DNA from: Planctomycetota bacterium
Lineage (GTDB): Bacteria; Planctomycetota; Planctomycetia; Pirellulales; Pirellulaceae
Length of the DNA: 64,000 nucleotides
NCBI GenBank assembly: GCA_016872775.1
Contig: VGZA01000033.1
Coordinates: 1 to 64,000, forward strand
Reading direction: 5' to 3'
The notes under the pieces are model-generated. The model ran no database searches. It was not told where the DNA came from and worked only from the letters and a program-made list of their open reading frames with translations. The translations under genes and the position numbers were made by a program. Each line of letters opens with the position of its first letter. Positions within the stretch are counted from its first letter, which is position 1. Shown here in pieces: positions 1 to 64,000 of the stretch.

Positions 1-580
1 TGAAATTCCAGGTGTGCATCGCAGCGAACGTGCCGCTCTGGCTGCTGTACGGTTGAGTTGACGGGCACAGGAACGAGTTGATCTTGGTCTGCGCCAGATT
101 GAAGTCCACTCTAACGTTTTGGCTGTCCACGATCCCCCACCATCGGAATGTCGTCGCCATCGTGTAGCCGATCGTTGTCGGGTCAACGTCGCGATAGTAT
201 TGCGACGGGTTCGGGAAATCCGGATCGAGATTCGAAATCATCTGATCGCGAATCGACCGCATTTCTATGAACGGCATCAATTGGGGCAGCGCGCCGACAT
301 ATTGTGTCTGGTAGGTCATGGTGTCGTTCCAGGTCGCGTTCGATCGCGTGCCGAGATACCCGGCCGGCAACACGAGCTTGTTGTCGTGAAACGAGTGCGA
401 CGCCAGAACAATTTGCTTTAGATTGTTTGTGCACTGCGTGCGCCGAGCCGCTTCACGGGCTGCCTGCACGGCAGGCAACAACAAGGCAACCAAGATTCCT
501 ATGATGGCGATCACCACCAGCAATTCCACCAGCGTAAAGCCAGTACGGCGCTCACGCCGTCCCCAACAAAGTTTGGTCAT
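1..580 (-). CDS. DUF1559 domain protein with prepilin-type N-terminus (3' end outside window)
   Basis: The reading frame opens with ATG at 580 and stays open to base 1, so the C-terminal part of the protein lies outside the window. A GGAG lies about 8 bases before the ATG. After a short basic leader comes the type IV prepilin signature [20 protein letters not shown] and then the family motif [17 protein letters not shown], followed by NNLKQI and a later FLCPST segment. This is the standard start of the DUF1559 family, which is present in tens to hundreds of copies in planctomycetes. The N-terminal helix suggests processing by a prepilin peptidase and assembly at the membrane, but the role of the family is not established. 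The frameshifted gene just upstream (796-1748) is a paralogue. Confidence 0.93.
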
Positions 581-1293
581 GTCAATACTCCGATGATAAA
601 GGAAACAAATATGACGATTCTTACACCGGCGATCTACTGAGCGTTATGGATCCACAACGCCACCCCGGCAGACTGCTATCGGGTGATTGTAACCCATTGG
701 AAACGGCGATCAAGCCAATTTTTTGTCGAGGCTTAATATTTTTATACGGCGACCAAAAAACCTCCGTCCGCCTCACTGCTGGATCGCCTCATCGCTCACG
801 GAAACGCCATCGCGCAGCCCGGAAAATGCCCACAGCGAGGGGGGGGCGTGACCTGGTAGGAAATCACGCTGACCGAACCATCCGCCTTGGCGAAATTGAC
901 CACGTTGGGATGCTCGGAACTGAACTGAAAATAGCACCCCGACCGGGCCTTATATTCGGCAACACGAACCCCCAGCCGGTCGGAAGTTCCCCTCCACCCA
1001 TCCAAGAATGGGAGAATTCGATCTGACGGCTGTTTGCCAGACGGCCGCCAACCGTTTCGCCAAAGGCCACAAGGTGTTGGCCGTGCCCTCCAGGATCGCC
1101 GCAAAGTTGTTCTTGGATCGGTTCGTGAAGATCCCCTCATAATACAGCCAGGCAAGGTTCCCGGGCACGGACGAGTCCGTGGGAATGAACCCCAACGCGC
1201 CGGAACCCCCGAGGTAACTTGTTCGGCCCAGCGGACTCTGGCCGGTAAAAAGGGCCATTTCAAACGTGCCGCTGTTGCCGACTGTGGTCTGTG

Positions 1294-1333
1294 TGCGATA
1301 GGTGTGCAAATAATGCGATAGGTGTGCAAATAA
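1294..1333. repeat. 20-bp perfect tandem duplication inside the DUF1559 pseudogene
   Basis: The unit TGCGATAGGTGTGCAAATAA occurs at 1294-1313 and again at 1314-1333 with no mismatch. Since 20 is not a multiple of three, it shifts the frame. Removing one copy joins ETSVYLHTYR directly to TQTTVGNSGTF in a single frame. It looks like a recent slippage event. Confidence 0.9.
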
Positions 1334-1375
1334 ACCGACGTCTCGCCCGTGCTCACGTACGGATTCGTCGACGGA

Positions 1376-1401
1376 CAGACCAGAATTGAGATTCTGGTCT
1401 G
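1376..1401. repeat. Perfect 11-bp stem inverted repeat with 4-base loop in the DUF1559 pseudogene
   Basis: CAGACCAGAAT, loop TGAG, then ATTCTGGTCTG form a perfect hairpin inside what was coding sequence. The intact paralogue at 1-580 has the equivalent residues [13 protein letters not shown] and no such palindrome. This suggests a templated quasipalindrome-type mutation rather than a regulatory element. Confidence 0.75.
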
Positions 1402-1742
1402 TGCCAGGAAAAAGTCCTTAAGGGGAAGAGATACGGCAGCACACCGACCCATTGCGCGTTATTCACCGGCGCTGCCGCGGAGGAAGAACCGAGATAACCC
1501 GGAGGCAACACCTGTCGCACGTCGTGGAAGTTATGCGCGGCGAGAGCGATCTGTTTGAGATTGTTGACGCATTGGGTGCGCCGCGCCGCTTCGCGCGCGG
1601 CCTGGACGGCGGGAAGCAACAACGCAACCAGGATTCCGATAATGGCGATCACGACCAGCAACTCCACCAAAGTGAAACCGGCAGGGCTGGCACTGCGGGC
1701 AAGAGAAGAAACAGGGCGCGAACGCCCACTCGAAAGACTGAC

Positions 1743-2588
1743 GCGCATGGCTGTTCGTACTGCTATGCTCGAAACAGTCACGAATATCTCGGATGGAACG
1801 CCGGACTGGACTTCGAAACCCGGATCGTTGTCAAACACGATGCGGCCCGCTTATTTCGGGAGTTTCTCGCGAACGATGCCTGGTAGCCGGAGGAGGTGGT
1901 CTTTTCGGGAGTGACCGACTGCTATCAACCGGCGGAACGGGAGTTCCGCCTGACCCGACAGTGCCTGGAGGTGGCGCTGGAATGCGGCTTGCCGGTGGGA
2001 ATCGTTACCAAAAACGCTCTGGTATTGCGGGATCTCGACCTGCTGAAGGAGATGGCGTCGCGTCGGCTCGTCCATCTGAATGTCTCGGTCACGACCCTCG
2101 ATTCCGAGCTTGCCCGAAATTTGGCGCCGCGCACGAGCATTCCGTCCGCCCGCTTGCGTGCGGTCGAAATACTTGCTCAGGCAGGGATTCCGACGCGCGT
2201 CATGGTGGCCCCGATTATTCCCGGCCTGAATGACTCCGAGATTCCCGCCATTCTGGAAGCCGCAAAGGCAGCGGGAGCACTGGGGGCATCGTACATCTTG
2301 CCCCGACTTCCTTTGACGGTCGAACCCGTGTTTCTTGAGTGGCTCAACCGAACACAACCGCTGAAGGCCCAAAAAATCGCGGGACTCATCCGAACAACTC
2401 GAAGTGGGAAGTTGAACGGTTCTGACTGGGGAAAGAGAATGGTTGGCACGGGTCCAATTGCAGAGCAAGTTCGGGGCTTGTTTCAAATCTTTGCCAAGAA
2501 GTTCAATTTGGATCGCCTTCTTCCGCCGCATGACTTCACGCAGTTCCGACCTGCCCGAGCCCGTTCAGGGCAACTTCGCCTCTTCTGA
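1743..2588 (+). pseudogene. PA0069/Rv2578c-type radical SAM protein, 5'-truncated with an in-frame stop
   Basis: Reading in one frame from about 1743 gives [17 protein letters not shown], the end of the radical SAM CxxxCxYC cluster motif (only its last two cysteines remain), then [22 protein letters not shown] stop at 1884-1886 follows, where homologues have a lysine codon (AAG to TAG), and the frame then continues with PEEVVFSGVTDCYQPAERE and an intact C-terminal half to TGA at 2588. Homologues begin about 60-70 residues earlier. Here the sequence upstream of 1743 belongs instead to the antisense DUF1559 pseudogene, so a rearrangement or deletion joint lies at about 1743. The fragment 1896-2588 could be translated from a GTG but would lack the iron-sulfur site, so no activity is expected. 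Confidence 0.85.
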
Positions 2589-2684
2589 AACCGAACGACG
2601 CACGTGTGGTCCGAACTGCACCGGCGAGATGGGCCTTTTGTGCTACTATGAGAGCATTTCCCAGCCTTCATTCATTCGAAGAAC

Positions 2685-3291
2685 ATGAAAGAACGAGTCC
2701 ACCAGAACCCGCATTTGATTTTCTCGGAAGGGACGCAAGTTGTCGTTTTGCGTGATGTCCTTGGGGCGGGAGGTCGGACGCTGCATCCACGGGGTTCGGT
2801 CGGTACGTCGTTCGTTCGCCAGGCGACCTCGAACATTCCTACCGGGTACGGTTTCCTGACGGCGTAGAAAAGACCACGCCGTTGGCCGACGAACTGCTAC
2901 AAATGCGTTCAATCTTCCTGTCTCGGCTGGTCTATCAGACGTACAACGGCTACGTGATGTCGCAATTCAAGAAGATACAAGCCGATCTTCGTAATCAGGG
3001 ACAGTTGAAATGGAAACATGTCATGCACCTCATCCGGCTGCTCATTTCCGGCATCAGTGTCCTGCGGAATGGTTTTGTTCCGGTGCGGGTGGAAGAACAT
3101 CGAGACCAGTTGTTGCAATCAAACGTGGCGAGCTGCCGTGGCAAGAAACGGAACGCTGGCGACAGAGCCTGCACAGTGAATTTGACCGGGCGTTGCTGGA
3201 ATCGAAGCTGTCGGAACGCCCGGACTACGAGATCGCAAACGGCTTGCTCATCAAAGCCCGACGAGCGGCGTTGTCGGAGGAACTACCATGA
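2685..3291 (+). pseudogene. RlaP-like nucleotidyltransferase of an RNA-repair operon, core deleted and frameshifted
   Basis: An ATG at 2685 starts MKERVHQNPHLIFSEGTQVV, which matches the N-terminus of a planctomycete nucleotidyltransferase family. A one-base frameshift near 2800 moves the reading into VVRSPGDLEHSYRVRFPDG. That segment runs directly into TTPLADELLQMRSIFLSR, so roughly 80-100 residues are missing, including the Gly-Ser...Asp-x-Asp nucleotidyltransferase active site. A second one-base shift near 3112 leads into AIKRGELPWQETERW and the C-terminus ending SEELP. The TGA overlaps the ATG of the next gene (ATGA), which shows the original translational coupling. The size of the deletion is judged from memory of full-length homologues. 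Confidence 0.8.
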
Positions 3292-4061
3292 ACATCGACC
3301 CACGGTTGCACCGGCAAGTGACCGAGCACCCGTATCCTCTGTTGTTTGCCACGATCAGCGGCGCTCACCTTTACGGCTTTCCGTCACCGGATTCCGATTT
3401 CGACCTGCGGGGTATCCATCGGCTACCTTTGCGAGAAGTCATCGGTCTGGAGATGGGAGAGGAGACTGTCGAGAAGTCCGGCATCGACGACGGTCTGGAG
3501 ATCGACCTGGTAACCCATGATGTCAAAAAGTTCTTCGGATTGATGCTCAAGAAGAACGGCTATGTGCTGGAACAATTGCTGTCGCCGTTGATCGTGTTCA
3601 AGACGCCGGAACACGAGGAACTGAAGGCGATTGCCCCAGCGTGCATCACAAAGCACCATGCCCATCATTATTTCGGGTTTGCGGAGACGCAGTGGAAACT
3701 GTTCCTGAAAGCCGATCCGCCTCATGGGAAGCCGTTGCTTTACGTGTATCGAGTGCTGCTGACCGGTATCCATCTGATGCGGACGGGTGAGGTCGAAGCG
3801 AATCTCGTTCGACTCAACGAAACGGCAAAGTTGCCTTACATCTCCGAACTGATTGCCCGAAAGACTGGTGGCCCTGAAAAGGGACGATTGGATCAGGTTG
3901 ATCTGGCGTTCCATCAGCAAGAATACGAACGCTTGCGAGGAATGTTGCAGTCTGCGTTTGAGAGCAGCCAATTGCCAGAAAGTCCAACAGCCGCAGCAGC
4001 ATTAAACGACCTGCTCGTGCGAGTTCGTCTTGATGCCGATTCGTCATCAAGAAGGACATGA
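3288..4061 (+). CDS. RlaP-type nucleotidyltransferase (PF10127-like) of an RNA-repair operon
   Basis: This 257-residue protein has the DNA polymerase beta-type signature SGAHLYGFPSPDSDFDLRG at about residues 23-41, with the two metal-binding aspartates in DSDFD. It fits the RlaP family (RNA-repair-pathway polymerase-beta-like proteins) that accompanies Hen1/Pnkp RNA repair operons. The start overlaps the stop of the broken nucleotidyltransferase upstream (ATGA), and its own TGA overlaps an ATG of the hen1 remnant downstream. It appears full length and unbroken, but its former operon partners are destroyed, so it is either an orphan still in use or the last gene to decay. The biochemical reaction of this family is not well established. 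Confidence 0.82.
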   Translation: MNIDPRLHRQVTEHPYPLLFATISGAHLYGFPSPDSDFDLRGIHRLPLREVIGLEMGEETVEKSGIDDGLEIDLVTHDVKKFFGLMLKKNGYVLEQLLSPLIVFKTPEHEELKAIAPACITKHHAHHYFGFAETQWKLFLKADPPHGKPLLYVYRVLLTGIHLMRTGEVEANLVRLNETAKLPYISELIARKTGGPEKGRLDQVDLAFHQQEYERLRGMLQSAFESSQLPESPTAAAALNDLLVRVRLDADSSSRRT

Positions 4062-4063
4062 CC

Positions 4064-4233
4064 ATGCTCCTGACCATTAGCACCACGCATCAACCGGCGA
4101 CCGAACTCGGCTATCTGCTGCATAAGCACCCGGAGCGGTGCGATTTGTCCGTCGCGAACCACTGCGACGGGTTCACGAATGCGTCTTCGGCGTGCTGGCC
4201 TTGGAGAGCGAGCCTGTTGATCCGAGGTTGTAA
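4064..4233 (+). pseudogene. hen1-pnkp remnant: hen1 5' end fused to pnkp 3' end
   Basis: From ATG 4064 the frame reads MLLTISTTHQPATELGYLL then HKHPER, the conserved N-terminus of bacterial Hen1 (3'-terminal RNA ribose 2'-O-methyltransferase). After about 25 codons the similarity stops. From about 4138, in another frame, the sequence reads RFVRREPLRRVHECVFG then VLALESEPVDPRL and a TAA at 4231-4233, which I recognise as the C-terminus of the Pnkp polynucleotide kinase-phosphatase that follows hen1. A single deletion has therefore removed nearly all of both genes, which together would normally be about 4 kb. The junction lies around 4135-4140. An alternative ATG at 4058 overlaps the upstream stop. 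Confidence 0.78.
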
Positions 4234-4240
4234 AGGCGGT

Positions 4241-5362
4241 TCACTCGGAGCTGACGATCAGGAATCGGCGCACGAACTCCTCGTCCAGCGAGACTCCCAA
4301 TCCCGGCCGATCGGGAACCGTGATCCAGCCGTCCTTCGCCTGAACTTTTTCCGTGGTCAGTTCATTCCGCAGCGGCGAGTCCTCGACGCAGTCCTCGAAC
4401 AGAAACGCGTCGCGGCAGGTCGTCAGCCAATGCAAGCTGGCTGCCACGGTCACCGGGCTTGTGTAGCAATGGTTGCAAAGCCGCGCGCCGATTTCCTCGA
4501 CGCGCTGCCGGATGTAAGCCGATTCGGTGAACCCGTTGCGTGACAGGTCGACCTGGTAGACGTCGAGAGCGCGACGATTGATCAGATCGGCGAACGCTTG
4601 CCGGCCGCATTCTTCTTCCCCCGCGGCGATCGGGACTGGCGAACGATCCCGCAGCCAGCGATACCCCTCGACGTCATCCGGTTGCAGCGGTTCTTCAAGC
4701 CAGCCGATCCGATAATCGGCGAATCGATTGGCGCGCTGCAGCGCGGTCCGAGCGTCCCAGACGCAGCCGGCGTCGATCAGCAGCGTCGCTTCGTCGCCCA
4801 ATCCCTGGCGCGCGGCGGCGACGAGTTCCACGTCGAGGTTCTCGTTTTGTCCCATCGGCTCCCAGCCGAATTTGACGGCCTGGTATCCGTTCGCGCGCCA
4901 TTTTTCGGCGATCGCCCGCGTCCGCGCTCCATCGGCACCGAAGAGAATGGAGGCGTAGGCTTTGATCCGGGAATGAAAGCTCCCACCCAGCAGCCGGTGG
5001 ATCGGTTCGCCAAAGTGTTTTCCCTTGAGATCCCAGAGTGCCATGTCGATTGCGGCCATCGCCGTGATCATCACCGAGCGTCTTCCGCAGTACATGGTGG
5101 CGCGGTACATCTTCTGCCAGAGCCGATCGGTCTCCAACGGATTCTCGCCGACCAGCAGCTGCCGCAGCCCGCAGGCGATGTTGTGGCTGAACGGCGCATC
5201 GATCGCCGCCTTGACCATTTCTGGCGACGAATCGGCTTCGCCGATTCCCTCCAGCCCGTTATCGGTCTGCACGCGCACCAGGACCGAGTCCTGACTGCTA
5301 GCGGTTTTATGTTCGACGTGGGGAATTCGCAGGATCTGACAGATCAATTTGGTGATTTTCAT
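4241..5362 (-). CDS. Mandelate racemase / muconate lactonizing enzyme family protein (enolase superfamily)
   Basis: The 373-residue protein has the layout of the enolase superfamily: an N-terminal capping domain, then a barrel carrying the metal ligands. Visible motifs are AVKFGW (catalytic-lysine strand), LLIDAGCVWD (first metal Asp), WLEEPLQ (Glu), AAGEEECG (third ligand region), VYQVDLSRNGF and NHCYTS. Such enzymes abstract a proton next to a carboxylate, typically dehydrating or racemising sugar acids; the substrate cannot be told. The ATG at 5362 is preceded by the 148-base gap it shares with the divergent uvrA gene. Its 3' end is only 7 bases from the pnkp remnant, which is convergent. 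Confidence 0.9.
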   Translation of the reverse strand: MKITKLICQILRIPHVEHKTASSQDSVLVRVQTDNGLEGIGEADSSPEMVKAAIDAPFSHNIACGLRQLLVGENPLETDRLWQKMYRATMYCGRRSVMITAMAAIDMALWDLKGKHFGEPIHRLLGGSFHSRIKAYASILFGADGARTRAIAEKWRANGYQAVKFGWEPMGQNENLDVELVAAARQGLGDEATLLIDAGCVWDARTALQRANRFADYRIGWLEEPLQPDDVEGYRWLRDRSPVPIAAGEEECGRQAFADLINRRALDVYQVDLSRNGFTESAYIRQRVEEIGARLCNHCYTSPVTVAASLHWLTTCRDAFLFEDCVEDSPLRNELTTEKVQAKDGWITVPDRPGLGVSLDEEFVRRFLIVSSE

Positions 5363-5510
5363 GAGCGAATTCTAACCTGCTTTCGGCCCGCGAACACGGG
5401 GCATTCGGTCGCCGCATCCGGCGGCGACTTTCCGGCAACCGGTCTCTTGCCGCGTTACAAAGCCTGTGGGGCTTGTAGCCGACAACGGCTCCTGATATCA
5501 CCACCAGATC

Positions 5511-8500
5511 ATGCCTGCGTCGGATGTTATCATAAAAGGAGCGCGCGAACACAATCTGCGGAACGTGGACCTTGTGCTGCCGCGCAATAAGCTGATCTGC
5601 CTGACCGGCGTCAGTGGTTCCGGCAAGAGTTCCCTGGCATTCGATACGCTCTACGCGGAAGGCCAGCGCCGCTACATCGAGAGCCTCTCGACCTTTGCTC
5701 GACAGTTCCTTGGCCAGTTGCCCAAACCCGACGCCGATCTGATTGCCGGCCTGAGCCCCTCGATTTCGATCTCGCAGAAGTCGAGCGGCAATAATCCACG
5801 CTCGACCGTCGGCACGATCACCGAAATCTACGATTATCTTCGGGTTCTGATGGCCCGCGTCGGCACTGGCCACTGTCCTGAATGCCGTCGGGAAATCACC
5901 GCCCAGACGCGCGAACAGATCCTGGTCTCCATCCTGCAGCTTCCCTCCGGTACGTCGTTCTCGGTCCTGGCGCCGTTGATCCGCGGTCAGAAAGGCGAGC
6001 ATCGAGACCTGTTCAGCGATCTGTTGAAACAAGGATTTGTCCGAGCCCGCGTGGACGGTCAGGTGGTCTCCCTGCGCGACGACCTGGGGCTCGATCGCCA
6101 GATGCGTCACGACATCGAGCTGGTCGTCGATCGGCTGGTGGCCAAAGGGGAAATCCGCGGCCGCCTGGCGGACTCGGTGGATCTTGCCTTGCGCATCGGC
6201 AACGGCAATTTGATTATCAGTTGCGAGTCGGACGCGCCGAGTGCGCAGAGCGCGCCGGGAGCCGCCGACGGCCCGACGCGTGTTGGCGCCGATGCGATTG
6301 GCTCCACACTGGACGACGAGCTGGAATCGGGTCTGGAGGGACGGAAGTCGGGCGTCGGCGATCCCGGCGTTCCCGATCGGGAACGGGCTCGCTCGGGGCG
6401 CCGCCGTCGGACGGCCTCGTCCGCCACGCGATCCGGCGACATTGTCTACTCGATTTCCTATGCCTGCACGCATTGCCAGAAGAGTTTCGAGCCGCCGTCG
6501 CCGCAGCTGTTCAGTTTCAACAGCCCGCAGGGAATGTGCGGCACATGCGACGGGCTGGGTACGCTGTTCTCGTTCGATCCCGCCAGGCTGATCACGGAAC
6601 CCGGCAAGTCATTCCGCGACGGCTGCGTGCTGACGATCGGTCCCTGGAAGGATCTTGGGCGCTGGCGGCGGCACATTTATCAGGGCGTTGCCGACACGAT
6701 GGAACGCAAGTCGCAGTTGCCGGCGAACTATCTGCTCGATACGCCCTGGAGTGACCTGACCGCGGCGCAGCGCAACTGGTGGCTGTGGGGGACGGGCAGC
6801 GAGCATATCACGTTTACCTGGCGTGGCGGCTCTTCCCCGATCAAGTACGGAGGAAAATTCGACGGCATTATTCCCGACCTGCGCGAACGCCATCGGACCA
6901 GCAAGAGTCCGCCGCAGATCCGCCAGTTGGAATCGTACATGACGACCGGACCGTGTCCCGCCTGCCATGGTTTACGGTTGAATGCGCAGGCGGCGGCCGT
7001 TCGCATCCGCACCGCCGCGGTTCGTTTTCAAGCCGAAAATCGCTCGTACCTTACGCTGCCGGAAATCTGTGAATTGTCGGTTGCCGAGGCGTGCGAGTTC
7101 TTTCAGCAGCTTGAGCTTGATTCCACGCGCACGCTGATCGCCTCCGAGGTCCTCAAGGAGATCCGCGCGCGGTTGGGATTCCTGCTGAACGTCGGGCTCG
7201 ATTACCTGACGCTGGCGCGCACCGCGCCGACCTTGTCGGGCGGCGAGTCGCAACGGATCCGGCTGGCCAGCCAGATCGGTTCGGGGCTGGTCGGAGTCCT
7301 TTACATTCTCGACGAGCCGTCGATCGGGTTGCATCCTCGCGACAACGACCGCTTGCTCCACACGCTGCGGATGCTCCGCGACATGGGGAACACCGTGGTG
7401 GTGGTCGAGCATGACGAGGAGACGATGCGGGCCGCGGACCACCTGATCGATTTCGGACCGGGGCCTGGCGTGCGCGGCGGCGAGATCGTCGCCAGCGGGC
7501 CCGCGATCGCGATTGCCGGCGAGCCGCGCAGCGTCACCGGCAAGTATCTCAGCGGCGCCCTGCGCATCGAGATTCCGGTCGAGAGGAGGAGCCCCTCGGA
7601 CCGCTGGCTGCGCGTGCTTGGCGCCCGCCACAACAACCTGCGCAATGTCGATATCGAAATCCCGCTTGGCGCTTTCGTCTGCGTCACTGGTGTCTCCGGC
7701 TCGGGGAAAAGCTCGCTGGTCAACGACATCCTGGTCGAAGCCCTGCGGCGCGACCTGAACGGTGGCGAGGGCGAACCGGGTGAGTTTCGCGAGATGCTGG
7801 GCCTGCAGCATCTCGACAAGCTGATCGCCATCGATCAGTCGCCGATCGGACGCACGCCGCGCAGCAATCCAGGCACCTACATCAAAGTGTTCGACGCCAT
7901 CCGCGACATGTTCACGCAGTTGCCGGAAGCGAAGCAGCGCGGATTCAAACCGGGGCGATTCAGTTTCAACGTCGAAGGCGGCAGGTGTGAAGCATGCGAG
8001 GGTAACGGCTCGAACCGATTGGAGATGGACTTTCTTGCCGACGTCTGGGTTACCTGCCCGGTTTGCGAGGGTCGACGATTCAACCGGGAGACGCTGCAGG
8101 TCAAATTTAAAGAAAAGTCGATCACCGACATTCTGGAGATGGACGTGCAGCAGGCGCTGGAGCTGTTCGAAAATGTGCCGCAGGTCCGGCAAAAATTACA
8201 GACGCTGCACGATGTGGGGCTCGACTATATCAAGATCGGCCAACCATCGCCGACATTGTCGGGTGGCGAAGCGCAGCGGATCAAACTGGCGAGGGAACTG
8301 ACGAAGCGCAGTACCGGGAAGACACTTTATCTGCTCGATGAACCGACCACGGGCCTGCATTTCGCCGACATTCAGTTGCTGCTAAAGGTCCTGCACGGTT
8401 TCGTCGACGCCGGCAATACCGTGTTGGTGGTCGAACACAATCTGGATGTGATCAAGACGGCGGATTGGATCATTGACCTGGGGCCGGAGGGAGGTTCGGG

Positions 8501-11500
8501 AGGCGGCGAAGTGGTCGCGGTGGGCACACCGGAGCAGATCATGCAGGTGCCGCGATCGCACACCGGGCAGTCGTTAACCCGGCACCTGCAGCCCCGAACG
8601 TTCGCCGACAGCGTGGGCGTTACGAGCGACTCCACGTCGGCGGGTAATCGTGGAGCGGGCGTTGGACGCGGCAGGAAAAGAACAAAGGCAGCGCCCGCCG
8701 CCGCGCAAGCCGCGCCCGGTCCCGCGCCCGGATTTCTGGCGACGGAGATCTCCGTGCGCGGTGCGCGGCAACATAATCTCCAGGGGATCGACGTTACCAT
8801 TCCGCGCGACCGCATGACCGTTTTCTGCGGCCCCAGCGGTTCGGGGAAGAGTTCCCTGGCGATGGACACCATTTACGCCGAAGGACAGCGACGCTATGTG
8901 GAGAGTTTGAGTTCCTACGCGCGGCAGTTCGTGGCCCAGATGCAGAAGCCGCAGCTCGAACATATCGAAGGCCTGTCGCCCGCCATCGCCATCGAACAGA
9001 AGAACCTCGGCCACACGCCTCGATCCACCGTCGGTACGGTCACCGAAATCTACGATTACCTGCGAATCCTCTTTGCCCGCCTGGGAGTTTCGCACTGCCC
9101 CGATTGTGATCAGCCGATCGGCACGCAGACCGCCGACGAGATCATCGACAAAGTGCTGCGCTATCCGGAGGGCACGCGACTCTACCTGATGGCGCCGTCG
9201 ACGGTCGTCGTCGGCCAGGAATACGCGTCGTTGTGGGACGAGTTGCGAAGTTCCGGTTACGTCCGCGTGCGGATCGACGGCCAGACCTATTCCCTGGACG
9301 CGTTGCCGGCGATCGATCGTCGACGACAGCACCGGGTGGAAGTGGTCGTGGACCGGATTGTGGTGCAACCCAACCAGCGTCGTCGTCTTGCGGACAGCAT
9401 TGAAAATACGCTCGCACTCGGCAAAGGAGTGTTGCATCTGGCGCTGGTCGATGAAAAGCTGCCGGAATCGCGCTGGGAAACCGCGGTCCACAGCCAGCAC
9501 CTGGCGTGCGACCGTTGCGGCAAAAGCTACGAACCGCTGACGCCGCACAGCTTCTCGTTCAATTCGCCGCTGGGCTGGTGTCCGGCCTGCAATGGCCTGG
9601 GGGTGCAGGTCGGGGCAAACCTCGCGGCGCTGGTACGCGACCCGAAATTGACCCTGGATCAGGGAGCGCTCGACCTCTGGCCGAACCTGTCCCGCCCGAT
9701 CGGAGCGGCGATGCTGCAGGCATTTTCCGAGGGCAGCGGGATCCCGACCAACGTACCGTTTCAGGAATTGAACGCCCGGCAACGGCGCTGGCTTCTGCAC
9801 GGGACCGCCGACATCTGGTTCAGCGTCTCGCCTCCGGCAGGAGACTTTCAATTCCAGTTCAAGGGACTGTACCCGGCGCTGGAAGAGGCTTCCCGGATCA
9901 ACCCTTCGCTGCGGATGCGACTGGAATCGTTCGTCGGGGAGGTGGAATGTTCGAATTGCGGCGGCAGCCGGCTGCGCCCCGATGCGGCAGCGGCCCGATT
10001 CCGGGATCGCACGCTGGACGAGATCTGCCGCATGCCGCTGGCGGCGTTGCGCGCCGAGATCGCACGCTGGAACTTGAATGTGCGCGATCGACGGATCGCG
10101 GGTGAACTGCTGCGGGAAATCACCGGCCGCCTGCAGTTCCTGCTCGACGTGGGCCTCGAATATCTGTCACTCTCCCGACCTGCTGCGACGTTGTCCAACG
10201 GCGAAGCGCAACGGATTCGGCTGGCCAGCCAACTGGGGAGCGGGTTGTGCGGCGTGCTGTATGTGCTCGACGAGCCGACGATCGGTTTACATCCCCGCGA
10301 CAACCGCCGGCTGCTGGCGGCGCTGCATAAGCTGCGCGACCTGGGGAATACGCTGCTCGTCGTCGAACACGATCGCGAGGTGATTGAACAGTGCGACGCG
10401 CTCTGTGACTTCGGTCCCGGTGCGGGCAAGCACGGCGGGCGAATCGTCGCGCATGGGCCACCCGACCAGGTGAAACTCGAACTGGAGTCGGTGACCGGGC
10501 CGTATCTTTCCGGTCGCAAGAGCCTGCCGATTCCGTCGAACCGGCGGATCGGCTCCGCCGATTCGCGGCGCCACAACTGGGTGGAGATTCTGGGAGCGCG
10601 CCACAACAACCTCCGCAACATCGATGTGAGAATCCCGCTTGCCACCTTAACCGCTGTCACCGGGCCGAGCGGCAGCGGCAAGAGTTCGCTGATCGAGGAT
10701 GTCCTGTACGCGGCGATCGCGCGCAGGCTGCATCGCGCCGCGCGGAACCCGGGATTGCATACGGAAATACGCGGGCTGGAGTACATCAACAAGGTGATCC
10801 AGGTCGACCAGCAGCCGCTGGGGAATTCACCCAGCTCGAATCCGGCAACCTATACGGGAGTCTTCGACGACATTCGGGAACTTTTCGCGCAGCTGCCGGA
10901 GGCCAAGCTGCGAGGCTATTCACCCCGGCGATTCAGCTTCAATGTGCCAGGCGGTCGATGCGAGGCCTGCGAAGGCAACGGCCAGAAGCGGATCGAGATG
11001 CACTTTCTCCCCGACATCTGGGTCGAATGCGACGCTTGCCGCGGAAAACGATACCACGCCGAGGTGCTGCAGGTCGCTTTCCACGGAAAGTCGATCAGCG
11101 ACGTGCTCGAGATGACCTGCGGCGAGGCACGGGAATTGTTCCAGAACATCCCCGCGATCCGCCGCAAGCTGACGACCTTATGCGATGTGGGACTGGATTA
11201 CCTGACGCTCGGCCAGGCAGCGCCGACACTCTCCGGCGGCGAGGCCCAGCGCGTGAAGCTGGCCGCGGAATTGTCCCGCCCCGACACGGGCCGCACGTTG
11301 TACCTGCTCGACGAACCGACAACCGGCCTGCATTTCAGCGACATTGCCAAGCTGCTGGAGGTCCTGCAGCGGCTGGTCGACCTGGGGAACACCGTCGTCG
11401 TCATCGAACATAACCTCGATGTCATCAAACAGTGCGACTGGATCGTCGATCTTGGCCCGGAGGCGGGTGCGGGTGGCGGCCAGATCGTTGCCCAAGGTAC

Positions 11501-12647
11501 CCCCGAACAGGTTGTCAAACAAGCGAAAGCCGCGCGCAAAGCGGCGCGAACAGGCGATGAACCGATCCGCTCCCATACCGGCGAAGCGCTGGCGGAACCG
11601 TTGAAGGCCGGACCCTATCTGCCGCGCGAACCGTACAAACCACTGCTGGAAACGCAACCCGGCGACATGGAAATCAAGGAGCTTGGCAAGGACGCGAAAA
11701 TGCCCTGGGAGTTGGACGGGCGCGGGTGGCATACGCGGGATCGCGTCGGTCGTAAAGGCGAACCATGCAAATGGGACGGTCGGATCCTGGCGGAGGTGGT
11801 CGATCGTATCCAGCAACTGGGGCAGTTCGCGCCCACGGACTGGACCGAACGCTCCGTTGTCGAAATCCGCCGCAAGGACCTCGACGGCTGGTTCTTTCAT
11901 GCGATCACCGGTGAAGCCTGGCTGCTGAAAATGAAATTCCGCGTCGCCCGCGGCACCTTCAAGCAGCAGGAACTGCAGGAACGCGTCAAGCTTAAGACCC
12001 TGAATGAACTCCACGAACTGCCGATTTACGGCAACGAACCGCGCGTGAAATATAAATCGATCGGAGGTCCCTGGCAGGAAGCGGAAATCCGGGCGCACAC
12101 TTTCGAGGAAATCGATACGCCCGAATTCTGGTCGTTCCTGGAAGAATCGGTGCACGGATACTGCAAAGTGGCCGAGCGGCAAGCCGCGATGCGCGGCCAC
12201 CATCTGCCTTGGCAGGCGCTCGGCATCAAGTGGCATTTCATGCGCAAAGGGTTTCCCGACGGTCGGACCGTGGAATGGGACGATCACCTGTTGGAAAAAC
12301 TGCACGCATTGCTGCAGCAGGTCGCGCCCCATGCCGAGTTTGTCTGGGGTAATCGGACATTCTACAAGTGCAACATCGAGCGGGACCTGCCGAGCTGGGC
12401 GATCGTCTATACGAAGAACCCCACTGCCTTGACACTGATGCTGCGGAGTCGCAAGAACCAGGTGCCGCTGGGTGCGATTACCGGATTCGGCTGCGAGCAG
12501 CAGGTGGACGGGTCGTCGCCGAACGAGGATCTGGTCTACATCCGGTTCCGTTCTTTGGACGACTTGCGTCGCGGGGATTTGCCTGATTTTCTGAAAAAGC
12601 ATGCCGCCGATTTCCGGGCAGCGGCCAGCCATTTTCGTGCTGTTTAG
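5511..12647 (+). CDS. uvrA: Tandem double UvrA fusion (excinuclease ABC subunit A) with an extra C-terminal domain
   Basis: One uninterrupted frame of 2378 residues encodes two full UvrA units. UvrA recognises DNA damage and loads UvrB in nucleotide excision repair. Unit 1 (about 1-1030) has Walker A GVSGSGKSS near residues 33-41 and 725-733, signatures LSGGESQR and LSGGEAQR, and zinc modules CPEC, CTHC and CEACEGNG. A low-complexity insert lies at about 240-305. Unit 2 (about 1076-2030) has CGPSGSGKSS near 1106, GPSGSGKSS near 1717, and its first signature reads LSNGEAQR instead of LSGGE. A 350-residue C-terminal region (about 2033-2378), starting near LPREPYKPLLE, matches no part of UvrA that I know. 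Double UvrA proteins are known in planctomycetes and chlamydiae. Start ATG 5511; no close strong ribosome binding site is visible. Confidence 0.96.
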   Translation: MPASDVIIKGAREHNLRNVDLVLPRNKLICLTGVSGSGKSSLAFDTLYAEGQRRYIESLSTFARQFLGQLPKPDADLIAGLSPSISISQKSSGNNPRSTVGTITEIYDYLRVLMARVGTGHCPECRREITAQTREQILVSILQLPSGTSFSVLAPLIRGQKGEHRDLFSDLLKQGFVRARVDGQVVSLRDDLGLDRQMRHDIELVVDRLVAKGEIRGRLADSVDLALRIGNGNLIISCESDAPSAQSAPGAADGPTRVGADAIGSTLDDELESGLEGRKSGVGDPGVPDRERARSGRRRRTASSATRSGDIVYSISYACTHCQKSFEPPSPQLFSFNSPQGMCGTCDGLGTLFSFDPARLITEPGKSFRDGCVLTIGPWKDLGRWRRHIYQGVADTMERKSQLPANYLLDTPWSDLTAAQRNWWLWGTGSEHITFTWRGGSSPIKYGGKFDGIIPDLRERHRTSKSPPQIRQLESYMTTGPCPACHGLRLNAQAAAVRIRTAAVRFQAENRSYLTLPEICELSVAEACEFFQQLELDSTRTLIASEVLKEIRARLGFLLNVGLDYLTLARTAPTLSGGESQRIRLASQIGSGLVGVLYILDEPSIGLHPRDNDRLLHTLRMLRDMGNTVVVVEHDEETMRAADHLIDFGPGPGVRGGEIVASGPAIAIAGEPRSVTGKYLSGALRIEIPVERRSPSDRWLRVLGARHNNLRNVDIEIPLGAFVCVTGVSGSGKSSLVNDILVEALRRDLNGGEGEPGEFREMLGLQHLDKLIAIDQSPIGRTPRSNPGTYIKVFDAIRDMFTQLPEAKQRGFKPGRFSFNVEGGRCEACEGNGSNRLEMDFLADVWVTCPVCEGRRFNRETLQVKFKEKSITDILEMDVQQALELFENVPQVRQKLQTLHDVGLDYIKIGQPSPTLSGGEAQRIKLARELTKRSTGKTLYLLDEPTTGLHFADIQLLLKVLHGFVDAGNTVLVVEHNLDVIKTADWIIDLGPEGGSGGGEVVAVGTPEQIMQVPRSHTGQSLTRHLQPRTFADSVGVTSDSTSAGNRGAGVGRGRKRTKAAPAAAQAAPGPAPGFLATEISVRGARQHNLQGIDVTIPRDRMTVFCGPSGSGKSSLAMDTIYAEGQRRYVESLSSYARQFVAQMQKPQLEHIEGLSPAIAIEQKNLGHTPRSTVGTVTEIYDYLRILFARLGVSHCPDCDQPIGTQTADEIIDKVLRYPEGTRLYLMAPSTVVVGQEYASLWDELRSSGYVRVRIDGQTYSLDALPAIDRRRQHRVEVVVDRIVVQPNQRRRLADSIENTLALGKGVLHLALVDEKLPESRWETAVHSQHLACDRCGKSYEPLTPHSFSFNSPLGWCPACNGLGVQVGANLAALVRDPKLTLDQGALDLWPNLSRPIGAAMLQAFSEGSGIPTNVPFQELNARQRRWLLHGTADIWFSVSPPAGDFQFQFKGLYPALEEASRINPSLRMRLESFVGEVECSNCGGSRLRPDAAAARFRDRTLDEICRMPLAALRAEIARWNLNVRDRRIAGELLREITGRLQFLLDVGLEYLSLSRPAATLSNGEAQRIRLASQLGSGLCGVLYVLDEPTIGLHPRDNRRLLAALHKLRDLGNTLLVVEHDREVIEQCDALCDFGPGAGKHGGRIVAHGPPDQVKLELESVTGPYLSGRKSLPIPSNRRIGSADSRRHNWVEILGARHNNLRNIDVRIPLATLTAVTGPSGSGKSSLIEDVLYAAIARRLHRAARNPGLHTEIRGLEYINKVIQVDQQPLGNSPSSNPATYTGVFDDIRELFAQLPEAKLRGYSPRRFSFNVPGGRCEACEGNGQKRIEMHFLPDIWVECDACRGKRYHAEVLQVAFHGKSISDVLEMTCGEARELFQNIPAIRRKLTTLCDVGLDYLTLGQAAPTLSGGEAQRVKLAAELSRPDTGRTLYLLDEPTTGLHFSDIAKLLEVLQRLVDLGNTVVVIEHNLDVIKQCDWIVDLGPEAGAGGGQIVAQGTPEQVVKQAKAARKAARTGDEPIRSHTGEALAEPLKAGPYLPREPYKPLLETQPGDMEIKELGKDAKMPWELDGRGWHTRDRVGRKGEPCKWDGRILAEVVDRIQQLGQFAPTDWTERSVVEIRRKDLDGWFFHAITGEAWLLKMKFRVARGTFKQQELQERVKLKTLNELHELPIYGNEPRVKYKSIGGPWQEAEIRAHTFEEIDTPEFWSFLEESVHGYCKVAERQAAMRGHHLPWQALGIKWHFMRKGFPDGRTVEWDDHLLEKLHALLQQVAPHAEFVWGNRTFYKCNIERDLPSWAIVYTKNPTALTLMLRSRKNQVPLGAITGFGCEQQVDGSSPNEDLVYIRFRSLDDLRRGDLPDFLKKHAADFRAAASHFRAV

Positions 12648-12942
12648 TCGGCCGCCCCGCCGTTGTACGCTCGCGTTATCCCCGCACGGTCGTCCTTCGC
12701 AGTTGCGTAAGTCGTGACCTCGATTTATCTTGGAAGTAACAGCTCCGAACCACCCCCGATAGCCCCCGTTCAGCGTTTTAACCCGCCTGGCGATTTGCAG
12801 GGAGCGATGCTGCGAACGAACTCGCCCGGACCGCGGCAGCACCCGCGAATAATTGCACGCCGATGCACCGAGGGCGCGACCGAACAAGAACGCCTGGATA
12901 ACTACAGCGAATCACTACAAGTCGCGAATGAAGGAGAACATC

Positions 12943-13701
12943 ATGCAGCAAACATCGTACCTAGGCCTGATCCTGGCTGTGACCCTCAGCCTGATGGTTT
13001 CCGAGTCGGCAAGCGCCGGTCCTTTCCGGCGCGTCTGGGAACGACGGAAAGCCGAATTGAGTTCGGAGCTCAGCTCCGAATTGTCCGCGGAACTCGCGGA
13101 CAAAACCAAGGCGGTCGAGGAAAAGCTGCAAGGCGATTCCCAAGCCCGATTCGCCGCGGAATCGACAAAACTCGAAAACCAGGTGCAGCAGGAAATCGCC
13201 ACGTTGCGGCAACGCACCAGCGACCAGGTGACCGCCCAGACAAAGCGGTTGAAGGACGCCAACGATGCTCAACTGAAGCTGCTGCGCGAGGAAGCCGAAA
13301 AGAAGGTGCAGGAAGAGGTCGTTAAACTGCGTCAATCGGCCGAAAAGCAGATGCAGGAATCGCTGGTGAAACTCAACGAGCAACTGGCGACCGAAACCAG
13401 GAAGCTGACGCAGGCCACGGAAACGCGTCTGTCGGCGGTTCAGGAAAGTCTGACCAAGAATCTGCAAACGGAATTGAGCAAAGCCAGCGAGCAGGTTGCG
13501 AGCCAGGTGAAGGAGCAATCGAGCAAGATGCGCGAGGAGCTGCAGGAAATGATCCGAGCCGCGACGAAAGCCAACACCGCGCCCAAGGATCCCCAGGACA
13601 CTCCGAGTGAATCGAATCAGGAACAGGCGACGCTGCCCACGACTCCACGCCTCACCGGTTCCGACTCGGATGAGGATGACGGCGACGAGAGCGAACAATA
13701 G
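12943..13701 (+). CDS. Secreted or periplasmic coiled-coil protein
   Basis: The start is chosen at ATG 12943 because AAGGAG lies 6 bases upstream and because the encoded leader, MQQTSYLGLILAVTLSLMV followed by SASAG, is a good Sec signal peptide. The mature part (about residues 27-215) is almost entirely heptad-rich, charged helix (many K, E, Q and A, including SSELSSELSAEL), that is, a long coiled coil without membrane segments. The C-terminal tail is low complexity and ends in acidic DSDEDDGDESEQ. I do not recognise a family. The gene stands alone about 300 bases downstream of uvrA. A structural or scaffolding role in the periplasm is plausible but is only inferred from the coiled coil. Confidence 0.8.
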   Translation: MQQTSYLGLILAVTLSLMVSESASAGPFRRVWERRKAELSSELSSELSAELADKTKAVEEKLQGDSQARFAAESTKLENQVQQEIATLRQRTSDQVTAQTKRLKDANDAQLKLLREEAEKKVQEEVVKLRQSAEKQMQESLVKLNEQLATETRKLTQATETRLSAVQESLTKNLQTELSKASEQVASQVKEQSSKMREELQEMIRAATKANTAPKDPQDTPSESNQEQATLPTTPRLTGSDSDEDDGDESEQ

Positions 13702-13790
13702 TCGTCGAATCGTGCATCGCAAGTCATTCCGCACTCGCCGCGGCAACGCAATTCCCCGAATCGCCGCGGAGTCATAACCGCTGCATCAAG

Positions 13791-14504
13791 TCACTGCGCC
13801 GGGATCGCATGGATCGCCGGTGTCGATGCGGCAATTCCGGTTTCCGACACGACCCAGTTGGCCGCGCGGCGTAGTACCCACGCCGTCGGTGGAATCAAAA
13901 GCACACCAGCGATCAGCTGTGCGCGCGTCATCGACATGATTAACAACATGTCTTCGAGCCGATGGCGATATAGATCGTCGAACAGGCCAAAGCAGGAATC
14001 GGCCGCGACCAGGAGAATGAATGTCGTGACCATCAGGTAGACGACGGTCGTCGGCAGAATCAACATCACAAACGTGGCTCGACGCCGAACCTCGGTCACC
14101 CTGGCGCGCGACATGAATCGCACGGCGCCGGACCACAGCGCAATCACCCCGCAGGATGTGCCGACCAAGACCAGAACAAACATGAATCGCTGCTCAACGC
14201 CGACAAATCGTACGGAATATCCCAGCACCAGCTGAAACTGCACAACAAGCCAGAAGAAGTCGTTGAGTTGGTATCGCAAGGCACCCTTTAGCCGGCCGGC
14301 TCGACGACTGATCGGGCCGAGCATCCACGAGCCCAACAAGATCGGCAGGACGATCGCCAGGAAGATTTCCACGCCGACCGCCCTGGGACCGCCAAGCGTA
14401 TCAACAAATTCGGAAAGATGTCCCAGTGCTTTGCGGAAAAGACGATAGTGGGCCTGAAAATCGCCCAACGTCTCCAGCAGGGACGAGTTCAACGAAAAAT
14501 TCAT
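13791..14504 (-). CDS. Polytopic membrane protein of unknown function
   Basis: The 237-residue protein starts at ATG 14504 and contains about five hydrophobic segments (about residues 44-64, 82-104, 107-130, 142-168 and 194-214), separated by short basic loops such as SRRAGRLKG and SRARVTEVRRR that predict a cytoplasmic side. No catalytic or binding motif is visible and I do not recognise the family. It is transcribed towards the coiled-coil gene (convergent ends, 89 bases apart). Codon use and GC look like the neighbours. Confidence 0.7.
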   Translation of the reverse strand: MNFSLNSSLLETLGDFQAHYRLFRKALGHLSEFVDTLGGPRAVGVEIFLAIVLPILLGSWMLGPISRRAGRLKGALRYQLNDFFWLVVQFQLVLGYSVRFVGVEQRFMFVLVLVGTSCGVIALWSGAVRFMSRARVTEVRRRATFVMLILPTTVVYLMVTTFILLVAADSCFGLFDDLYRHRLEDMLLIMSMTRAQLIAGVLLIPPTAWVLRRAANWVVSETGIAASTPAIHAIPAQ

Positions 14505-14780
14505 ACTTGACTCTTAAAAACCGGATGCCTGGAACGGATTAGCGAACGCTGCCGGATTCGTGGCCGAGTCGTGGGGCGGCAAAACGCATCGGGGCGCAGG
14601 CCCCACCCAGGATTGTAGCGGCGCGGCAACAATCGGAGCCAGTCGACTTTTGCCGGTTCCCAAGAAAGCCCCCGATTTACTTCGCAGGCAACAACGGTAC
14701 GATTGCAGAGAGGGACCAACAGTTCGGAGCCGGATGGCTTACCAGGGGCTTATACCAGGGGATCATTGGGAGGGATCGTG

Positions 14781-15152
14781 ATGAACGAGTCGAAGGTGCG
14801 GGGTGTTGTGCATGTGATTGAGCCGACCAAGTCGTTCGGGCAGCGGGGGTTCCGCAAACGTGTCGTGGTATTGGAGCAACAGAACGGGCGGTTTCCGAAC
14901 TATATCCCGCTGGAATTCACGAACGACGGCTGCGATGCGGTTGACGACCTGCACGTCGGTGATGACATCGAGATCCAATACCGGCTCGGCGGTCGCAAGT
15001 GGCAGAAAGATCCCCAGAGCGAAATCAAGTATTTTCTCAGCGCCGAGGCGATCGGGTTCAATCGGATTGGCGACGCGCCAGGCCCGTCGATCGCCGATGC
15101 GAACAACGCGTTCGCTGAGTCATCCCCCGAAGATGGGGAAGCGCCGTTCTAA
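14781..15152 (+). CDS. DUF3127-like small protein with SSB-like acidic C-terminal tip
   Basis: ATG 14781 is chosen because GGGAGGGA precedes it at suitable spacing; an in-frame upstream start would add a leader without similarity. The 123-residue product begins ESKVRGVVHVIEPTKSFGQ and continues with GFRKRVVVLEQ, a beta-rich pattern typical of DUF3127, a family thought to have an OB-like fold. After a globular part of about 95 residues it has a flexible Ala/Asn/Ser-rich linker and ends SSPEDGEAPF. This resembles the acidic-tail plus Pro-Phe tip of single-stranded DNA-binding proteins (DDDIPF in E. coli SSB). Family assignment is by eye; nucleic-acid binding is inference. Confidence 0.75.
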   Translation: MNESKVRGVVHVIEPTKSFGQRGFRKRVVVLEQQNGRFPNYIPLEFTNDGCDAVDDLHVGDDIEIQYRLGGRKWQKDPQSEIKYFLSAEAIGFNRIGDAPGPSIADANNAFAESSPEDGEAPF

Positions 15153-15256
15153 GGCGTGCTCCGGGAAGTCGGCAGGGGCGCGTCCCCGCCGCGCCTGCGG
15201 GCTTGTGCCGCTGGACGCAAAGTGTCCGGTGGCCCGGTGCGGCATGACGACCCCTT

Positions 15257-17443
15257 TCATTCCCCCGGTGAATCTCCCGCGTTGGCGAAACGAAGCAACC
15301 GCACCTGGCGAAAGTGGGGCGCGAGCTGTTGGCGGACAAACTCCTTGGTCTTTTGTACCGGATCGTCCAGGGGCCGACCCTGGTCGAACTTCGGAGCGCG
15401 GTCCACTTCCGAACGAACGTTGCCCAATTCGTCGAATTCAAAGAACTGTCGTTGATCGTCGTCGGTGAACCGCGGAAGGCCATCGAATAACTGTCGGAAG
15501 TCGATCGGTTCCGGCGCCGTGAGCGGTCCCGCGAGCAGGACCAGGGTCTCCATGCCGGCAACACCGGAATTCGGCCAGGCGGTATCAACCTGTTCGGGTA
15601 ACGACAGGGATTGCACCGGTTGCGCATGCTCCGGATAGGTGTCCCAATTTCCTGGCTGCCAGGGATAAACGGGGAAGGCTTCGCCTCGCGCATCGACCCA
15701 GATCAGCCAGACCGATGTCGATACCGGGAAACGGGCCTCGATGCGGATGCCATCCAGGCTGCGGATCGGCAAGATGCCTCGCTCACGAATCGATCGTCCT
15801 TGCCGCTTCGCATCCCCTTTGCGCCACACGGCAATGTCGAACTCAAAAGCGGCCGGATCAGTGGACGGATATTGCGGCCGCGTGGCGATTGAACTTGCTG
15901 GCCGTCCACCGGGCTCGGGCGGCGGGGAAGCGTCGCTGCGATTGTCCGTCGGCTTTCGGTCCGACTCGTTCGAATCGTCGGAAGCCTGGGCGGCATGAGG
16001 ATCGAGCGAGCGGCGGCCCAGCGGCGATGCCAGAAACAGAGCTGGGATTGCCGCCAGCAACAGCAGCACGGCGGTGGCTCCAAGGACGGCGCGCTGGCGA
16101 CGTGGTGTCGGTTCCATCGCGGCGTCGAAAGCGGGCGGTGATGTCGCGACCGAGGGCCCCGCATCGACCTGCGTCGTACTGTTCAAACGGGCCAGGTGAT
16201 CCTGCAACTCCGACGCCACTTGTTCCGCGCTGGCGTAGCGTTCCGCCGGTTCCTTGCGCAGCAGGCGCTCGACCAATTCGGCGAGAAACGCCGGGACACG
16301 GTTGTTGACGGCGTCGAGTCGCGGCGGATCCCATTCGACCACGCGGCGACCTGTCTCCAGGCTGGTCCGCGCGAGGAATGGAGAGTCGCCGGTCACCATC
16401 GCGTAGATCACGCATCCGAGGCCGAACAGGTCAGCGCGGGAATCGACCGTTTCACCTCGCGCCTGTTCCGGCGACATGTACGCGGGTGTTCCTACCGCCA
16501 GGTTGTTGGAAGTCAATTCGACGTTGTCTACCGCGCACATCGCCAAGCCGAAGTCCGAAAGCTTGACTCGCTCAACGCCGTTTTCCAACAGGACGTTGCT
16601 CGGTTTCACGTCGCGATGCACGACGCCCTGTGCATGCGCGGCGGCCAGTCCGCTGGCAATCTGCGCCGCGATCCGCAGGATTTCGACCGGCTTCAAGCGT
16701 GGCGTGAGTTTGATTCGTTCGCGCAAGGTGCGGCCGGAGACAAACTCCATCACCAGCAGCGGCAAACCGCCGATTTCTTCCACGGCGTAGATCGTGACCA
16801 CATTGGGATGGTTGATCGCGGCGGCGGCGCGCGCTTCGCGGATAAACCGCCGACGGGCCGTGCTGTTCTCGGCCACCGATCGCTTCAATATTTTCAGCGC
16901 GACCATCCGCCGCAGCTGCTCGTCGTATGCATTATACACGGTGCCAAATGCCCCCGCACCGATCCGCGAAAGCAATTCGTACTTTCCCAACCGCCGCCCA
17001 CCCCCAAATTCGTCGGCATGCGGTTCGGCACGGCGCTCCATGCCTGAAGGTACGCGCGTGGGAATGATCGAGGAATCCGGATCGAAACTCAGGTCGTCAA
17101 AATCAGGGTCGCTGTATGCTTTGTCGCTGAAACCGAGTTCGCGCCGATTGTAGGAGACGTCGCAGAGGTCCTCGGATACCGATCGTCTCGAAGACGCTTC
17201 GACATCGGCCGAACTATGGGGCGCTTCCCTCGCCGCGTCAAGCTCCGAGGCCAGACGTGTCGCCAGTTCACTCTCCTGCGGTTCATCCCGCGGCGGATGC
17301 TGTCGGATCCAGTCGACCGCTTCGCGGCAGTTCCGGCAGAGGGCTAAATGCTCCTGGCAGACGGCCGCGCGGTCGTCCTCCAGACTGTCGCGCACAAGCT
17401 CCACCAACTCCTGTTCGCTGGGGCAGTTTGCCAGACGATTCAT
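15257..17443 (-). CDS. Membrane-anchored serine/threonine protein kinase with N-terminal zinc-finger-like segment
   Basis: The 728-residue protein starts at ATG 17443. Residues 7-40 hold a Cys/His cluster (CPSEQE... CQEHLALCRNC) like the zinc-binding anti-sigma-factor domain. The kinase domain (about 155-420) is complete: glycine loop IGAGAFGTV, lysine in VALKILK (184), catalytic HRDVKPSN (about 277-284), DFG (297-299) and AYMSPEQARG. A Pro/Ala-rich linker leads to one hydrophobic segment (about 450-470, LLLLAAIPALFLASPLG). The rest (about 540-728) resembles the DUF4384-type sensor region seen after other planctomycete kinases (VSTSVWLIWVDARGEAF). Planctomycetes often place such kinases next to an ECF sigma factor, but none is seen here. 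Membrane signalling is the likely role; the substrate is unknown. Confidence 0.93.
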   Translation of the reverse strand: MNRLANCPSEQELVELVRDSLEDDRAAVCQEHLALCRNCREAVDWIRQHPPRDEPQESELATRLASELDAAREAPHSSADVEASSRRSVSEDLCDVSYNRRELGFSDKAYSDPDFDDLSFDPDSSIIPTRVPSGMERRAEPHADEFGGGRRLGKYELLSRIGAGAFGTVYNAYDEQLRRMVALKILKRSVAENSTARRRFIREARAAAAINHPNVVTIYAVEEIGGLPLLVMEFVSGRTLRERIKLTPRLKPVEILRIAAQIASGLAAAHAQGVVHRDVKPSNVLLENGVERVKLSDFGLAMCAVDNVELTSNNLAVGTPAYMSPEQARGETVDSRADLFGLGCVIYAMVTGDSPFLARTSLETGRRVVEWDPPRLDAVNNRVPAFLAELVERLLRKEPAERYASAEQVASELQDHLARLNSTTQVDAGPSVATSPPAFDAAMEPTPRRQRAVLGATAVLLLLAAIPALFLASPLGRRSLDPHAAQASDDSNESDRKPTDNRSDASPPPEPGGRPASSIATRPQYPSTDPAAFEFDIAVWRKGDAKRQGRSIRERGILPIRSLDGIRIEARFPVSTSVWLIWVDARGEAFPVYPWQPGNWDTYPEHAQPVQSLSLPEQVDTAWPNSGVAGMETLVLLAGPLTAPEPIDFRQLFDGLPRFTDDDQRQFFEFDELGNVRSEVDRAPKFDQGRPLDDPVQKTKEFVRQQLAPHFRQVRLLRFANAGDSPGE

Positions 17444-17622
17444 ACGCGGTTCCTGATGCCTTGGCCTGCGGGACGGTCCGGTGCCAGGCGGGCGAACGAA
17501 CCCGCCGGCGCGATCCCAACTATATCCACCTCGCAAATTAGTTACAAACCCTCAGTTGAGGGGATTGGCGGCGTTTGTTTCCGCGGGATTCGGTACCGTT
17601 GCGGAATCGGGCGGCTCGGATT

Positions 17623-17641
17623 CCTGGTTCGGCGAACCAGG
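17623..17641. repeat. Perfect inverted repeat between the kinase and DUF1501 genes
   Basis: CCTGGTTCG and CGAACCAGG are separated by a single G. The hairpin lies 73 bases past the stop of the leftward DUF1501 gene and 180 bases before the kinase start. No T-run follows, so a terminator role is only possible. Confidence 0.4.
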
Positions 17642-17713
17642 GGCGGAAATCGCGCGGGGTGTGCGCCGCGGGGGGATGTCGCTATCGTGCCGGGCGCGGC
17701 GTTTCGCGAGGGC

Positions 17714-19159
17714 TCAGGACAGCAGCTTATTCACGACCTTTCCGGCCACATCGGTCAAGCGGAACTCGCGGCCCTGAAAGCGGAACGTCAGTCGCAGGTG
17801 ATCGAGGCCAAGCAGGTGCAGCAAGGTGGCGTGCAGGTCGTGGACGTGCACCGGATCCTCTACGGAGTAGTAGCCGATGTCGTCGGTACGGCCGAGCACC
17901 AGTCCGGGCTTCAGTCCTCCTCCGGCGCCCCACATTGTAAAGGCTTCGATATGGTGGTCCCGGCCGATCAGGTCTCGCGGTTCGCCCTGGGGCGTGCGGC
18001 CAAATTCACCGCCCCACAGCACGAGCGTATCGTCGAGCATTCCGAGTCGTTTCAGGTCCCGCACCAGTGCGGCCGCGGGTTGATCGACCTGTTTGCAGAT
18101 CGCGTCGAGCGATTCTCCCAGTTCCGTGCCTTTGTTGCCGTGGTGGTCCCAGTCGGTGTGGTACAGTTGCACGAAGCGAACGCCGCGTTGCACAAGTCTT
18201 CTTGCCAGCAGGCAGTTGTTCGCGAACGACGGCTGGCCCGGTTCCGCGCCGTAGAGCGCCAGCGTTTCCGCCGATTCGTCCGACAGGTCCATCAGTCGCG
18301 GAGCGCTGGCCTGCATGCGGAACGCCATTTCGTATGCGGAGATGCGCGTGGCGATTTCGGGGTCGCCGGTGGCATCGAGTCGCAGGCGATTGAAATCGTT
18401 CACGGCGTCGACAAACTGGCGTTGGCGGAGGTCGTCGATACCATCCGGGTTGCGCAGGTTCAGGATCGGATCGCCCACACCGCGGAACGGAACTCCTTGA
18501 TAGGTCGTCGGCAGAAATCCGCTGCCCCAGTTCGGCGCGCCGCCTCGAGGTCCGCGCGGCCCGGACTGTAACACCACGAACCCCGGCAAGTCTTCGGCTT
18601 CGCTGCCGATACCGTAGGTCAGCCAGGAACCGAAGCTGGGCCTGCCGAACATCGGCGAGCCCGTATTCATGAAGAATTTAGCCGGTCCATGGTTGAACAC
18701 GTCGGTTTTCATGCTCTTGATGAGCGTGATTTCATCGACGATTTTCGCCAGGTGTGGCAGGCACTCGGAAATCTCCGCGCCCGATTCGCCGTACCTGGCG
18801 AAATTCCGTTTCGTGCCAAGCAGCGTGGCGTCTTTCTTGATAAAGGCGAACCGTTTGTTTTCCACAAACGACGTGGGGATCACCTGGCCATGCAGTTCGC
18901 GCAGGTGGGGCTTAAAATCGAATAGTTCGTGCTGACTGGGCCCGCCTGCCATGAACATGAATATGACGCGCTTGGCGCGCGCGGGAAAATGCGTCGGTAA
19001 CGGAGCCAGGGGATCGGTGGTGCGTGAACGGTCCGACGAACTGGCCGATTGACCCCGGCCTCGCAACAGTTCGGTCAGCGCTAATGCGCCGAGTCCAATG
19101 CGGCAGTCATGGAAGAAATGGCGGCGTGTGCGCGTGATCTCGCTGGGGACAGGTTCCAT
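17714..19159 (-). CDS. DUF1501 domain protein (sulfatase-like), partner of PSD1 protein
   Basis: This 481-residue protein has the DUF1501 layout. An N-terminal RRHFFHDCRIGLGALAL segment looks like a modified twin-arginine signal, followed by IFMFMAGGPSQHELFDFKP near the start of the catalytic-like domain, then TDWDHHGNKG, LWGGEFGRTP and GRDHHIEAFTMWGAGGG near the end. These histidines and aspartates correspond to the metal-binding pattern of the alkaline phosphatase/sulfatase superfamily. The ATG at 19159 comes two bases after the stop of the PSD1 gene, so the pair is co-transcribed. That pairing is a well-known planctomycete arrangement. The substrate and exact activity are unknown. Confidence 0.93.
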   Translation of the reverse strand: MEPVPSEITRTRRHFFHDCRIGLGALALTELLRGRGQSASSSDRSRTTDPLAPLPTHFPARAKRVIFMFMAGGPSQHELFDFKPHLRELHGQVIPTSFVENKRFAFIKKDATLLGTKRNFARYGESGAEISECLPHLAKIVDEITLIKSMKTDVFNHGPAKFFMNTGSPMFGRPSFGSWLTYGIGSEAEDLPGFVVLQSGPRGPRGGAPNWGSGFLPTTYQGVPFRGVGDPILNLRNPDGIDDLRQRQFVDAVNDFNRLRLDATGDPEIATRISAYEMAFRMQASAPRLMDLSDESAETLALYGAEPGQPSFANNCLLARRLVQRGVRFVQLYHTDWDHHGNKGTELGESLDAICKQVDQPAAALVRDLKRLGMLDDTLVLWGGEFGRTPQGEPRDLIGRDHHIEAFTMWGAGGGLKPGLVLGRTDDIGYYSVEDPVHVHDLHATLLHLLGLDHLRLTFRFQGREFRLTDVAGKVVNKLLS

Positions 19160-19161
19160 GG

Positions 19162-21768
19162 TTACTCCCGCGTGATGAATTCGTCGAGGTTCAGCAGTAC
19201 GCGGCAGACCGCGGTCCAGCCCTGCAGGTCGGTTGCCACGTCGGCGACCTGTTGTTCGATCAAACTGTCCAGCCGCACGCGTTCCGCCGAAGTCGGCTCA
19301 CGGCCCAGGCACGACCGGAACAACAAGCCCGCGCGTTCCTCGCGGGAAGCGGATGCGGCACCGACGATCTGACGGGCCAGTTGCTGCGCGCATTCGAAAA
19401 ATGCGAGGTCATTAGCGAGCGTCAGCGACTGCAGCGGCGTGTTGGAACGCAGGCGGCGCGTGCAGGTAACGTTGGCGTTCGGCGCGTCGAACGTGCTGAG
19501 CATGGGGTAGGGCAGCGAGCGCCAGAAGAAGGTGTAAACGCCGCGACGATAGCGGTCGCCGCCGGTTGCGGCCTTCCACGGTTTCGGATCCTGCGTGAAG
19601 GCGTAAACGCCTTCCGGCTGGGGCGGCATGACGCTCGGTCCGCCGAGGCGCTGCGTGAGCAGTCCGCTGACGGCCAGCGCCAAGTCGCGCACGATTTCGG
19701 CATCAACGCGCAAACGCGTCTGCCGCGCCAGCAGGTCGTTGCGCGGATCGACTTCCGCCAGCTCGACGCGACGCGTTGACGACTGCCGGTAGACTGCGCT
19801 TAACACGATGTTCCGCTGGAAGCGTTTGATCGACCAGGGGGAGTTGCCGCCGTGCCCAAGCAGGCTCCGCGCCAACCAGTTCAACAGTTCCGGATGCGTG
19901 GCTGGCAGTCCCTGCGTACCGAAATCGTCGTCGGTCTCGACCAGTCCGCGGCCATAGAACGGCAACCAGACTCGATTCGCGATCACGCGCGGGGTCAGCG
20001 GATTTTCGGCATCGACGAGCCAGCGCGCCAGCTGCAGGCGGTCGGGAGCGACCTGGCGGCGTGTTGGGCCGCTCGCCTCGCCGCTCGCCTCGCCGCTCGC
20101 CTCGCCGCTCGCCTCGCCGCTCGCCTCGCCGCCGCTTGGGGGTCGGGGCGGGTCCGCGCTTTCCAGAAGTCGATGCGTCGTTAGCAGTGGGTGCAGCGTC
20201 GCGGGGGTCTGGGGGAATACCTGCACGCCCGGATTGAGAAAGTCACCTCGCTTGTGCAGGAAGGTATCGCGCGGCGTCGGCCGTTCGCGGAGAATCAGCG
20301 TCGTGGGAATTTTCGGTTCCGAATCGCGCAACCGGGCGATCTGGTCGAGTTCCGGGAATTTTTCGCGGCCTTGCGGCGATACGCGATAATAGTCCTCGAT
20401 CAATTTCTTGTTCGTCGCATCGCGTTTCTCGAACGGCATGTCGTAGGCGACTTGCACGGGGCCTGGGAGCCGTGCGCGCTGTTCCGGCGTGACCGTCGTT
20501 TCCCAGGCCCGCTGCGCCGTTTCCAACGCCTCGCGTTGCTGTTCCATGCGGCTGTCCAGCTCGGCGATCTGCCGCCGAATCTCGTCGCGACGCGCCAGAT
20601 CGCCGCGCTCGTGATTCGATTGCGTTGGCACTTCCAGAGACGGTTCATCGCAGTTGTTCAGGAAGGCAAAAAACTGGTAGAACTCGCGCTGGGAAATCGG
20701 ATCGTATTTGTGATTGTGGCAACGGGCACAACCTAAGGTCAGTCCGAGCCATACCGAGCCGGTTGTGGCGACTCGATCGGCGACCGCCTCGACGCGGAAC
20801 TGTTCCTGATCGGTGCCGCCCTCTTCGTTCACCAGCGTATTGCGGTGAAATCCGGTCGCGACGAACTGGTCCTGCGTGGGTTGGGGCAGCAGGTCTCCCG
20901 CGAGTTGTTCCACCGTGAACCGATCGAACCCATGATCGGCGTTGAGTGCCTTGATCACCCATTCCCGATAGGGCCAGATTTCGCGACCGAAGTCCCGGGT
21001 ATAGCCGTTGGAATCGGCGTAGCGCGCCTGGTCGAGCCACCAGCGGCCCCATTTCTCCCCGAATGCCAGCGAGGCCAACTGGCGATCGACTTCCCGTTCC
21101 CACTCGTCGGGTTCGGCGGTCGACGTCCAATCGGCGGAAGCATCGAGTTCCGGGGGCAGACCGCGAAGGTCGAGATTCAATCGTCGCAGCAGCGTGGCGC
21201 GCGGCGCCTCGGGAGACATCGCCAGCGTCCGTTGCTGTTGTCTGCCGACGGCTTCCAGCCGGTCCACGATAAAGAAATCGATCGGGCCGCGCGCGGCTGC
21301 TTTTTGATCGGGCACGGGGGGGACGACGATCGGGATCGGCTGGTAAGACCAGTGCTTGCCTGGCGCCGCGGTTTGCGGCGCGTCGGCGGGCAGATCACCT
21401 CCCGCCGCGATCCAGGCCCGTAACGTGTCGATCTCGGCCGCCGTCAGACCCGGGCCCTCGGGCGGCATGCGGTCCTGGCCAACCGTGCCCGTCACCCGTT
21501 TCAGTAACAGGCTCTCTGACGCCTTGCCTGGGACCAACGCGGGACCGCTGTCGCCCCCTGCGCGGATTCCCTGGGGCAAATCGAGGCGCAACCCGGATTC
21601 CTGTTTCCGATTTCCGTGACATTCAAAACAGTGTTTTTCCAAGATCGGGCGAACCTCGGACGAAAAGTCCGTTGCTTCCGCGACACGTAAGCCCGCTGCC
21701 GGCGGCGGACACGCCAAAAGCAACAGGCAACCGATTGGAATACGAATGTACGGCATATCAAGCTTCAT
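19162..21768 (-). CDS. PSD1 protein: cytochrome c-like (PSCyt1), DUF1549 and DUF1553 domains
   Basis: Start ATG 21768 gives a signal peptide (YIRIPIGCLLLLACPPPAA); the longer open frame adds a leader with no similarity. Near residue 45 the haem-binding CFECHG (CxxCH) lies inside the planctomycete cytochrome C module, which continues with GLRLD and RMPPEGPGL. DUF1549 follows (RGPIDFFIVDRL, RYADSNGYTRDFG, LGLTLGCARCHNHKYDP), and DUF1553 makes up the C-terminal half (LARWLVDAENPLTPRVIANR, FYGRGLVETDDDFG). The joint between the two DUFs carries five GEAS repeats. Total about 868 residues, normal for the family. It is translated with the DUF1501 gene that starts two bases after its stop. Localisation is periplasmic; the substrate is unknown. 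Confidence 0.93.
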   Translation of the reverse strand: MKLDMPYIRIPIGCLLLLACPPPAAGLRVAEATDFSSEVRPILEKHCFECHGNRKQESGLRLDLPQGIRAGGDSGPALVPGKASESLLLKRVTGTVGQDRMPPEGPGLTAAEIDTLRAWIAAGGDLPADAPQTAAPGKHWSYQPIPIVVPPVPDQKAAARGPIDFFIVDRLEAVGRQQQRTLAMSPEAPRATLLRRLNLDLRGLPPELDASADWTSTAEPDEWEREVDRQLASLAFGEKWGRWWLDQARYADSNGYTRDFGREIWPYREWVIKALNADHGFDRFTVEQLAGDLLPQPTQDQFVATGFHRNTLVNEEGGTDQEQFRVEAVADRVATTGSVWLGLTLGCARCHNHKYDPISQREFYQFFAFLNNCDEPSLEVPTQSNHERGDLARRDEIRRQIAELDSRMEQQREALETAQRAWETTVTPEQRARLPGPVQVAYDMPFEKRDATNKKLIEDYYRVSPQGREKFPELDQIARLRDSEPKIPTTLILRERPTPRDTFLHKRGDFLNPGVQVFPQTPATLHPLLTTHRLLESADPPRPPSGGEASGEASGEASGEASGEASGPTRRQVAPDRLQLARWLVDAENPLTPRVIANRVWLPFYGRGLVETDDDFGTQGLPATHPELLNWLARSLLGHGGNSPWSIKRFQRNIVLSAVYRQSSTRRVELAEVDPRNDLLARQTRLRVDAEIVRDLALAVSGLLTQRLGGPSVMPPQPEGVYAFTQDPKPWKAATGGDRYRRGVYTFFWRSLPYPMLSTFDAPNANVTCTRRLRSNTPLQSLTLANDLAFFECAQQLARQIVGAASASREERAGLLFRSCLGREPTSAERVRLDSLIEQQVADVATDLQGWTAVCRVLLNLDEFITRE
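20069..20128. repeat. Five 12-bp tandem repeats in the PSD1 gene
   Basis: CCGCTCGCCTCG is repeated five times without a mismatch at 20069-20128. On the coding strand each unit adds Gly-Glu-Ala-Ser, giving a flexible (GEAS)5 linker between two domains. Twelve bases keep the frame, so copy number can vary without breaking the gene. Confidence 0.9.
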
Positions 21769-22077
21769 AAAGCGGCCCGTGAACGGCGTAGGAAGTCCAC
21801 TCCAGCATAACCGAGATCGCTTGCTGACTCCAAGCCAGCCAGATGCGATCCTCGATACCATGAAGTTCGACTCCAGGCCCGACTCCCCCCAGCCGTTCTC
21901 CTGGCGCCCCGGCTTCCAGGCTCCTTAGGGCGGACCATGCCGCGTCCGTTCCCGCAGCAGCGACCGGCAATCGATCATCCGCCGGGCAACAGGCCTCGAC
22001 GACGTTCAGTTATCGTTGTGTCTGCGGGGCGGATGTCGCCCTTGCAACAGTCAGCGGCGGCAGTGCCCGCTGTCGCA
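21769..22077. other. Intergenic, 309 bases, between DUF1080 and PSD1 genes
   Basis: Both flanking genes point left, so this stretch holds the PSD1 promoter and the 3' end of the DUF1080 transcript. No open frame with family similarity, strong hairpin or repeat was seen. Confidence 0.5.
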
Positions 22078-23394
22078 CTACGGCAGTTCAAGCAGCAGCA
22101 GATTGGCGAACTGAACCGGGGTGCCAAGTTTGATCAGTTCGATCGGGCCGCGAGCCGGTAAGTCCGGGATGCGTGCCCGATCGATGACAAGCTGATCGTT
22201 CAGTCGCACGCTGATGATTTCGCCGCGCAACGTGATTCGAAAACGGTTCCACTGGCCAGGTGGATTGTCGGCACGGATGCGCGGGACTGCGGAGGCCCGC
22301 ATCGCCTTGTCGTCCGTAGTTATACGGCGCAGATTGTTGAGTGCGCCCGAACCGCAGTTGTTGCTCCAAAGGGCGATCTCAGCCAGGGGATGGCCGCGCA
22401 GCTGCAGGGCGCCCTGTCCGGCATCCTCGATCGTCACGTCGGGACCGTCCGCGCCATCGGTGAGAATCGCCGGCACGGTTCGTTTCGTCGGCGGCTGCGT
22501 CAATCTCCAATCGCAGATCAACTCAAAGTTCCCGAATTGCTCCTTGGTGGGGAGCCGCATCGCGAACGGATCGTCCATGCCGCTGCCTTCCAGGATCCAA
22601 TCTTTGACCAGCCAGTGTTTTCGGTTGCTGGGATCAGATTGCCAGTTGCTGAGGTCGACGCCGCTGTAGAGATTGCGCCAAGGCTGCGCCAACGGCGCCA
22701 CGTTTTCGGGTGCGGGATTCGACGTTGGCAGTTCACGAATGCGAAGGTTGCGAAAGTGAGCTTCCGATCCCTCGGATTCAATACAGAGGTACCCTTTGCG
22801 CGGGTTGCACATCGTTCCTCCCGAAACCACTTTGCCGTTCACCGCCAGCTTGATCACTCCGTTATTACATTCCACGCGGTAGTGGTTCCATTCCGGTGAC
22901 GGCTTGCACCTCGATTCGCTCGGCAGGCAGCGCATGGCGCCGCGCGGATGCGGCCGATCGGGGGTCATCACTGCTCCGTGAATCGCAAACACGTCGCCGT
23001 GGCTGGTATAGGTGTCGGAATTCAGTCCGTCCAGGACCTGGACCTCAATCGCGCGGCAGAAGGGAGTCCCAGGGGCCGTCATCGCGTGGCTCCAGATAAA
23101 CAAGCCGGCGTTGCCCTGCGGCTGCATGTGCCGCCACTCCATTTCCAGCACGAAATTTTCGTATTGCTTTTCCGATCGCAGCACGCCGGTCGGCTTGCCC
23201 GTGGAGACAATCATGCCGTCGCGCGCCGAAAAGGTTCGTGGCGCGACATTCAACGATACCCATCCGCTCAGATCACGACCGTTGAACAGTGCCTGCCAAT
23301 CGTCGTCAGGCTGGCCTCGGGAAGGCAACAGCAGCACGGCCAGCAGAGGAAGCAGTGTCGGGCGCACGCGGCATTGCTCGGGACGGGATGGCAT
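22078..23394 (-). CDS. Secreted protein with two DUF1080 (3-keto-disaccharide hydrolase-type) domains
   Basis: ATG 23394 is chosen because GGAGGAG lies 8 bases upstream; an in-frame ATG at 23400 would be only 2 bases away. The leader RPTLLPLLAVLLLP is a signal peptide. Two concanavalin-like DUF1080 domains follow: the first starts DDWQALFNGRDLSGWVSL and runs to about residue 215, and the second starts WRNLYSGVDLSNWQSD and runs to the end. Each has the family pattern of EF.L..EWR or FELICDWR strands. DUF1080 proteins are common in planctomycetes and some act on 3-keto-glycosides, but the active residues cannot be checked by eye. About 438 residues. Divergent from the amidohydrolase gene. Confidence 0.9.
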   Translation of the reverse strand: MPSRPEQCRVRPTLLPLLAVLLLPSRGQPDDDWQALFNGRDLSGWVSLNVAPRTFSARDGMIVSTGKPTGVLRSEKQYENFVLEMEWRHMQPQGNAGLFIWSHAMTAPGTPFCRAIEVQVLDGLNSDTYTSHGDVFAIHGAVMTPDRPHPRGAMRCLPSESRCKPSPEWNHYRVECNNGVIKLAVNGKVVSGGTMCNPRKGYLCIESEGSEAHFRNLRIRELPTSNPAPENVAPLAQPWRNLYSGVDLSNWQSDPSNRKHWLVKDWILEGSGMDDPFAMRLPTKEQFGNFELICDWRLTQPPTKRTVPAILTDGADGPDVTIEDAGQGALQLRGHPLAEIALWSNNCGSGALNNLRRITTDDKAMRASAVPRIRADNPPGQWNRFRITLRGEIISVRLNDQLVIDRARIPDLPARGPIELIKLGTPVQFANLLLLELP

Positions 23395-23539
23395 CGGCAT
23401 TACTCCTCCAGGCAGAGGCAAGGCAAGCGTTCGCTAAAAAACAGCCCGTCAACAAGCCGGCGCATACTTGCGAACGGGCGCCGCGCAAGGGAAAATCCGG
23501 CGACAGTGTAACATTCCCCCAACTGACGGAGAATGCGCC

Positions 23540-24565
23540 GTGCGACGCAACGAGCCCACGCCTGAGTGTCTGTCCGAATCCAGAATCGATCCCGCTGCGT
23601 CCGCGCACGAACAACCCGTCGGCCGACGCCGGTTTCTCGCCGCGGGAGCGGGAGCCCTTGCCGCAGGAGTCGCCTTGAATCCTCTAACTGCCAATCCCTG
23701 CACCGCCGCCGATTCCGAATTGCCATGGATTGATGCCCATTCACACATCTGGTCGCAGGATACCGACCGGTTTCCGCTCGCCGGAGCCCAAACCAAGAAA
23801 GACCTCGATCCGCCCAGCTTCACTGACGACGAACTGATGGCGGTCGCTCGACCCGAAGGCGTCGGCCGCGTGGTCCTGATCCAGCATTCGATCTACCATC
23901 TGTTCGATAACAGTTATCTGGTCGATGCTGTGCGACGACACCCGAACCGATTCCGGGTCGTCGGCATGGTCGACGACCACCGCGACGATGCGGCAGACAA
24001 GATGCGCAAGCTGCTGCCGCAGGGCGTCACCGGTTTCCGCATCACGCCCTTCATTCGCGAAAAAGATCCCGGGACGTGGCTCGACACCCCAGGAATGAAA
24101 GCGATGTGGAAGGCGGCCGTGGAAACGCGCCAGGCGATGTGCTGCTTGATCAACGCCAGCGATTTGCCTCGGGTCGATGCGATGTGCGCCGCGAACCCCG
24201 AGACACCCGTCGTTATCGACCATTTTGCACGGATCGGCGTCGACGGCCAGATGCGGGATGCGGACATCAAGAACCTGGCGCGGTTGGCGCGACACAAACA
24301 TACAACGGTCAAGATCTCGGCCTACTATGCCCTGGGCCAGAAGAAGCCTCCGCATACCGAACTGTTTCCGATGATCCGCCAGCTCCTGGATGCGTTCGGT
24401 CCGCAACGACTGATGTGGGCCAGTGACAGCCCCTACCAGATTCAAGGCGAGAACAACTATCGGGCGTCGATCAACCTGATTCGGGATGGAATTCCATCGC
24501 TCTCCACCTCCGACCGTGAATGGCTGTTGCGAAAAACGGCCGAACGAGTGTTCTTTTACAAGTGA
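23540..24565 (+). CDS. Tat-exported amidohydrolase family protein (Amidohydro_2)
   Basis: GTG 23540 is chosen because GGAG stands about 8 bases upstream and because the frame before it has only a weak TTG start. The N-terminus has a twin-arginine signal, PVGRRRFLAAGAGALAAGVA. The mature protein carries the amidohydrolase_2 metal pattern: IDAHSHIW (HxH), HYGF-equivalent HDHF region VVIDHFARIG, and the late aspartate in LMWASDSPY. About 341 residues. Such proteins hydrolyse lactones or decarboxylate cyclic substrates; the substrate here is unknown. It faces away from the DUF1080 gene across 145 bases, so the two may share a promoter region. Confidence 0.9.
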   Translation: MRRNEPTPECLSESRIDPAASAHEQPVGRRRFLAAGAGALAAGVALNPLTANPCTAADSELPWIDAHSHIWSQDTDRFPLAGAQTKKDLDPPSFTDDELMAVARPEGVGRVVLIQHSIYHLFDNSYLVDAVRRHPNRFRVVGMVDDHRDDAADKMRKLLPQGVTGFRITPFIREKDPGTWLDTPGMKAMWKAAVETRQAMCCLINASDLPRVDAMCAANPETPVVIDHFARIGVDGQMRDADIKNLARLARHKHTTVKISAYYALGQKKPPHTELFPMIRQLLDAFGPQRLMWASDSPYQIQGENNYRASINLIRDGIPSLSTSDREWLLRKTAERVFFYK

Positions 24566-24619
24566 GGAACGGGGAACGGGGGGCCGCACTGTCGATGATC
24601 GACGCCCGGCAAATTTCTC

Positions 24620-24973
24620 TCAAACGACCCGCAAGCCGGTCGCAACGGCATCCCGCACAAGCCGAGTTGCCGGGACGAAATCATTACATCGATAAACGGG
24701 CACTTTTTCCGTCGCGCGGCGTTTGAGCCAGCCGACCACATTTCGAGCCCACTTGATCCATGCGTGCGATTTTTTGACCCGAGTACCTCCTTCGAAATAC
24801 GACGGGTAATAGTACACCGATGTCCGATTCAGAATCCCTTCGCTGTTCACAAGGCCGTGTCGATACCAGTTACGCCGCTCCACTGCAACCACTCGCCACT
24901 CCAATATACCGCGCTCCTCCAATCGCTCGGAAGGGAGTTGGCCGACGACCCATTTGTCCTCAGCTACCGACAG
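24620..24973 (-). pseudogene. Small hypothetical ORF, probably N-terminally truncated
   Basis: From 24922 (TTG) to TGA at 24620 a 100-residue frame reads VERRNWYRHGLVNSEGILN and ends RDAVATGLRVV. The same frame stays protein-like further upstream (DKWVVGQLPSERLEERG) up to an in-frame TGA at 24974-24976, without any ATG, which suggests the gene has lost its 5' end. It has Tyr- and Trp-rich composition (SVYYYPSYFEGG) unlike random translation. I do not recognise the family. It could be a real short gene starting at the TTG, but no ribosome binding site supports that. Confidence 0.4.
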
Positions 24974-25059
24974 TCAGACTCGTAATCGCGGCTCCGGGAA
25001 AAAGCCACAGAGGGCATGGAGTCCAAAAAAGTGGAAGTCGTGAATGGTTCGAAAAAATG

Positions 25060-25422
25060 TTATGGCTTGTGCAGCCAATCACAGTAGTCGTTCCAATCTT
25101 GATTCTTCAGATCTTGCAGGTGCTCTTCTGACGCGCGACTCATTCCTACGAAGCCGATTTCCATCTGCCGCGGATATTCAGCCGCCCCTACAACGTCACG
25201 AAAATCCGTGATAGCAACCGAAACTTGCTGTTGGATTGAACTTAAATCGCCATTCGCAAGTTTTAGAATCGCTGCTCGCACTCGGTTTCGTTCAATATGA
25301 TGGGGCTCCGTTCCGTAAGTCTCCAGTAACGAACGCACACGGTCTGCAATATCGGGAACAAATTCGCGATTCACTAATCGCTCGAGTGTCTCTTCATCAA
25401 TAGTAGGTACGAAGTCTGGCAT
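25060..25422 (-). CDS. Conserved small protein of unknown function
   Basis: ATG 25422 begins MPDFVPTIDEETLERL, giving a 120-residue soluble, acidic, helical protein with RVRAAILKLANGDL, ITDFRDVVGAAEYPRQ and a C-terminal DWNDYCDWLHKP. This pattern recalls a widespread bacterial family of about 100-130 residues (RDVL..AEYP and a terminal W-L motif) that has no assigned role. Base composition here is visibly lower in GC (about half) than in the genes on both sides, so it may have come by transfer. It lies alone between a truncated ORF and a lipoprotein gene on the same strand. Confidence 0.72.
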   Translation of the reverse strand: MPDFVPTIDEETLERLVNREFVPDIADRVRSLLETYGTEPHHIERNRVRAAILKLANGDLSSIQQQVSVAITDFRDVVGAAEYPRQMEIGFVGMSRASEEHLQDLKNQDWNDYCDWLHKP

Positions 25423-25491
25423 TTGGGCACTTTGAACAGAGTTCGGCGTTAACGTGGACCACCGGAGTCAGAATTCATGGGATCAAGGGGC

Positions 25492-25893
25492 TCACGGTCT
25501 GGTCGAGCCAGAAACAACGACCGCCATCTGTTCGACTTTCTCCATCGCCTTAAGCGCTGGAGGTGGCGCTTGCAACTTCTTCCCATCTTCACCGAAACAC
25601 TCCACGGAATTTGTTCCTAGTAGCTCGAAGGCTCTGTTCAGTCGAACCTGAGAATCAACGAACTCTCGTGAAAGTGAATCACCAGTCGTGCAGCTGATGG
25701 CATCAGAGTTGTTCGAATCTGCCAGAGATCGATAAAACTTCGTTAGCACTTCGGATGGTGGCAGAGTCGTGGTGGCCGCATTCGATTCAGAAGGCCCTGT
25801 ATCAGCGTTCGTAGGCGCAGAATCCTTATTCGAACATCCACGGAATAGAGCGAAACATGTCGCACAAAAAACAACGGCTAGGGTTTGCCTCAT
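25492..25893 (-). CDS. Small predicted lipoprotein of unknown function
   Basis: ATG 25893 gives MRQTLAVVFCATCFALFRGC, a hydrophobic leader ending in a weak lipobox (FRGC) followed by SNKDSAPTNAD, so a lipid-anchored protein is likely. The 133-residue product then has a Ser/Thr/Pro linker and one helical part (LTKFYRSLADSNNSDAI, LNRAFELLGTNSVECFG). No family is recognised. An earlier in-frame start (25938) would add a leader that spoils the signal peptide. Base composition is lower in GC than the flanking genes. Confidence 0.62.
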   Translation of the reverse strand: MRQTLAVVFCATCFALFRGCSNKDSAPTNADTGPSESNAATTTLPPSEVLTKFYRSLADSNNSDAISCTTGDSLSREFVDSQVRLNRAFELLGTNSVECFGEDGKKLQAPPPALKAMEKVEQMAVVVSGSTRP

Positions 25894-26102
25894 GCGTTGA
25901 CCTCGTTGAGTTCTGGGGATTTCTGCTCCGGTACACACTTTGGTCCGGCGATGCAGAAAACCACAGAGGGCTCAGAGGGCATGCTCCCAGCCTGAAGCGA
26001 GTGATCCTATCCTTCAACCGTTGGAAGTTGAAATGCGAAAGCAGCCGGGGTGCTGATCGTTTCAACCGCATTCAATCAGCCTGAACCGCAAGGCGAATCG
26101 CG

Positions 26103-27407
26103 CTAAACCAGTTCCTCGATCGGGCGTCCCTGTTCAATCATGTACACCGGTCTTCCCGCCTGATTGACGTACTGCACTCGCCCGTCGATCCCCAACACTT
26201 GAAATACCGTGGCCATCAAATCCTGAGGGCCGATCGGCGCCGACTTGGGAACATCGACCTTCTCCGCCGATTCACCGATCACTTGGCCCATCTTGAGCCC
26301 GCCACCAGCGAGCGCCAGTGTACTCAAAGGTGCCCAGTGGTCTCGGCCAGCTCCACCGTTGATCTTCGGCGTCCTGCCGAATTCGCCGCTGATCACGAGC
26401 AGAACGCGATCGCTGAGTCCACGCAAATCAAGATCCTCGACCAATGCCGCGACCGAGCGATCAACCTGCGGACCCAGGCTATCCATCGCCGGCTTAATGC
26501 CTCCGTGCATGTCCCAACCGCCCCATTCCACCGTCACAAAACCACATCCCGCTTCGCACAGGCGCCGGGCCTGCAGCAACCGTTGCCCCAGACCGGTGCC
26601 GTACCGGTCGACAACACGGGGATCCTCGTATTTCAAATCAAATGCCTGCTGCGACCGGCTGAGAATAATGTCGAAAGCCTGCTTCTCGAAGGAGTCCAAC
26701 CCATCGATAAGACCGCTTCGATCGGCAGTCCGGCGCACATTGTCGATGCCTTTCAGGAGATCGCGACGGTTTCCCAACCGGTCGCGATTGACGACCAGCG
26801 ACATGTTCTGCCGCGCCTCACCGCTCGGATCGAACGGTCCGTACGCGGTTCCGAGGAACGAGGGGCCGTCACCGTAGATTCCGCCCATCCGCACGTAGGT
26901 CGGGATGCCGGTTTGAGGATGGTTCGTGCCGCGTTCGCGCGCGACGATCGAGCCGATCCCAGGTCGATCCTGCGGCGCACCGTTGTCGGCCAGACGGTGG
27001 TCATATCCCGTCATCACGTAATGCGTGCCGCCGCCATGACCGCTGTTGGTGTGGGCAAAGCTACGCACGAATGCCATCTTATCGGCGACCTGCGCCATGC
27101 GTTCAAAATTGCCGCCCAGCGTAACACCCGGTAATACGGTCTTCACCTCGCCCGTCACGCTGCGGTATTCGGCCGGGGCTGTCATTTTCGGATCGAACGT
27201 TTCGACGTGCGTCGGGCCACCACCCAGCCAGAGCCAGATTACCGACGTATCGCGAGTAACACGGCCCGAGGACGCCGCCTCCGCTCGGCTACGTAACAAT
27301 CCCGCCAGATTGCAGGCACCTAAACCTAGCGTTCCGACCTTGATAAAGTCGCGACGGGAAGAACGTTCGCAGTTAGTATTTTGCCGACCCGACCGAATTT
27401 CCAGCAT
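26103..27407 (-). CDS. DUF1501 domain protein without a PSD1 partner
   Basis: ATG 27407 is preferred to a TTG at 27428. The leader SSRRDFIKVGTLGLGACNLA is a twin-arginine signal. The body shows IWLWLGGGPTHVETFDPK, TNSGHGGGTHYVMTGYDH, VEWGGWDMHGGIK, ISGEFGRTPKINGGAGRDHW and a final DLMATVFQVLGID, the full DUF1501 pattern (about 434 residues). Unlike the copy at 17714-19159 it keeps the longer FGRTPKINGGAGRDHW motif typical of the most common planctomycete subgroup, and no PSD1 gene adjoins it. Periplasmic sulfatase-like enzyme of unknown substrate. Confidence 0.92.
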   Translation of the reverse strand: MLEIRSGRQNTNCERSSRRDFIKVGTLGLGACNLAGLLRSRAEAASSGRVTRDTSVIWLWLGGGPTHVETFDPKMTAPAEYRSVTGEVKTVLPGVTLGGNFERMAQVADKMAFVRSFAHTNSGHGGGTHYVMTGYDHRLADNGAPQDRPGIGSIVARERGTNHPQTGIPTYVRMGGIYGDGPSFLGTAYGPFDPSGEARQNMSLVVNRDRLGNRRDLLKGIDNVRRTADRSGLIDGLDSFEKQAFDIILSRSQQAFDLKYEDPRVVDRYGTGLGQRLLQARRLCEAGCGFVTVEWGGWDMHGGIKPAMDSLGPQVDRSVAALVEDLDLRGLSDRVLLVISGEFGRTPKINGGAGRDHWAPLSTLALAGGGLKMGQVIGESAEKVDVPKSAPIGPQDLMATVFQVLGIDGRVQYVNQAGRPVYMIEQGRPIEELV

Positions 27408-27603
27408 TGTCGCAGCCCTCGCATTCAAAACCGAACCGATGAAAACAGACGCACACGGCGCGCATCCGCTTCACATCAATGCACATTTATACCTATCGCC
27501 TCCGGGAACTTCAAGACTTTTGTTTTTTGATCCGGTCGCGAGCAGTGTGGGCGGGAGTCGCCCCGATATGGCGATTCGCGGCAGTCGAGATTACGCTGGT
27601 TTT

Positions 27604-30600
27604 TCAGGCAAAAACGATCAACAGATCGCCCGTTTCGACCCGAGTCCCCGACTTGACCAGGACCTGGACGATCGTGCCGTCGTGGTCGGAATTGACCGTC
27701 GCCTCCATTTTCATCGCTTCCAGGCTCAACAGTTTCTGCCCTTTTTTCACTTTGTCGCCCGGCAGCACCGCGACCGTGACGACCATCCCCGGCATGCCAG
27801 CCCCCACCTGTTTGGGGTCCGAGGTATCGGCTTTCAGGCTTTGTTGGGTTGCGGGTTCCAGTGCATGGTCGACGACCGAAACGTCGCGTGGCTGTCCGTT
27901 GAGTTCGAAGAACACGGTTCGTCGCCCGTCGGGATGCGGCTCGCTGACGGTAAGAAATCGAACGATCAGAGTCTTGCCCGTTTCGATATCGACGGCGATT
28001 TCCTCGCCCGACTGATGGCCGTAAAAGAAAACGGGGGTCGGCAGTCCGCTCGTGTCGGAGTAGCTGCGTTGGTGGTTTACGAATTCGCGAAAAACTTTGC
28101 CATACAACAGGTAGCTCAGCACTTCGCGTTTGGACGGTTCGCGGCCCAGGAATTCCTTAATTTCGGCGGCGGCCCGCGTGAAGTCGACCGGCGGTAATCG
28201 TTCACCGGGTCGTTCCAGGACCACCGGTCGATCGCGCATCACACGTTTTACGACCGCGGGTGGAAACCCACCGGGAGGCTGTCCCATGCGTCCGCCAATC
28301 AGGTCGATCACCGATTCCGGAAATGCGAACTCCCGTTCGCCATTCAGGACGTCGCGAGCCGAGAGGTTGTTGGCGACCATGAACAGCGCCATGTCGCCTA
28401 CCGCTTTCGACGTCGGTGTAACCTTGACGATATCCCCGAAAATCTGGTTGACCTCGGCGTAAACGTGGCAGACTTCCGACCAGCGGTCGGCGAGTCCCAG
28501 CGCCTTGGCTTGCTGGTGCAGATTCGTGTATTGCCCGCCGGGCATTTCATGTTCGTACAGGTCCGCCGTCGCCGGCACCATTTCACTTTCGAACGGCAGA
28601 TAGAATTGCCGCACCGCCTGCCAGTACTCGGCGATCTGATCCAGGACCTTGGTTTCCAGTCCGGTTTCGCGCGGCGTGAACCGCATCGCCTCGACCATAG
28701 TATTGAGATTTGGCTGCGAGGTGCCGCCCGACATCGGCGCCATGGCCAGATCGACGATGTCGACGCCCTGTTCGGCCGCTTTGCAGATCGCTCCGGCCTG
28801 AATGCCCGCGGTGTCGTGCGTGTGGAAGTGGATCGGAATTCCGATTTCCTGCTTTAGGGTCTTCACCAGCAGTTCCGCCGCGTACGGCTTGCACAGGCCG
28901 GCCATATCTTTGATCGCCAGGATATGCGCGCCGCGCCGCTCCAATTCCTTGGCCAGTTCGACGTAGTATTTCAAGTCGTACTTGGCCCGCGCCGGATTGA
29001 GAATATCGCCGCTGTAGCAGATCGCCGCTTCGCAGATGGCGTTGGTGTGCTGCAGCACCGCATCCATCGCGACGCGCAAATTGGGCAACCAGTTCAAGGC
29101 GTCGAAGATCCGGAACAGGTCGATTCCGGCCTCGGCCGACTCCTTGACGAATTCCTCGACGACATTGTCGGGATAGTTGGTGTAGCCGACGGCATTCGAC
29201 GCCCGCAGCAGCATCTGGAACAGGATGTTGGGGACCTTCGCGCGAAGGTCGGCCAGCCGCTTCCAGGGACATTCCTTCAGGAACCGCATGGCCGTATCAA
29301 AAGTCGCTCCGCCCCACATTTCCAGGGAAAACAGCTGGGAACAACGGCGGGCATATACATCGGCGATACGCAACAGGTCATAGCTCCGCAGGCGAGTCGC
29401 CAGCAGCGATTGGTGCGCATCGCGAAAGGTGGTGTCGGTGATCAGCAACGTCCGCTGATCGCGTACCCATGCCGCGAATTTCGCGGGTCCCGATTCCAGC
29501 AGCCGCTGCCGGGTGCCGGCCGGGATGCGTTCGCGCCAATCGGTCGTGGGAACCGGCGCCGGCAGACGGCGAATCGAGCTCGGCGCATCCTTCACCAGAC
29601 TGTTGCCATTGACGATCAGATCTCCCAGATAGGACAGCAACCGCGTGGCACGATCCTTCCGCGGCAGGAATTGAAACAACTCCGGCGTCTCGTCGATGAA
29701 GCGGGTGATGCAAGGCGATTCCAGGAATTTCGGATGCGTGATCAACCGGATCAGGAACGGAATGTTCGTCTTCACACCTCGCACACGGAACTCCTGCAGG
29801 CAGCGTTCCATGCGTCGCGAGGCGTCGAGAAATCGACGTCCGCGAGCGGTGACTTTGACCAGCAGGGAATCGTAAAACGGATTCACCACGGCGCCGGAAA
29901 ATGCGCTGCCGGCATCCAGCCGAATTCCCATGCCACTTGCCGATCGGTAGTGCGAAACACGCCCGTAGTCCGGCATGAAGTGGTTCGCGGGATCCTCGGT
30001 CGTGACGCGGCACTGGATCGCGAAACCATGCGTGCGGATGCGATCCTGGGACGGCAAACCGATCTCCGGGTCGGAAAGGGGCATGCCCTGGGCGATCAGA
30101 ATCTGCGATTTGACGATGTCGATCCCGGTCACCTCCTCCGTGACCGTATGCTCGACCTGGATCCGCGGATTCACTTCGATGAAGTAGAACTGGTTCGACT
30201 GCCGGTCCAACAGAAACTCGACCGTACCGGCATTCTGATACTGGACGCCACGGCCAATCTCGATCGCCGCCTGGCAAAGTGCCTCGCGCACCGTCGGATC
30301 GAGAAATGGCGCCGGGGCGATTTCGACAACCTTCTGATGCCGCCGCTGGATTGAACAATCCCGTTCCCAGAGATGAACCAGATTTCCGTGCTTGTCTCCC
30401 AAGAGTTGTACTTCGATGTGGCTGGCCTGCGAGATGTAACGCTCCAGGAACAGATCGGGACTGCCGAATGCGGTGAGCGACTCGCGCTGCGCCTGGGAAA
30501 AAGCCAGGTCGAAATCGGCAGGCGACAGCACCACGCGCATCCCGCGTCCACCGCCCCCTTTTGCTGCCTTGAGAATCACCGGGTAGCCAAGCCGCTCAGC

Positions 30601-31047
30601 TAACTCCCGCCCTTGCGTCAAGTCCTGGATCGACCCGCTCCCACCGAGCACCGGCACTCCCACGCGCTCCGCGATCGCCCGCGCCGCCGTCTTGTCGCCG
30701 AGCTGCTCCAGCGCTGCGACCTGGGGACCGACAAACACGATTCCAGCTCGCTCGCAGGCACGAGCCAATTCGGGATTCTCCGACATGAAGCCGTAGCCTG
30801 GATGAATCGCGTCAACGCCCTGCTCGGCCGCCAGTTCGACAATCCCCTCGACGTTGAGATAGGCGCGAATCGGCTCACCCGGATTCCCTACCAGATAGGC
30901 TTCGTCCGCCTTAAAACGATGCAGCGCATAGCGATCCTCGTGCGTGTAAATCGCGACGGTACGGATGCCCAATTCATGAGCGCTGCGACAGACGCGAATC
31001 GCGATTTCGCTGCGATTTGCGACCAGCAATTTACGAATGATCTTCAT
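27604..31047 (-). CDS. pyc: Pyruvate carboxylase
   Basis: The 1147-residue single-chain protein has every domain of pyruvate carboxylase in order. The biotin carboxylase domain (about 1-460) has KAAKGGGGRGMRVV and EVNPRIQVEHTVTEE. The carboxyltransferase domain (about 530-810) has DTTFRDAHQSLLATR, MWGGATFDTAMRF, KDMAGLCKPYAA and IHFHTHDTAG. The C-terminal biotin carrier has EAMKMEA with the biotinylated lysine near residue 1112. The enzyme makes oxaloacetate from pyruvate, bicarbonate and ATP to feed the citric acid cycle. Start ATG 31047. It is a single-gene unit. Motifs are complete, with no sign of damage. Confidence 0.97.
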   Translation of the reverse strand: MKIIRKLLVANRSEIAIRVCRSAHELGIRTVAIYTHEDRYALHRFKADEAYLVGNPGEPIRAYLNVEGIVELAAEQGVDAIHPGYGFMSENPELARACERAGIVFVGPQVAALEQLGDKTAARAIAERVGVPVLGGSGSIQDLTQGRELAERLGYPVILKAAKGGGGRGMRVVLSPADFDLAFSQAQRESLTAFGSPDLFLERYISQASHIEVQLLGDKHGNLVHLWERDCSIQRRHQKVVEIAPAPFLDPTVREALCQAAIEIGRGVQYQNAGTVEFLLDRQSNQFYFIEVNPRIQVEHTVTEEVTGIDIVKSQILIAQGMPLSDPEIGLPSQDRIRTHGFAIQCRVTTEDPANHFMPDYGRVSHYRSASGMGIRLDAGSAFSGAVVNPFYDSLLVKVTARGRRFLDASRRMERCLQEFRVRGVKTNIPFLIRLITHPKFLESPCITRFIDETPELFQFLPRKDRATRLLSYLGDLIVNGNSLVKDAPSSIRRLPAPVPTTDWRERIPAGTRQRLLESGPAKFAAWVRDQRTLLITDTTFRDAHQSLLATRLRSYDLLRIADVYARRCSQLFSLEMWGGATFDTAMRFLKECPWKRLADLRAKVPNILFQMLLRASNAVGYTNYPDNVVEEFVKESAEAGIDLFRIFDALNWLPNLRVAMDAVLQHTNAICEAAICYSGDILNPARAKYDLKYYVELAKELERRGAHILAIKDMAGLCKPYAAELLVKTLKQEIGIPIHFHTHDTAGIQAGAICKAAEQGVDIVDLAMAPMSGGTSQPNLNTMVEAMRFTPRETGLETKVLDQIAEYWQAVRQFYLPFESEMVPATADLYEHEMPGGQYTNLHQQAKALGLADRWSEVCHVYAEVNQIFGDIVKVTPTSKAVGDMALFMVANNLSARDVLNGEREFAFPESVIDLIGGRMGQPPGGFPPAVVKRVMRDRPVVLERPGERLPPVDFTRAAAEIKEFLGREPSKREVLSYLLYGKVFREFVNHQRSYSDTSGLPTPVFFYGHQSGEEIAVDIETGKTLIVRFLTVSEPHPDGRRTVFFELNGQPRDVSVVDHALEPATQQSLKADTSDPKQVGAGMPGMVVTVAVLPGDKVKKGQKLLSLEAMKMEATVNSDHDGTIVQVLVKSGTRVETGDLLIVFA

Positions 31048-31123
31048 GGCCCAAGCGTAGCAATTCGCTGGTGTCGTGGGAAGCTGCCGGGGGCTGCCAT
31101 GCCCCCGGCCCGACCCCCACCGA

Positions 31124-32677
31124 TCACGACGTCAGATCGATCGAACTCGCCATGCTCTCCGCCAGATCGCCCAGCCAGCGGAACTTCCGTTCCAGATCCT
31201 GGCACTTGCTCGCCAAGGCCGGCCGTAAGCCCGACAATACTCCAAGCTCGTCGCAACATTGCTGCACCAGCGAGCGTCCGAGCCAGCCTTCCTTGTCGCG
31301 CAGCGCCATCCGCAGGCCGTCGAAACGCGTCAGCAGGCATCGGATCGTCTCGGCGGCCCCGCGGTCGCCACGCAGGTCCTCGGCCAATTCCGCCAGATGG
31401 CCGCCGATCCCGAATAGAACCACCGTCAACCGCTGCTGACCACTCATCGTTGCCACCAGCTCCTCGTTCATGAAACTGCCTTTCCAGACCTCCGAGATCC
31501 GCGATGACCTGGGAGTCGTGCCGGCGATCGCCAGTACCTCCGTGCTGTCCGAATCGTCCGGCTCGTCGCCGTACTGAACATGCCATTCCGCCCGCGACGC
31601 GCAGAACGAGAAAGCGAAGTCCGAGTCCATATGGCTGCCGTCAAGGAACCAGAATGCGGGCCCTGTCGCCTGATCCGCCATCATCCGGCACAAAGGACAA
31701 TCCGGGTCGATACACGACTCCTGTTCACCGGCAGCCACCGGCAGCCGCTGCCGCTCATGCTCCACAATCTCCAACGGCGTGCGCCCACCGAATTCCTCCT
31801 GCGGTTGCGCCATCCATCGCAGTCGCAATTCCTCGTAGAGGCGCAACTGCGCCGGTGCCGTGGCATCGACCCCCTGCGATCGATCGTCGATCATCCGGTC
31901 CAGAACGACGCGGATCATGTCGTAGTACACGATCGCTTCATGTCGCCCCCACGCGCCGCAGCGATAAGCGGCGGAAGACTTGGAAACTCCCACGGGACAT
32001 CGGCCCAGACGCGACCATTGTCGCGAACGTGCCTCCAAGTCCCTATCGATGCGCTCCAGATCCCACAATATCACCTCCCGCGGAGTCCGCCCCCCCAAAT
32101 CCTCGCGCGGCGTCATCAGCCACATTTCGTGCAGTCGCGTGATCCGCTCGCGATCCTCCCAGTTTCCCTCGTTCAGGTTCCGCAAAAGAAACGCCACGAC
32201 CTCGCCGTAAAGCACCGCTCGGTAATCCTCAGCCGTTCCCTCCGCGCGCTGCTCGCGGCGCGACTGCGTCCGTTCCTGCCAGCCGTTCAGGGAACCGGCA
32301 ATCTCCCAATCCCGGGCCAGTTCGTAGTCGATCGTTACCCGACGATCGACTTCGGCGCCCCGCACGTTCTCCATCACCCGGTCGAACCGCTCCGGACAAA
32401 CCAACCGCGCGTCCACCGCGATGTACCGGGCCGCAAGATCCACCAGAACCTTTTCGCCAGGCCCATCCCAATTCATTCCCGGCTGCAACTCGACCCCCCA
32501 TCCCCAGGCATTCGGCTCGTCCTCCGGATCACGAAACCGCATGATCGACTGCTCAAGCTCGTCGATCGTCTCCGGATCCGCCGCCAGCGCGCCAAGGATC
32601 ACCTGCCAGTCGTTTGCCTCCACCGATAGATGGGCCGACCGCATCCGATCCCGCAAATTCACCAATATCCTTCCCAT
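31124..32677 (-). CDS. Conserved protein of unknown function with duplicated GGRTP motif
   Basis: ATG 32677 has GGGAGG 7 bases upstream. The 517-residue soluble protein has an N-terminal part (about 10-140) with EKVLVDLAARYIAVDARL, which resembles an unassigned planctomycete family. A central part (about 150-320) repeats one motif twice: MWLMTPREDLGGRTPREVI and RWMAQPQEEFGGRTPLEIV. A possible zinc site, CIDPDCPLC, follows near 335-343, then an acidic stretch and a helical C-terminus. The GGRTP motif recalls the C-terminal toxin-binding motif of ParS/MbcA antitoxins, but the rest does not. There is no signal peptide, so the protein is probably cytoplasmic. The gene stands alone downstream of a 400-base gap and upstream of pyc. 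Confidence 0.8.
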   Translation of the reverse strand: MGRILVNLRDRMRSAHLSVEANDWQVILGALAADPETIDELEQSIMRFRDPEDEPNAWGWGVELQPGMNWDGPGEKVLVDLAARYIAVDARLVCPERFDRVMENVRGAEVDRRVTIDYELARDWEIAGSLNGWQERTQSRREQRAEGTAEDYRAVLYGEVVAFLLRNLNEGNWEDRERITRLHEMWLMTPREDLGGRTPREVILWDLERIDRDLEARSRQWSRLGRCPVGVSKSSAAYRCGAWGRHEAIVYYDMIRVVLDRMIDDRSQGVDATAPAQLRLYEELRLRWMAQPQEEFGGRTPLEIVEHERQRLPVAAGEQESCIDPDCPLCRMMADQATGPAFWFLDGSHMDSDFAFSFCASRAEWHVQYGDEPDDSDSTEVLAIAGTTPRSSRISEVWKGSFMNEELVATMSGQQRLTVVLFGIGGHLAELAEDLRGDRGAAETIRCLLTRFDGLRMALRDKEGWLGRSLVQQCCDELGVLSGLRPALASKCQDLERKFRWLGDLAESMASSIDLTS

Positions 32678-33079
32678 GCTGTTCCCTCCCTCGCCTGCAC
32701 GGATGGCAGGTCAACAATGACAAAGAATCCAACTCGAACCTTGGCGTGAGGAAGGTGCAGGTTGAACAACTTCGCGATACGAACAGGAGCAGGCGAGCAG
32801 GAGCAGGCGAACAGGGCCGCGGACGGCCCCAACTTTCCGGAAATCTGAGTTGACTACTATGGAGCAATAAGAACCACCATAGTATGTATATCCAGAAATT
32901 GCGGTCCACCGCAAGAGGGCGGGTAGCCAATTCACGGCCCGGGTCGTTGACCATTCGAGAAATGGTTCCCAGGGAATCGTGATGATTCACCAGGCAATCG
33001 CGATCCGCCGGTGCTTGTTCAGGAGTGTTGCAAAACGGTTGCGCGCGTTGGTGCTTGGCGGCGCGAACGTCGGGCGTTG
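32678..33079. other. Intergenic, 402 bases, with one hairpin
   Basis: The only structure seen is an 8-base perfect stem (TACTATGG at 32855-32862, CCATAGTA at 32877-32884, 14-base loop) in an AT-richer patch, and an imperfect direct repeat GAGCAGGCGA/GAGCAGGCGA near 32788-32812. It contains the promoter of the 517-residue gene and the 3' end of the yacG transcript. No gene is supported. Confidence 0.45.
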
Positions 33080-33295
33080 CTATTCCCCGCCTGCCCCGCG
33101 CCGCCGGTCGTCGTGACCCTCGGCGGCCTGTTCCTCCTCTGGATCGTCTTCCGATCGCATGATCGGCAGGGCATGTTGTTCCCCCAGCCATCGTCCGAGA
33201 TCGATCGTCTGACAGCGCGGGCTACAGAACGGCATCTGCCAGTCCGGAGGAGGCGCGAACCGTTTCCCGCACGTGGGGCAATGCCGAAGTGACAT
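33080..33295 (-). CDS. yacG: DNA gyrase inhibitor YacG family zinc-binding protein
   Basis: The 71-residue protein shows the YacG zinc finger CPTCGKRF...PFCSPRCQ (Cx2C plus Cx3C) and the family continuation TIDLGRWLGEQHALP. YacG binds the GyrB subunit and inhibits gyrase in E. coli. After residue 45 the chain is a charged, disordered tail (EDDPEEEQAAEGHDDRR), which is longer than in E. coli. ATG 33295 is three bases after the stop of the FmdB gene, so it is the last gene of the dnaJ-grpE-fmdB-yacG run. Confidence 0.9.
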   Translation of the reverse strand: MSLRHCPTCGKRFAPPPDWQMPFCSPRCQTIDLGRWLGEQHALPIMRSEDDPEEEQAAEGHDDRRRGAGGE

Positions 33296-33298
33296 GGT

Positions 33299-33628
33299 TC
33301 AGGAACTGGGCTTGGCGTCGCCCGCCGACGATTTCGCACTGGGTTTCGCATCGCCGCCGGAGGACGGTTTAGCGTCGCTGTTGCCGGCCGCGGTGCCCCC
33401 TGATTCGGATTTCGATTCGGCGGCCGCCTTCTGCTTATACGATTCACTGCGGTAGTCGGTCTGGTAGAAGCCCGAACCTTTGAACAGAATGCCCGCTCCC
33501 GTGCCGATCAGCCGTCGCAGTTTTTTCTTCTTGCAATTCGGGCACGCCTTGAGCGGCTCGGCGCTGATCGACTGAAACAGTTCCAGTTCGTGACCGCAAG
33601 CATCGCAGACATAATCGTAGGTTGGCAT
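33299..33628 (-). CDS. FmdB family zinc-ribbon protein
   Basis: The 109-residue protein opens MPTYDYVCDACGHELELFQ and continues with KACPNCKKKKLRRLIG, the two CxxC pairs of the FmdB/CxxC regulatory ribbon, and then has the FKGSGFYQTDYRS motif seen in the family. The last 45 residues are Ser/Ala/Lys/Gly repeats (DAKPSSGG, DAKPSAKS, DAKPSS), so a flexible tail. Some FmdB proteins are regulatory, but the function is mostly unknown. It lies 23 bases downstream of grpE and 3 bases upstream of yacG. Confidence 0.92.
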   Translation of the reverse strand: MPTYDYVCDACGHELELFQSISAEPLKACPNCKKKKLRRLIGTGAGILFKGSGFYQTDYRSESYKQKAAAESKSESGGTAAGNSDAKPSSGGDAKPSAKSSAGDAKPSS

Positions 33629-33651
33629 CGAATCGGTACTCCGCGGATAGA

Positions 33652-34239
33652 TCAGCCGGTGGAACTGGTGGGCGTGGATGGCAGGGGCGCGTCGGTCGCC
33701 TCGACGGCGGGTCCTGTCGAAACCATGACTTGCGCGGGCCGAACGACGCGATCATACAAGCGGTAACCAGAGCGGGCTTCACGCGTCACCGTGCCCGTCG
33801 GAAACTCACGGCTCGGTTCTTGCGCGATCGCCTCGTGCAGATTCGGATCAAACAAGGTTCCGACGGTCGGGATGGCGACGCAATGGTGCTGCTCGAGATA
33901 GGCATTCAGCTGCACAGCAACCATCTTGACACCGGCCAGGAGGGAATCAGAATGAGCCGACTGCTCGGCTACCGTGATGGCGCGCTGGAGATTGTCGGCG
34001 ACATTCAACACATCCCTGACCAACACCAGTGCCGCGTAGCGCCGTTCGTCTTCCATTTCCCGGCGAGACCGTTTGCGGAAGTTCTCCAGTTCAGCCTGAG
34101 CGCGTAAAGCGCGGTCATTGGCTTCCGCCACTTGTTGCTGCAATTGCCTCACGGCCACATCGGCCGCGAGTTCGACATTTCCATCCGCCGCGGGCTCCGG
34201 CTGCCAGCCTGGCACTTCTTCACGCATGTCTTCACTCAT
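33652..34239 (-). CDS. grpE: GrpE nucleotide exchange factor
   Basis: The 195-residue protein has the GrpE layout. An acidic N-terminus leads to a coiled coil (VAEANDRALRAQAELENFRK), then the signature RSRREMEDERRYAALVLVRD and DNLQRAI, and a C-terminal beta domain with VGTLFDPNLHEAI and VTREARSGYRLYDRVVRPA. GrpE swaps ADP for ATP on DnaK. ATG 34239 overlaps the TGA of dnaJ by ATGA, so the two are translationally coupled. The C-terminal tail (VEATDAPLPSTPTSSTG) is an extension of low complexity. No hrcA or dnaK adjoins. Confidence 0.94.
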   Translation of the reverse strand: MSEDMREEVPGWQPEPAADGNVELAADVAVRQLQQQVAEANDRALRAQAELENFRKRSRREMEDERRYAALVLVRDVLNVADNLQRAITVAEQSAHSDSLLAGVKMVAVQLNAYLEQHHCVAIPTVGTLFDPNLHEAIAQEPSREFPTGTVTREARSGYRLYDRVVRPAQVMVSTGPAVEATDAPLPSTPTSSTG

Positions 34240-35399
34240 GGATTGGCATTCTCCTGGCTCTCGGCGGCATCGGAATGGGAAACGAAATAGTCGCGGATTT
34301 TTTCAAGGAAACTCTTGCGATCCGCGGAGACATGAACATGTTCCAGCTCCGCCAGTTCACGGAGCAATTCGCGTTGGCGCGCGTCAATTTTTTTGGGGAC
34401 TTCGATATAGGTATGAACGCGCATGCTGCCGACCCGTCCCCGGCCATGCGGATCGGGCAAGCCTCGCCCAGGAATCTCAAAGACCTGTCCCGAGGGCGTT
34501 CCCAGAGGAATTTCCAGGGATGCCTTGCCGCTCAACGTCGGGACGTCCAGCGTTGCGCCCAGCGCGGCCTGGGTGTAAGTGATCGGAAATTGCACGATCA
34601 GGTCCTGCCCGTCCCGGAGAAACAGCCGGTGCTTGCGCACGGAAATAAACAGATAACAGTCGCCGGCCGGGCCGCCGTCGGGACTAGGTTCGCCCTCGCC
34701 GGTGATCCGTACAGGCGTTCCGTCATCCACACCGCCCGGGATCCGCACATCGCGGCGGACTTTCGCGCCAACATAACCGCGGCCACGGCAAGCGTCGCAG
34801 GGATCGGTGACGATCGTGCCGCCACCTCCGCACGCCGGACAGGTCGTCTGCACCCGGAGAATTCCCGCCGACTGCACAACTTGCCCACGTCCGCCGCACC
34901 GCCGGCAGGTGTCGCGTGAAGCGCCGGCCTTGTTGCCCGTTCCGGAACATTTTCCGCAGACGACGCTGCGGGAAAACTCAATTGTTTTGGTGACGCCGGC
35001 AGCCGCTTCCTCGAGGTCGATCGCGACGTCAACGCGAATGTCGGCACCTCGACGAGCCCTGCGCTGGCGCTGGCCGCGCCCGCCAAAAATGTCGCCGAAC
35101 ATTCCGCCGCCGAACAAATCCCCAAAGGCGTCCATGATGTCATGGACATCGGTGAAGTGCGGCGCCTGATCCTCGACTCCCTGGTGCCCGAATTGATCGT
35201 AACGCGCCCGTTTCTCGGGTTCGTTCAGGATCTCGTAAGCCTCGGCCGCCTCCTTGAATTTTTCGACGGCGCCTTCGTCACCCGGATTGCTGTCCGGATG
35301 GTACTTGATGGCCAGCTTGCGGTAGGCAGCGGCGATATCCTTGGCCGAGGCATCTTTTGCCACGCCGAGCACTTCGTAGTAATCGCGTTTTTTCGCCAT
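34236..35399 (-). CDS. dnaJ: Chaperone protein DnaJ
   Basis: The start is ATG 35399 (MAKKRDYYEVLGV); a longer frame exists but would run into the terminator hairpin. The J-domain carries the invariant HPD (KYHPDSNPGD). A Gly/Phe-rich linker follows (FGDLFGGGMFGDIFGGRG), then the four zinc repeats CGKCSGTG, CRRCGGRG, CPACGGGG and CDACRGRG, and a C-terminal substrate domain. About 387 residues, full type I DnaJ. It stimulates DnaK ATPase and hands over clients. The 3' end overlaps grpE by ATGA. It follows the groEL gene but is separated from it by a terminator. Confidence 0.96.
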   Translation of the reverse strand: MAKKRDYYEVLGVAKDASAKDIAAAYRKLAIKYHPDSNPGDEGAVEKFKEAAEAYEILNEPEKRARYDQFGHQGVEDQAPHFTDVHDIMDAFGDLFGGGMFGDIFGGRGQRQRRARRGADIRVDVAIDLEEAAAGVTKTIEFSRSVVCGKCSGTGNKAGASRDTCRRCGGRGQVVQSAGILRVQTTCPACGGGGTIVTDPCDACRGRGYVGAKVRRDVRIPGGVDDGTPVRITGEGEPSPDGGPAGDCYLFISVRKHRLFLRDGQDLIVQFPITYTQAALGATLDVPTLSGKASLEIPLGTPSGQVFEIPGRGLPDPHGRGRVGSMRVHTYIEVPKKIDARQRELLRELAELEHVHVSADRKSFLEKIRDYFVSHSDAAESQENANP

Positions 35400-35416
35400 T
35401 GTGGACATACCGAAAA

Positions 35417-35446
35417 ACGGCCACTCCGGGCGAAGTGGCCGTTCCA
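35417..35446 (-). terminator. Intrinsic terminator after groEL, just before dnaJ
   Basis: On the minus strand AACGGCCACT, loop TCGCCCGG, AGTGGCCGTT forms a 10-bp perfect stem followed directly by TTTTT. It lies 36 bases past the groEL stop and 18 bases before the dnaJ start codon, so dnaJ needs its own promoter or read-through. Confidence 0.82.
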
Positions 35447-35481
35447 TGAAAGTTCACATTGCGAGATCCTGGACCGATGCT

Positions 35482-37101
35482 CTATCGCACCGAGCCCTCC
35501 ACCTTCTGCCTCTTCTTATCGTCCTTGTCGAAGTTGGTCACAAGAGCTTCCGTCGTCAAAAGCAGCGCTGCAATGCTGGCGGCATTGCTTAATGCCGTCC
35601 GCACCACCTTTACCGGGTCAATGATCCCGGCCTTGAACATGTCGACGTACTGGTTGGTGTTCGCGTCGTAGCCGGTGTTGACCGACTTGTCCTGGATCTC
35701 ATCGGCAACCACAGAACCGTCACGACCGCCATTGTCCACAATCTGACGCAACGGAGCACTCAAAGCGTTCAGCACGATCTCCGCGCCGATCCGCTCGTCT
35801 CCCTTGGCCGAATCGCGAGCCTTCTGCACCGCCTCGGCGCAACGCAGCAATGCCACGCCGCCGCCGGGCAGAATCCCTTCCTCGACCGCCGCCCGCGTGG
35901 CATGCAATGCATCCTCGACCCGCGCCTTCTTCTGCTTCATGTCGGTTTCCGTTTCGGCACCCACGGAAATCACCGCCACGCCGCCCGCCAGTTTGGCCAG
36001 ACGCTCCTGGAACTTTTCTTTGTCGTATTCGCTTTCCGTCTGGCCGATCTGATTCTTGATCTGCTGGACGCGCTTGTCGATTTCCGTCCGGGAACCCGCG
36101 CCTTCGACGATGGTAGTGTTGTTCTTGTCGACCGTAATCTTCTTGGCCCGACCAAGATGCTCGACGCCCAGATTCTCCAACTGGATTCCCAGATCCTCGC
36201 TGATCATCGTTCCGCCGGTCAGCACCGCGATGTCGCTCAGCATCGCCTTGCGGCGGTCGCCAAAACCGGGGGCCTTCACGGCGCAGACGTTCAAAACACC
36301 ACGCAGCTTGTTGACCACCAACAACGTCAATGCCTCGGCATCGACATCCTCGGCGATAATCAACAGCGGCCGGCCGGTCTGACTGACGCGTTCCAGAATC
36401 GGCACGATATCGCGCAGATTCGAGATCTTCTTCTCGAAGATCAGAATGTAGGCGTCCTCCAGCAGGCAGTTCATTTCGGCCGGATGATTGATGAAATAGG
36501 GGGAAACAAACCCCTTGTCGAACTGCATCCCGTCGACGTACTCGACGCGCGTCTCCGTGGTTTTGCCTTCCTCGACCGTAATCACGCCGTCCTTGCCAAC
36601 CCGCTCCAGCGCGTCCGCCAGCAACTTGCCAATCGTCGGATCGTTGTTGGCGCTGATCGCACCGACATTCGCAACCTCGTCCTTGCTGGTCACGGGCCGA
36701 GCCATCGAAATCAACTTCGCTTCGGCGGCATGCACCGCCTTCTCAATCCCGCGGCGAATCGCCATCGGACTGCTGCCGGCAACAATGTTGCGGATTCCCT
36801 CGCGGAAGATCGCCCGCGCCAGGACCGTCGCCGTGGTCGTGCCGTCACCGGCGAGATCGGAAGTCTTCTGGGCGACTTCCACCACCAGCTTGGCCCCCAT
36901 GTTCTCGAAACGGTCCTCCAATTCAATCTCCTTGGCAACCGTCACCCCGTCCTTGGTGACCGTCGGGCCACCAAAAGACTTATCAATTATCACGTTGCGA
37001 CCAGTCGGCCCCATCGTAATCGCGACCGCACTGGCAAGTTTGTCGACGCCCTGCAGCATCCGCGCACGGGCCTGATCATCGAAAAGTAGTTGCTTAGCCA
37101 C
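35482..37101 (-). CDS. groEL: Chaperonin GroEL (copy 1, without GGM tail)
   Basis: This 539-residue chaperonin starts at GTG 37101 ([18 protein letters not shown]). It carries the ATPase motif [13 protein letters not shown], the apical GroES/substrate-binding segment [14 protein letters not shown], the strand [13 protein letters not shown] followed by the standard LTGGT, and the C-terminal [14 protein letters not shown]. It ends [16 protein letters not shown] and lacks the Gly-Gly-Met tail. GroES (37147-37446) precedes it, so the order is groEL-groES-groEL. It folds proteins in an ATP-driven cage with GroES. The sequence looks complete and functional; the missing tail may alter cage properties. 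Confidence 0.95.
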
Positions 37102-37146
37102 GCTCTGGATTCCCTTATTTAATAGACCCGCAAACGCTCGCCGCGC

Positions 37147-37446
37147 TTACTTGACAACCTTGGCCAGAATATCCGATTCACGCAGGATCTTGACATCATC
37201 ATTGTCAACCTTGATGTCCGTTCCGCCATACTTGCCGTAAATCACCTGATCGCCGACCTGGACCGATAACTCGCCGCGCCTGCCGTTCTCCAGCAAGCGG
37301 CCAGGCCCAATCGCGATCACCGTTCCACGCTGCGGACGCTCCTTCGCCGAGTCCGGCAAAACGATCCCGCCCGCCGTTCGCTCTTCCGCCTCAATCGGCT
37401 CCACCACGACCCGGTCGTCCAGAGGTCGAATCTTTACTTTGGCCAT
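37147..37446 (-). CDS. groES: Co-chaperonin GroES
   Basis: This 99-residue protein starts at ATG 37446 (preceded by GGAAAGGA) and opens [20 protein letters not shown]. The mobile loop [20 protein letters not shown] binds GroEL, and [15 protein letters not shown] and ESDILAKVV close the family pattern. It is the lid of the GroEL cage. It sits between two groEL genes in the same orientation, 66 bases after one and 46 bases before the other, so both GroEL copies can be paired with it. Confidence 0.96.
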
Positions 37447-37511
37447 TCGCTATTCCTTTCCCGTATTTGTTGGTTGAAATTTGCAGTCTTGTTTTTACGG
37501 TGCCACAGCGC

Positions 37512-39221
37512 TTACATCATGCCTTCCATGCCACCCATGCCGCCCATGCCACCCATGCCGCCCATCCCACCCATGCCGCCCATGCCACCGCCCATTCCGT
37601 GGTCATGATGATCGTGTCCGCCGCCCTCCTCCGACTCTTCCTTGGGAATCTCGGTGATCAAAGAGGACGTTGTCAGCAACAACGACGCGACACTGGAAGC
37701 ATTCTGCAGCGCGGTGCGTACGACCTTCGCCGGGTCGATGATTCCCGCCTTCACCAGATCGCAGTATTCGTCCTGATCGGCATCCCAGCCTTCGTTCTTG
37801 GCCCGCTGCTGCCGCACGCGGTTGACGACCACCGCTCCGTCCTTGCCGGCATTTCGAGCGATCGCCCGCAATGGTTGATCGAGGACATTCCGAACGATTG
37901 TGGCTCCGAGTTTCTCATCGCCCGTCAGGTCGAGTTTCTCCAGGACCTTTTCCGCCCGCAAGAGCGCGACGCCGCCGCCCGGAACGATCCCCTCTTCGAG
38001 CGCCGCCTGCGTGGCGTTCTTGGCATCTTCGATCAGCCATTTGCGCTCCTTCATCTCGGTTTCGGTCGCCGCTCCGCAACGGATCTGCGCCACTCCGCCC
38101 GCCAGCTTCGCCAGCCGCTCCTGCAACTTTTCGCGATCGTATTCGCTGTCCGTTCGCCCGATTTCCTCGCGGATCTGGCGAGCACGACCTTCAATATCCT
38201 CTTTCGATCCAGTGCCACTGATGATCGTGGTGTGCTCGGAAGTGATCCGGATCTTCTTGGCCTTGCCCAGATCGGAGAGTTTCACGCTTTCCAGATCGAT
38301 GCCCAGATCCTTGAAGATCGGCTGCGCCTTGGTCAAGACGGCCAGATCACCCATGATCGCCTTGCGACGGTCACCGTATCCAGGCGCCTTGACGGCACAA
38401 ACCTGCAGGATGCCCCGCATCTTGTTGACGACCAGCGTCGCCAGGGCTTCGCCTTCGACGTCTTCGGCAATGATCAGCAGCGGCTTGTTCGCTTTGCTGA
38501 TCGCTTCCAACAGGGGAATCAGTTTCTTGTTCGAAGAGATCTTTTCTTCGTGCAGCAGGATAAGGCAGTTTTCCAGCTCCACGATCACTTCGTCGGGATT
38601 CGTGACGAAGTGCGGCGAGAGGAACCCGCGATCGAACTGCATCCCTTCCACGATCTCCACTTCGGTTTCACGGCCGCGCCCTTCTTCGACCGTAATCACA
38701 CCATCCTTGCCGACTTTCATGAACGCGTCGGCCAGAACCGTCCCGATCGTCTCGTCGTTGTTGCCGGCGATCGCGGCGACCTGTTGGATTTCCTTGCGAT
38801 CCTTTTCGTTGATCTTCTCGGCCATCTTGCCGATCGCTTCGGAAACCGCCTCGGTCCCCTTGGCGATGCCGCGCGCCAAAGCCATCGGATCCGCGCCGGC
38901 CGCGATCATCTTCAGACCTTCGCGAAAGATCGCCTCGGCCAGTACAGTGGCCGTTGTCGTGCCATCCCCGGCAACGTCATTGGTCTTGCTGGCGGCCTCT
39001 TTGACGAGCTGCGCGCCGAGATTCTCGTACGGGTCATCCAGTTCAATGTCCTCAGCGACCGTCACGCCGTCCTTCGTGACTTTGGGAGAACCCCACCCCT
39101 TGTCGAGCACCGCATTGCGTCCTCGGGGTCCCAGGGTACTACGCACCGCCCGGGCAAGTTTCGATACACCCGCGAGTAGCGGTTGCCTGGCCTCATCGTC
39201 AAATACCATTTGTTTCGCCAC
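37512..39221 (-). CDS. groEL: Chaperonin GroEL (copy 2, His-rich and GGM tail)
   Basis: This 569-residue GroEL paralogue starts at GTG 39221, with AGGAGG about 9 bases upstream. It has the ATPase segment [18 protein letters not shown] and the apical segment [16 protein letters not shown], where the usual SPYF is SPHF. After [16 protein letters not shown] the almost invariant TGGT is replaced by TKAQ. The tail is [14 protein letters not shown] followed by GGM repeats. These changes affect the substrate/GroES-contact face and the tail, suggesting a specialised client set. No CIRCE element (TTAGCACTC-N9-GAGTGCTAA) was seen upstream. It is the first gene of the leftward cluster and is divergent from mfd. 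Confidence 0.95.
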
Positions 39222-39456
39222 GAGAGGATTCCTCCTATTTGCTGTCAGTCGACCGGTGATTCATGATTCCGCTCCCGCAATAAATTGGCAGTCAATTTCG
39301 GGAGACCGGGTTTTAATGCAAGCACTGTGCCAAGAGCGAAATTACGCACCCAAGTCCATAAAGAATAGCTGGTTATGTCGAAATATCACTGCGAGCAATA
39401 CCCGGATTTTGGCCGCAGGTTGTCAAAGTGGCAGTTTCCCCTAGAATCGGGGCGAC

Positions 39457-42400
39457 ATGGCCACGGCTGGGCAGAACAACGCGATTCCCGGTCTGGCGAG
39501 AATTCAGGATCTACCGCGGACGCTTGCGGCCCGGCCAGAATTTGCCGCCGCAGTTACCGCGCTCGCCAGCAGACAACCGGCGTCTTTCGACGGCGCGTGG
39601 GGGTCATCCTGCGCGCTGCTCGCTGCGGCATTGGCCCGTTCGCTCTCCGGACCGTTGATCATCATCGGCGCCCATCCCAGTCAGATCGACGATCTGGAAT
39701 CGGATCTGGGACTGTTCAGCTCCCAGCCCTGCCGGGTCTTTCCGGCACTGGAGTCCCTGCAACCGCAGGGGCTGATTCGCGAAGAAGCGCTGGGGACCCG
39801 CATTCGCGTGCTGAAGCATCTGTTGAACCCGCCGCTGGACTCCGCGCAACCCCCAATCGTGCTGACGAGCATCCCGAGTCTGATGCAGCCGGTCCCCGCC
39901 CCCGCCACGATTGCGGCCAGCACGCGCACGTTTCGCGTTGGCGATAATGTGCCGCTGGAGGCCGTGCGCTTCTGGCTTGTCGAAAATCACTTCCACGCGA
40001 CAACCGCCGTCGAACTCCCCGGGGAATTCAGCGTGCGAGGTGGAATTCTCGATGTCTTCGCTCCGGACTGGGACGTTCCGGTGCGGATCGAGTTTTTCGA
40101 CGACCAGCTGGAGTCGATTCGCCGGTTCGACGGCGCGACGCAGCGCAGCCTGGCCGCACTCGACGCGATCGAATTGACCGTCGTCCGCTCCTGGAACGAC
40201 AACACCGATTATCTCACGTCGTTCCTTCCGGCCAACGCAACCATCGTGTTGTGGGAACCGGACCAGATCGTCGCCGCCGCCTCGCAATATCTCGAAAGAA
40301 TGCAGTCGACCGGACCGTTGCACGCTGTGTCCGAGGTCCTCAAAAGACTGAAGCCGTTCGGCATCGCATCGGCACAGTCCGCGCCGGGCAGTCCGGAAAC
40401 GGTGCACGACGCGCTGCCATTTGAATCGGTCGAACGTTTTCAAGGAGAACTGGCCCGTATCAAGGAGGAGTTGGAGCGGGCGGCGCGCGACGATCATGTC
40501 GTCATCGTCGCCGCCACGGAAGCGGAACTGCATCGGTTGCGGGAACTGTTGTCCGATTCGAGCCTGGCGGCGTCGGGGCGGCTGCTTTACGCGCAGGGCC
40601 TGCTGCGCAACGGATTCCGCTGCCCGACGGAGAACCTGGTGCTCTTGACCAGCCAGGAGATCTTCCATCGCGCCGAAGTCCGGCGAACCGCCAAACGGCA
40701 TCTCAGCAAAGCCATCGACAGTTTTCTCGATCTGCAGCCCGGTGACCTGGTCGTCCATCTGAGCCACGGAGTCGGCCGTTATCGCGGACTGAAGCTGCTG
40801 GAAAAGAAGGACTACGCGTTGGAGCACCTGGAGATCGAGTTCGACGGCGGCACCAAGGTCTTCGTCCCGGCGGCAAAAATCGGGCTGGTCCAGAAATATG
40901 TGGGAGGCAGCAAGAGTCGCCCCCGACTGGCGAAAATCGGTGGTCAGGCCTGGACGCGACAGAAACATGCCGCCGAATCGGCCGTCCTGGATATGGCCGC
41001 GGAGCTGCTCGACATGCAGGCAGCCCGTGCCTCGCGGCCAGGAATCTGCTTCTCACCCGACAGCGTGTGGCAGCGCGAATTTGACGCTTCGTTTCCGTAC
41101 CCAGAGACCCCCGACCAGCTCACCGCAATCAAGGCGATCAAAGACGATATGCAGAGCCCCCGACCGATGGACCGTCTGCTGTGCGGCGACGTAGGCTTTG
41201 GCAAAACCGAGGTCTGCATGCGGGCCGCATTCAAGGCGGTCGACAACGGCTATCAGGTTGCCGTGCTCGTTCCCACCACGATCCTCGCCGAACAGCATTA
41301 CAAGACCTTTCGGGATCGCATGGCGGAGTTTCCCTTTGATATCGCCCGGCTCAGCCGCTTCTGCACGCCGCAAGAGGAGCGGGAAATACTGCGAAAACTT
41401 TCCAGCGGCCAGATCGATATCGTGATCGGCACCCATCGACTGGCCTCGGCCGATATCCAGTTCGCGAATCTGGGACTGGTCATCATCGACGAAGAGCAAC
41501 GGTTCGGCGTCGAAGTCAAAGAGCGACTGAAGTCGTTGCGCTCGACCGTCGACGTGCTGACGATGACCGCCACCCCGATCCCGCGCACGCTGCATATGTC
41601 GCTCGTCGGAGTCCGCGATATCGCCAACCTGGAAACCGCGCCCGAAGAACGCGTCGCCGTCGACACCAAAGTGACCCGTTTCCAGGAAGAGATCGTTCGC
41701 CAGGCCATCCTGCGCGAACTGGCGCGGGAAGGCCAGGTCTACTTCGTGCACAATCGCGTCAACGACATCGATCTGCTCGCAAACCGCCTGCGCAACCTCG
41801 TCCCAGAAGCCGAAATTCGCGTCGGCCACGGCCAGATGCACGAAGAGCAACTCGAAAAAGTCATGGTCGATTTCATCGAACACCGCTTCGACCTGCTGCT
41901 CGCCACCACCATCGTGGAAAGCGGCCTGGACATTCCGAATGCCAACACGATCTTTATCGATGAAGCCGATCGGTATGGACTCGCCGACCTGCACCAGCTT
42001 CGCGGTCGTGTGGGACGCTACAAACATCGAGCGTACTGCTACCTGCTGCTCGAGCGCGGAAAATCGATTACTCCCAACGCTTCGCGGCGACTGCGAGCCA
42101 TCGAGGAATTCAGCGACATGGGGGCCGGTTTCGCCCTGTCGATGCGCGACCTGGAAATCCGCGGTGCCGGAAACCTGCTCGGTGCCCAGCAAAGCGGTCA
42201 TATCGCCGCTGTCGGATACGAACTGTATTGCCAATTGCTGGAGAATGCCGTCCGTTCGCTGAAAAAACTCCCGCCCCGATTGGTGCTCGATGTCGATATC
42301 GACCTGCCAGGCCGCGCCTTCCTGCCCGATGCCTACGTTTTCGACCTGCGCACCAAAATCGACGTCTACCGACGAATTGCCCGCATCGCCAGCGACGAGG

Positions 42401-42720
42401 AACTGCAACAGATTGCCGACGAATTGCGCGACCGGTTCGGGGCCCTGCCTCCCCCCGTACAACGCATGCTGCAGATCGCCGCGCTGCGGATCGATGCCGC
42501 AATCTGGCAGATTGCTTCCATCCGACTGGAAAACGAATACCTGGTTTTCGATTACTCCAATGCATCCAGAATTCACCAGCTTGCGCAACTTACCAAAGGA
42601 CGATTGCGCGTCGTCGATGGCGACTCCGCCTATCTCACGGTTCCCGCCGCCTCGCGAAATCCCGAATCGATCCTGAACCTGGTGAAATCGGTGTTGCGGT
42701 CCACGAACGCAGCTCGCTAG
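39457..42720 (+). CDS. mfd: Transcription-repair coupling factor Mfd
   Basis: The 1087-residue protein has the Mfd domain order. A UvrB-like N-terminal part (FPALESLQPQGLIREEALG) is followed by the RNA polymerase-interacting CarD-like module near 425 (LQPGDLVVHLSHGVGRYRGL). The translocase has Walker A LLCGDVGFGKTEV near 575 and the box VIIDEEQRFGV near 678, then TMTATPIPRTLHMSL, VESGLDIPNANTIFIDE and the TRCF C-terminal domain. Mfd removes stalled RNA polymerase and recruits UvrA to lesions, so it works with the UvrA fusion in this window. Start ATG 39457; divergent from groEL across 235 bases. Confidence 0.97.
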   Translation: MATAGQNNAIPGLARIQDLPRTLAARPEFAAAVTALASRQPASFDGAWGSSCALLAAALARSLSGPLIIIGAHPSQIDDLESDLGLFSSQPCRVFPALESLQPQGLIREEALGTRIRVLKHLLNPPLDSAQPPIVLTSIPSLMQPVPAPATIAASTRTFRVGDNVPLEAVRFWLVENHFHATTAVELPGEFSVRGGILDVFAPDWDVPVRIEFFDDQLESIRRFDGATQRSLAALDAIELTVVRSWNDNTDYLTSFLPANATIVLWEPDQIVAAASQYLERMQSTGPLHAVSEVLKRLKPFGIASAQSAPGSPETVHDALPFESVERFQGELARIKEELERAARDDHVVIVAATEAELHRLRELLSDSSLAASGRLLYAQGLLRNGFRCPTENLVLLTSQEIFHRAEVRRTAKRHLSKAIDSFLDLQPGDLVVHLSHGVGRYRGLKLLEKKDYALEHLEIEFDGGTKVFVPAAKIGLVQKYVGGSKSRPRLAKIGGQAWTRQKHAAESAVLDMAAELLDMQAARASRPGICFSPDSVWQREFDASFPYPETPDQLTAIKAIKDDMQSPRPMDRLLCGDVGFGKTEVCMRAAFKAVDNGYQVAVLVPTTILAEQHYKTFRDRMAEFPFDIARLSRFCTPQEEREILRKLSSGQIDIVIGTHRLASADIQFANLGLVIIDEEQRFGVEVKERLKSLRSTVDVLTMTATPIPRTLHMSLVGVRDIANLETAPEERVAVDTKVTRFQEEIVRQAILRELAREGQVYFVHNRVNDIDLLANRLRNLVPEAEIRVGHGQMHEEQLEKVMVDFIEHRFDLLLATTIVESGLDIPNANTIFIDEADRYGLADLHQLRGRVGRYKHRAYCYLLLERGKSITPNASRRLRAIEEFSDMGAGFALSMRDLEIRGAGNLLGAQQSGHIAAVGYELYCQLLENAVRSLKKLPPRLVLDVDIDLPGRAFLPDAYVFDLRTKIDVYRRIARIASDEELQQIADELRDRFGALPPPVQRMLQIAALRIDAAIWQIASIRLENEYLVFDYSNASRIHQLAQLTKGRLRVVDGDSAYLTVPAASRNPESILNLVKSVLRSTNAAR

Positions 42721-42789
42721 AATCCCGCCGCTTTTTCGCTCGACGAAATCGGTTTTCCGGCATTGTCATTAATCGCAAGAGGATCTTGG

Positions 42790-44190
42790 GTGAGCTTTTC
42801 CTGTCGGATTGCGCTCGGAATCGCGGTTGTATACATGGTCGGTGGAGGTTGTGCCCTTCGCTGGCCATGGCAGAGTCCGCAATTCGCCCAGGCGGTGTCG
42901 CCGCGGGCCGCCGCTCCCGCCGCCGCTCCCGCCGCCGCGCGGGAAAACGCCTTGGCCGACCCGCAGCGATCGTCGACCCCATTCGAAGACTCGAACGATC
43001 TTGCCCCACAAACGGCTGCGTCCAGCGCGCAGCCGCGACCCCAACAGGTGAGCTACCAGGCGCATCGCGAACCGGCCATCCCGACGGCCATCGCCACGAT
43101 TCTCGATTCCGACGGCACCCCGATCGACAACGCCCGAATTGTGGCCGTGGTTGGTAACCAGTCGATTCAGGCGGGAGAAATCCTGGCGATCGTCAATCAG
43201 ATGATCGCCGTGATGCTGGAAGGAAGAAGCGAATCCGAGCTGGCGGAAGCGGAGCGCGAGAGTTACGCCGCCATGCGGGAACGGTTGTTTCGCACGCAAC
43301 TGCAGTCGGAGATTCAGATCAAACTGATCTACCTCGACTTCGTCCGCACGATCCCGGAGAAGAACAAGGTTCCCGAGATCTTGAAGAACGTCAACGTCAA
43401 GTTCGAGCAGGAGCTGAACGAATGGCGCGAGAAAGTCGCGAAAACGCCCAAGGATGAAATCGGGCGAAGAATGCAGGAAAACGCCACGTTGACCCGTCTT
43501 TCGCTGCTGATGGCGCATGCGAATGCGGAGTCGCTTGGCGAACTGGAAGGAATCCTTCGCAGGCTCGGGTCGAGCCTGGAGCGGGAACTGCGATCGTACG
43601 CCGAATTCAAGATCGCGCACGAGATGCGCCGGCGCAACGCCAAGACGAACACCGAAATCACGCACGAACAGATGCTGGATCACTATCGTGAACATCGGGA
43701 GGAGTACGCGATCACCGCCAAGGCCCGCTGGGAGCAGTTGTCCATTCACTTCAGTCGTTGCGAGAGTCGGGAAGAGGCGCTGCAGCGGATCGCCGAACTC
43801 GGCAACGCCGTGTACCTGGGCGGAGCCGCGCTCTCCAATGTGGCCCGCAAGGACTCCCACGATTCCTTTGCCGACAAAGGGGGATATCACGATTGGACAT
43901 CCCAGGGCAGCCTGGCGTCGAAACAACTCGACCAGGCGATTTTTTCCCTTTCACCGAACCGCTTGAGCGAGATTATCGAGGATGAACGAGGTTTTCACAT
44001 CATACGCGTTCTCGAAACGACCAAGTCCGGCCACGAGTCGTTCGAGAGCGTACAGGATTCGTTGCGCGAGAAAATCAAGAACGAGCGTTTGATCAAAGAA
44101 CTGACGAAATACGTCGAGCGGCTGCAGAAGACAACGTACATCTGGACAATCTTTGACGGCGAGTCGGGAATCCCGACCGAAAACCCGTAG
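42790..44190 (+). CDS. Peptidylprolyl isomerase (parvulin/SurA-type) lipoprotein
   Basis: GTG 42790 is chosen over the earlier TTG because AGAGGA precedes it and because it gives a compact lipoprotein leader, SCRIALGIAVVYMVGGGC, with lipobox GGGC. After an Ala/Pro/Gln-rich linker comes a SurA-like helical part (VGNQSIQAGEILAIVNQ), then the parvulin domain around residues 320-420 (KARWEQLSIHF, DKGGYHDWTSQGSL, SEIIEDERGFHIIRVLE). Periplasmic foldase or chaperone, about 466 residues. It follows mfd by 69 bases on the same strand. Confidence 0.88.
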   Translation: MSFSCRIALGIAVVYMVGGGCALRWPWQSPQFAQAVSPRAAAPAAAPAAARENALADPQRSSTPFEDSNDLAPQTAASSAQPRPQQVSYQAHREPAIPTAIATILDSDGTPIDNARIVAVVGNQSIQAGEILAIVNQMIAVMLEGRSESELAEAERESYAAMRERLFRTQLQSEIQIKLIYLDFVRTIPEKNKVPEILKNVNVKFEQELNEWREKVAKTPKDEIGRRMQENATLTRLSLLMAHANAESLGELEGILRRLGSSLERELRSYAEFKIAHEMRRRNAKTNTEITHEQMLDHYREHREEYAITAKARWEQLSIHFSRCESREEALQRIAELGNAVYLGGAALSNVARKDSHDSFADKGGYHDWTSQGSLASKQLDQAIFSLSPNRLSEIIEDERGFHIIRVLETTKSGHESFESVQDSLREKIKNERLIKELTKYVERLQKTTYIWTIFDGESGIPTENP

Positions 44191-44237
44191 CTCGGTTGCG
44201 GTAATCCGGAGCCCACCCTGCTGTGGCGCGATGGCGG

Positions 44238-45545
44238 TCAGGTCGATTCGTCCGCCGCCATCGGCGGACGCTCTGAAAACTGCAGAACTCCCTCCGCCTC
44301 TTGCGCCGCGGCGAGCAACGGTAAATCGTGGTTCCGTGCGCCAACGAGCTGCAACCCGCAAGGCAAACCTTCGTCGGCAAGCCCGATCGGTAACGTCACG
44401 CTCGGGAGCCCGGTGTAGCTCCAAGGCGCGTTCAGCAGTGGGTTGCCGGTGCTCGACCTGTCGGGCGCTGTCGTCACCGTCGACGGCAACAGCAGCATCG
44501 ACTCGGAGGGAAACCAGGCATCGATTTCGGCCTGGAATCGACTCTGATGCAGCAGGGCTTCCTCGTAGTCCGATGCCGACAGGTTCAATCCGCGTTCGAT
44601 CAACTCGGAAACGCGCGGCCCATACGCCTTGGGGTTCTCGGTGAACGACGCTCGATGCAACTTCGCCATGTCGCCCGCCATGATCCGCAAGTGCATCTCC
44701 GCGACCTGATCCATTGCCGCGGGCAGAGCGATTTCTTCGAGCGTGACGCCGCGCGCGGCGAGTTTCTCGATCGCCGATTCCCACGCCGTTCGCGTCTCGC
44801 GACTTGCCAGGGCGCCAAAGTACCCGCGAATCGTCGCGCCTCGCCATGACCGGGAAGGGGTTGGTGCCGCCGCCGGTCGGGCAATCACCGCGAATATCTC
44901 CGCCAGATCGGCCACGGAGCGCCCCATCGGCCCGACGTGGTCAAGCCGTTCGCTGACCGGGACAACGCCGGTGATATCCACGCGGCCGTGTGTCGGCTTC
45001 AGGCCGGCGATGCCGCAAAACGATGCCGGCCGGACGATCGATCCGCCGGTCTGTGTCCCGATCGCTGCGACACACATTCCTAAGGCAACGGCCGCGGCGC
45101 TGCCGCTGCTCGACCCGCCGGGACTTCGTGACAAATTCCAGGGATTGCTTGTTACGGGGGGATCGAAACAGGCGAATTCCGTCGTCACCGTCTTTCCCAG
45201 GATAATCGCTCCGGCCTGCCGTAGCCGAGTGACAATCGGAGCATCGTCGGTCGCACGATGGGAATCGCGCAGCGGCGAGCCGGCGCGCGTGCAGATCCCT
45301 CGCAGGTCGATAATGTCCTTGATTCCCAAGGGGATTCCCGCCAAAGGACCTTGCGGTTCGCCTCGCTGGAATCGGCGCCCCGCCTCGTCCGCCGCGCTGC
45401 GCGCTCCCTCCCGGTCCAGCGATACCCAGGCCCTTACCGATTCCTCCCATCGGTCAATTCGCGTCAGGCAGGTCTCGATCAGATCGCGAGGCGTCACTTG
45501 CCCCGATTGAAATCCCGTTCGTAATTCGGCAATCGAAGGAAGCAT
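44238..45545 (-). CDS. Amidase (amidase signature family)
   Basis: The 435-residue enzyme has the Ser-cisSer-Lys signature: lysine in GIPLGIKDIIDLRG, the glycine/serine-rich core RSPGGSSSGSAAAVA, and the nucleophile region TQTGGSIVRPASFCG. Amidases hydrolyse amide bonds; the same fold includes GatA, but gatB and gatC do not adjoin and the C-terminal half (LLPSTVTTAPDRSSTGNPLL) fits free amidases better. Start ATG 45545. The gene lies 36 bases after the 6-phosphogluconolactonase stop, in one leftward run with it and the flavoprotein gene. Confidence 0.92.
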   Translation of the reverse strand: MLPSIAELRTGFQSGQVTPRDLIETCLTRIDRWEESVRAWVSLDREGARSAADEAGRRFQRGEPQGPLAGIPLGIKDIIDLRGICTRAGSPLRDSHRATDDAPIVTRLRQAGAIILGKTVTTEFACFDPPVTSNPWNLSRSPGGSSSGSAAAVALGMCVAAIGTQTGGSIVRPASFCGIAGLKPTHGRVDITGVVPVSERLDHVGPMGRSVADLAEIFAVIARPAAAPTPSRSWRGATIRGYFGALASRETRTAWESAIEKLAARGVTLEEIALPAAMDQVAEMHLRIMAGDMAKLHRASFTENPKAYGPRVSELIERGLNLSASDYEEALLHQSRFQAEIDAWFPSESMLLLPSTVTTAPDRSSTGNPLLNAPWSYTGLPSVTLPIGLADEGLPCGLQLVGARNHDLPLLAAAQEAEGVLQFSERPPMAADEST

Positions 45546-45581
45546 GGTGGTCGTCCGTCGCCAGTTGATGCTCGACTCGAG

Positions 45582-46361
45582 TTACTTTTCAGTGTTTGTT
45601 GACAACCGCTTCGCCGCGGCCTGATCCAGGAACCACTCGTAATCCCCGTCGATTGGACGGACTCCGCAAATCGGCAGCATGTGAGGATCCTCCGAGCGCT
45701 GCAGTGCCCGCGCCACCACTTCGCTTTTGGACTCGCCGGCAACCAGCACGATCACTGCGCCTGCGGCGTTCACGACCGGTAACGTGACCGTGATACGATC
45801 GACGGGCGGCGGCAAGACCCCTGGCGCAGCCGCCGCCACATACTGCCGGACCGCATCCAGGGTCGGGGCGCCTGGAAACAACGAGGCGACATGCCCGTCG
45901 CTGCCGATGCCCAGCAGTATCAGGTCGAAGGCCGGCGGTCCGCCAGCGACGACGGGCGGAACCGTCGCAAGCATCGACTGCTCATACTGCGCGGCCGCTT
46001 GTTCCGGCGGCAACGTCACCGGAACCGCGTGCACGCGCGATTCTGGAATGGCGACGTGCCGCAGCAACGTACGCTGAGCCATCGCAAAATTGCTGCGCGG
46101 GTCATCGAGTGCAACCAGACGTTCGTCGCCGAAGAAAACCTCGACGCGACGCCAGTCGAGCACGTCGCGATAGCGTTCCACCAGCATCCGGTAGAGCAGT
46201 TCCGGAGTCGAGCCACCCGCCAGAGCCAGCACAAATCTGGAGCGGGCTGCGATTGCCCGCTGCGCGATTTCCACAACGCGCGACGCCGCCCGCTTCGCCA
46301 GTTCCTCGGCGTCCGCGGCAAAAAACAATCGCGGCGCATCGATTCGTTTCGTCGATTCCAT
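45582..46361 (-). CDS. pgl: 6-phosphogluconolactonase
   Basis: ATG 46361 gives a 259-residue enzyme; the open frame to 46433 adds an unsupported leader. The family motifs are FVLALAGGSTPELLYRML near the N-terminus (sugar-phosphate binding loop), VEVFFGDERLVALDDPRSNF, and FDLILLGIGSDGHVASLFPG (active-site histidine). It hydrolyses 6-phosphogluconolactone in the pentose phosphate pathway. It sits between a flavoprotein and an amidase gene on the same strand and may be read with them; the surroundings give no other pentose phosphate gene. Confidence 0.93.
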   Translation of the reverse strand: MESTKRIDAPRLFFAADAEELAKRAASRVVEIAQRAIAARSRFVLALAGGSTPELLYRMLVERYRDVLDWRRVEVFFGDERLVALDDPRSNFAMAQRTLLRHVAIPESRVHAVPVTLPPEQAAAQYEQSMLATVPPVVAGGPPAFDLILLGIGSDGHVASLFPGAPTLDAVRQYVAAAAPGVLPPPVDRITVTLPVVNAAGAVIVLVAGESKSEVVARALQRSEDPHMLPICGVRPIDGDYEWFLDQAAAKRLSTNTEK

Positions 46362-46451
46362 CGGCAATCGCAGGCCGCGGGACTTGAGCCCGCTTGAGTG
46401 CCAACCCCAAGTCCTAGCTATTACAAAGCACAAGTATGCACCGGTTCAGGA

Positions 46452-47744
46452 TCATTGACCACTGCCCAAGCTGGACGGAATCGGGTTTGCCAGCAACTGG
46501 GACCCCGCGACCCAACCGGTGCTGAATGCCGCTTGAAAATTGTATCCGCCGATCGGTCCGTCCAGGTCGAGGATCTCGCCCGCGAAGTACAGCCCAGGCT
46601 GCAGCCGGCTTTGCAACGTATTCGGGTCGACCTCGTCCAGGGCAACCCCACCGGCCGTCACTTCCGCTTTAGGATAGCCCAACGTTTCCGTGATCTCGAT
46701 CGGAAGGCACTTCAGCAACTGACCGAGCCGCTGCAATTCGGATCGCGAAACTTCCGCGCCTCGCCGATTCGGATCGAAGCTGCCCAACGCCAGGATCGTG
46801 TCGGCCATCCGTTGCACTGTCACCCCGCCAAGAATATTTGCCAGCTGTTTCTTGCCCGCCGCGCGGCAGGCATCCCGCAGCCGTTCCACCAGGCTTTCCA
46901 GGCTCGTCCGTGGAAACAGGTCACACTCGACGGTCACACGCGCATCGGGCGCGGCATACGACACGTAACGGCTCACATTCATCGGCGCCGGTCCCGAAAT
47001 TCCGAAGTGGGTGAAGACCATACCGGCCGACGCCGTCGCCGGCTCGCCCGCGGTGGCAGCAACCGATTCGCTGCGGTCAATTCGCAGCCGCAGCCGCACT
47101 TCTTCCAGAGTGACGCCCTGCAATCCCGCGATCCAGGGACTGGGCGACCGAAGAGGCGCCAGCGCCGGCACGGTCGGGATAACTGTGTGGCCGAATTGCC
47201 GAGCCCAGGCATATCCGTCCCCGGTCGTACCGCAGCCGGGATACGAGAGGCCTCCGGTCGTCACGACCAGAGAACGCGTGGTAAGTACTCGCGTCGGCGT
47301 CCGCAACTGAAACCCACCGCGATACAACTCCACTTGCTGCAGCGGCTCTCCGGTCTCCATGACTGCAGAAGCGCGATGCAAGCGACGCAACAAGGCCTGC
47401 TGCACGTCGACGGCCGTATCGCTGCAAGGAAAGACCTTGCCGGTCCGCTCGACCTTGGTCGGAACGCCCTCTTCATGGAAAAGCTGTATCAGCTGCCGCG
47501 GGCCCAGTCGAGCCAGCGACGAGCGCAGAAACTTTCCCTGGGGACCGAACGCCGCCGCAATGCCCCGAGCGTCAGCGTCGTGGGTGAGGTTACAACGCGT
47601 GCCGCCGGACATGAGGATTTTCACGCCCGGCTTTCGGTTTTTCTCGAGCAGCAGCGTCCGCAATCCCCGCGCAGCGGCTCGCTCGGCGGCGATCAGGCCG
47701 GCCGCACCCGCTCCAACAACGACACAATCCCACTCCACCGACAT
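46452..47744 (-). CDS. BaiN/HI0933 family FAD-dependent oxidoreductase
   Basis: ATG 47744 begins SVEWDCVVVGAGAAGLIAAE, a Rossmann dinucleotide-binding motif (GAGAAG) for FAD. The family signature KILMSGGTRCNLTHD follows near residue 42, then VVTTGGLSYPGCGTTGDGY, FTHFGISGPAPMNVSRYV and the C-terminal LYFAGEILDLDGPIGGYNFQ with AFSTGWVAG. About 430 residues, full length. Members include BaiN-type flavoproteins; the substrate of most is unknown. It heads a leftward group with pgl and the amidase gene and is divergent from the CCA-adding enzyme gene across 87 bases. Confidence 0.93.
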   Translation of the reverse strand: MSVEWDCVVVGAGAAGLIAAERAAARGLRTLLLEKNRKPGVKILMSGGTRCNLTHDADARGIAAAFGPQGKFLRSSLARLGPRQLIQLFHEEGVPTKVERTGKVFPCSDTAVDVQQALLRRLHRASAVMETGEPLQQVELYRGGFQLRTPTRVLTTRSLVVTTGGLSYPGCGTTGDGYAWARQFGHTVIPTVPALAPLRSPSPWIAGLQGVTLEEVRLRLRIDRSESVAATAGEPATASAGMVFTHFGISGPAPMNVSRYVSYAAPDARVTVECDLFPRTSLESLVERLRDACRAAGKKQLANILGGVTVQRMADTILALGSFDPNRRGAEVSRSELQRLGQLLKCLPIEITETLGYPKAEVTAGGVALDEVDPNTLQSRLQPGLYFAGEILDLDGPIGGYNFQAAFSTGWVAGSQLLANPIPSSLGSGQ

Positions 47745-47831
47745 GCCGTTCGATTCTCCCCGGCCCGAACCGATTTGACAACCGGCGCGTCTTCCCCGGA
47801 AATGCAACTTAGATGCTACGATAGTCGATCG

Positions 47832-49136
47832 ATGCAATCCTCCAGTTTTTCGCAAAGCGATTCCAATCGGGCCTTCGCCGTCGAAGTGGTCCGACGGTTG
47901 CAGTCCGCCGGCTATCTGGCGTACTGGGCGGGCGGGTGCGTCCGCGATCAGCTGCGGGGCACCGTTCCCAAAGATTACGACGTGGCGACCAACGCTACGC
48001 CGGAAACCGTTCGCGGCCTGTTCGGCCACGGACGGACGCTGGCGATCGGCGCCGCATTTGGCGTGATTTCCTTGCTCGGCCCACGCGGAATCCGGCAAGT
48101 GGAAGTCGCTACATTCCGCCACGACAACGAATATTCCGACGGCCGCCATCCCGACTCCGTACGGTTCAGCGACCCGCGCGAGGACGCGCAACGTCGTGAT
48201 TTCACGATCAACGGATTGTTCTTCGATCCACTTACCGATCAAGTGCTGGACTTTGTCGGCGGACAGGCCGACCTGCAACAGGGCTTGATCCGTGCGATCG
48301 GGGATCCCTTCCGACGGTTTGACGAGGACAAACTCCGGATGTTGCGAGCCGTTCGATTCGCGGCAACGCTCGGCTTTCAAATTGAACCTCGCACGCTCGC
48401 GGCGATTCAGAAGCTCGCCGGCGAACTGGTGATTGTCAGCGCCGAGCGAATCGCCGGTGAAATGGAAAGGGTGCTGCTCGACGGCGCGCGCCGCCGCGGC
48501 GTGGAACTGCTGCGCGCGTCGAATCTGCTCGAGATCGTCATCCCGGAGCTCACCGTAATCGAGGAAGAAGATGCGGACAGGAACTGGGCCACCACGCTGG
48601 CAATCCTCGAACAGCTCGGCGACACCAGCTTCCCGGCCGCCATCGCCACACTCGTGCGAAACGCCGCGCCAATCGACCAGCGCCCAAGCGTCGGCGCTCA
48701 AGTCTGCCAACGTTGGCGCCTGTCCGCTGAAATCACGAAACGAACGGTCGCGTTGCTCAAGTACGAACCATCGATCCTCGAAGCCCGCCGACTGGCCTGG
48801 CCCCGACTGCAGCGACTGCTCGTCAAACCGTTCGCCACCGAACTGCTGGACTATACGGCAACGATCGCGCAGGTTCGTTTCTCCGGCGATCCTTCCGGTC
48901 CGGTGGGGGACGTCGAGTACTGTCGAGAGCGACTTGCCTGGCCGCAGCATCAACTCAACCCGCCGCCACTGATCAACGGCGACGACCTCGTTGCCTCGGG
49001 GCTGCAACCCGGTCCTCGTTTCCGGCAGATTCTCGAACAGATTCGAGACGCGCAGCTCGAGGGTCGAATCACCACCAGAGAGTCCGCACTTGCCATGGGA
49101 AAAATGCTGTCGTCAGCCCTCGGCGACGGTGAATGA
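47832..49136 (+). CDS. CCA tRNA nucleotidyltransferase / poly(A) polymerase family
   Basis: ATG 47832 starts a 434-residue class II nucleotidyltransferase. The head has YWAGGCVRDQLRGTVPKDYD then VATNATPE (GG motif plus the DxD metal site), and the neck has QVEVATFRHDNEYSDGRHPD, EDAQRRDFTINGLFFDP and the RNA-binding DEDKLRMLRAVRFAATLG. The C-terminal body is helical. It adds CCA to tRNA 3' ends or short poly(A) tails; class cannot be decided by eye. The open frame upstream to 46398 is antisense to the flavoprotein gene and is not part of it. Confidence 0.93.
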   Translation: MQSSSFSQSDSNRAFAVEVVRRLQSAGYLAYWAGGCVRDQLRGTVPKDYDVATNATPETVRGLFGHGRTLAIGAAFGVISLLGPRGIRQVEVATFRHDNEYSDGRHPDSVRFSDPREDAQRRDFTINGLFFDPLTDQVLDFVGGQADLQQGLIRAIGDPFRRFDEDKLRMLRAVRFAATLGFQIEPRTLAAIQKLAGELVIVSAERIAGEMERVLLDGARRRGVELLRASNLLEIVIPELTVIEEEDADRNWATTLAILEQLGDTSFPAAIATLVRNAAPIDQRPSVGAQVCQRWRLSAEITKRTVALLKYEPSILEARRLAWPRLQRLLVKPFATELLDYTATIAQVRFSGDPSGPVGDVEYCRERLAWPQHQLNPPPLINGDDLVASGLQPGPRFRQILEQIRDAQLEGRITTRESALAMGKMLSSALGDGE

Positions 49137-49246
49137 ACAACGTTCCGGATTTTTCCCGGCGCATTGACGGTCGTGGTTTCGTCTGTTCCATTGAACACCC
49201 CTTCGCCATCCCGTTCATTTCCTGCCGTCATCGGAGACGCGAACCT

Positions 49247-51397
49247 ATGGACCGGCGCGCCGCTTCCCTGTTGGTATGTCCGATCGCCCCGCCATGCCGA
49301 CTTCGTCGATTGCTCGCGATTGCGATCTCGCTACTCGCCGTTGTCTCGGCCCTGCCCGACCTGCGTTCGCGAGCGGAAGAACCTGCGCCAGGCCAGGTCT
49401 TTCTCGACTTCATTCGCGCGCAAGCGGCGGCGGTGCGCGAGCAGGACAGGGCGCCACAGTCCCGGGAAGAATGGGAGAAACGCCGCGACCAGATCCGCGC
49501 GGGATTGCAGCAAGCATGGGGTCCGTTTCCGAACCCTCCCTGCGACTTGAATGCCCGCAAGCTCGGCGAATTACAACGCGATGGATATCGGGTCGAGAAG
49601 TGGATCTTTCAAACCCGCACCGACGTCTGGATGACCGCCAACTGTTACGTGCCGGACACCCCAGGAAAGCATCCGGCGATTCTTGCCGTTCATGGCCACT
49701 GGAAAGGGGCCAAGCAGGATCCCGTGCCCCAGCAGCGCTGTATCGGACCGGCCAAACTCGGATATGTCGTGCTGGCCGTCGATGCTTTCGGTGCCGGAGA
49801 GCGGGGATTGGGTAAGGCACTGGGTGAATACCATGGGGAGATGGTCGCGGCGACGTTGTTTCCGGTTGGTCTGCCGCTGTCCGGACTCCAGGTGTACGAG
49901 AACATGCGGGCGGTCGATTTCCTGCAGGCGCGCAGCGACGTCGACGGCAGTCGGATCGGCATCACCGGCGCCAGCGGAGGCGGAAATCAGTCGATGTACG
50001 CCGGTGCTTGGGACGACCGGTTTGCTGGCGTCGTCCCGGTCTGCTCGGTCGGCACCTACGATTCCTATCTTGGTGCGGCCTGCTGCATGTGTGAGGTTGT
50101 GCCGGGGGTGTTGCGTTTCACCGAAGAATGGGGAATCCTCGGATTGACGGCGCCGCGCGGACTGATGGTCGTCAACGCCAGCAAAGATGCGTTTCAGTTC
50201 TCGATCGGCGAGGCGACCAAGTCGCTCGCCGTCACGCGAACAATCTACGATCTTTACCAGCGTCCGGACGCGTTACGGCACGCGACGTTTGAATGGCATC
50301 ACGATTACAGCCAGGCGATGCGCGAAGCGATGTACGGTTGGATGAACCGCCACCTGCGCGAAGGCGGCAGTGACCAGCCGATTCCGGACCCGCTGATGAA
50401 GGTCGAGGATCCCGAGACGCTGCGATGTTACCCTGGCGATTCCCGGCCAGACGACTGGATGACGATTCCCAAGTTCGCTGCCAGGGAAGCGCGACAGATC
50501 CTCGGTTCGCGAAATTTTCCAGCGTCCGACGCCGAGCTAAACCGGCAGCGCGAGCAGCGTCGTTCCTCGCTGGCAAGACTGCTGGGCAATCCTCAAGTGA
50601 CCACGCCTCTGCAGAGCGCCTCTCGCCCAGCGCCGAACGGAGCCTCTCGAGCCTGGGACTTCAACGTGGAGCCGGGAATTCGCCTGGCGGCCGTGGAGCG
50701 ATCGGCGGCCGAACGCCACCACGGTGCCGAGGGCGATGCGACGGCCCGCGCCAGGACCGCAATTGTTATCGACTGCGACGGCGCCGAAAAAGCCCGGCAG
50801 CACCCGGTCGTGGAAAAACTCGCGATCGCCGGATGGTCGATTGTCACCTGCGACCTGCGCGCCACTGGCCCGTGGACCTGGAAAGCCGATGCGATCGGCC
50901 GAGCCCCCGATCACAACTCGGCCGAATGGTCGCTCTGGATCGGCCGACCGCTCGCCGGGCAATGGGCACTCGACATCCGCCGCCTGATCGACTCGCTGGT
51001 CGAATCCGATGCCGGCGCCACGCGCGAGATCGCCGTCGTCGGCATCGGACCCGCCGGCGTTCCCGCACTCTGTGCTTCCGCACTCGATGCCCGGATCGGC
51101 CGCCTGATCACCATCGATTCGCTGGCCAGCTATGTGACCGATCAACCCTACCAGGGTCAGCGACTCGGAATCATGATTCCCCGAATTCTGCCCGAGGTTG
51201 GCGACATCGCGCATCTCGCCGCATTGTCGCAAGCGGGACGAATCGTGATCGCGGGCGGCGTCCGGGGCAACGGAAATCCGCTCACCGCGGAAGAACTGCG
51301 GTCCACGTATCAGCCCGCATCCGACGTCGCCGCGAGGACGGGCCAGAATCTGCAATTGACTTCCCGCGACCGCATCGACGATCACCTTGGAAAGTGA
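49247..51397 (+). CDS. Secreted alpha/beta hydrolase with a degenerate second module
   Basis: ATG 49247 (with GGAGA about 9 bases upstream) gives a leader ending LLAIAISLLAVVSALP, so the protein is exported. The first module (about 45-385) is an acetyl-xylan-esterase-like hydrolase: AILAVHGHW (oxyanion loop), GITGASGGGNQSMY with the nucleophile serine in GASGG, and a late HHDYSQAMREAMYGW histidine. A second, shorter hydrolase-like module (about 460-716) has VVGIGPAGVPALCASAL where the nucleophile serine is proline, so it is probably inactive. About 716 residues. The gene stands alone; natural substrates are likely polysaccharide esters, by inference. Confidence 0.85.
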   Translation: MDRRAASLLVCPIAPPCRLRRLLAIAISLLAVVSALPDLRSRAEEPAPGQVFLDFIRAQAAAVREQDRAPQSREEWEKRRDQIRAGLQQAWGPFPNPPCDLNARKLGELQRDGYRVEKWIFQTRTDVWMTANCYVPDTPGKHPAILAVHGHWKGAKQDPVPQQRCIGPAKLGYVVLAVDAFGAGERGLGKALGEYHGEMVAATLFPVGLPLSGLQVYENMRAVDFLQARSDVDGSRIGITGASGGGNQSMYAGAWDDRFAGVVPVCSVGTYDSYLGAACCMCEVVPGVLRFTEEWGILGLTAPRGLMVVNASKDAFQFSIGEATKSLAVTRTIYDLYQRPDALRHATFEWHHDYSQAMREAMYGWMNRHLREGGSDQPIPDPLMKVEDPETLRCYPGDSRPDDWMTIPKFAAREARQILGSRNFPASDAELNRQREQRRSSLARLLGNPQVTTPLQSASRPAPNGASRAWDFNVEPGIRLAAVERSAAERHHGAEGDATARARTAIVIDCDGAEKARQHPVVEKLAIAGWSIVTCDLRATGPWTWKADAIGRAPDHNSAEWSLWIGRPLAGQWALDIRRLIDSLVESDAGATREIAVVGIGPAGVPALCASALDARIGRLITIDSLASYVTDQPYQGQRLGIMIPRILPEVGDIAHLAALSQAGRIVIAGGVRGNGNPLTAEELRSTYQPASDVAARTGQNLQLTSRDRIDDHLGK

Positions 51398-51488
51398 CGC
51401 GAGTACCTCGTGCTCCCGTTCTTCCTGCCACGAAGGGCAACGCTGTGAAGTATTTTTTCAGTGAATTGGGTAACGTCTCGCGCAATTT

Positions 51489-51505
51489 ACCCCGAAGGGG
51501 TTTTT
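51489..51505 (+). terminator. Possible intrinsic terminator after the alpha/beta hydrolase gene
   Basis: ACCCC, GAA, GGGGT is a 5-bp stem followed by a run of five T within 51501-51505. It lies 92 bases past the hydrolase stop. The stem is short, so the call is tentative. Confidence 0.4.
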
Positions 51506-51516
51506 CTACCGCGCAG

Positions 51517-51602
51517 CCGGAGGTTGCCGGTAGTCCGGCTACCTCCGGTGGACTGGGGCAAGATGCCCCAGACACGGGCAGAGGAAAGCTGGGGCAAGAT
51601 GC
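51517..51602. repeat. Interspersed repeat cluster: two hairpins and a partial repeat
   Basis: CCGGAGGTTGCCGG (51517-51530) pairs with CCGGCTACCTCCGG (51535-51548) over 14 bases with one mismatch. CTGGGGCA-AGA-TGCCCCAG (51553-51571) is a perfect 8-bp hairpin, and its left half plus loop recurs as CTGGGGCAAGATGC at 51589-51602. These look like the short repeats common between planctomycete genes. Confidence 0.7.
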
Positions 51603-51717
51603 GCGCCGGCGGTCGAGCGCAACGGGCAGTCGACACTCGTGGGCCTGCCGAGACCGCAACGGATGCGACGTTGCGTCGTGGTGGCTTCGCGGCTCGGCGC
51701 GGCCAGTAACCCGCGCA

Positions 51718-53055
51718 TCATCGTGGTCGCTGATCCTGGATTTCGAACATCATTCCCCGGATTGAGTTTTCGGCGATCTGTATGCCGCGCGTATCGGGTC
51801 CCACACGAATCCCAATCCGTTGCTCTGCGGGCCGGTCGTCCCGAATGGTGTTCCGTACCACGCTGATCTCTTCTGTCTCGCCCTGGATATCCACCGCGAT
51901 CCCCGACTGCTGGGCCCCGTTATTTTCCAGTGTATTCGCTTCCACCCGGTTGCGATGCGGAGCAAACGCTTTGCCCCGCTCGGGCCGGAACAAGATTCCG
52001 ACATCGGTGCTGTTCCGCACGATGTTCTGGGCGATCCGATTGTCGGTATCGCGGTGGCCGACAGAAATCCCGCATTTGTTTCCTTCGAGCAAGTTCCCTT
52101 CGGCCAGGCCATACTTCACTCCCCAGCAGAAGAAAATGCCGATGTTATTGTCGCGCAGCCGATTATTGCGCATCACGGGTCGTTGTGAGCCGGACCCCGG
52201 GTGCAGTCCCAGTCCGGCGTGGCCATGGCTGTGGCAGTCCTCGACGACGACATCATGGCAGATCTGCCAACTGAACCCATCGCCGTTGTAGTTCCGGGCC
52301 GTCACCGATCGCATTTTGATTCGGTTGCAATCCTGCAGAAAAATGCAACCGGCGTAGTTGCCATCCAAATTTTCGTTTTGGTCCCGATTGCCCTCAAGTA
52401 CCAGATTCTCGATGACCACGTCGGCAATTTCGTCGCCGCTCAACAACGGAAACAGCGTTGCGATGGTGCTCTCTCCTTGGGTCCAGAAGTTGTTCCGCAG
52501 CGCGCGATCCAGCTTGAACCGGTGGCCACTCCTGGCAACCAGTGTCCGTTTCACGACATCCTGGCCGCCGTTGTGAGGATTCCTGGTGCGCAGGCAGACA
52601 CCATCGCCCACTTGAAAACCGTCGGCGTTTTGCAGCGTGACCTCCTGATCGTACCAATCGGAGTCCAGCGCAAGTCGGGTCTTGCGGGACGGCTCTTTGA
52701 TGCAGACCGATTCGTCTCCGCTGCCGAGCAGCCGGACGCGCGAACGCAGGTAGACCGCATTGCGGAACTTGTAGGTACCAGGCAGCAGCCGTACGGTTCC
52801 GCCCCCCAGACGCGCCACGTAGTCCACGGCGGCTTGAATGGCCCGCTCGGAATTGCCACAAAGATCGGCGTCCCGATTGCCCACGGTAATCGTCAGCCGT
52901 TCTGTCCATGCCGGTTCCACGGCTTCGTCGCCCGAAGTCGCCCGGGGCTCCACGACGCGCGGGGGTTCGTCGCCAGCTCCGGCACAATGCGCGCCTCCGC
53001 AGAGTGCGACACCTCCGACAGCGATTCCCAGAAACGAACGCCGCGAATGGGACAT
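51718..53055 (-). CDS. Secreted right-handed parallel beta-helix protein
   Basis: ATG 53055 has AGGAGG 8 bases upstream. The leader SHSRRSFLGIAVGGVALCGG is a twin-arginine or Sec signal. The mature chain (about 50-445) shows the beta-helix repeat pattern, with AIQAAVDYVARLGGGTVRLL (pectate-lyase-3-like start), then runs of N-rich turns: NLVLEGNRDQNENLDGNY, NRLRDNNIGIFF, NLLEGNKCGISV and NTLENNGAQQSGIAV. Such proteins bind or cleave polysaccharides. It begins 10 bases after the ZIP transporter stop and ends the leftward trio (NHL-ZIP-beta-helix). Confidence 0.88.
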   Translation of the reverse strand: MSHSRRSFLGIAVGGVALCGGAHCAGAGDEPPRVVEPRATSGDEAVEPAWTERLTITVGNRDADLCGNSERAIQAAVDYVARLGGGTVRLLPGTYKFRNAVYLRSRVRLLGSGDESVCIKEPSRKTRLALDSDWYDQEVTLQNADGFQVGDGVCLRTRNPHNGGQDVVKRTLVARSGHRFKLDRALRNNFWTQGESTIATLFPLLSGDEIADVVIENLVLEGNRDQNENLDGNYAGCIFLQDCNRIKMRSVTARNYNGDGFSWQICHDVVVEDCHSHGHAGLGLHPGSGSQRPVMRNNRLRDNNIGIFFCWGVKYGLAEGNLLEGNKCGISVGHRDTDNRIAQNIVRNSTDVGILFRPERGKAFAPHRNRVEANTLENNGAQQSGIAVDIQGETEEISVVRNTIRDDRPAEQRIGIRVGPDTRGIQIAENSIRGMMFEIQDQRPR

Positions 53056-53065
53056 GGTCGTCCTC

Positions 53066-53995
53066 CTAATGCACAGGCTCGAGGAACCCCGAAAGGACCG
53101 CCAACCCGACGCCCAGCAGCAACGCTACCGACAAAGGCAAGCAATCGTGCTGGTGGAAATGGACCTCGGGCAACAAGTCACCCAGGGAGATACAGAGGAA
53201 TACCCCTGCGGAGAAAGCCAGGGCCAGCCCCAGCAACTCATGCTGCGTACCGACGTGCAGACGCGTGCCCATCAGAAACAACAGCGCTCCCAAAGGGCAC
53301 ATCAACGCAAAACCGCAATTTACCAGCCACTGCCGCAGCCTGGACCACCCGGCCGCGGACATCAGCGTGGCGATCGACATCGCGTCGAGCGGTTTGTGCA
53401 GCATGATCGCCAGAAACGTCCCGACCCCGGCCAGGCCGGTTAGCGCAGCATCGTTTTCCGTCGTCTCGACCGCGACGCTGGCACCGAGCGCCATGCCGTC
53501 GATCAAGGTGTGAATCGATAGTCCGAGCGCCAATCCGGTCCAGCGCATATCCAACTGGGAGGGATTCCGAGGGCGCGCTTCGGAATGGGCTTGGGAATGG
53601 CTATGGCTGTGATCGTGGCCGCAACTGCCGCCCGCATGCGCCTCAGGCAGCACGGGTGGTAATTCCAAGCCGGTATCGGATCCATCGGACACCGGCAGCG
53701 GCTCATCGTGACCGTGGTGCTGATGGAAGTGAAAGACCCGGATCAAGAAGAACATCGCCAGCAGTCCCGCCAGCACCCCCCCCACCGCCCATTCGATCGA
53801 CGGCAGATGCGCGGCCGCGTGCGGCAACATCTGCAATAACGAAACGCCGAGCATGAACCCGGCCACGAAACTCATCAGTAGCTGCATCGAGCGGTGGTTC
53901 AAACGTAGCCGCGAAGGAACCTCGCCACCGATCCAGGACGCGACCGTAATCAGGATGCAATAGGCCACCAGTAGCCACGCGGACCAGGGGAGCAT
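53066..53995 (-). CDS. ZIP family metal transporter
   Basis: The 309-residue membrane protein has about eight helices and the ZIP metal-site helices SIHTLIDGMALGASVAVE and MLHKPLDAMSIATLMSA (conserved His, Asp and Glu). Between helices 3 and 4 lies a long His-rich loop (HFHQHHGHDE, CGHDHSHSHSQAHSEA) that should bind zinc or a similar ion in the cytoplasm. ZIP proteins import divalent metals. Start ATG 53995, only 7 bases after the stop of the NHL-like gene and 10 bases before the beta-helix gene, so all three are one operon. Confidence 0.92.
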   Translation of the reverse strand: MLPWSAWLLVAYCILITVASWIGGEVPSRLRLNHRSMQLLMSFVAGFMLGVSLLQMLPHAAAHLPSIEWAVGGVLAGLLAMFFLIRVFHFHQHHGHDEPLPVSDGSDTGLELPPVLPEAHAGGSCGHDHSHSHSQAHSEARPRNPSQLDMRWTGLALGLSIHTLIDGMALGASVAVETTENDAALTGLAGVGTFLAIMLHKPLDAMSIATLMSAAGWSRLRQWLVNCGFALMCPLGALLFLMGTRLHVGTQHELLGLALAFSAGVFLCISLGDLLPEVHFHQHDCLPLSVALLLGVGLAVLSGFLEPVH

Positions 53996-54002
53996 AGGCG
54001 AC

Positions 54003-54857
54003 TTACTTATTCCGCGTCAAAGGTATTTTGAACATCATGCCGTTGCTGTCGACTTGAATCAGCGACTTGGCACGCGGGTCGGCAACCAACAGATTATCAC
54101 CGCGCAACGCGATCCCGACTGGATTATCCAGCGGTTGCCCTTGAGCATACTTCACCGGGTCTTTGGCCAGGTCGATTTTCCAGACCGTTCGGTCGTAACC
54201 GTCCGTAACAAAGGCGGTCTCGTTGCTGTTGACGGCAATCTGGTGGGGAAACGTGAAGGGTGTTCCCTTGACAACCGACTCCCTGTTCTTGCCGTCCGGC
54301 GACAAGCGGATGACCTGATCGCCCGCCTGCGAAACGACCCAGAGCCGATTGGACTTGTCGAGCGCGATCCCGCGCGGCGGCGGCACATCGGCGAACTTCT
54401 CCGGCTTCGCGCCCGGACGAACCTTCCAGATACAACGCAGCTCCAGATCGGCCACAAAAAAGTCGCCGGCTTCGGTCGCGACCACACTCATCGGCATTTC
54501 GATCAGCTCTTCCGAAATCGGCGTCAGCTCGCCCGAGGACGGCACCTGGAACAGATTGCGAGCTGCCGTGCAGCCAGCCCAAACCCGCTGCTGATGATCC
54601 AACGTCAGGCAACGCACCCGGTTCAGCGGGGAACGAAACTGCTTGCTGGCCTGGTAGTGGACCGAGAGCTCATTTCCTTCGAGTTTGAGAATCCCTGGCA
54701 GATTCAAATCGGCAATATAGATCGGGCCCTCGGCCTGGCAGGCGACCGCGATCGGATAAATCGCGTCCACGGCGTTCGCCGATGCGATCGGTGCGATCAA
54801 GGTCGAAAAAAATGTCAACAGCCAAACCAGCCGGACCGATGCTACGCTGACTCTCAT
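54003..54857 (-). CDS. Secreted NHL/SMP-30-like beta-propeller protein
   Basis: ATG 54857 (preceded by AAGGGG) gives the leader RLVWLLTFFSTLIAPIASA, a signal peptide. The mature part is built of propeller repeats: GPIYIADLNLPGILKLEGNE, HQQRVWAGCTAARNLFQVP, AGDFFVADLELRCIWKV, SNRLWVVSQAGDQVIRLSPD and ETAFVTDGYDRTVWKIDLA. About 284 residues. It has no recognisable catalytic site and may be a ligand-binding or lactonase-like protein. It leads the leftward operon with the ZIP transporter and the beta-helix protein. An earlier in-frame start at 54935 gives a leader without a signal peptide. Confidence 0.82.
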   Translation of the reverse strand: MRVSVASVRLVWLLTFFSTLIAPIASANAVDAIYPIAVACQAEGPIYIADLNLPGILKLEGNELSVHYQASKQFRSPLNRVRCLTLDHQQRVWAGCTAARNLFQVPSSGELTPISEELIEMPMSVVATEAGDFFVADLELRCIWKVRPGAKPEKFADVPPPRGIALDKSNRLWVVSQAGDQVIRLSPDGKNRESVVKGTPFTFPHQIAVNSNETAFVTDGYDRTVWKIDLAKDPVKYAQGQPLDNPVGIALRGDNLLVADPRAKSLIQVDSNGMMFKIPLTRNK

Positions 54858-55222
54858 TCGATCGTACCCCTTTCGTCCTCGAACGCCTGCCAAGGGACTA
54901 TTCTGACAGACCACACTATCGCCGCAAAGGGGCAATACGTTGGCGGATCGCCAGAGTTCACCGTTGTCGGGACTGCTGGATCAGGACGATCAGAAGAGTT
55001 CCGTCAAAATCAGCTCGGCCAAAACCAACTCGGCTCACCCTCCTTCGGTGCCGAAGTTCGATTTTTCACTCCCGTAGTTCCGCGATTCAGCGGCGGCTGG
55101 AAGCCCCCGCCACGCCGATTCAGCGGCGGCTGGAAGCCCGCCACGCCCTGTCGCCTTCTCGCAAGAAGAGTTCCTAAGCGTTTTTGCGTTTCCGCGCGAT
55201 CTCAAACGCCCGATCGGACCGA
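54858..55222. other. Intergenic, 365 bases, with a repeat pair
   Basis: The gap contains a tandem pair of about 32-base units (listed separately) and otherwise nothing recognisable. It holds the promoter of the NHL-ZIP-beta-helix operon and the 3' side of glgB, which runs in the same direction. Confidence 0.5.
55084..55147. repeat. Tandem repeat pair (33 and 31 bp)
   Basis: GATTCAGCGGCGGCTGGAAG followed by CCCCCGCCACGCC (55084-55116) recurs at 55117-55147 with two bases fewer. The unit contains the inverted half-sites GCGGC/GCCGC only loosely. The minus strand reads GGCTTCCAGCCGCCGCTGAA, a sequence I associate with planctomycete intergenic repeats. Confidence 0.75.
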
Positions 55223-57430
55223 TCAAGTCCGCTGAGGTTTCAGGACCACTACCGCCAGCGGCGGAAGGTTCAATGCAATCGAGTAAGACCGGCCATTTGC
55301 TCCGACCGACTTCGCCTGCCGGCCCGGGAAGTTACCCAGGTTGGTTCCGCCGTAGTAGTGCGAATCGCTGTTGAACACTTCCTGGTACCAGCACTGCTCG
55401 GGCACACCGATCGGAAAATCGGACCGCGGAACCGGTGTAAAATTTGCCGCGACGACCAGGAAGTCGCGAGGATCGGCGCCGCGGCGGACATAGGTCAGAA
55501 CGCTGTCGCCCGCATTCCCACAGTCGATCCACTCAAAGCCCTGGGACCTGAAATCCACCTGGTGCAGGGAGGGCTCGCGCCGATACAGACGATTCAAATC
55601 GCCCACCATCCGCTGCAGGCCGCGATGCGTGTCCCATTGCAGCAGTTCCCACTGCAACGAGCCGTCGTGATTCCATTCGTTCCATTGCCCGAACTCGCCA
55701 CCCATGAACAACAGCTTCTTGCCGGGATGAGTCCACATGTAGCCGTAGAGCAGCCGCAGGTTGGCGAATTTCTGCCAGAGGTCACCCGGCATCTGGTCCA
55801 GCAGCGCGCCTTTGCCGTGCACCACCTCGTCGTGGGACAGCGGCAAGGAAAAGTTCTCGGTAAAGGCGTAGATCAGGCTGAATGTCAATTCGCCGTGATG
55901 GTGGCAGCGATGGATCGGGTCGCGGCGCATGTAGCGCAGCGTGTCGTTCATCCAACCCATATTCCATTTCAGACTGAATCCCAACCCGCCCGTGTCCGTG
56001 GGATGCGACACGCCGCCCCATGCCGTCGATTCCTCGGCGATGGTGAGGATCCCCGGAAAGTGGGCATGCGCCTGACGGTTGAACTCCTTGATCAAGGAGA
56101 TCGCGCCTAAGTTCTCGCGTCCGCCATATTCGTTCGGGATCCATTCGCCGTCCTTGCGGCTGTAGTCCAGGTACAGCATCGACGCCACCGCGTCGACACG
56201 CAATCCGTCAATGTGGTACTTGTCGAGCCAGAACAGCGCATTGGCGATCAGAAAGTTGCGAACCTCGTTACGCTGATAATTGAAGATCAACGTTCCCCAA
56301 TCCGGGTGTTCGCCCTGCCGCGGATCCTCGTGCTCGTAAAGCGCCGTGCCGTCAAAACGGCGCAGGCCATGACCATCGCGGGGAAAGTGCGCGGGGACCC
56401 AGTCAAGAATCACACCGATCCCATGCTGGTGGCAGTAATCGACAAAGTACATGAAGTCCGCCGGGCTGCCGTAGCGGCTGGTCACCGCATAGTAACCGAC
56501 AGTCTGGTATCCCCAGCTGCCCGTGAACGGGTGCTCGCTGATCGGCAGCAGTTCCAGGTGCGTGTATCCCATCTCCTGGCAATACTGCACCAGCTGATGC
56601 GCGAGCTCCCGATAGTTCATCCAGCCATGATGCCGGCCTTCACCGCGCCGCCAGCTGCCGAGGTGCACTTCGTAGACCGAGATCGGCGCGTCAAGCCCAT
56701 TGGATCGCCAGCGGTCCGCCATCCAGGACTGATCGTTCCAGGTATAGGAATCGAGGTCAGCGACAACCGAAGCAGTGCACGGAGGTAACTCGGCCGCAAA
56801 GCCGAACGGATCACTCTTGTCGAACGTCTCACCGGCATGCGTGCGAATCCGGAATTTGTATTTCATTCCCGGCCGGACATCCGGCACGAACAGCTCCCAG
56901 ATGCCGCTGGGAATATGCTTGCGCAACGGATGCTGTTGCCCGTTCCAGCAATTGAAGTCGCCAACAACACTCAGTCCTGCGGCATTTGGCGCCCAGACGG
57001 CAAAATTCGTCCCCTGGACCCCCTCAACCGTACGCAACTGCGCGCCCAGCCGGCCATAGGCACGCAGATGCGTGCCTTCGGAAATCAAGTGCAGATCGAA
57101 ATCGCTGAAATAAGAAGGAAATGCGTACGGATCATGCATCGTTATCACGTCACAATCGGCGGTCGTCATTTGTAACTGGTAGGAAGCCGCTCCGATCGGC
57201 CGCGTCGGAAACACAGCCTCGTACATGCCGGCCGGATGGATCCGCTCCATGGGACGAGCCACCTGGTGGGCGGGGTCAAGCAACCAGGCTTTCTGCGACC
57301 CCGGCAGGAATGCGCGTACCACCAAAGCCTTCCGACCTGCTCGTTCGACCTCGTGAGGCCCCAGCAACGCAAACGGGTTCTCAATGCGGCCGTCCAGCAA
57401 GGCGCCCATATTACCTAATGCATCATGCAT
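55223..57430 (-). CDS. glgB: 1,4-alpha-glucan branching enzyme
   Basis: ATG 57430 is used; a GTG at 57436 is equally possible because GGGGAAGGA lies just upstream. The 735-residue chain has the GlgB order. Two beta-sandwich modules come first (FALLGPHEV, then [20 protein letters not shown] near 145). The GH13 barrel follows with [26 protein letters not shown], the nucleophile in [15 protein letters not shown] (about 405-420), the acid in [11 protein letters not shown] (about 463) and [13 protein letters not shown] (about 533). It makes alpha-1,6 branches in glycogen. The upstream RNase H-like gene ends 79 bases before it. Confidence 0.95.
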
Positions 57431-57451
57431 CCGCACGTTGTCCTTCCCCTA

Positions 57452-57489
57452 TTTTCTCAGGGATCAATTCTTTTCTCAGGGATCAATTC
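57452..57489. repeat. 19-bp perfect tandem duplication upstream of glgB
   Basis: TTTTCTCAGGGATCAATTC occurs at 57452-57470 and again at 57471-57489 without mismatch, in the 79-base gap just upstream of glgB. It looks like recent slippage and could change the spacing of the glgB leader. Confidence 0.9.
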
Positions 57490-57509
57490 AAAATCTGCCA
57501 CCGGGGGTG

Positions 57510-58190
57510 TCAATTTCCGAACGCATTGGGCGTAAAGAAAGGTCCTGGCAACCGCAACCAATTCCGCACATCCGCCAGCCATGCGGCCCAGCCATTCCGC
57601 GCACCGGATGCCCAACCAGTGCGCGCCGCTCGAGCCGCTCGTGCCACCCGCCGTGCCGCTACCCGTACTGCCACGCGCGGTCGGAAATGCTCCGCGGTAC
57701 CCGCCACGGTTGTGTCAAACCCGCGCGGCGCCGTCGCGTCGCGGCGGTCGTTGTCGAGCGGCGTGGCGAAATGCCACGCGCGACAATGCACCGTGTGAAA
57801 CCGCAGTGCCCGATCCACCCGCAGCCAAAGATCCCGGTTCCTGACCGGAACCCATTCGCCAAACCGCTCCCACATCCAGTCGTTCTCGCGCCACTCCGGT
57901 AAACCGTGCCGAAAGCCGTGCACGATATACCGTCCCGCCGAAATCAACGTCACGCGCGACGGCTCGTCCAGCGCCTCCAACCCCCGCACGACCGCCAGCA
58001 ACTCAAGGCGCTCCCGATCCGCGCCTTCTTCGTCCTCGACATCCAGCACGGTTTCACCTTGCAGGGACTCCAACACAAACCGCCAGCGCCCCCGCTTCGA
58101 ATCGCCCGATCCTCGCCCGCCGCGCAGTGGCTGACGGGTTTCCGATGCCTCGGAGAAAAGCAAATAATGACAAGCCGACGTTACCATCAT
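57510..58190 (-). CDS. Ribonuclease H-like protein with altered active site and Ala/Arg tail
   Basis: ATG 58190 (GGGAG 5 bases before; an ATG at 58187 is also possible) starts MMVTSACHYLLFSEAS. The core resembles RNase HI: GRWRFVLESLQGETVL, then DRERLELLAVVRGLEALDEP and PVRNRDLWLRVDRALRFHTV. The usual catalytic DS in the V.V.TDS.Y strand reads ISAGRYI, and the first strand has FSEAS where an aspartate is expected, so catalysis is doubtful. The C-terminal 70 residues are Ala/Arg-rich (VAVRVAARRVARAARAARTG) with a hydrophobic ending. About 226 residues. It is read toward glgB and may share its transcript. Confidence 0.72.
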   Translation of the reverse strand: MMVTSACHYLLFSEASETRQPLRGGRGSGDSKRGRWRFVLESLQGETVLDVEDEEGADRERLELLAVVRGLEALDEPSRVTLISAGRYIVHGFRHGLPEWRENDWMWERFGEWVPVRNRDLWLRVDRALRFHTVHCRAWHFATPLDNDRRDATAPRGFDTTVAGTAEHFRPRVAVRVAARRVARAARAARTGWASGARNGWAAWLADVRNWLRLPGPFFTPNAFGN

Positions 58191-58459
58191 TCGAACTCCC
58201 ACGCGTTTCGCGGCCCAACCTCGTACCGCTCGATGATCGCAATTCCTTCGCACCTTGATCGCGATCCGTTCGCATCTGGAGACGAACCCGCTCCCCCATG
58301 ACTTCTTGTCGTGTGATCTACTATCGTCCCGGATTACCTCACCTGCTTAGTCTGTTCAGACTGCTTTGCTTCGTTTTTTTTCCTGACCGTCGCCGCTTCA
58401 CAAGCCAGGCGCCAAGTTGCGACTTTTCGGAACGTGGCAGCGCGAATTTTGCTCGACGT

Positions 58460-58474
58460 TTGTAAAAATTACAA
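58460..58474. promoter_or_regulatory. Inverted repeat TTGTAA-AAA-TTACAA, possible operator
   Basis: A perfect 6-3-6 palindrome about 184 bases before the start of the small membrane protein gene. It has the same outer bases (TTGT...ACAA) and size as the one at 58583. An operator is an inference only. Confidence 0.35.
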
Positions 58475-58582
58475 TTTCCAGGATGGTATCGGCGCGGCCG
58501 TTCGGAGTTTCCTCGATGAAACTTGAGAAAATTGGTAATGGCACGCGAATCGCACAAGAAAAACTTACAAGTGCGCCCGGAG

Positions 58583-58597
58583 TTGTCCGCCGGACAA
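58583..58597. promoter_or_regulatory. Inverted repeat TTGTCC-GCC-GGACAA, possible operator
   Basis: A second perfect 6-3-6 palindrome, 123 bases from the first and about 60 bases before the ATG of the small membrane protein gene. The shared TTGT...ACAA frame suggests one regulator, but no regulator gene is in sight. Confidence 0.35.
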
Positions 58598-58657
58598 TGC
58601 GACCAGGGAACGGTTTGCCGGGCATTCGCGAAAGCCTAACGACGACGGAGCCTGCGC

Positions 58658-58930
58658 ATGGATGCTAGCAATGCCGCGATCTGGTTCAGTTCGGTGATCC
58701 CTTGCCTCGGCGTGTTTTCCGTCGTCTTCGCTCGGCTTTGTCCCGAAGGCGCCGCCCGACGCGCCTCGCACTTCTGCATGCTCGCCGCGATGCTGGTCGT
58801 CGCCGCCATGACGGCGTTGACCGTCGCGGCCGGAAGCGGGCACTGGCTCTCGCACGGAACAACGTTCTCGATCATGGCGATCGGCTCGATTCTTGACTTG
58901 AGCCGCGAAGGCGCCGTTAGACTTCCTTGA
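58658..58930 (+). CDS. Small two- or three-helix membrane protein of unknown function
   Basis: ATG 58658 has GGAG 7 bases upstream. The 90-residue product has three hydrophobic segments (AAIWFSSVIPCLGVFSVVF, FCMLAAMLVVAAMTALTVAA and TTFSIMAIGSILDL) separated by RLCPEGAARRASH and a SGHWLSHG loop. The composition and ribosome site support a real gene. I do not recognise the family, although similar short unknown proteins occur in planctomycetes. It is preceded by a 467-base regulatory gap and followed by a 440-base gap. Confidence 0.7.
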   Translation: MDASNAAIWFSSVIPCLGVFSVVFARLCPEGAARRASHFCMLAAMLVVAAMTALTVAAGSGHWLSHGTTFSIMAIGSILDLSREGAVRLP

Positions 58931-59370
58931 ACTTTCCTGGTTTGACATCGGTCGCTGGCGACGTTGCCACGTTTTTTTTCTGCCTGCAGCAGCCGGCCCT
59001 CTCTAAAGCAAAGTCAGCGATTGACTTAGACGCATTCGCCCGAAGATCGGCAAAGTCGAAAAAATCCTACCCTTCGGAAGCATCGTAAACCGACAAGTAA
59101 TATCGGATAGATAGTCGGATCATCGAGTTGCTCAGGGGGGCCTGAAGGCGACACGATAGACGCGACCTCGCGCCTACTCTCCTCGCAGTTCCTCTCAAAC
59201 CACCTCGCCGACGATTCGGAATCGGTTGGATCGAAACACGATCCGCCGGGGAATCGACCACCACTACCCTTTTCCATCCAGTTCGCCGTTCGTTACGTGC
59301 ACCCAGAGCGGGGTGACACGATTGCGACTGGGGCTGTGAACATAAAGGTAATCATCTCAGGAGAGGACCC
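58931..59370. other. Intergenic, 440 bases, upstream of the BON-domain gene
   Basis: No open frame with plausible similarity. A small hairpin GTCGC-TG-GCGAC (about 58961-58972) is followed after 8 bases by a T-run near 58982, a weak terminator candidate for the small membrane gene. The rest shows no clear repeat or hairpin and should contain the BON gene promoter. Confidence 0.45.
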
Positions 59371-60666
59371 ATGCGACGTCTATTTGGAATGGCACTCGTC
59401 AGCCTCGCGACATTGTCGCCGAACTGGGCGCTGGCCGACGATCAGTCAATTGCCCAGGATATTCTGCAAAAGTTGCAGGAGAAGAAGGAAGCCGGCAAGC
59501 TGAAAGGCTTCGACCTCAATCTGGACGTCGAAGAAGGAACGGTCTGGATAAAAGGGCACGTTGCCAACGAGGAACAACAAGCGTTGGTTCTCGACGTGGC
59601 TCAACGCGTCTCCGGTGTGACGCAGGTCGTCAATGATATTTCGGTTGCACCGGCTCCGTCCGCCAAGCGTAACACGACGGCGAATGCGAAACAGGAATCC
59701 CGATCGGGTATCCTCGAATCGATGAAGTCCAACTTCAGCAAACTGGCCGGCGGCAAGGCAACGCCGAAGGCGGTTGCACCGGCTCCGTCCGCCAAGCGTA
59801 ACACGACAGCGAATGCGAAACAGGAATCCCAATGGGGTATGCTCGTATCGCTGAAGTCCATCTCCAGCAAACTGGCCGGCGGCAAGGCAACGCCGAAGGC
59901 GGCTGCCCGGCAGGAATCGGAACCTGTCGCTGCCGTTTCGGCAACCAGCGAAGACTCCGACGCACTCGTCCGAACCATTGCCGACCGGCTCCAGAAAGCC
60001 CGGCAGGCTGGAAAGCTTCGCGGCTTTGACTTTGTTATCGAGTGCGACGCGGAAACCGTATGGCTTTCCGGGCATGTGGCTAACGAGCAGCAGCATTCGC
60101 TGGTGATCGAAACCGTCCGTCGCGTGCCGGGTGTCAGCCAGGTCGTTAACGACCTGAAGATCGCGAACGGGAGCTTCGGCCTGGCCGCTCATTCGCAGCC
60201 CGAAGGCACCGGCGTCGCCGGCCGCAGCGCTCGCGTCCAGCAAGCTCCGCACGTCGAACCGATGCATCATGCCGATCCCAGCGTGCCCGGCGTCTCACCA
60301 CGGCCGCTCGCCGGCTCCGTGCAGCAACACGTCGCCATGCGACAAGTCCCGCTGGCAATCGCCCCGACGCAAATCGCTCAAGGCGCTACCCACATGCAAG
60401 GCGCTCCCGTGCCAATGCACTCGCCGGGCGGCAATGTCGGCATCGCTCCGGCCCGCTACGACCAACCCAACATGCCCGGCTACGCCTGGCCCAGCTACGC
60501 CTCGCATCCCAACTACGCCGGCGTAACCTACCCCAAGCAATACTCGCCAGCCGCCTGGCCGTACATCGGACCGTTCTACCCCTACCCGCAAGTGCCGCTC
60601 GGATGGCGTAAAGTCATGCTGCAGTGGGATGACGGCTGGTGGTTCCTGGATTTCAAAGACAAGTAA
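59371..60666 (+). CDS. Secreted protein with two BON domains and an internal 43-residue duplication
   Basis: ATG 59371 has AGGAGAGG just upstream. The leader RRLFGMALVSLATLSPNWA is a signal peptide. Two BON domains are visible: the first at about 25-92 (GKLKGFDLNLDVEEGTVWIK, GHVANEEQQALV, GVTQVVNDISVA), the second at about 195-270 (GKLRGFDFVIECDAETVWLS, GHVANEQQHSLV, GVSQVVNDL). Between them lies a tandem duplication of 43 residues (APAPSAKRNTTANAKQES... KLAGGKATPKA). The C-terminal 130 residues are Pro/Tyr/His-rich (MPGYAWPSYASHPNYAG). BON domains bind phospholipid surfaces, so an envelope role is likely. A strong terminator follows at 60698. Confidence 0.9.
   Translation: MRRLFGMALVSLATLSPNWALADDQSIAQDILQKLQEKKEAGKLKGFDLNLDVEEGTVWIKGHVANEEQQALVLDVAQRVSGVTQVVNDISVAPAPSAKRNTTANAKQESRSGILESMKSNFSKLAGGKATPKAVAPAPSAKRNTTANAKQESQWGMLVSLKSISSKLAGGKATPKAAARQESEPVAAVSATSEDSDALVRTIADRLQKARQAGKLRGFDFVIECDAETVWLSGHVANEQQHSLVIETVRRVPGVSQVVNDLKIANGSFGLAAHSQPEGTGVAGRSARVQQAPHVEPMHHADPSVPGVSPRPLAGSVQQHVAMRQVPLAIAPTQIAQGATHMQGAPVPMHSPGGNVGIAPARYDQPNMPGYAWPSYASHPNYAGVTYPKQYSPAAWPYIGPFYPYPQVPLGWRKVMLQWDDGWWFLDFKDK
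59642..59899. repeat. 129-bp in-frame tandem duplication in the BON gene
   Basis: The unit starting CGGTTGCACCGGCTCCGTCC at 59642-59770 is repeated at 59771-59899 with few changes (for example GGCGAATGCG against AGCGAATGCG). 129 bases is 43 codons, so the frame is kept. Confidence 0.9.
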
Positions 60667-60697
60667 GTCGCTTTCCTCGATGAGCGATTCCGAAGAG

Positions 60698-60731
60698 ACC
60701 TCCGCCAGTCGAAGACTGGCGGAGGTTTTTT
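60698..60731 (+). terminator. Intrinsic terminator of the BON-domain gene
   Basis: ACCTCCGCCAGTC, loop GAA, GACTGGCGGAGGT is a 13-bp perfect stem followed by a T-run to 60731. It lies 32 bases past the stop. It is one of the clearest terminators in the window. Confidence 0.9.
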
Positions 60732-60763
60732 CATTGGCCAAGTAAAATCCGCACTCTCGCTTC

Positions 60764-61729
60764 TCACTTCTCTCTTCTAACTTCTCTCTTCAAGGCCTGG
60801 TACGCGGCGACGGCACCGATCAGCAGGCAGCCGACGACGATTTGCCGCAGTTCATCGATGCGCCAGTATCGGCTGGCAAACAGCCGCGTCTCGTGGATCA
60901 GCAGCAACCCCAGGACGGTCCCGCCGATGCGACCGCTGCCACCAAAGACACTGGTCCCTCCCAGAACCACGGCGGTGATCACTTCCAGTTCCATACCGCG
61001 TCCGGCGTCCGCCTTGGCGGTGTCGAAACGAGCGACAGAGATCAGTGTCGCGCAGGCCGACAACAGGCCCATCCCCAGGTACAGCGTGAACTTCAATCGT
61101 TCGACCGGCACACCCGCGTACCGGGCCGCCAGTTCATTCCCGCCCACGGCGCGCAGATACCGACCCCAGCGCGTGCGAGAAAGGACGGTGGCGAGCACGA
61201 TGGCGAGAGCGAAATTGATCCATCCACCGACAGCGATACCGAACGGACCCTGCCCGGCGAACGCTCGCCCGAAATGCTCGCCAAAGCGTGAATACGACGC
61301 CCCCTGGCTGATCCCTTCCGCCATTCCTCGAAAAGCGGCCATCGTCGCCAGCGTCACGATCAGCGGGTGGACTCGGGTGATTGCGATCAAGCCACCGTTG
61401 CAGGCACCGCAGCCGATACCGGTCAGCATACACGCGACAGTCGCCAACCCGACGCTTTGGCTGGACTGATGGCAGATTCCGAACGCGATCGCGCAGAGTC
61501 CCATGATCGCGCCCACCGACAAATCGATGCCTCCCGCAATGACGACCAATGTCATTCCCATCGCAATCAGTGCGGTCTCCCAAAGTTGGCGCGAGAGATT
61601 CAATTGCCCGTCCCATGCCAGAAACTGGGGCATCCGCCAGCCGGCGAAAGCGAGAATTCCAGCCAGAATCACCGCCAGCATCAATTCGTGGGACCGAGCA
61701 ATTCTCCGCCAGGGAGTTCCCTCGCTCAT
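60764..61729 (-). CDS. Sugar ABC transporter permease (RbsC/COG1172 type)
   Basis: ATG 61729 overlaps the stop of the upstream permease (ATGA), so the two are coupled. The 321-residue protein is polytopic (about 9-10 helices) with the COG1172 signatures LVVIAGGIDLSVGAIMGLC near residue 60, TRVHPLIVTLATMAAFRG and GRYLRAVGGNELAARYAGV, then VITAVVLGGTSVFGGSGRIG in the last third. With the second permease and the ATPase it forms a three-subunit importer for a monosaccharide or similar ligand. The C-terminal KREVRREK is encoded by purine-rich repeats at the 3' end. Confidence 0.92.
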   Translation of the reverse strand: MSEGTPWRRIARSHELMLAVILAGILAFAGWRMPQFLAWDGQLNLSRQLWETALIAMGMTLVVIAGGIDLSVGAIMGLCAIAFGICHQSSQSVGLATVACMLTGIGCGACNGGLIAITRVHPLIVTLATMAAFRGMAEGISQGASYSRFGEHFGRAFAGQGPFGIAVGGWINFALAIVLATVLSRTRWGRYLRAVGGNELAARYAGVPVERLKFTLYLGMGLLSACATLISVARFDTAKADAGRGMELEVITAVVLGGTSVFGGSGRIGGTVLGLLLIHETRLFASRYWRIDELRQIVVGCLLIGAVAAYQALKREVRREK

Positions 61730-62847
61730 CGGCTTTTCTTTCGTCGGTCCATCGTCGCCGAAAATCGATCGGAGACCACCGCCAGCAGGATGAACAGCCC
61801 GTGGATCGCCTTGGTCCATTTCTCGCCGGCTTCGCCGACGCTCAGAAAGGTCAGCACGGGCCGGACCAGCGTCAGCAGTACGACGGCCAGCACGACGCCG
61901 CTCAGCCGGCCGCGTCCTCCGGAAATCGACACGCCGCTCAGAACGACGCTGGTGATCACGAACAGTTCCAACTCGCTTCCAATGCCCGACTCGATTTTTG
62001 GCAGGCGCGGCACATCGACGACCGTCGCCACCGCCGTGAGAAACCCGGCGTAACAAAACGCGAAGATGCGCAATCCGTAAACGGGCAAGCCGGCATTGCC
62101 GGCCGACTCGGGGTGGCTGCCCGTCGCGTAGATCCGAACTCCAAGCGCGGTGCGCGTCAGCAGGATGTAGGTGGCAAGCACGACCAGCAGTGCTGCCCAG
62201 GGGCCAAGCGGGATACCGAACCAGCCGGTTTTCGAGGCGTGAACAACCGCTTCCGGCAGGCCATCGATATTCTTACCGCCCATGGCCAGCGTCGCAAATC
62301 CGCGCAGCAGCGTCATCATGCCAAGGCTGGCAATGATCGACGGAACGCGGCCCAACGTGACCAGCATTCCCGTCACACATCCAATCATCGCGCCGCTCAA
62401 CAGTACTAAAGGAACCCCGGCCCAGACCGACCATTGCAGCTCGTGGCTGGAGAGCGTCCTGCCCAGCAGCGCGGCGAGCAACGCCATGATCGAGCCGACC
62501 GAAATATCAATGTCACCCAGAACGACAACGATCATCACGCCACAGGAGACAATGATCGCCGGCGCACAACGGACCAGGATGTCGTGCCAGACGACTCCGG
62601 TGAGAAACACAGGATCGTGGAACCCAACGACACCCGCGATGGCCAGAATTAAAAGCGCCAGACCAAGTTCCCGCCCTCCTGCGGGCGAGCGCCAGGTCGA
62701 ACGAACCGAGTACCACGAACCGCTTGTGCCGCCGGAGGAACTGCCGGGGGAACTGCCGCGGGAACTGCCGGCGCCGCCGGCTGCGGTGTTGCCGGAACCG
62801 TCGCCGGAATCTCGGCCTGGATCGTTGGCTCGGTCTTGGCGGGTCAC
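61726..62847 (-). CDS. Sugar ABC transporter permease (RbsC/COG1172 type) with disordered N-terminus
   Basis: GTG 62847 overlaps the ATPase stop (GTGA). The first 60 residues are low-complexity Ser/Gly/Ala (GDGSGNTAAGGAGSSRGSSP), unusual for this family. About ten helices follow with MIVVVLGDIDISVGSIMALL near residue 110, GRVPSIIASLGMMTLLRG, GVRIYATGSHPESAGNAGLP and VITSVVLSGVSISGGRGRLS. About 373 residues. It would pair with the permease at 60764 as a heterodimer for the RbsA-like ATPase. Overlapping stops and starts make this one transcription unit. Confidence 0.9.
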   Translation of the reverse strand: MTRQDRANDPGRDSGDGSGNTAAGGAGSSRGSSPGSSSGGTSGSWYSVRSTWRSPAGGRELGLALLILAIAGVVGFHDPVFLTGVVWHDILVRCAPAIIVSCGVMIVVVLGDIDISVGSIMALLAALLGRTLSSHELQWSVWAGVPLVLLSGAMIGCVTGMLVTLGRVPSIIASLGMMTLLRGFATLAMGGKNIDGLPEAVVHASKTGWFGIPLGPWAALLVVLATYILLTRTALGVRIYATGSHPESAGNAGLPVYGLRIFAFCYAGFLTAVATVVDVPRLPKIESGIGSELELFVITSVVLSGVSISGGRGRLSGVVLAVVLLTLVRPVLTFLSVGEAGEKWTKAIHGLFILLAVVSDRFSATMDRRKKSR

Positions 62848-64000
62848 GGCAATATTCCTTGATCGATCCCCGGCAACGGGTTGTCGGGCAATGCGCGCGC
62901 CATTACCTGGGCCGCAGTCGCCTCATCGCGACGAAATTCGCCGGCCACACGGCCTTGCCGCAACACCACGATGCGATCGCAGAGCGACAGCAGTTCGGGC
63001 AGGTCCGACGAGATCAACAGGATCGCCATGCCTTGACCGGCCAACCGCCGAATCCAGTGATGAATCTGCGCTTTCGCGCCCACATCGACTCCGCGCGTCG
63101 GCTCATCGAGTAAGAGGATGCGGGGCGTGGTCGAGAGCCATCGGCCCAAGACAACCTTCTGCTGGTTGCCACCGGAAAGTGTATGAACGGGATCACTTGG
63201 CGCGCCAAGCTTAATCGATAATTGACCGATCTGCTCTCCGACAACGGCGCGTTCCTCGCGCCGGCGAACGAATCCCCAGCGCGATAGGCGTGGCAGCTGG
63301 GCCAATGAAATATTTTCGTCGATCGCCAGGGAAGCGAGCAGCCCTTCGCAATGCCGATCCTCCGGGACCAGAGCCATCCCGGCCTGGACCGCCTCGCGGA
63401 CCGACCCGCCCCCCAGCCGCCTGCCATCGACGACCACGGAGCCCGAATCGTACCGGTCGATACCGAAAATCGCCCGGGCAATCTCGCTGCGCCCTGCCCC
63501 GATCAGTCCGGCCATTCCGACGATTTCCCCTTGGCTCGCGGAAAACGTTACGTCGTAAAACGTCGGCGCACGACCCAGTCGCTCGACGCATAGCATGGGT
63601 CGGCCGGGTGTCGGATGCGAAGGAGCAACGTCGCCCTGCCGCGCCCTATCGACAATCTGTTCGGCCGCGCCGCGCCCTACCATCGCTTGAATCAAGCCGG
63701 CTCGATCGATCGCCCCCAGCGGCGAGGTCAGCACATGAGCACCGTCGCGCAGCACGGTCACGCTTGTTGCAATCGAAAAAAGCTCATCCAATCGATGACT
63801 GACGTAGAGCACCGCCACATCCCGCTGCCGCAGTTTGTCGATCGCCGCATGCAGCGCGGCGGTCTCCCGCGCCGAAAGCGATGCGGTCGGCTCGTCCAGG
63901 ATCAGCAAGCGGCAGTTTTGCAGGAGCGCTCGAGCCAGCGCGGTCATTTGGCGCTGTGCCAACGGCAGATTTCCCACAGGGATGTCGACAGGAAACGACT
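62844..64000 (-). CDS. Sugar ABC transporter ATP-binding protein (RbsA type), 5' end outside window
   Basis: The frame is open from TGA at 62844 to the window edge at 64000, so only the C-terminal two thirds are seen. It carries the end of the first ATPase (LLILDEPTASLSARE, LYVSHRLDEL) and the whole second ATPase: VAGLIGAGRSEIARAIFG-like Walker A region, HTLSGGNQQKVVLGRWL signature and ILLLDEPTRGVDVGAKAQI. The signature of the first ATPase reads LPLAQRQMTALARAL, which departs from LSxGQQ. Two-ATPase proteins of this kind energise sugar importers. It is the first of the operon within this window; a binding protein gene may lie further upstream. Confidence 0.93.
   Translation of the reverse strand, partial: SFPVDIPVGNLPLAQRQMTALARALLQNCRLLILDEPTASLSARETAALHAAIDKLRQRDVAVLYVSHRLDELFSIATSVTVLRDGAHVLTSPLGAIDRAGLIQAMVGRGAAEQIVDRARQGDVAPSHPTPGRPMLCVERLGRAPTFYDVTFSASQGEIVGMAGLIGAGRSEIARAIFGIDRYDSGSVVVDGRRLGGGSVREAVQAGMALVPEDRHCEGLLASLAIDENISLAQLPRLSRWGFVRRREERAVVGEQIGQLSIKLGAPSDPVHTLSGGNQQKVVLGRWLSTTPRILLLDEPTRGVDVGAKAQIHHWIRRLAGQGMAILLISSDLPELLSLCDRIVVLRQGRVAGEFRRDEATAAQVMARALPDNPLPGIDQGILP

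Follow-up and report, generated by a model that had tools for sequence, protein, structure and literature searches.

The window, i.e., the whole stretch of 64,000 nucleotides that was analysed, derives from a planctomycete of the family Pirellulaceae and contains a gene for a small protein of the DUF3127 family, which is proposed here to be a second single-stranded DNA-binding protein (SSB). Its coordinates and its C-terminus SSPEDGEAPF, as given in the preliminary description, were confirmed in the reading frame (Table 1). The likely ribosome-binding site precedes the ATG by 7 bases and an in-frame GTG, which sits just 5' of this ATG, by 4 bases. What had been described as a DUF3127-like protein was identified to be simply DUF3127, as the Pfam family (PF11325) covers residues 6-90 with 62.9 bits against a cut-off of 27 (E 3.2e-17). 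In addition, a match to PHROG 4932, annotated as 'single strand DNA binding protein', was obtained with E 2.9e-16, which spans residues 6-120 of 123 and positions 3-114 of the 117 in the profile. Counting against an SSB, the Pfam scan with E values up to 1 returned no family other than DUF3127 and left the SSB family PF00436 unmatched. No NCBIfam model matches the protein. Elsewhere in the window (5511-12647, forward strand) a protein of 2378 residues is encoded in which the UvrA interaction domain and the UvrA DNA-binding domain are each represented by two stretches, and which hence apparently consists of two UvrA copies fused in tandem.

Table 1. Features of the DUF3127 locus; positions are those of the window.
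Feature	Position	Strand	Basis
DUF3127 gene, 123 aa plus stop; proposed second SSB	14781..15152	+	frame, coordinates and C-terminus read from sequence
Likely ribosome-binding site GGGAGG	14768..14773	+	read from sequence
Predicted OB (SSB/PriB-like) domain, residues 1-95	14781..15065	+	AlphaFold model, SSB/PriB matches
Codon of F46, strand 3; F in 125 of 133 rows	14916..14918	+	
Codon of W74, aligned with SSB tryptophan; W in 129 and Y in 4 of 133 rows	15000..15002	+	
Linker, variable, low model confidence, residues 96-116	15066..15128	+	pLDDT, column entropy
Second linker motif N-N-A-F-A-E-S (pattern N..[FL].[EQD].), residues 108-114	15102..15122	+	65 of 78 clusters
SSB-type acidic tip EDGEAPF, residues 117-123	15129..15149	+	

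An AlphaFold model of the protein was built from an alignment of 133 rows, from which one locus (L194) was omitted. The model comprises strands at residues 4-13, 24-34 and 39-47, a helix at 49-56 and two further strands at 62-75 and 82-95, and this five-stranded barrel with its helix placed between strands 3 and 4 can be assigned with confidence, as far as a model allows, to the order of the OB fold. Whereas the core reaches a pLDDT of about 95, the value falls to about 55 after residue ~95, consistent with the disordered linker that had been assumed from the sequence. A Foldseek comparison with the PDB yielded 147 chains at E up to 0.001, and among the 50 of these that were listed, 49 were SSB or PriB, the remaining one being an MCM complex. 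In VIA-align the Fervidobacterium SSB gave the best Z of 12.6 (rmsd 2.4 over 97 residues), and E. coli SSB gave a Z of 11.6 (rmsd 2.9 over 95 residues), PriB 3klw one of 12.3 (rmsd 2.3 over 87 residues) and PriB 1woc one of 12.1. SSB and PriB are thus close to tied in Z, and the modelled fold cannot tell them apart. A second model, that of a phage DUF3127 protein built from a phage-only alignment of 55 rows (a subset of the 133), revealed the same elements and the same kinds of match, with a best Z of 12.0 and an rmsd of 2.2 over 86 residues. Taken as predictions, both models together with Foldseek and VIA-align bear out the OB-like fold that had initially been suspected; a shared fold by itself says nothing about function.

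A relationship to SSBs was also recovered at the level of profiles. Searching the PDB with the single DUF3127 sequence gave nothing usable and only family profiles got to SSBs: with the 133-row profile 14 sequences were matched with E values up to 1, all of them SSBs, the best being that of D. radiodurans (1.4e-6), which was likewise the sole match at E up to 0.01 of the phage-only profile (6.7e-4). The alignment of phage plus planctomycete sequences was too variable to serve as a search query, and a profile-profile comparison of DUF3127 with planctomycete SSBs gave a weak match (probability 46%, E 2e-4, 57 columns), which counts against an SSB. One virus-contig member (L199:5001-5450), whose product is 85% identical to a Bacteroides plasmid protein, matches phrog_4932 and also the general phage SSB family phrog_44 (5.4e-12) and so forms a sequence bridge between the two. 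In the search with the 133-row profile, W74 stands opposite a tryptophan in all four SSB sequences displayed. Its counterpart in E. coli SSB was placed at residue 88 by the matched range 71-101 and not by a displayed alignment, whereby the two E. coli SSB entries were taken as being without the initial methionine. As Trp88 belongs to the four residues for which stacking on single-stranded DNA has been reported in E. coli SSB (PMC5945547), the near-invariant W74 is predicted by its position to correspond to this stacking residue. A second stacking residue, equivalent to Trp40, Trp54 or Phe60, is not claimed, because F46 is aligned with phenylalanine in the Bartonella SSB but with leucine in that of D. 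radiodurans.

The C-terminal tip was defined by a rule, namely an ending in PF with at least two acidic residues among the last eight. This rule was found to hold for 96 of the 97 planctomycete copies, a set pooled from several genome and record searches with duplicates included, the exception being locus L034 with its ending EPVF; after clustering it holds for 77 of 78 clusters at 90% identity and for 33 of 34 at 70%. When the proteins' own tails were shuffled 5000 times, on average 0.09 and at most 2 out of 34 conformed to the rule, as compared to the 33 observed. None of 554 other long, non-overlapping open reading frames from 80 planctomycete loci, which are not curated genes, conforms to it (a single one ends in PF), and within the window the DUF3127 frame is the only one to end in PF among 389 frames of at least 60 residues. 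As judged from these sequences, the SSB-type tip is not a product of chance. Across the 133 rows the mean column entropy amounts to 3.04 bits in the linker (residues 96-115) but to 0.17 for the final two positions, where the proline and phenylalanine of the tip are nearly invariant while their codons vary synonymously. For E. coli SSB, loss of the terminal proline or phenylalanine is described to abolish or weaken partner binding (PMC10164576). Position -3 of the tip is alanine or valine in 78 of 96 planctomycete DUF3127 proteins, as compared to isoleucine in 29 of the 31 canonical SSBs read, hence partner affinity may differ. Among 114 phage, virus-contig and plasmid copies (loci L099-L218 minus L214, which was missed by the profile, L115, L122 and L132, which repeat other records, and L127 and L171, which have open frames), 92 end in PF and 86 conform to the full rule. 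The other 22 are without PF, several of them stopping right after the barrel, and the tail is therefore not essential everywhere. Such natural variants ending at the barrel, which could serve as controls, are found at L135, L138, L160, L164, L167, L186, L189 and L190; the viral proteins of L103-L106 end in EEKAPWE instead of xPF. With the tip kept in 77 of 78 planctomycete clusters and in 86 of 114 phage, viral and plasmid copies, the tail proved to be conserved among homologues. Other long open reading frames in the viral loci conform to the tip rule in 9 of 1467 cases, several of the nine being primase-helicases.

Outside the planctomycetes, DUF3127 was found in 84 phage records, of which one is named just 'Bacteriophage' and the other 83 bear names of Bacteroidota genera. 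Within ~4 kb on each side of the gene in six phage records, genes for ERF and a YqaJ exonuclease, for RecT, for a primase-helicase, for NinG or for RusA were identified. Gene clusters labelled exonuclease, NinB/Orf, Erf or Sak4 are present in 76 of 114 viral loci and, when helicase, primase or NinG clusters are added, in 98 of 114; these labels derive from one representative each, near-copies are included, the counts stand without a matched control, and this set of 114 differs from the one used for the tip in that it leaves out plasmids L113 and L114 and includes L127 and L171. Two virus contigs carrying planctomycete-like copies encode Sak4, a resolvase and an integrase (L099) and exonuclease VIII plus Erf (L101), respectively. 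In a phylogenetic tree all sampled planctomycete rows group with the viral L099 (100/100), beside the phage rows, with the viral L100 inside the group; this tree comprises 103 of the 133 rows and 94 columns, with every second planctomycete locus omitted, and has long branches and an unsettled bootstrap. As it has no root and lacks chromosomal copies from Bacteroidota, the tree does not give the direction of transfer.

The genome from which the window derives possesses one DUF3127 gene, one canonical SSB ending in GEDIPF and one RecO, so that the initial proposal from the sequence, an additional SSB whose tip is of the same kind, fits its gene content. Within the family, 178 of 241 genomes and 48 of 68 genera carry DUF3127, with one match per carrier listed, as compared to 2 of 199 genomes in a phylum-wide sample, one of these two being the window's own, and 1 of 14 control genomes, a Bacteroides. 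Out of 221 matching stretches, the best 80 lie mostly in records named Pirellula, Pirellulaceae or Planctomycetaceae, two (L057 and L087) being named only 'bacterium'. Since a canonical SSB was identified in 40 of 40 relatives, DUF3127 is to be regarded as an additional SSB and not as a replacement. RecO_C was detected in 35 of the 40, and because one DUF3127 carrier (G021) is without a RecO_C match, RecO cannot be the partner everywhere. No conserved gene neighbour was found across the 80 planctomycete loci, where the best other family occurs in 9 of 80; the simple ORF picker used there found the DUF3127 frame in 53 loci and an antisense frame in 17. Vertical inheritance was probed in the 11 genomes for which both loci were available, and a comparison of the distances between DUF3127 cores with those between SSB cores gave r 0.14 and p 0.20.

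Next to the tip, the linker was found to contain a second motif. In planctomycete linkers the pattern N..[FL].[EQD], starting 14-19 residues from the end, occurs in 65 of 78 clusters at 90% identity and in 24 of 34 at 70%, with shuffles giving a mean of 0.9 and a maximum of 6. It was identified in 2 of 45 phage DUF3127 representatives and in none of 31 canonical planctomycete SSB linkers. A looser pattern, [DENQ].[FY] upstream of the tip, was counted in 17 of 33 planctomycete representatives (shuffled mean 8.7) and in 8 of 32 from phages (4.2), while the Bacteroides-plasmid-like group gave 4 of 6 against a shuffled mean of 2.6, which is not significant, and from these counts the second motif appears to be mainly a feature of the Pirellulaceae. 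The aromatic residue alone is not special, because 21 of 31 canonical planctomycete SSBs hold some phenylalanine or tyrosine at the equivalent place of the linker. Primase-helicases of the phrog_239 family (L108:5444-7267, L140:2643-4445 and L249-L263) carry an SSB-type xPF ending, which is mostly acidic, with [DE]AF upstream. Within one neighbour family of phage primase-helicases 10 of 18 end in PF, as compared to 0 of 11 and 0 of 32 in two other helicase families, and among 15 relatives of the L108 protein, several of which are near-identical, 12 end in PF and 3 in VF, all 15 with [DE]AF upstream. DUF3127 aside, the combined pattern was found among 11,473 open reading frames only in 19 members of the phrog_239-type primase-helicase family and in 2 short frames, whereby the loci had been fetched because of these genes, so that the count is no genome-wide rate, and relatedness inflates it. 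It may be speculated that a phage recombination SSB was taken up once by the Pirellulaceae and kept as a dedicated second SSB hub, its tail being lengthened to comprise a pair of docking elements (xPF and, ~15 residues from the C-terminus, N-x-x-F) which, together with the [DE]-A-F plus xPF of the primase-helicases, would constitute an unrecognised bipartite docking code for a common partner; as a whole, this scenario is put forward as a doubtful one.

Comparison with known systems places the protein next to, but apart from, the canonical SSB (PF00436; E. coli SSB, here L017). Both have in common the OB barrel, a tryptophan at the Trp88 position, a disordered linker and the acidic-xPF tip, whereas DUF3127 is without a PF00436 match, is shorter (123 versus 171 residues in this genome, with a shorter linker), has alanine or valine instead of isoleucine at position -3 in most planctomycete copies and is present additionally. 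The PHROG 4932 SSBs, i.e., the DUF3127 proteins of Bacteroidota phages, belong to the same domain family and are tipped in most copies; their genes are often part of recombination modules and LPF is the prevalent ending, whereas in the Pirellulaceae the gene stands alone on the chromosome and its product has an additional motif in the linker. A model for the present proposal, by analogy, is the HK620 SSB (DUF669), a different DUF of phage and not chromosomal origin. Experiments established this phage protein as an SSB and showed that Sak4 is recruited and stimulated by its six C-terminal residues, NDYPPF (PMC5928155). For Enc34 ORF6 and T7 gp2.5 (DUF2815, T7-type), a DUF was likewise established as an SSB that has an OB fold and an acidic tail, the hallmark of the T7 type being a long capping helix directly after strand 2 (PMC5686142). 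Membership of the T7-type SSBs was considered and rejected, as this hallmark is absent from the model, in which helix 49-56 comes after strand 39-47, between strands 3 and 4.

A different function that has to be weighed is that of a PriB-like primosome protein, an OB dimer serving replication restart and not the coating of single-stranded DNA. PriB is among the closest folds, tied with SSB, and its barrel is very similar; however, PriB is described to be without the SSB C-terminal domain (PMC8509808), whereas the tail of DUF3127 is present and conserved, with the tip in 96 of 97 planctomycete copies. Many phage copies moreover sit among annealing and exonuclease genes, and the 133-row profile reached SSBs in the PDB, not PriB, which renders this function very unlikely. 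The tip itself might be mainly autoregulatory, folding back onto the OB face and tuning the affinity for single-stranded DNA with no recruitment of host enzymes. In E. coli SSB the tips were reported to be competitors of DNA in binding to the OB domain, an effect that grows as linkers become shorter (PMC7145534), and the DUF3127 linker is short, about 21 residues. However, near-invariant proline and phenylalanine next to a variable acidic stretch suit a pocket for the end residues better than general charge, and the similar ending on phage primase-helicases points to a common docking site; an autoregulatory tip is accordingly judged unlikely. Finally, the gene might be a phage relic or a selfish gene with no host role, its nearest relatives outside the clade being virus genes in the set sampled and a conserved operon being absent. 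This is highly improbable given that the gene is carried by 178 of 241 family genomes, with no internal stop in the listed matches, and that 33 of the 34 clusters formed at 70% identity keep the tip in spite of synonymous variation in its proline and phenylalanine codons.

The explanation preferred here, with a probability of roughly three in four, is that the DUF3127 protein represents a second SSB, encoded on the chromosome, of the recombination type and with affinity to phages, which brings tip-binding enzymes to single-stranded DNA. Computation supports the SSB-type OB fold, the tryptophan at the Trp88 position, the tip, the phage recombination context and the coexistence with a canonical SSB, whereas the coating of DNA, the docking of the tip in the pockets of RecO and other enzymes and a role in Pirellulaceae recombination or repair are inferred. 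The suggested mechanism assumes that the OB domain coats single-stranded DNA, as would be expected from its fold, the conserved stacking tryptophan and the phage context, whereby the short disordered linker would present the acidic-xPF tip to the SSB-tip pockets of DNA-maintenance enzymes, RecO being one candidate partner in this genome. In phages, the gene neighbourhood suggests that DUF3127 serves as the SSB of strand-annealing recombination modules. The Pirellulaceae appear to keep a single chromosomal copy outside conserved operons, besides their housekeeping SSB, and its role would most likely be to bring recombination or annealing enzymes to single-stranded DNA at recombination or repair intermediates.

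The functional class as such is not new: PHROGs and RefSeq phage records already connect DUF3127 with SSB, and a paper on a Pantoea phage ties the two together as well (PMC8004638). Within the open-licence PMC literature, DUF3127 turned up in a single paper and PF11325 in none, and the matches listed for SSBs of Planctomycetes, Pirellula or Rhodopirellula, in one case 8 of 164, contained nothing on the DUF3127 protein. Measured against this literature, novelty lies in the chromosomal, family-wide second copy with its extended tail and in a second motif which is resembled by the tails of phage primase-helicases. If the proposal holds true, a Pfam domain of unknown function becomes a testable SSB family. 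Other phage DUFs (DUF669 and DUF2815) proved to be SSBs by experiment. The second motif, if real, would bear on the debate whether residues beyond the SSB tail end aid partner binding. Most Pirellulaceae genomes examined would then hold two tailed SSBs, and competition of these for the same tip pockets would become a direct question.
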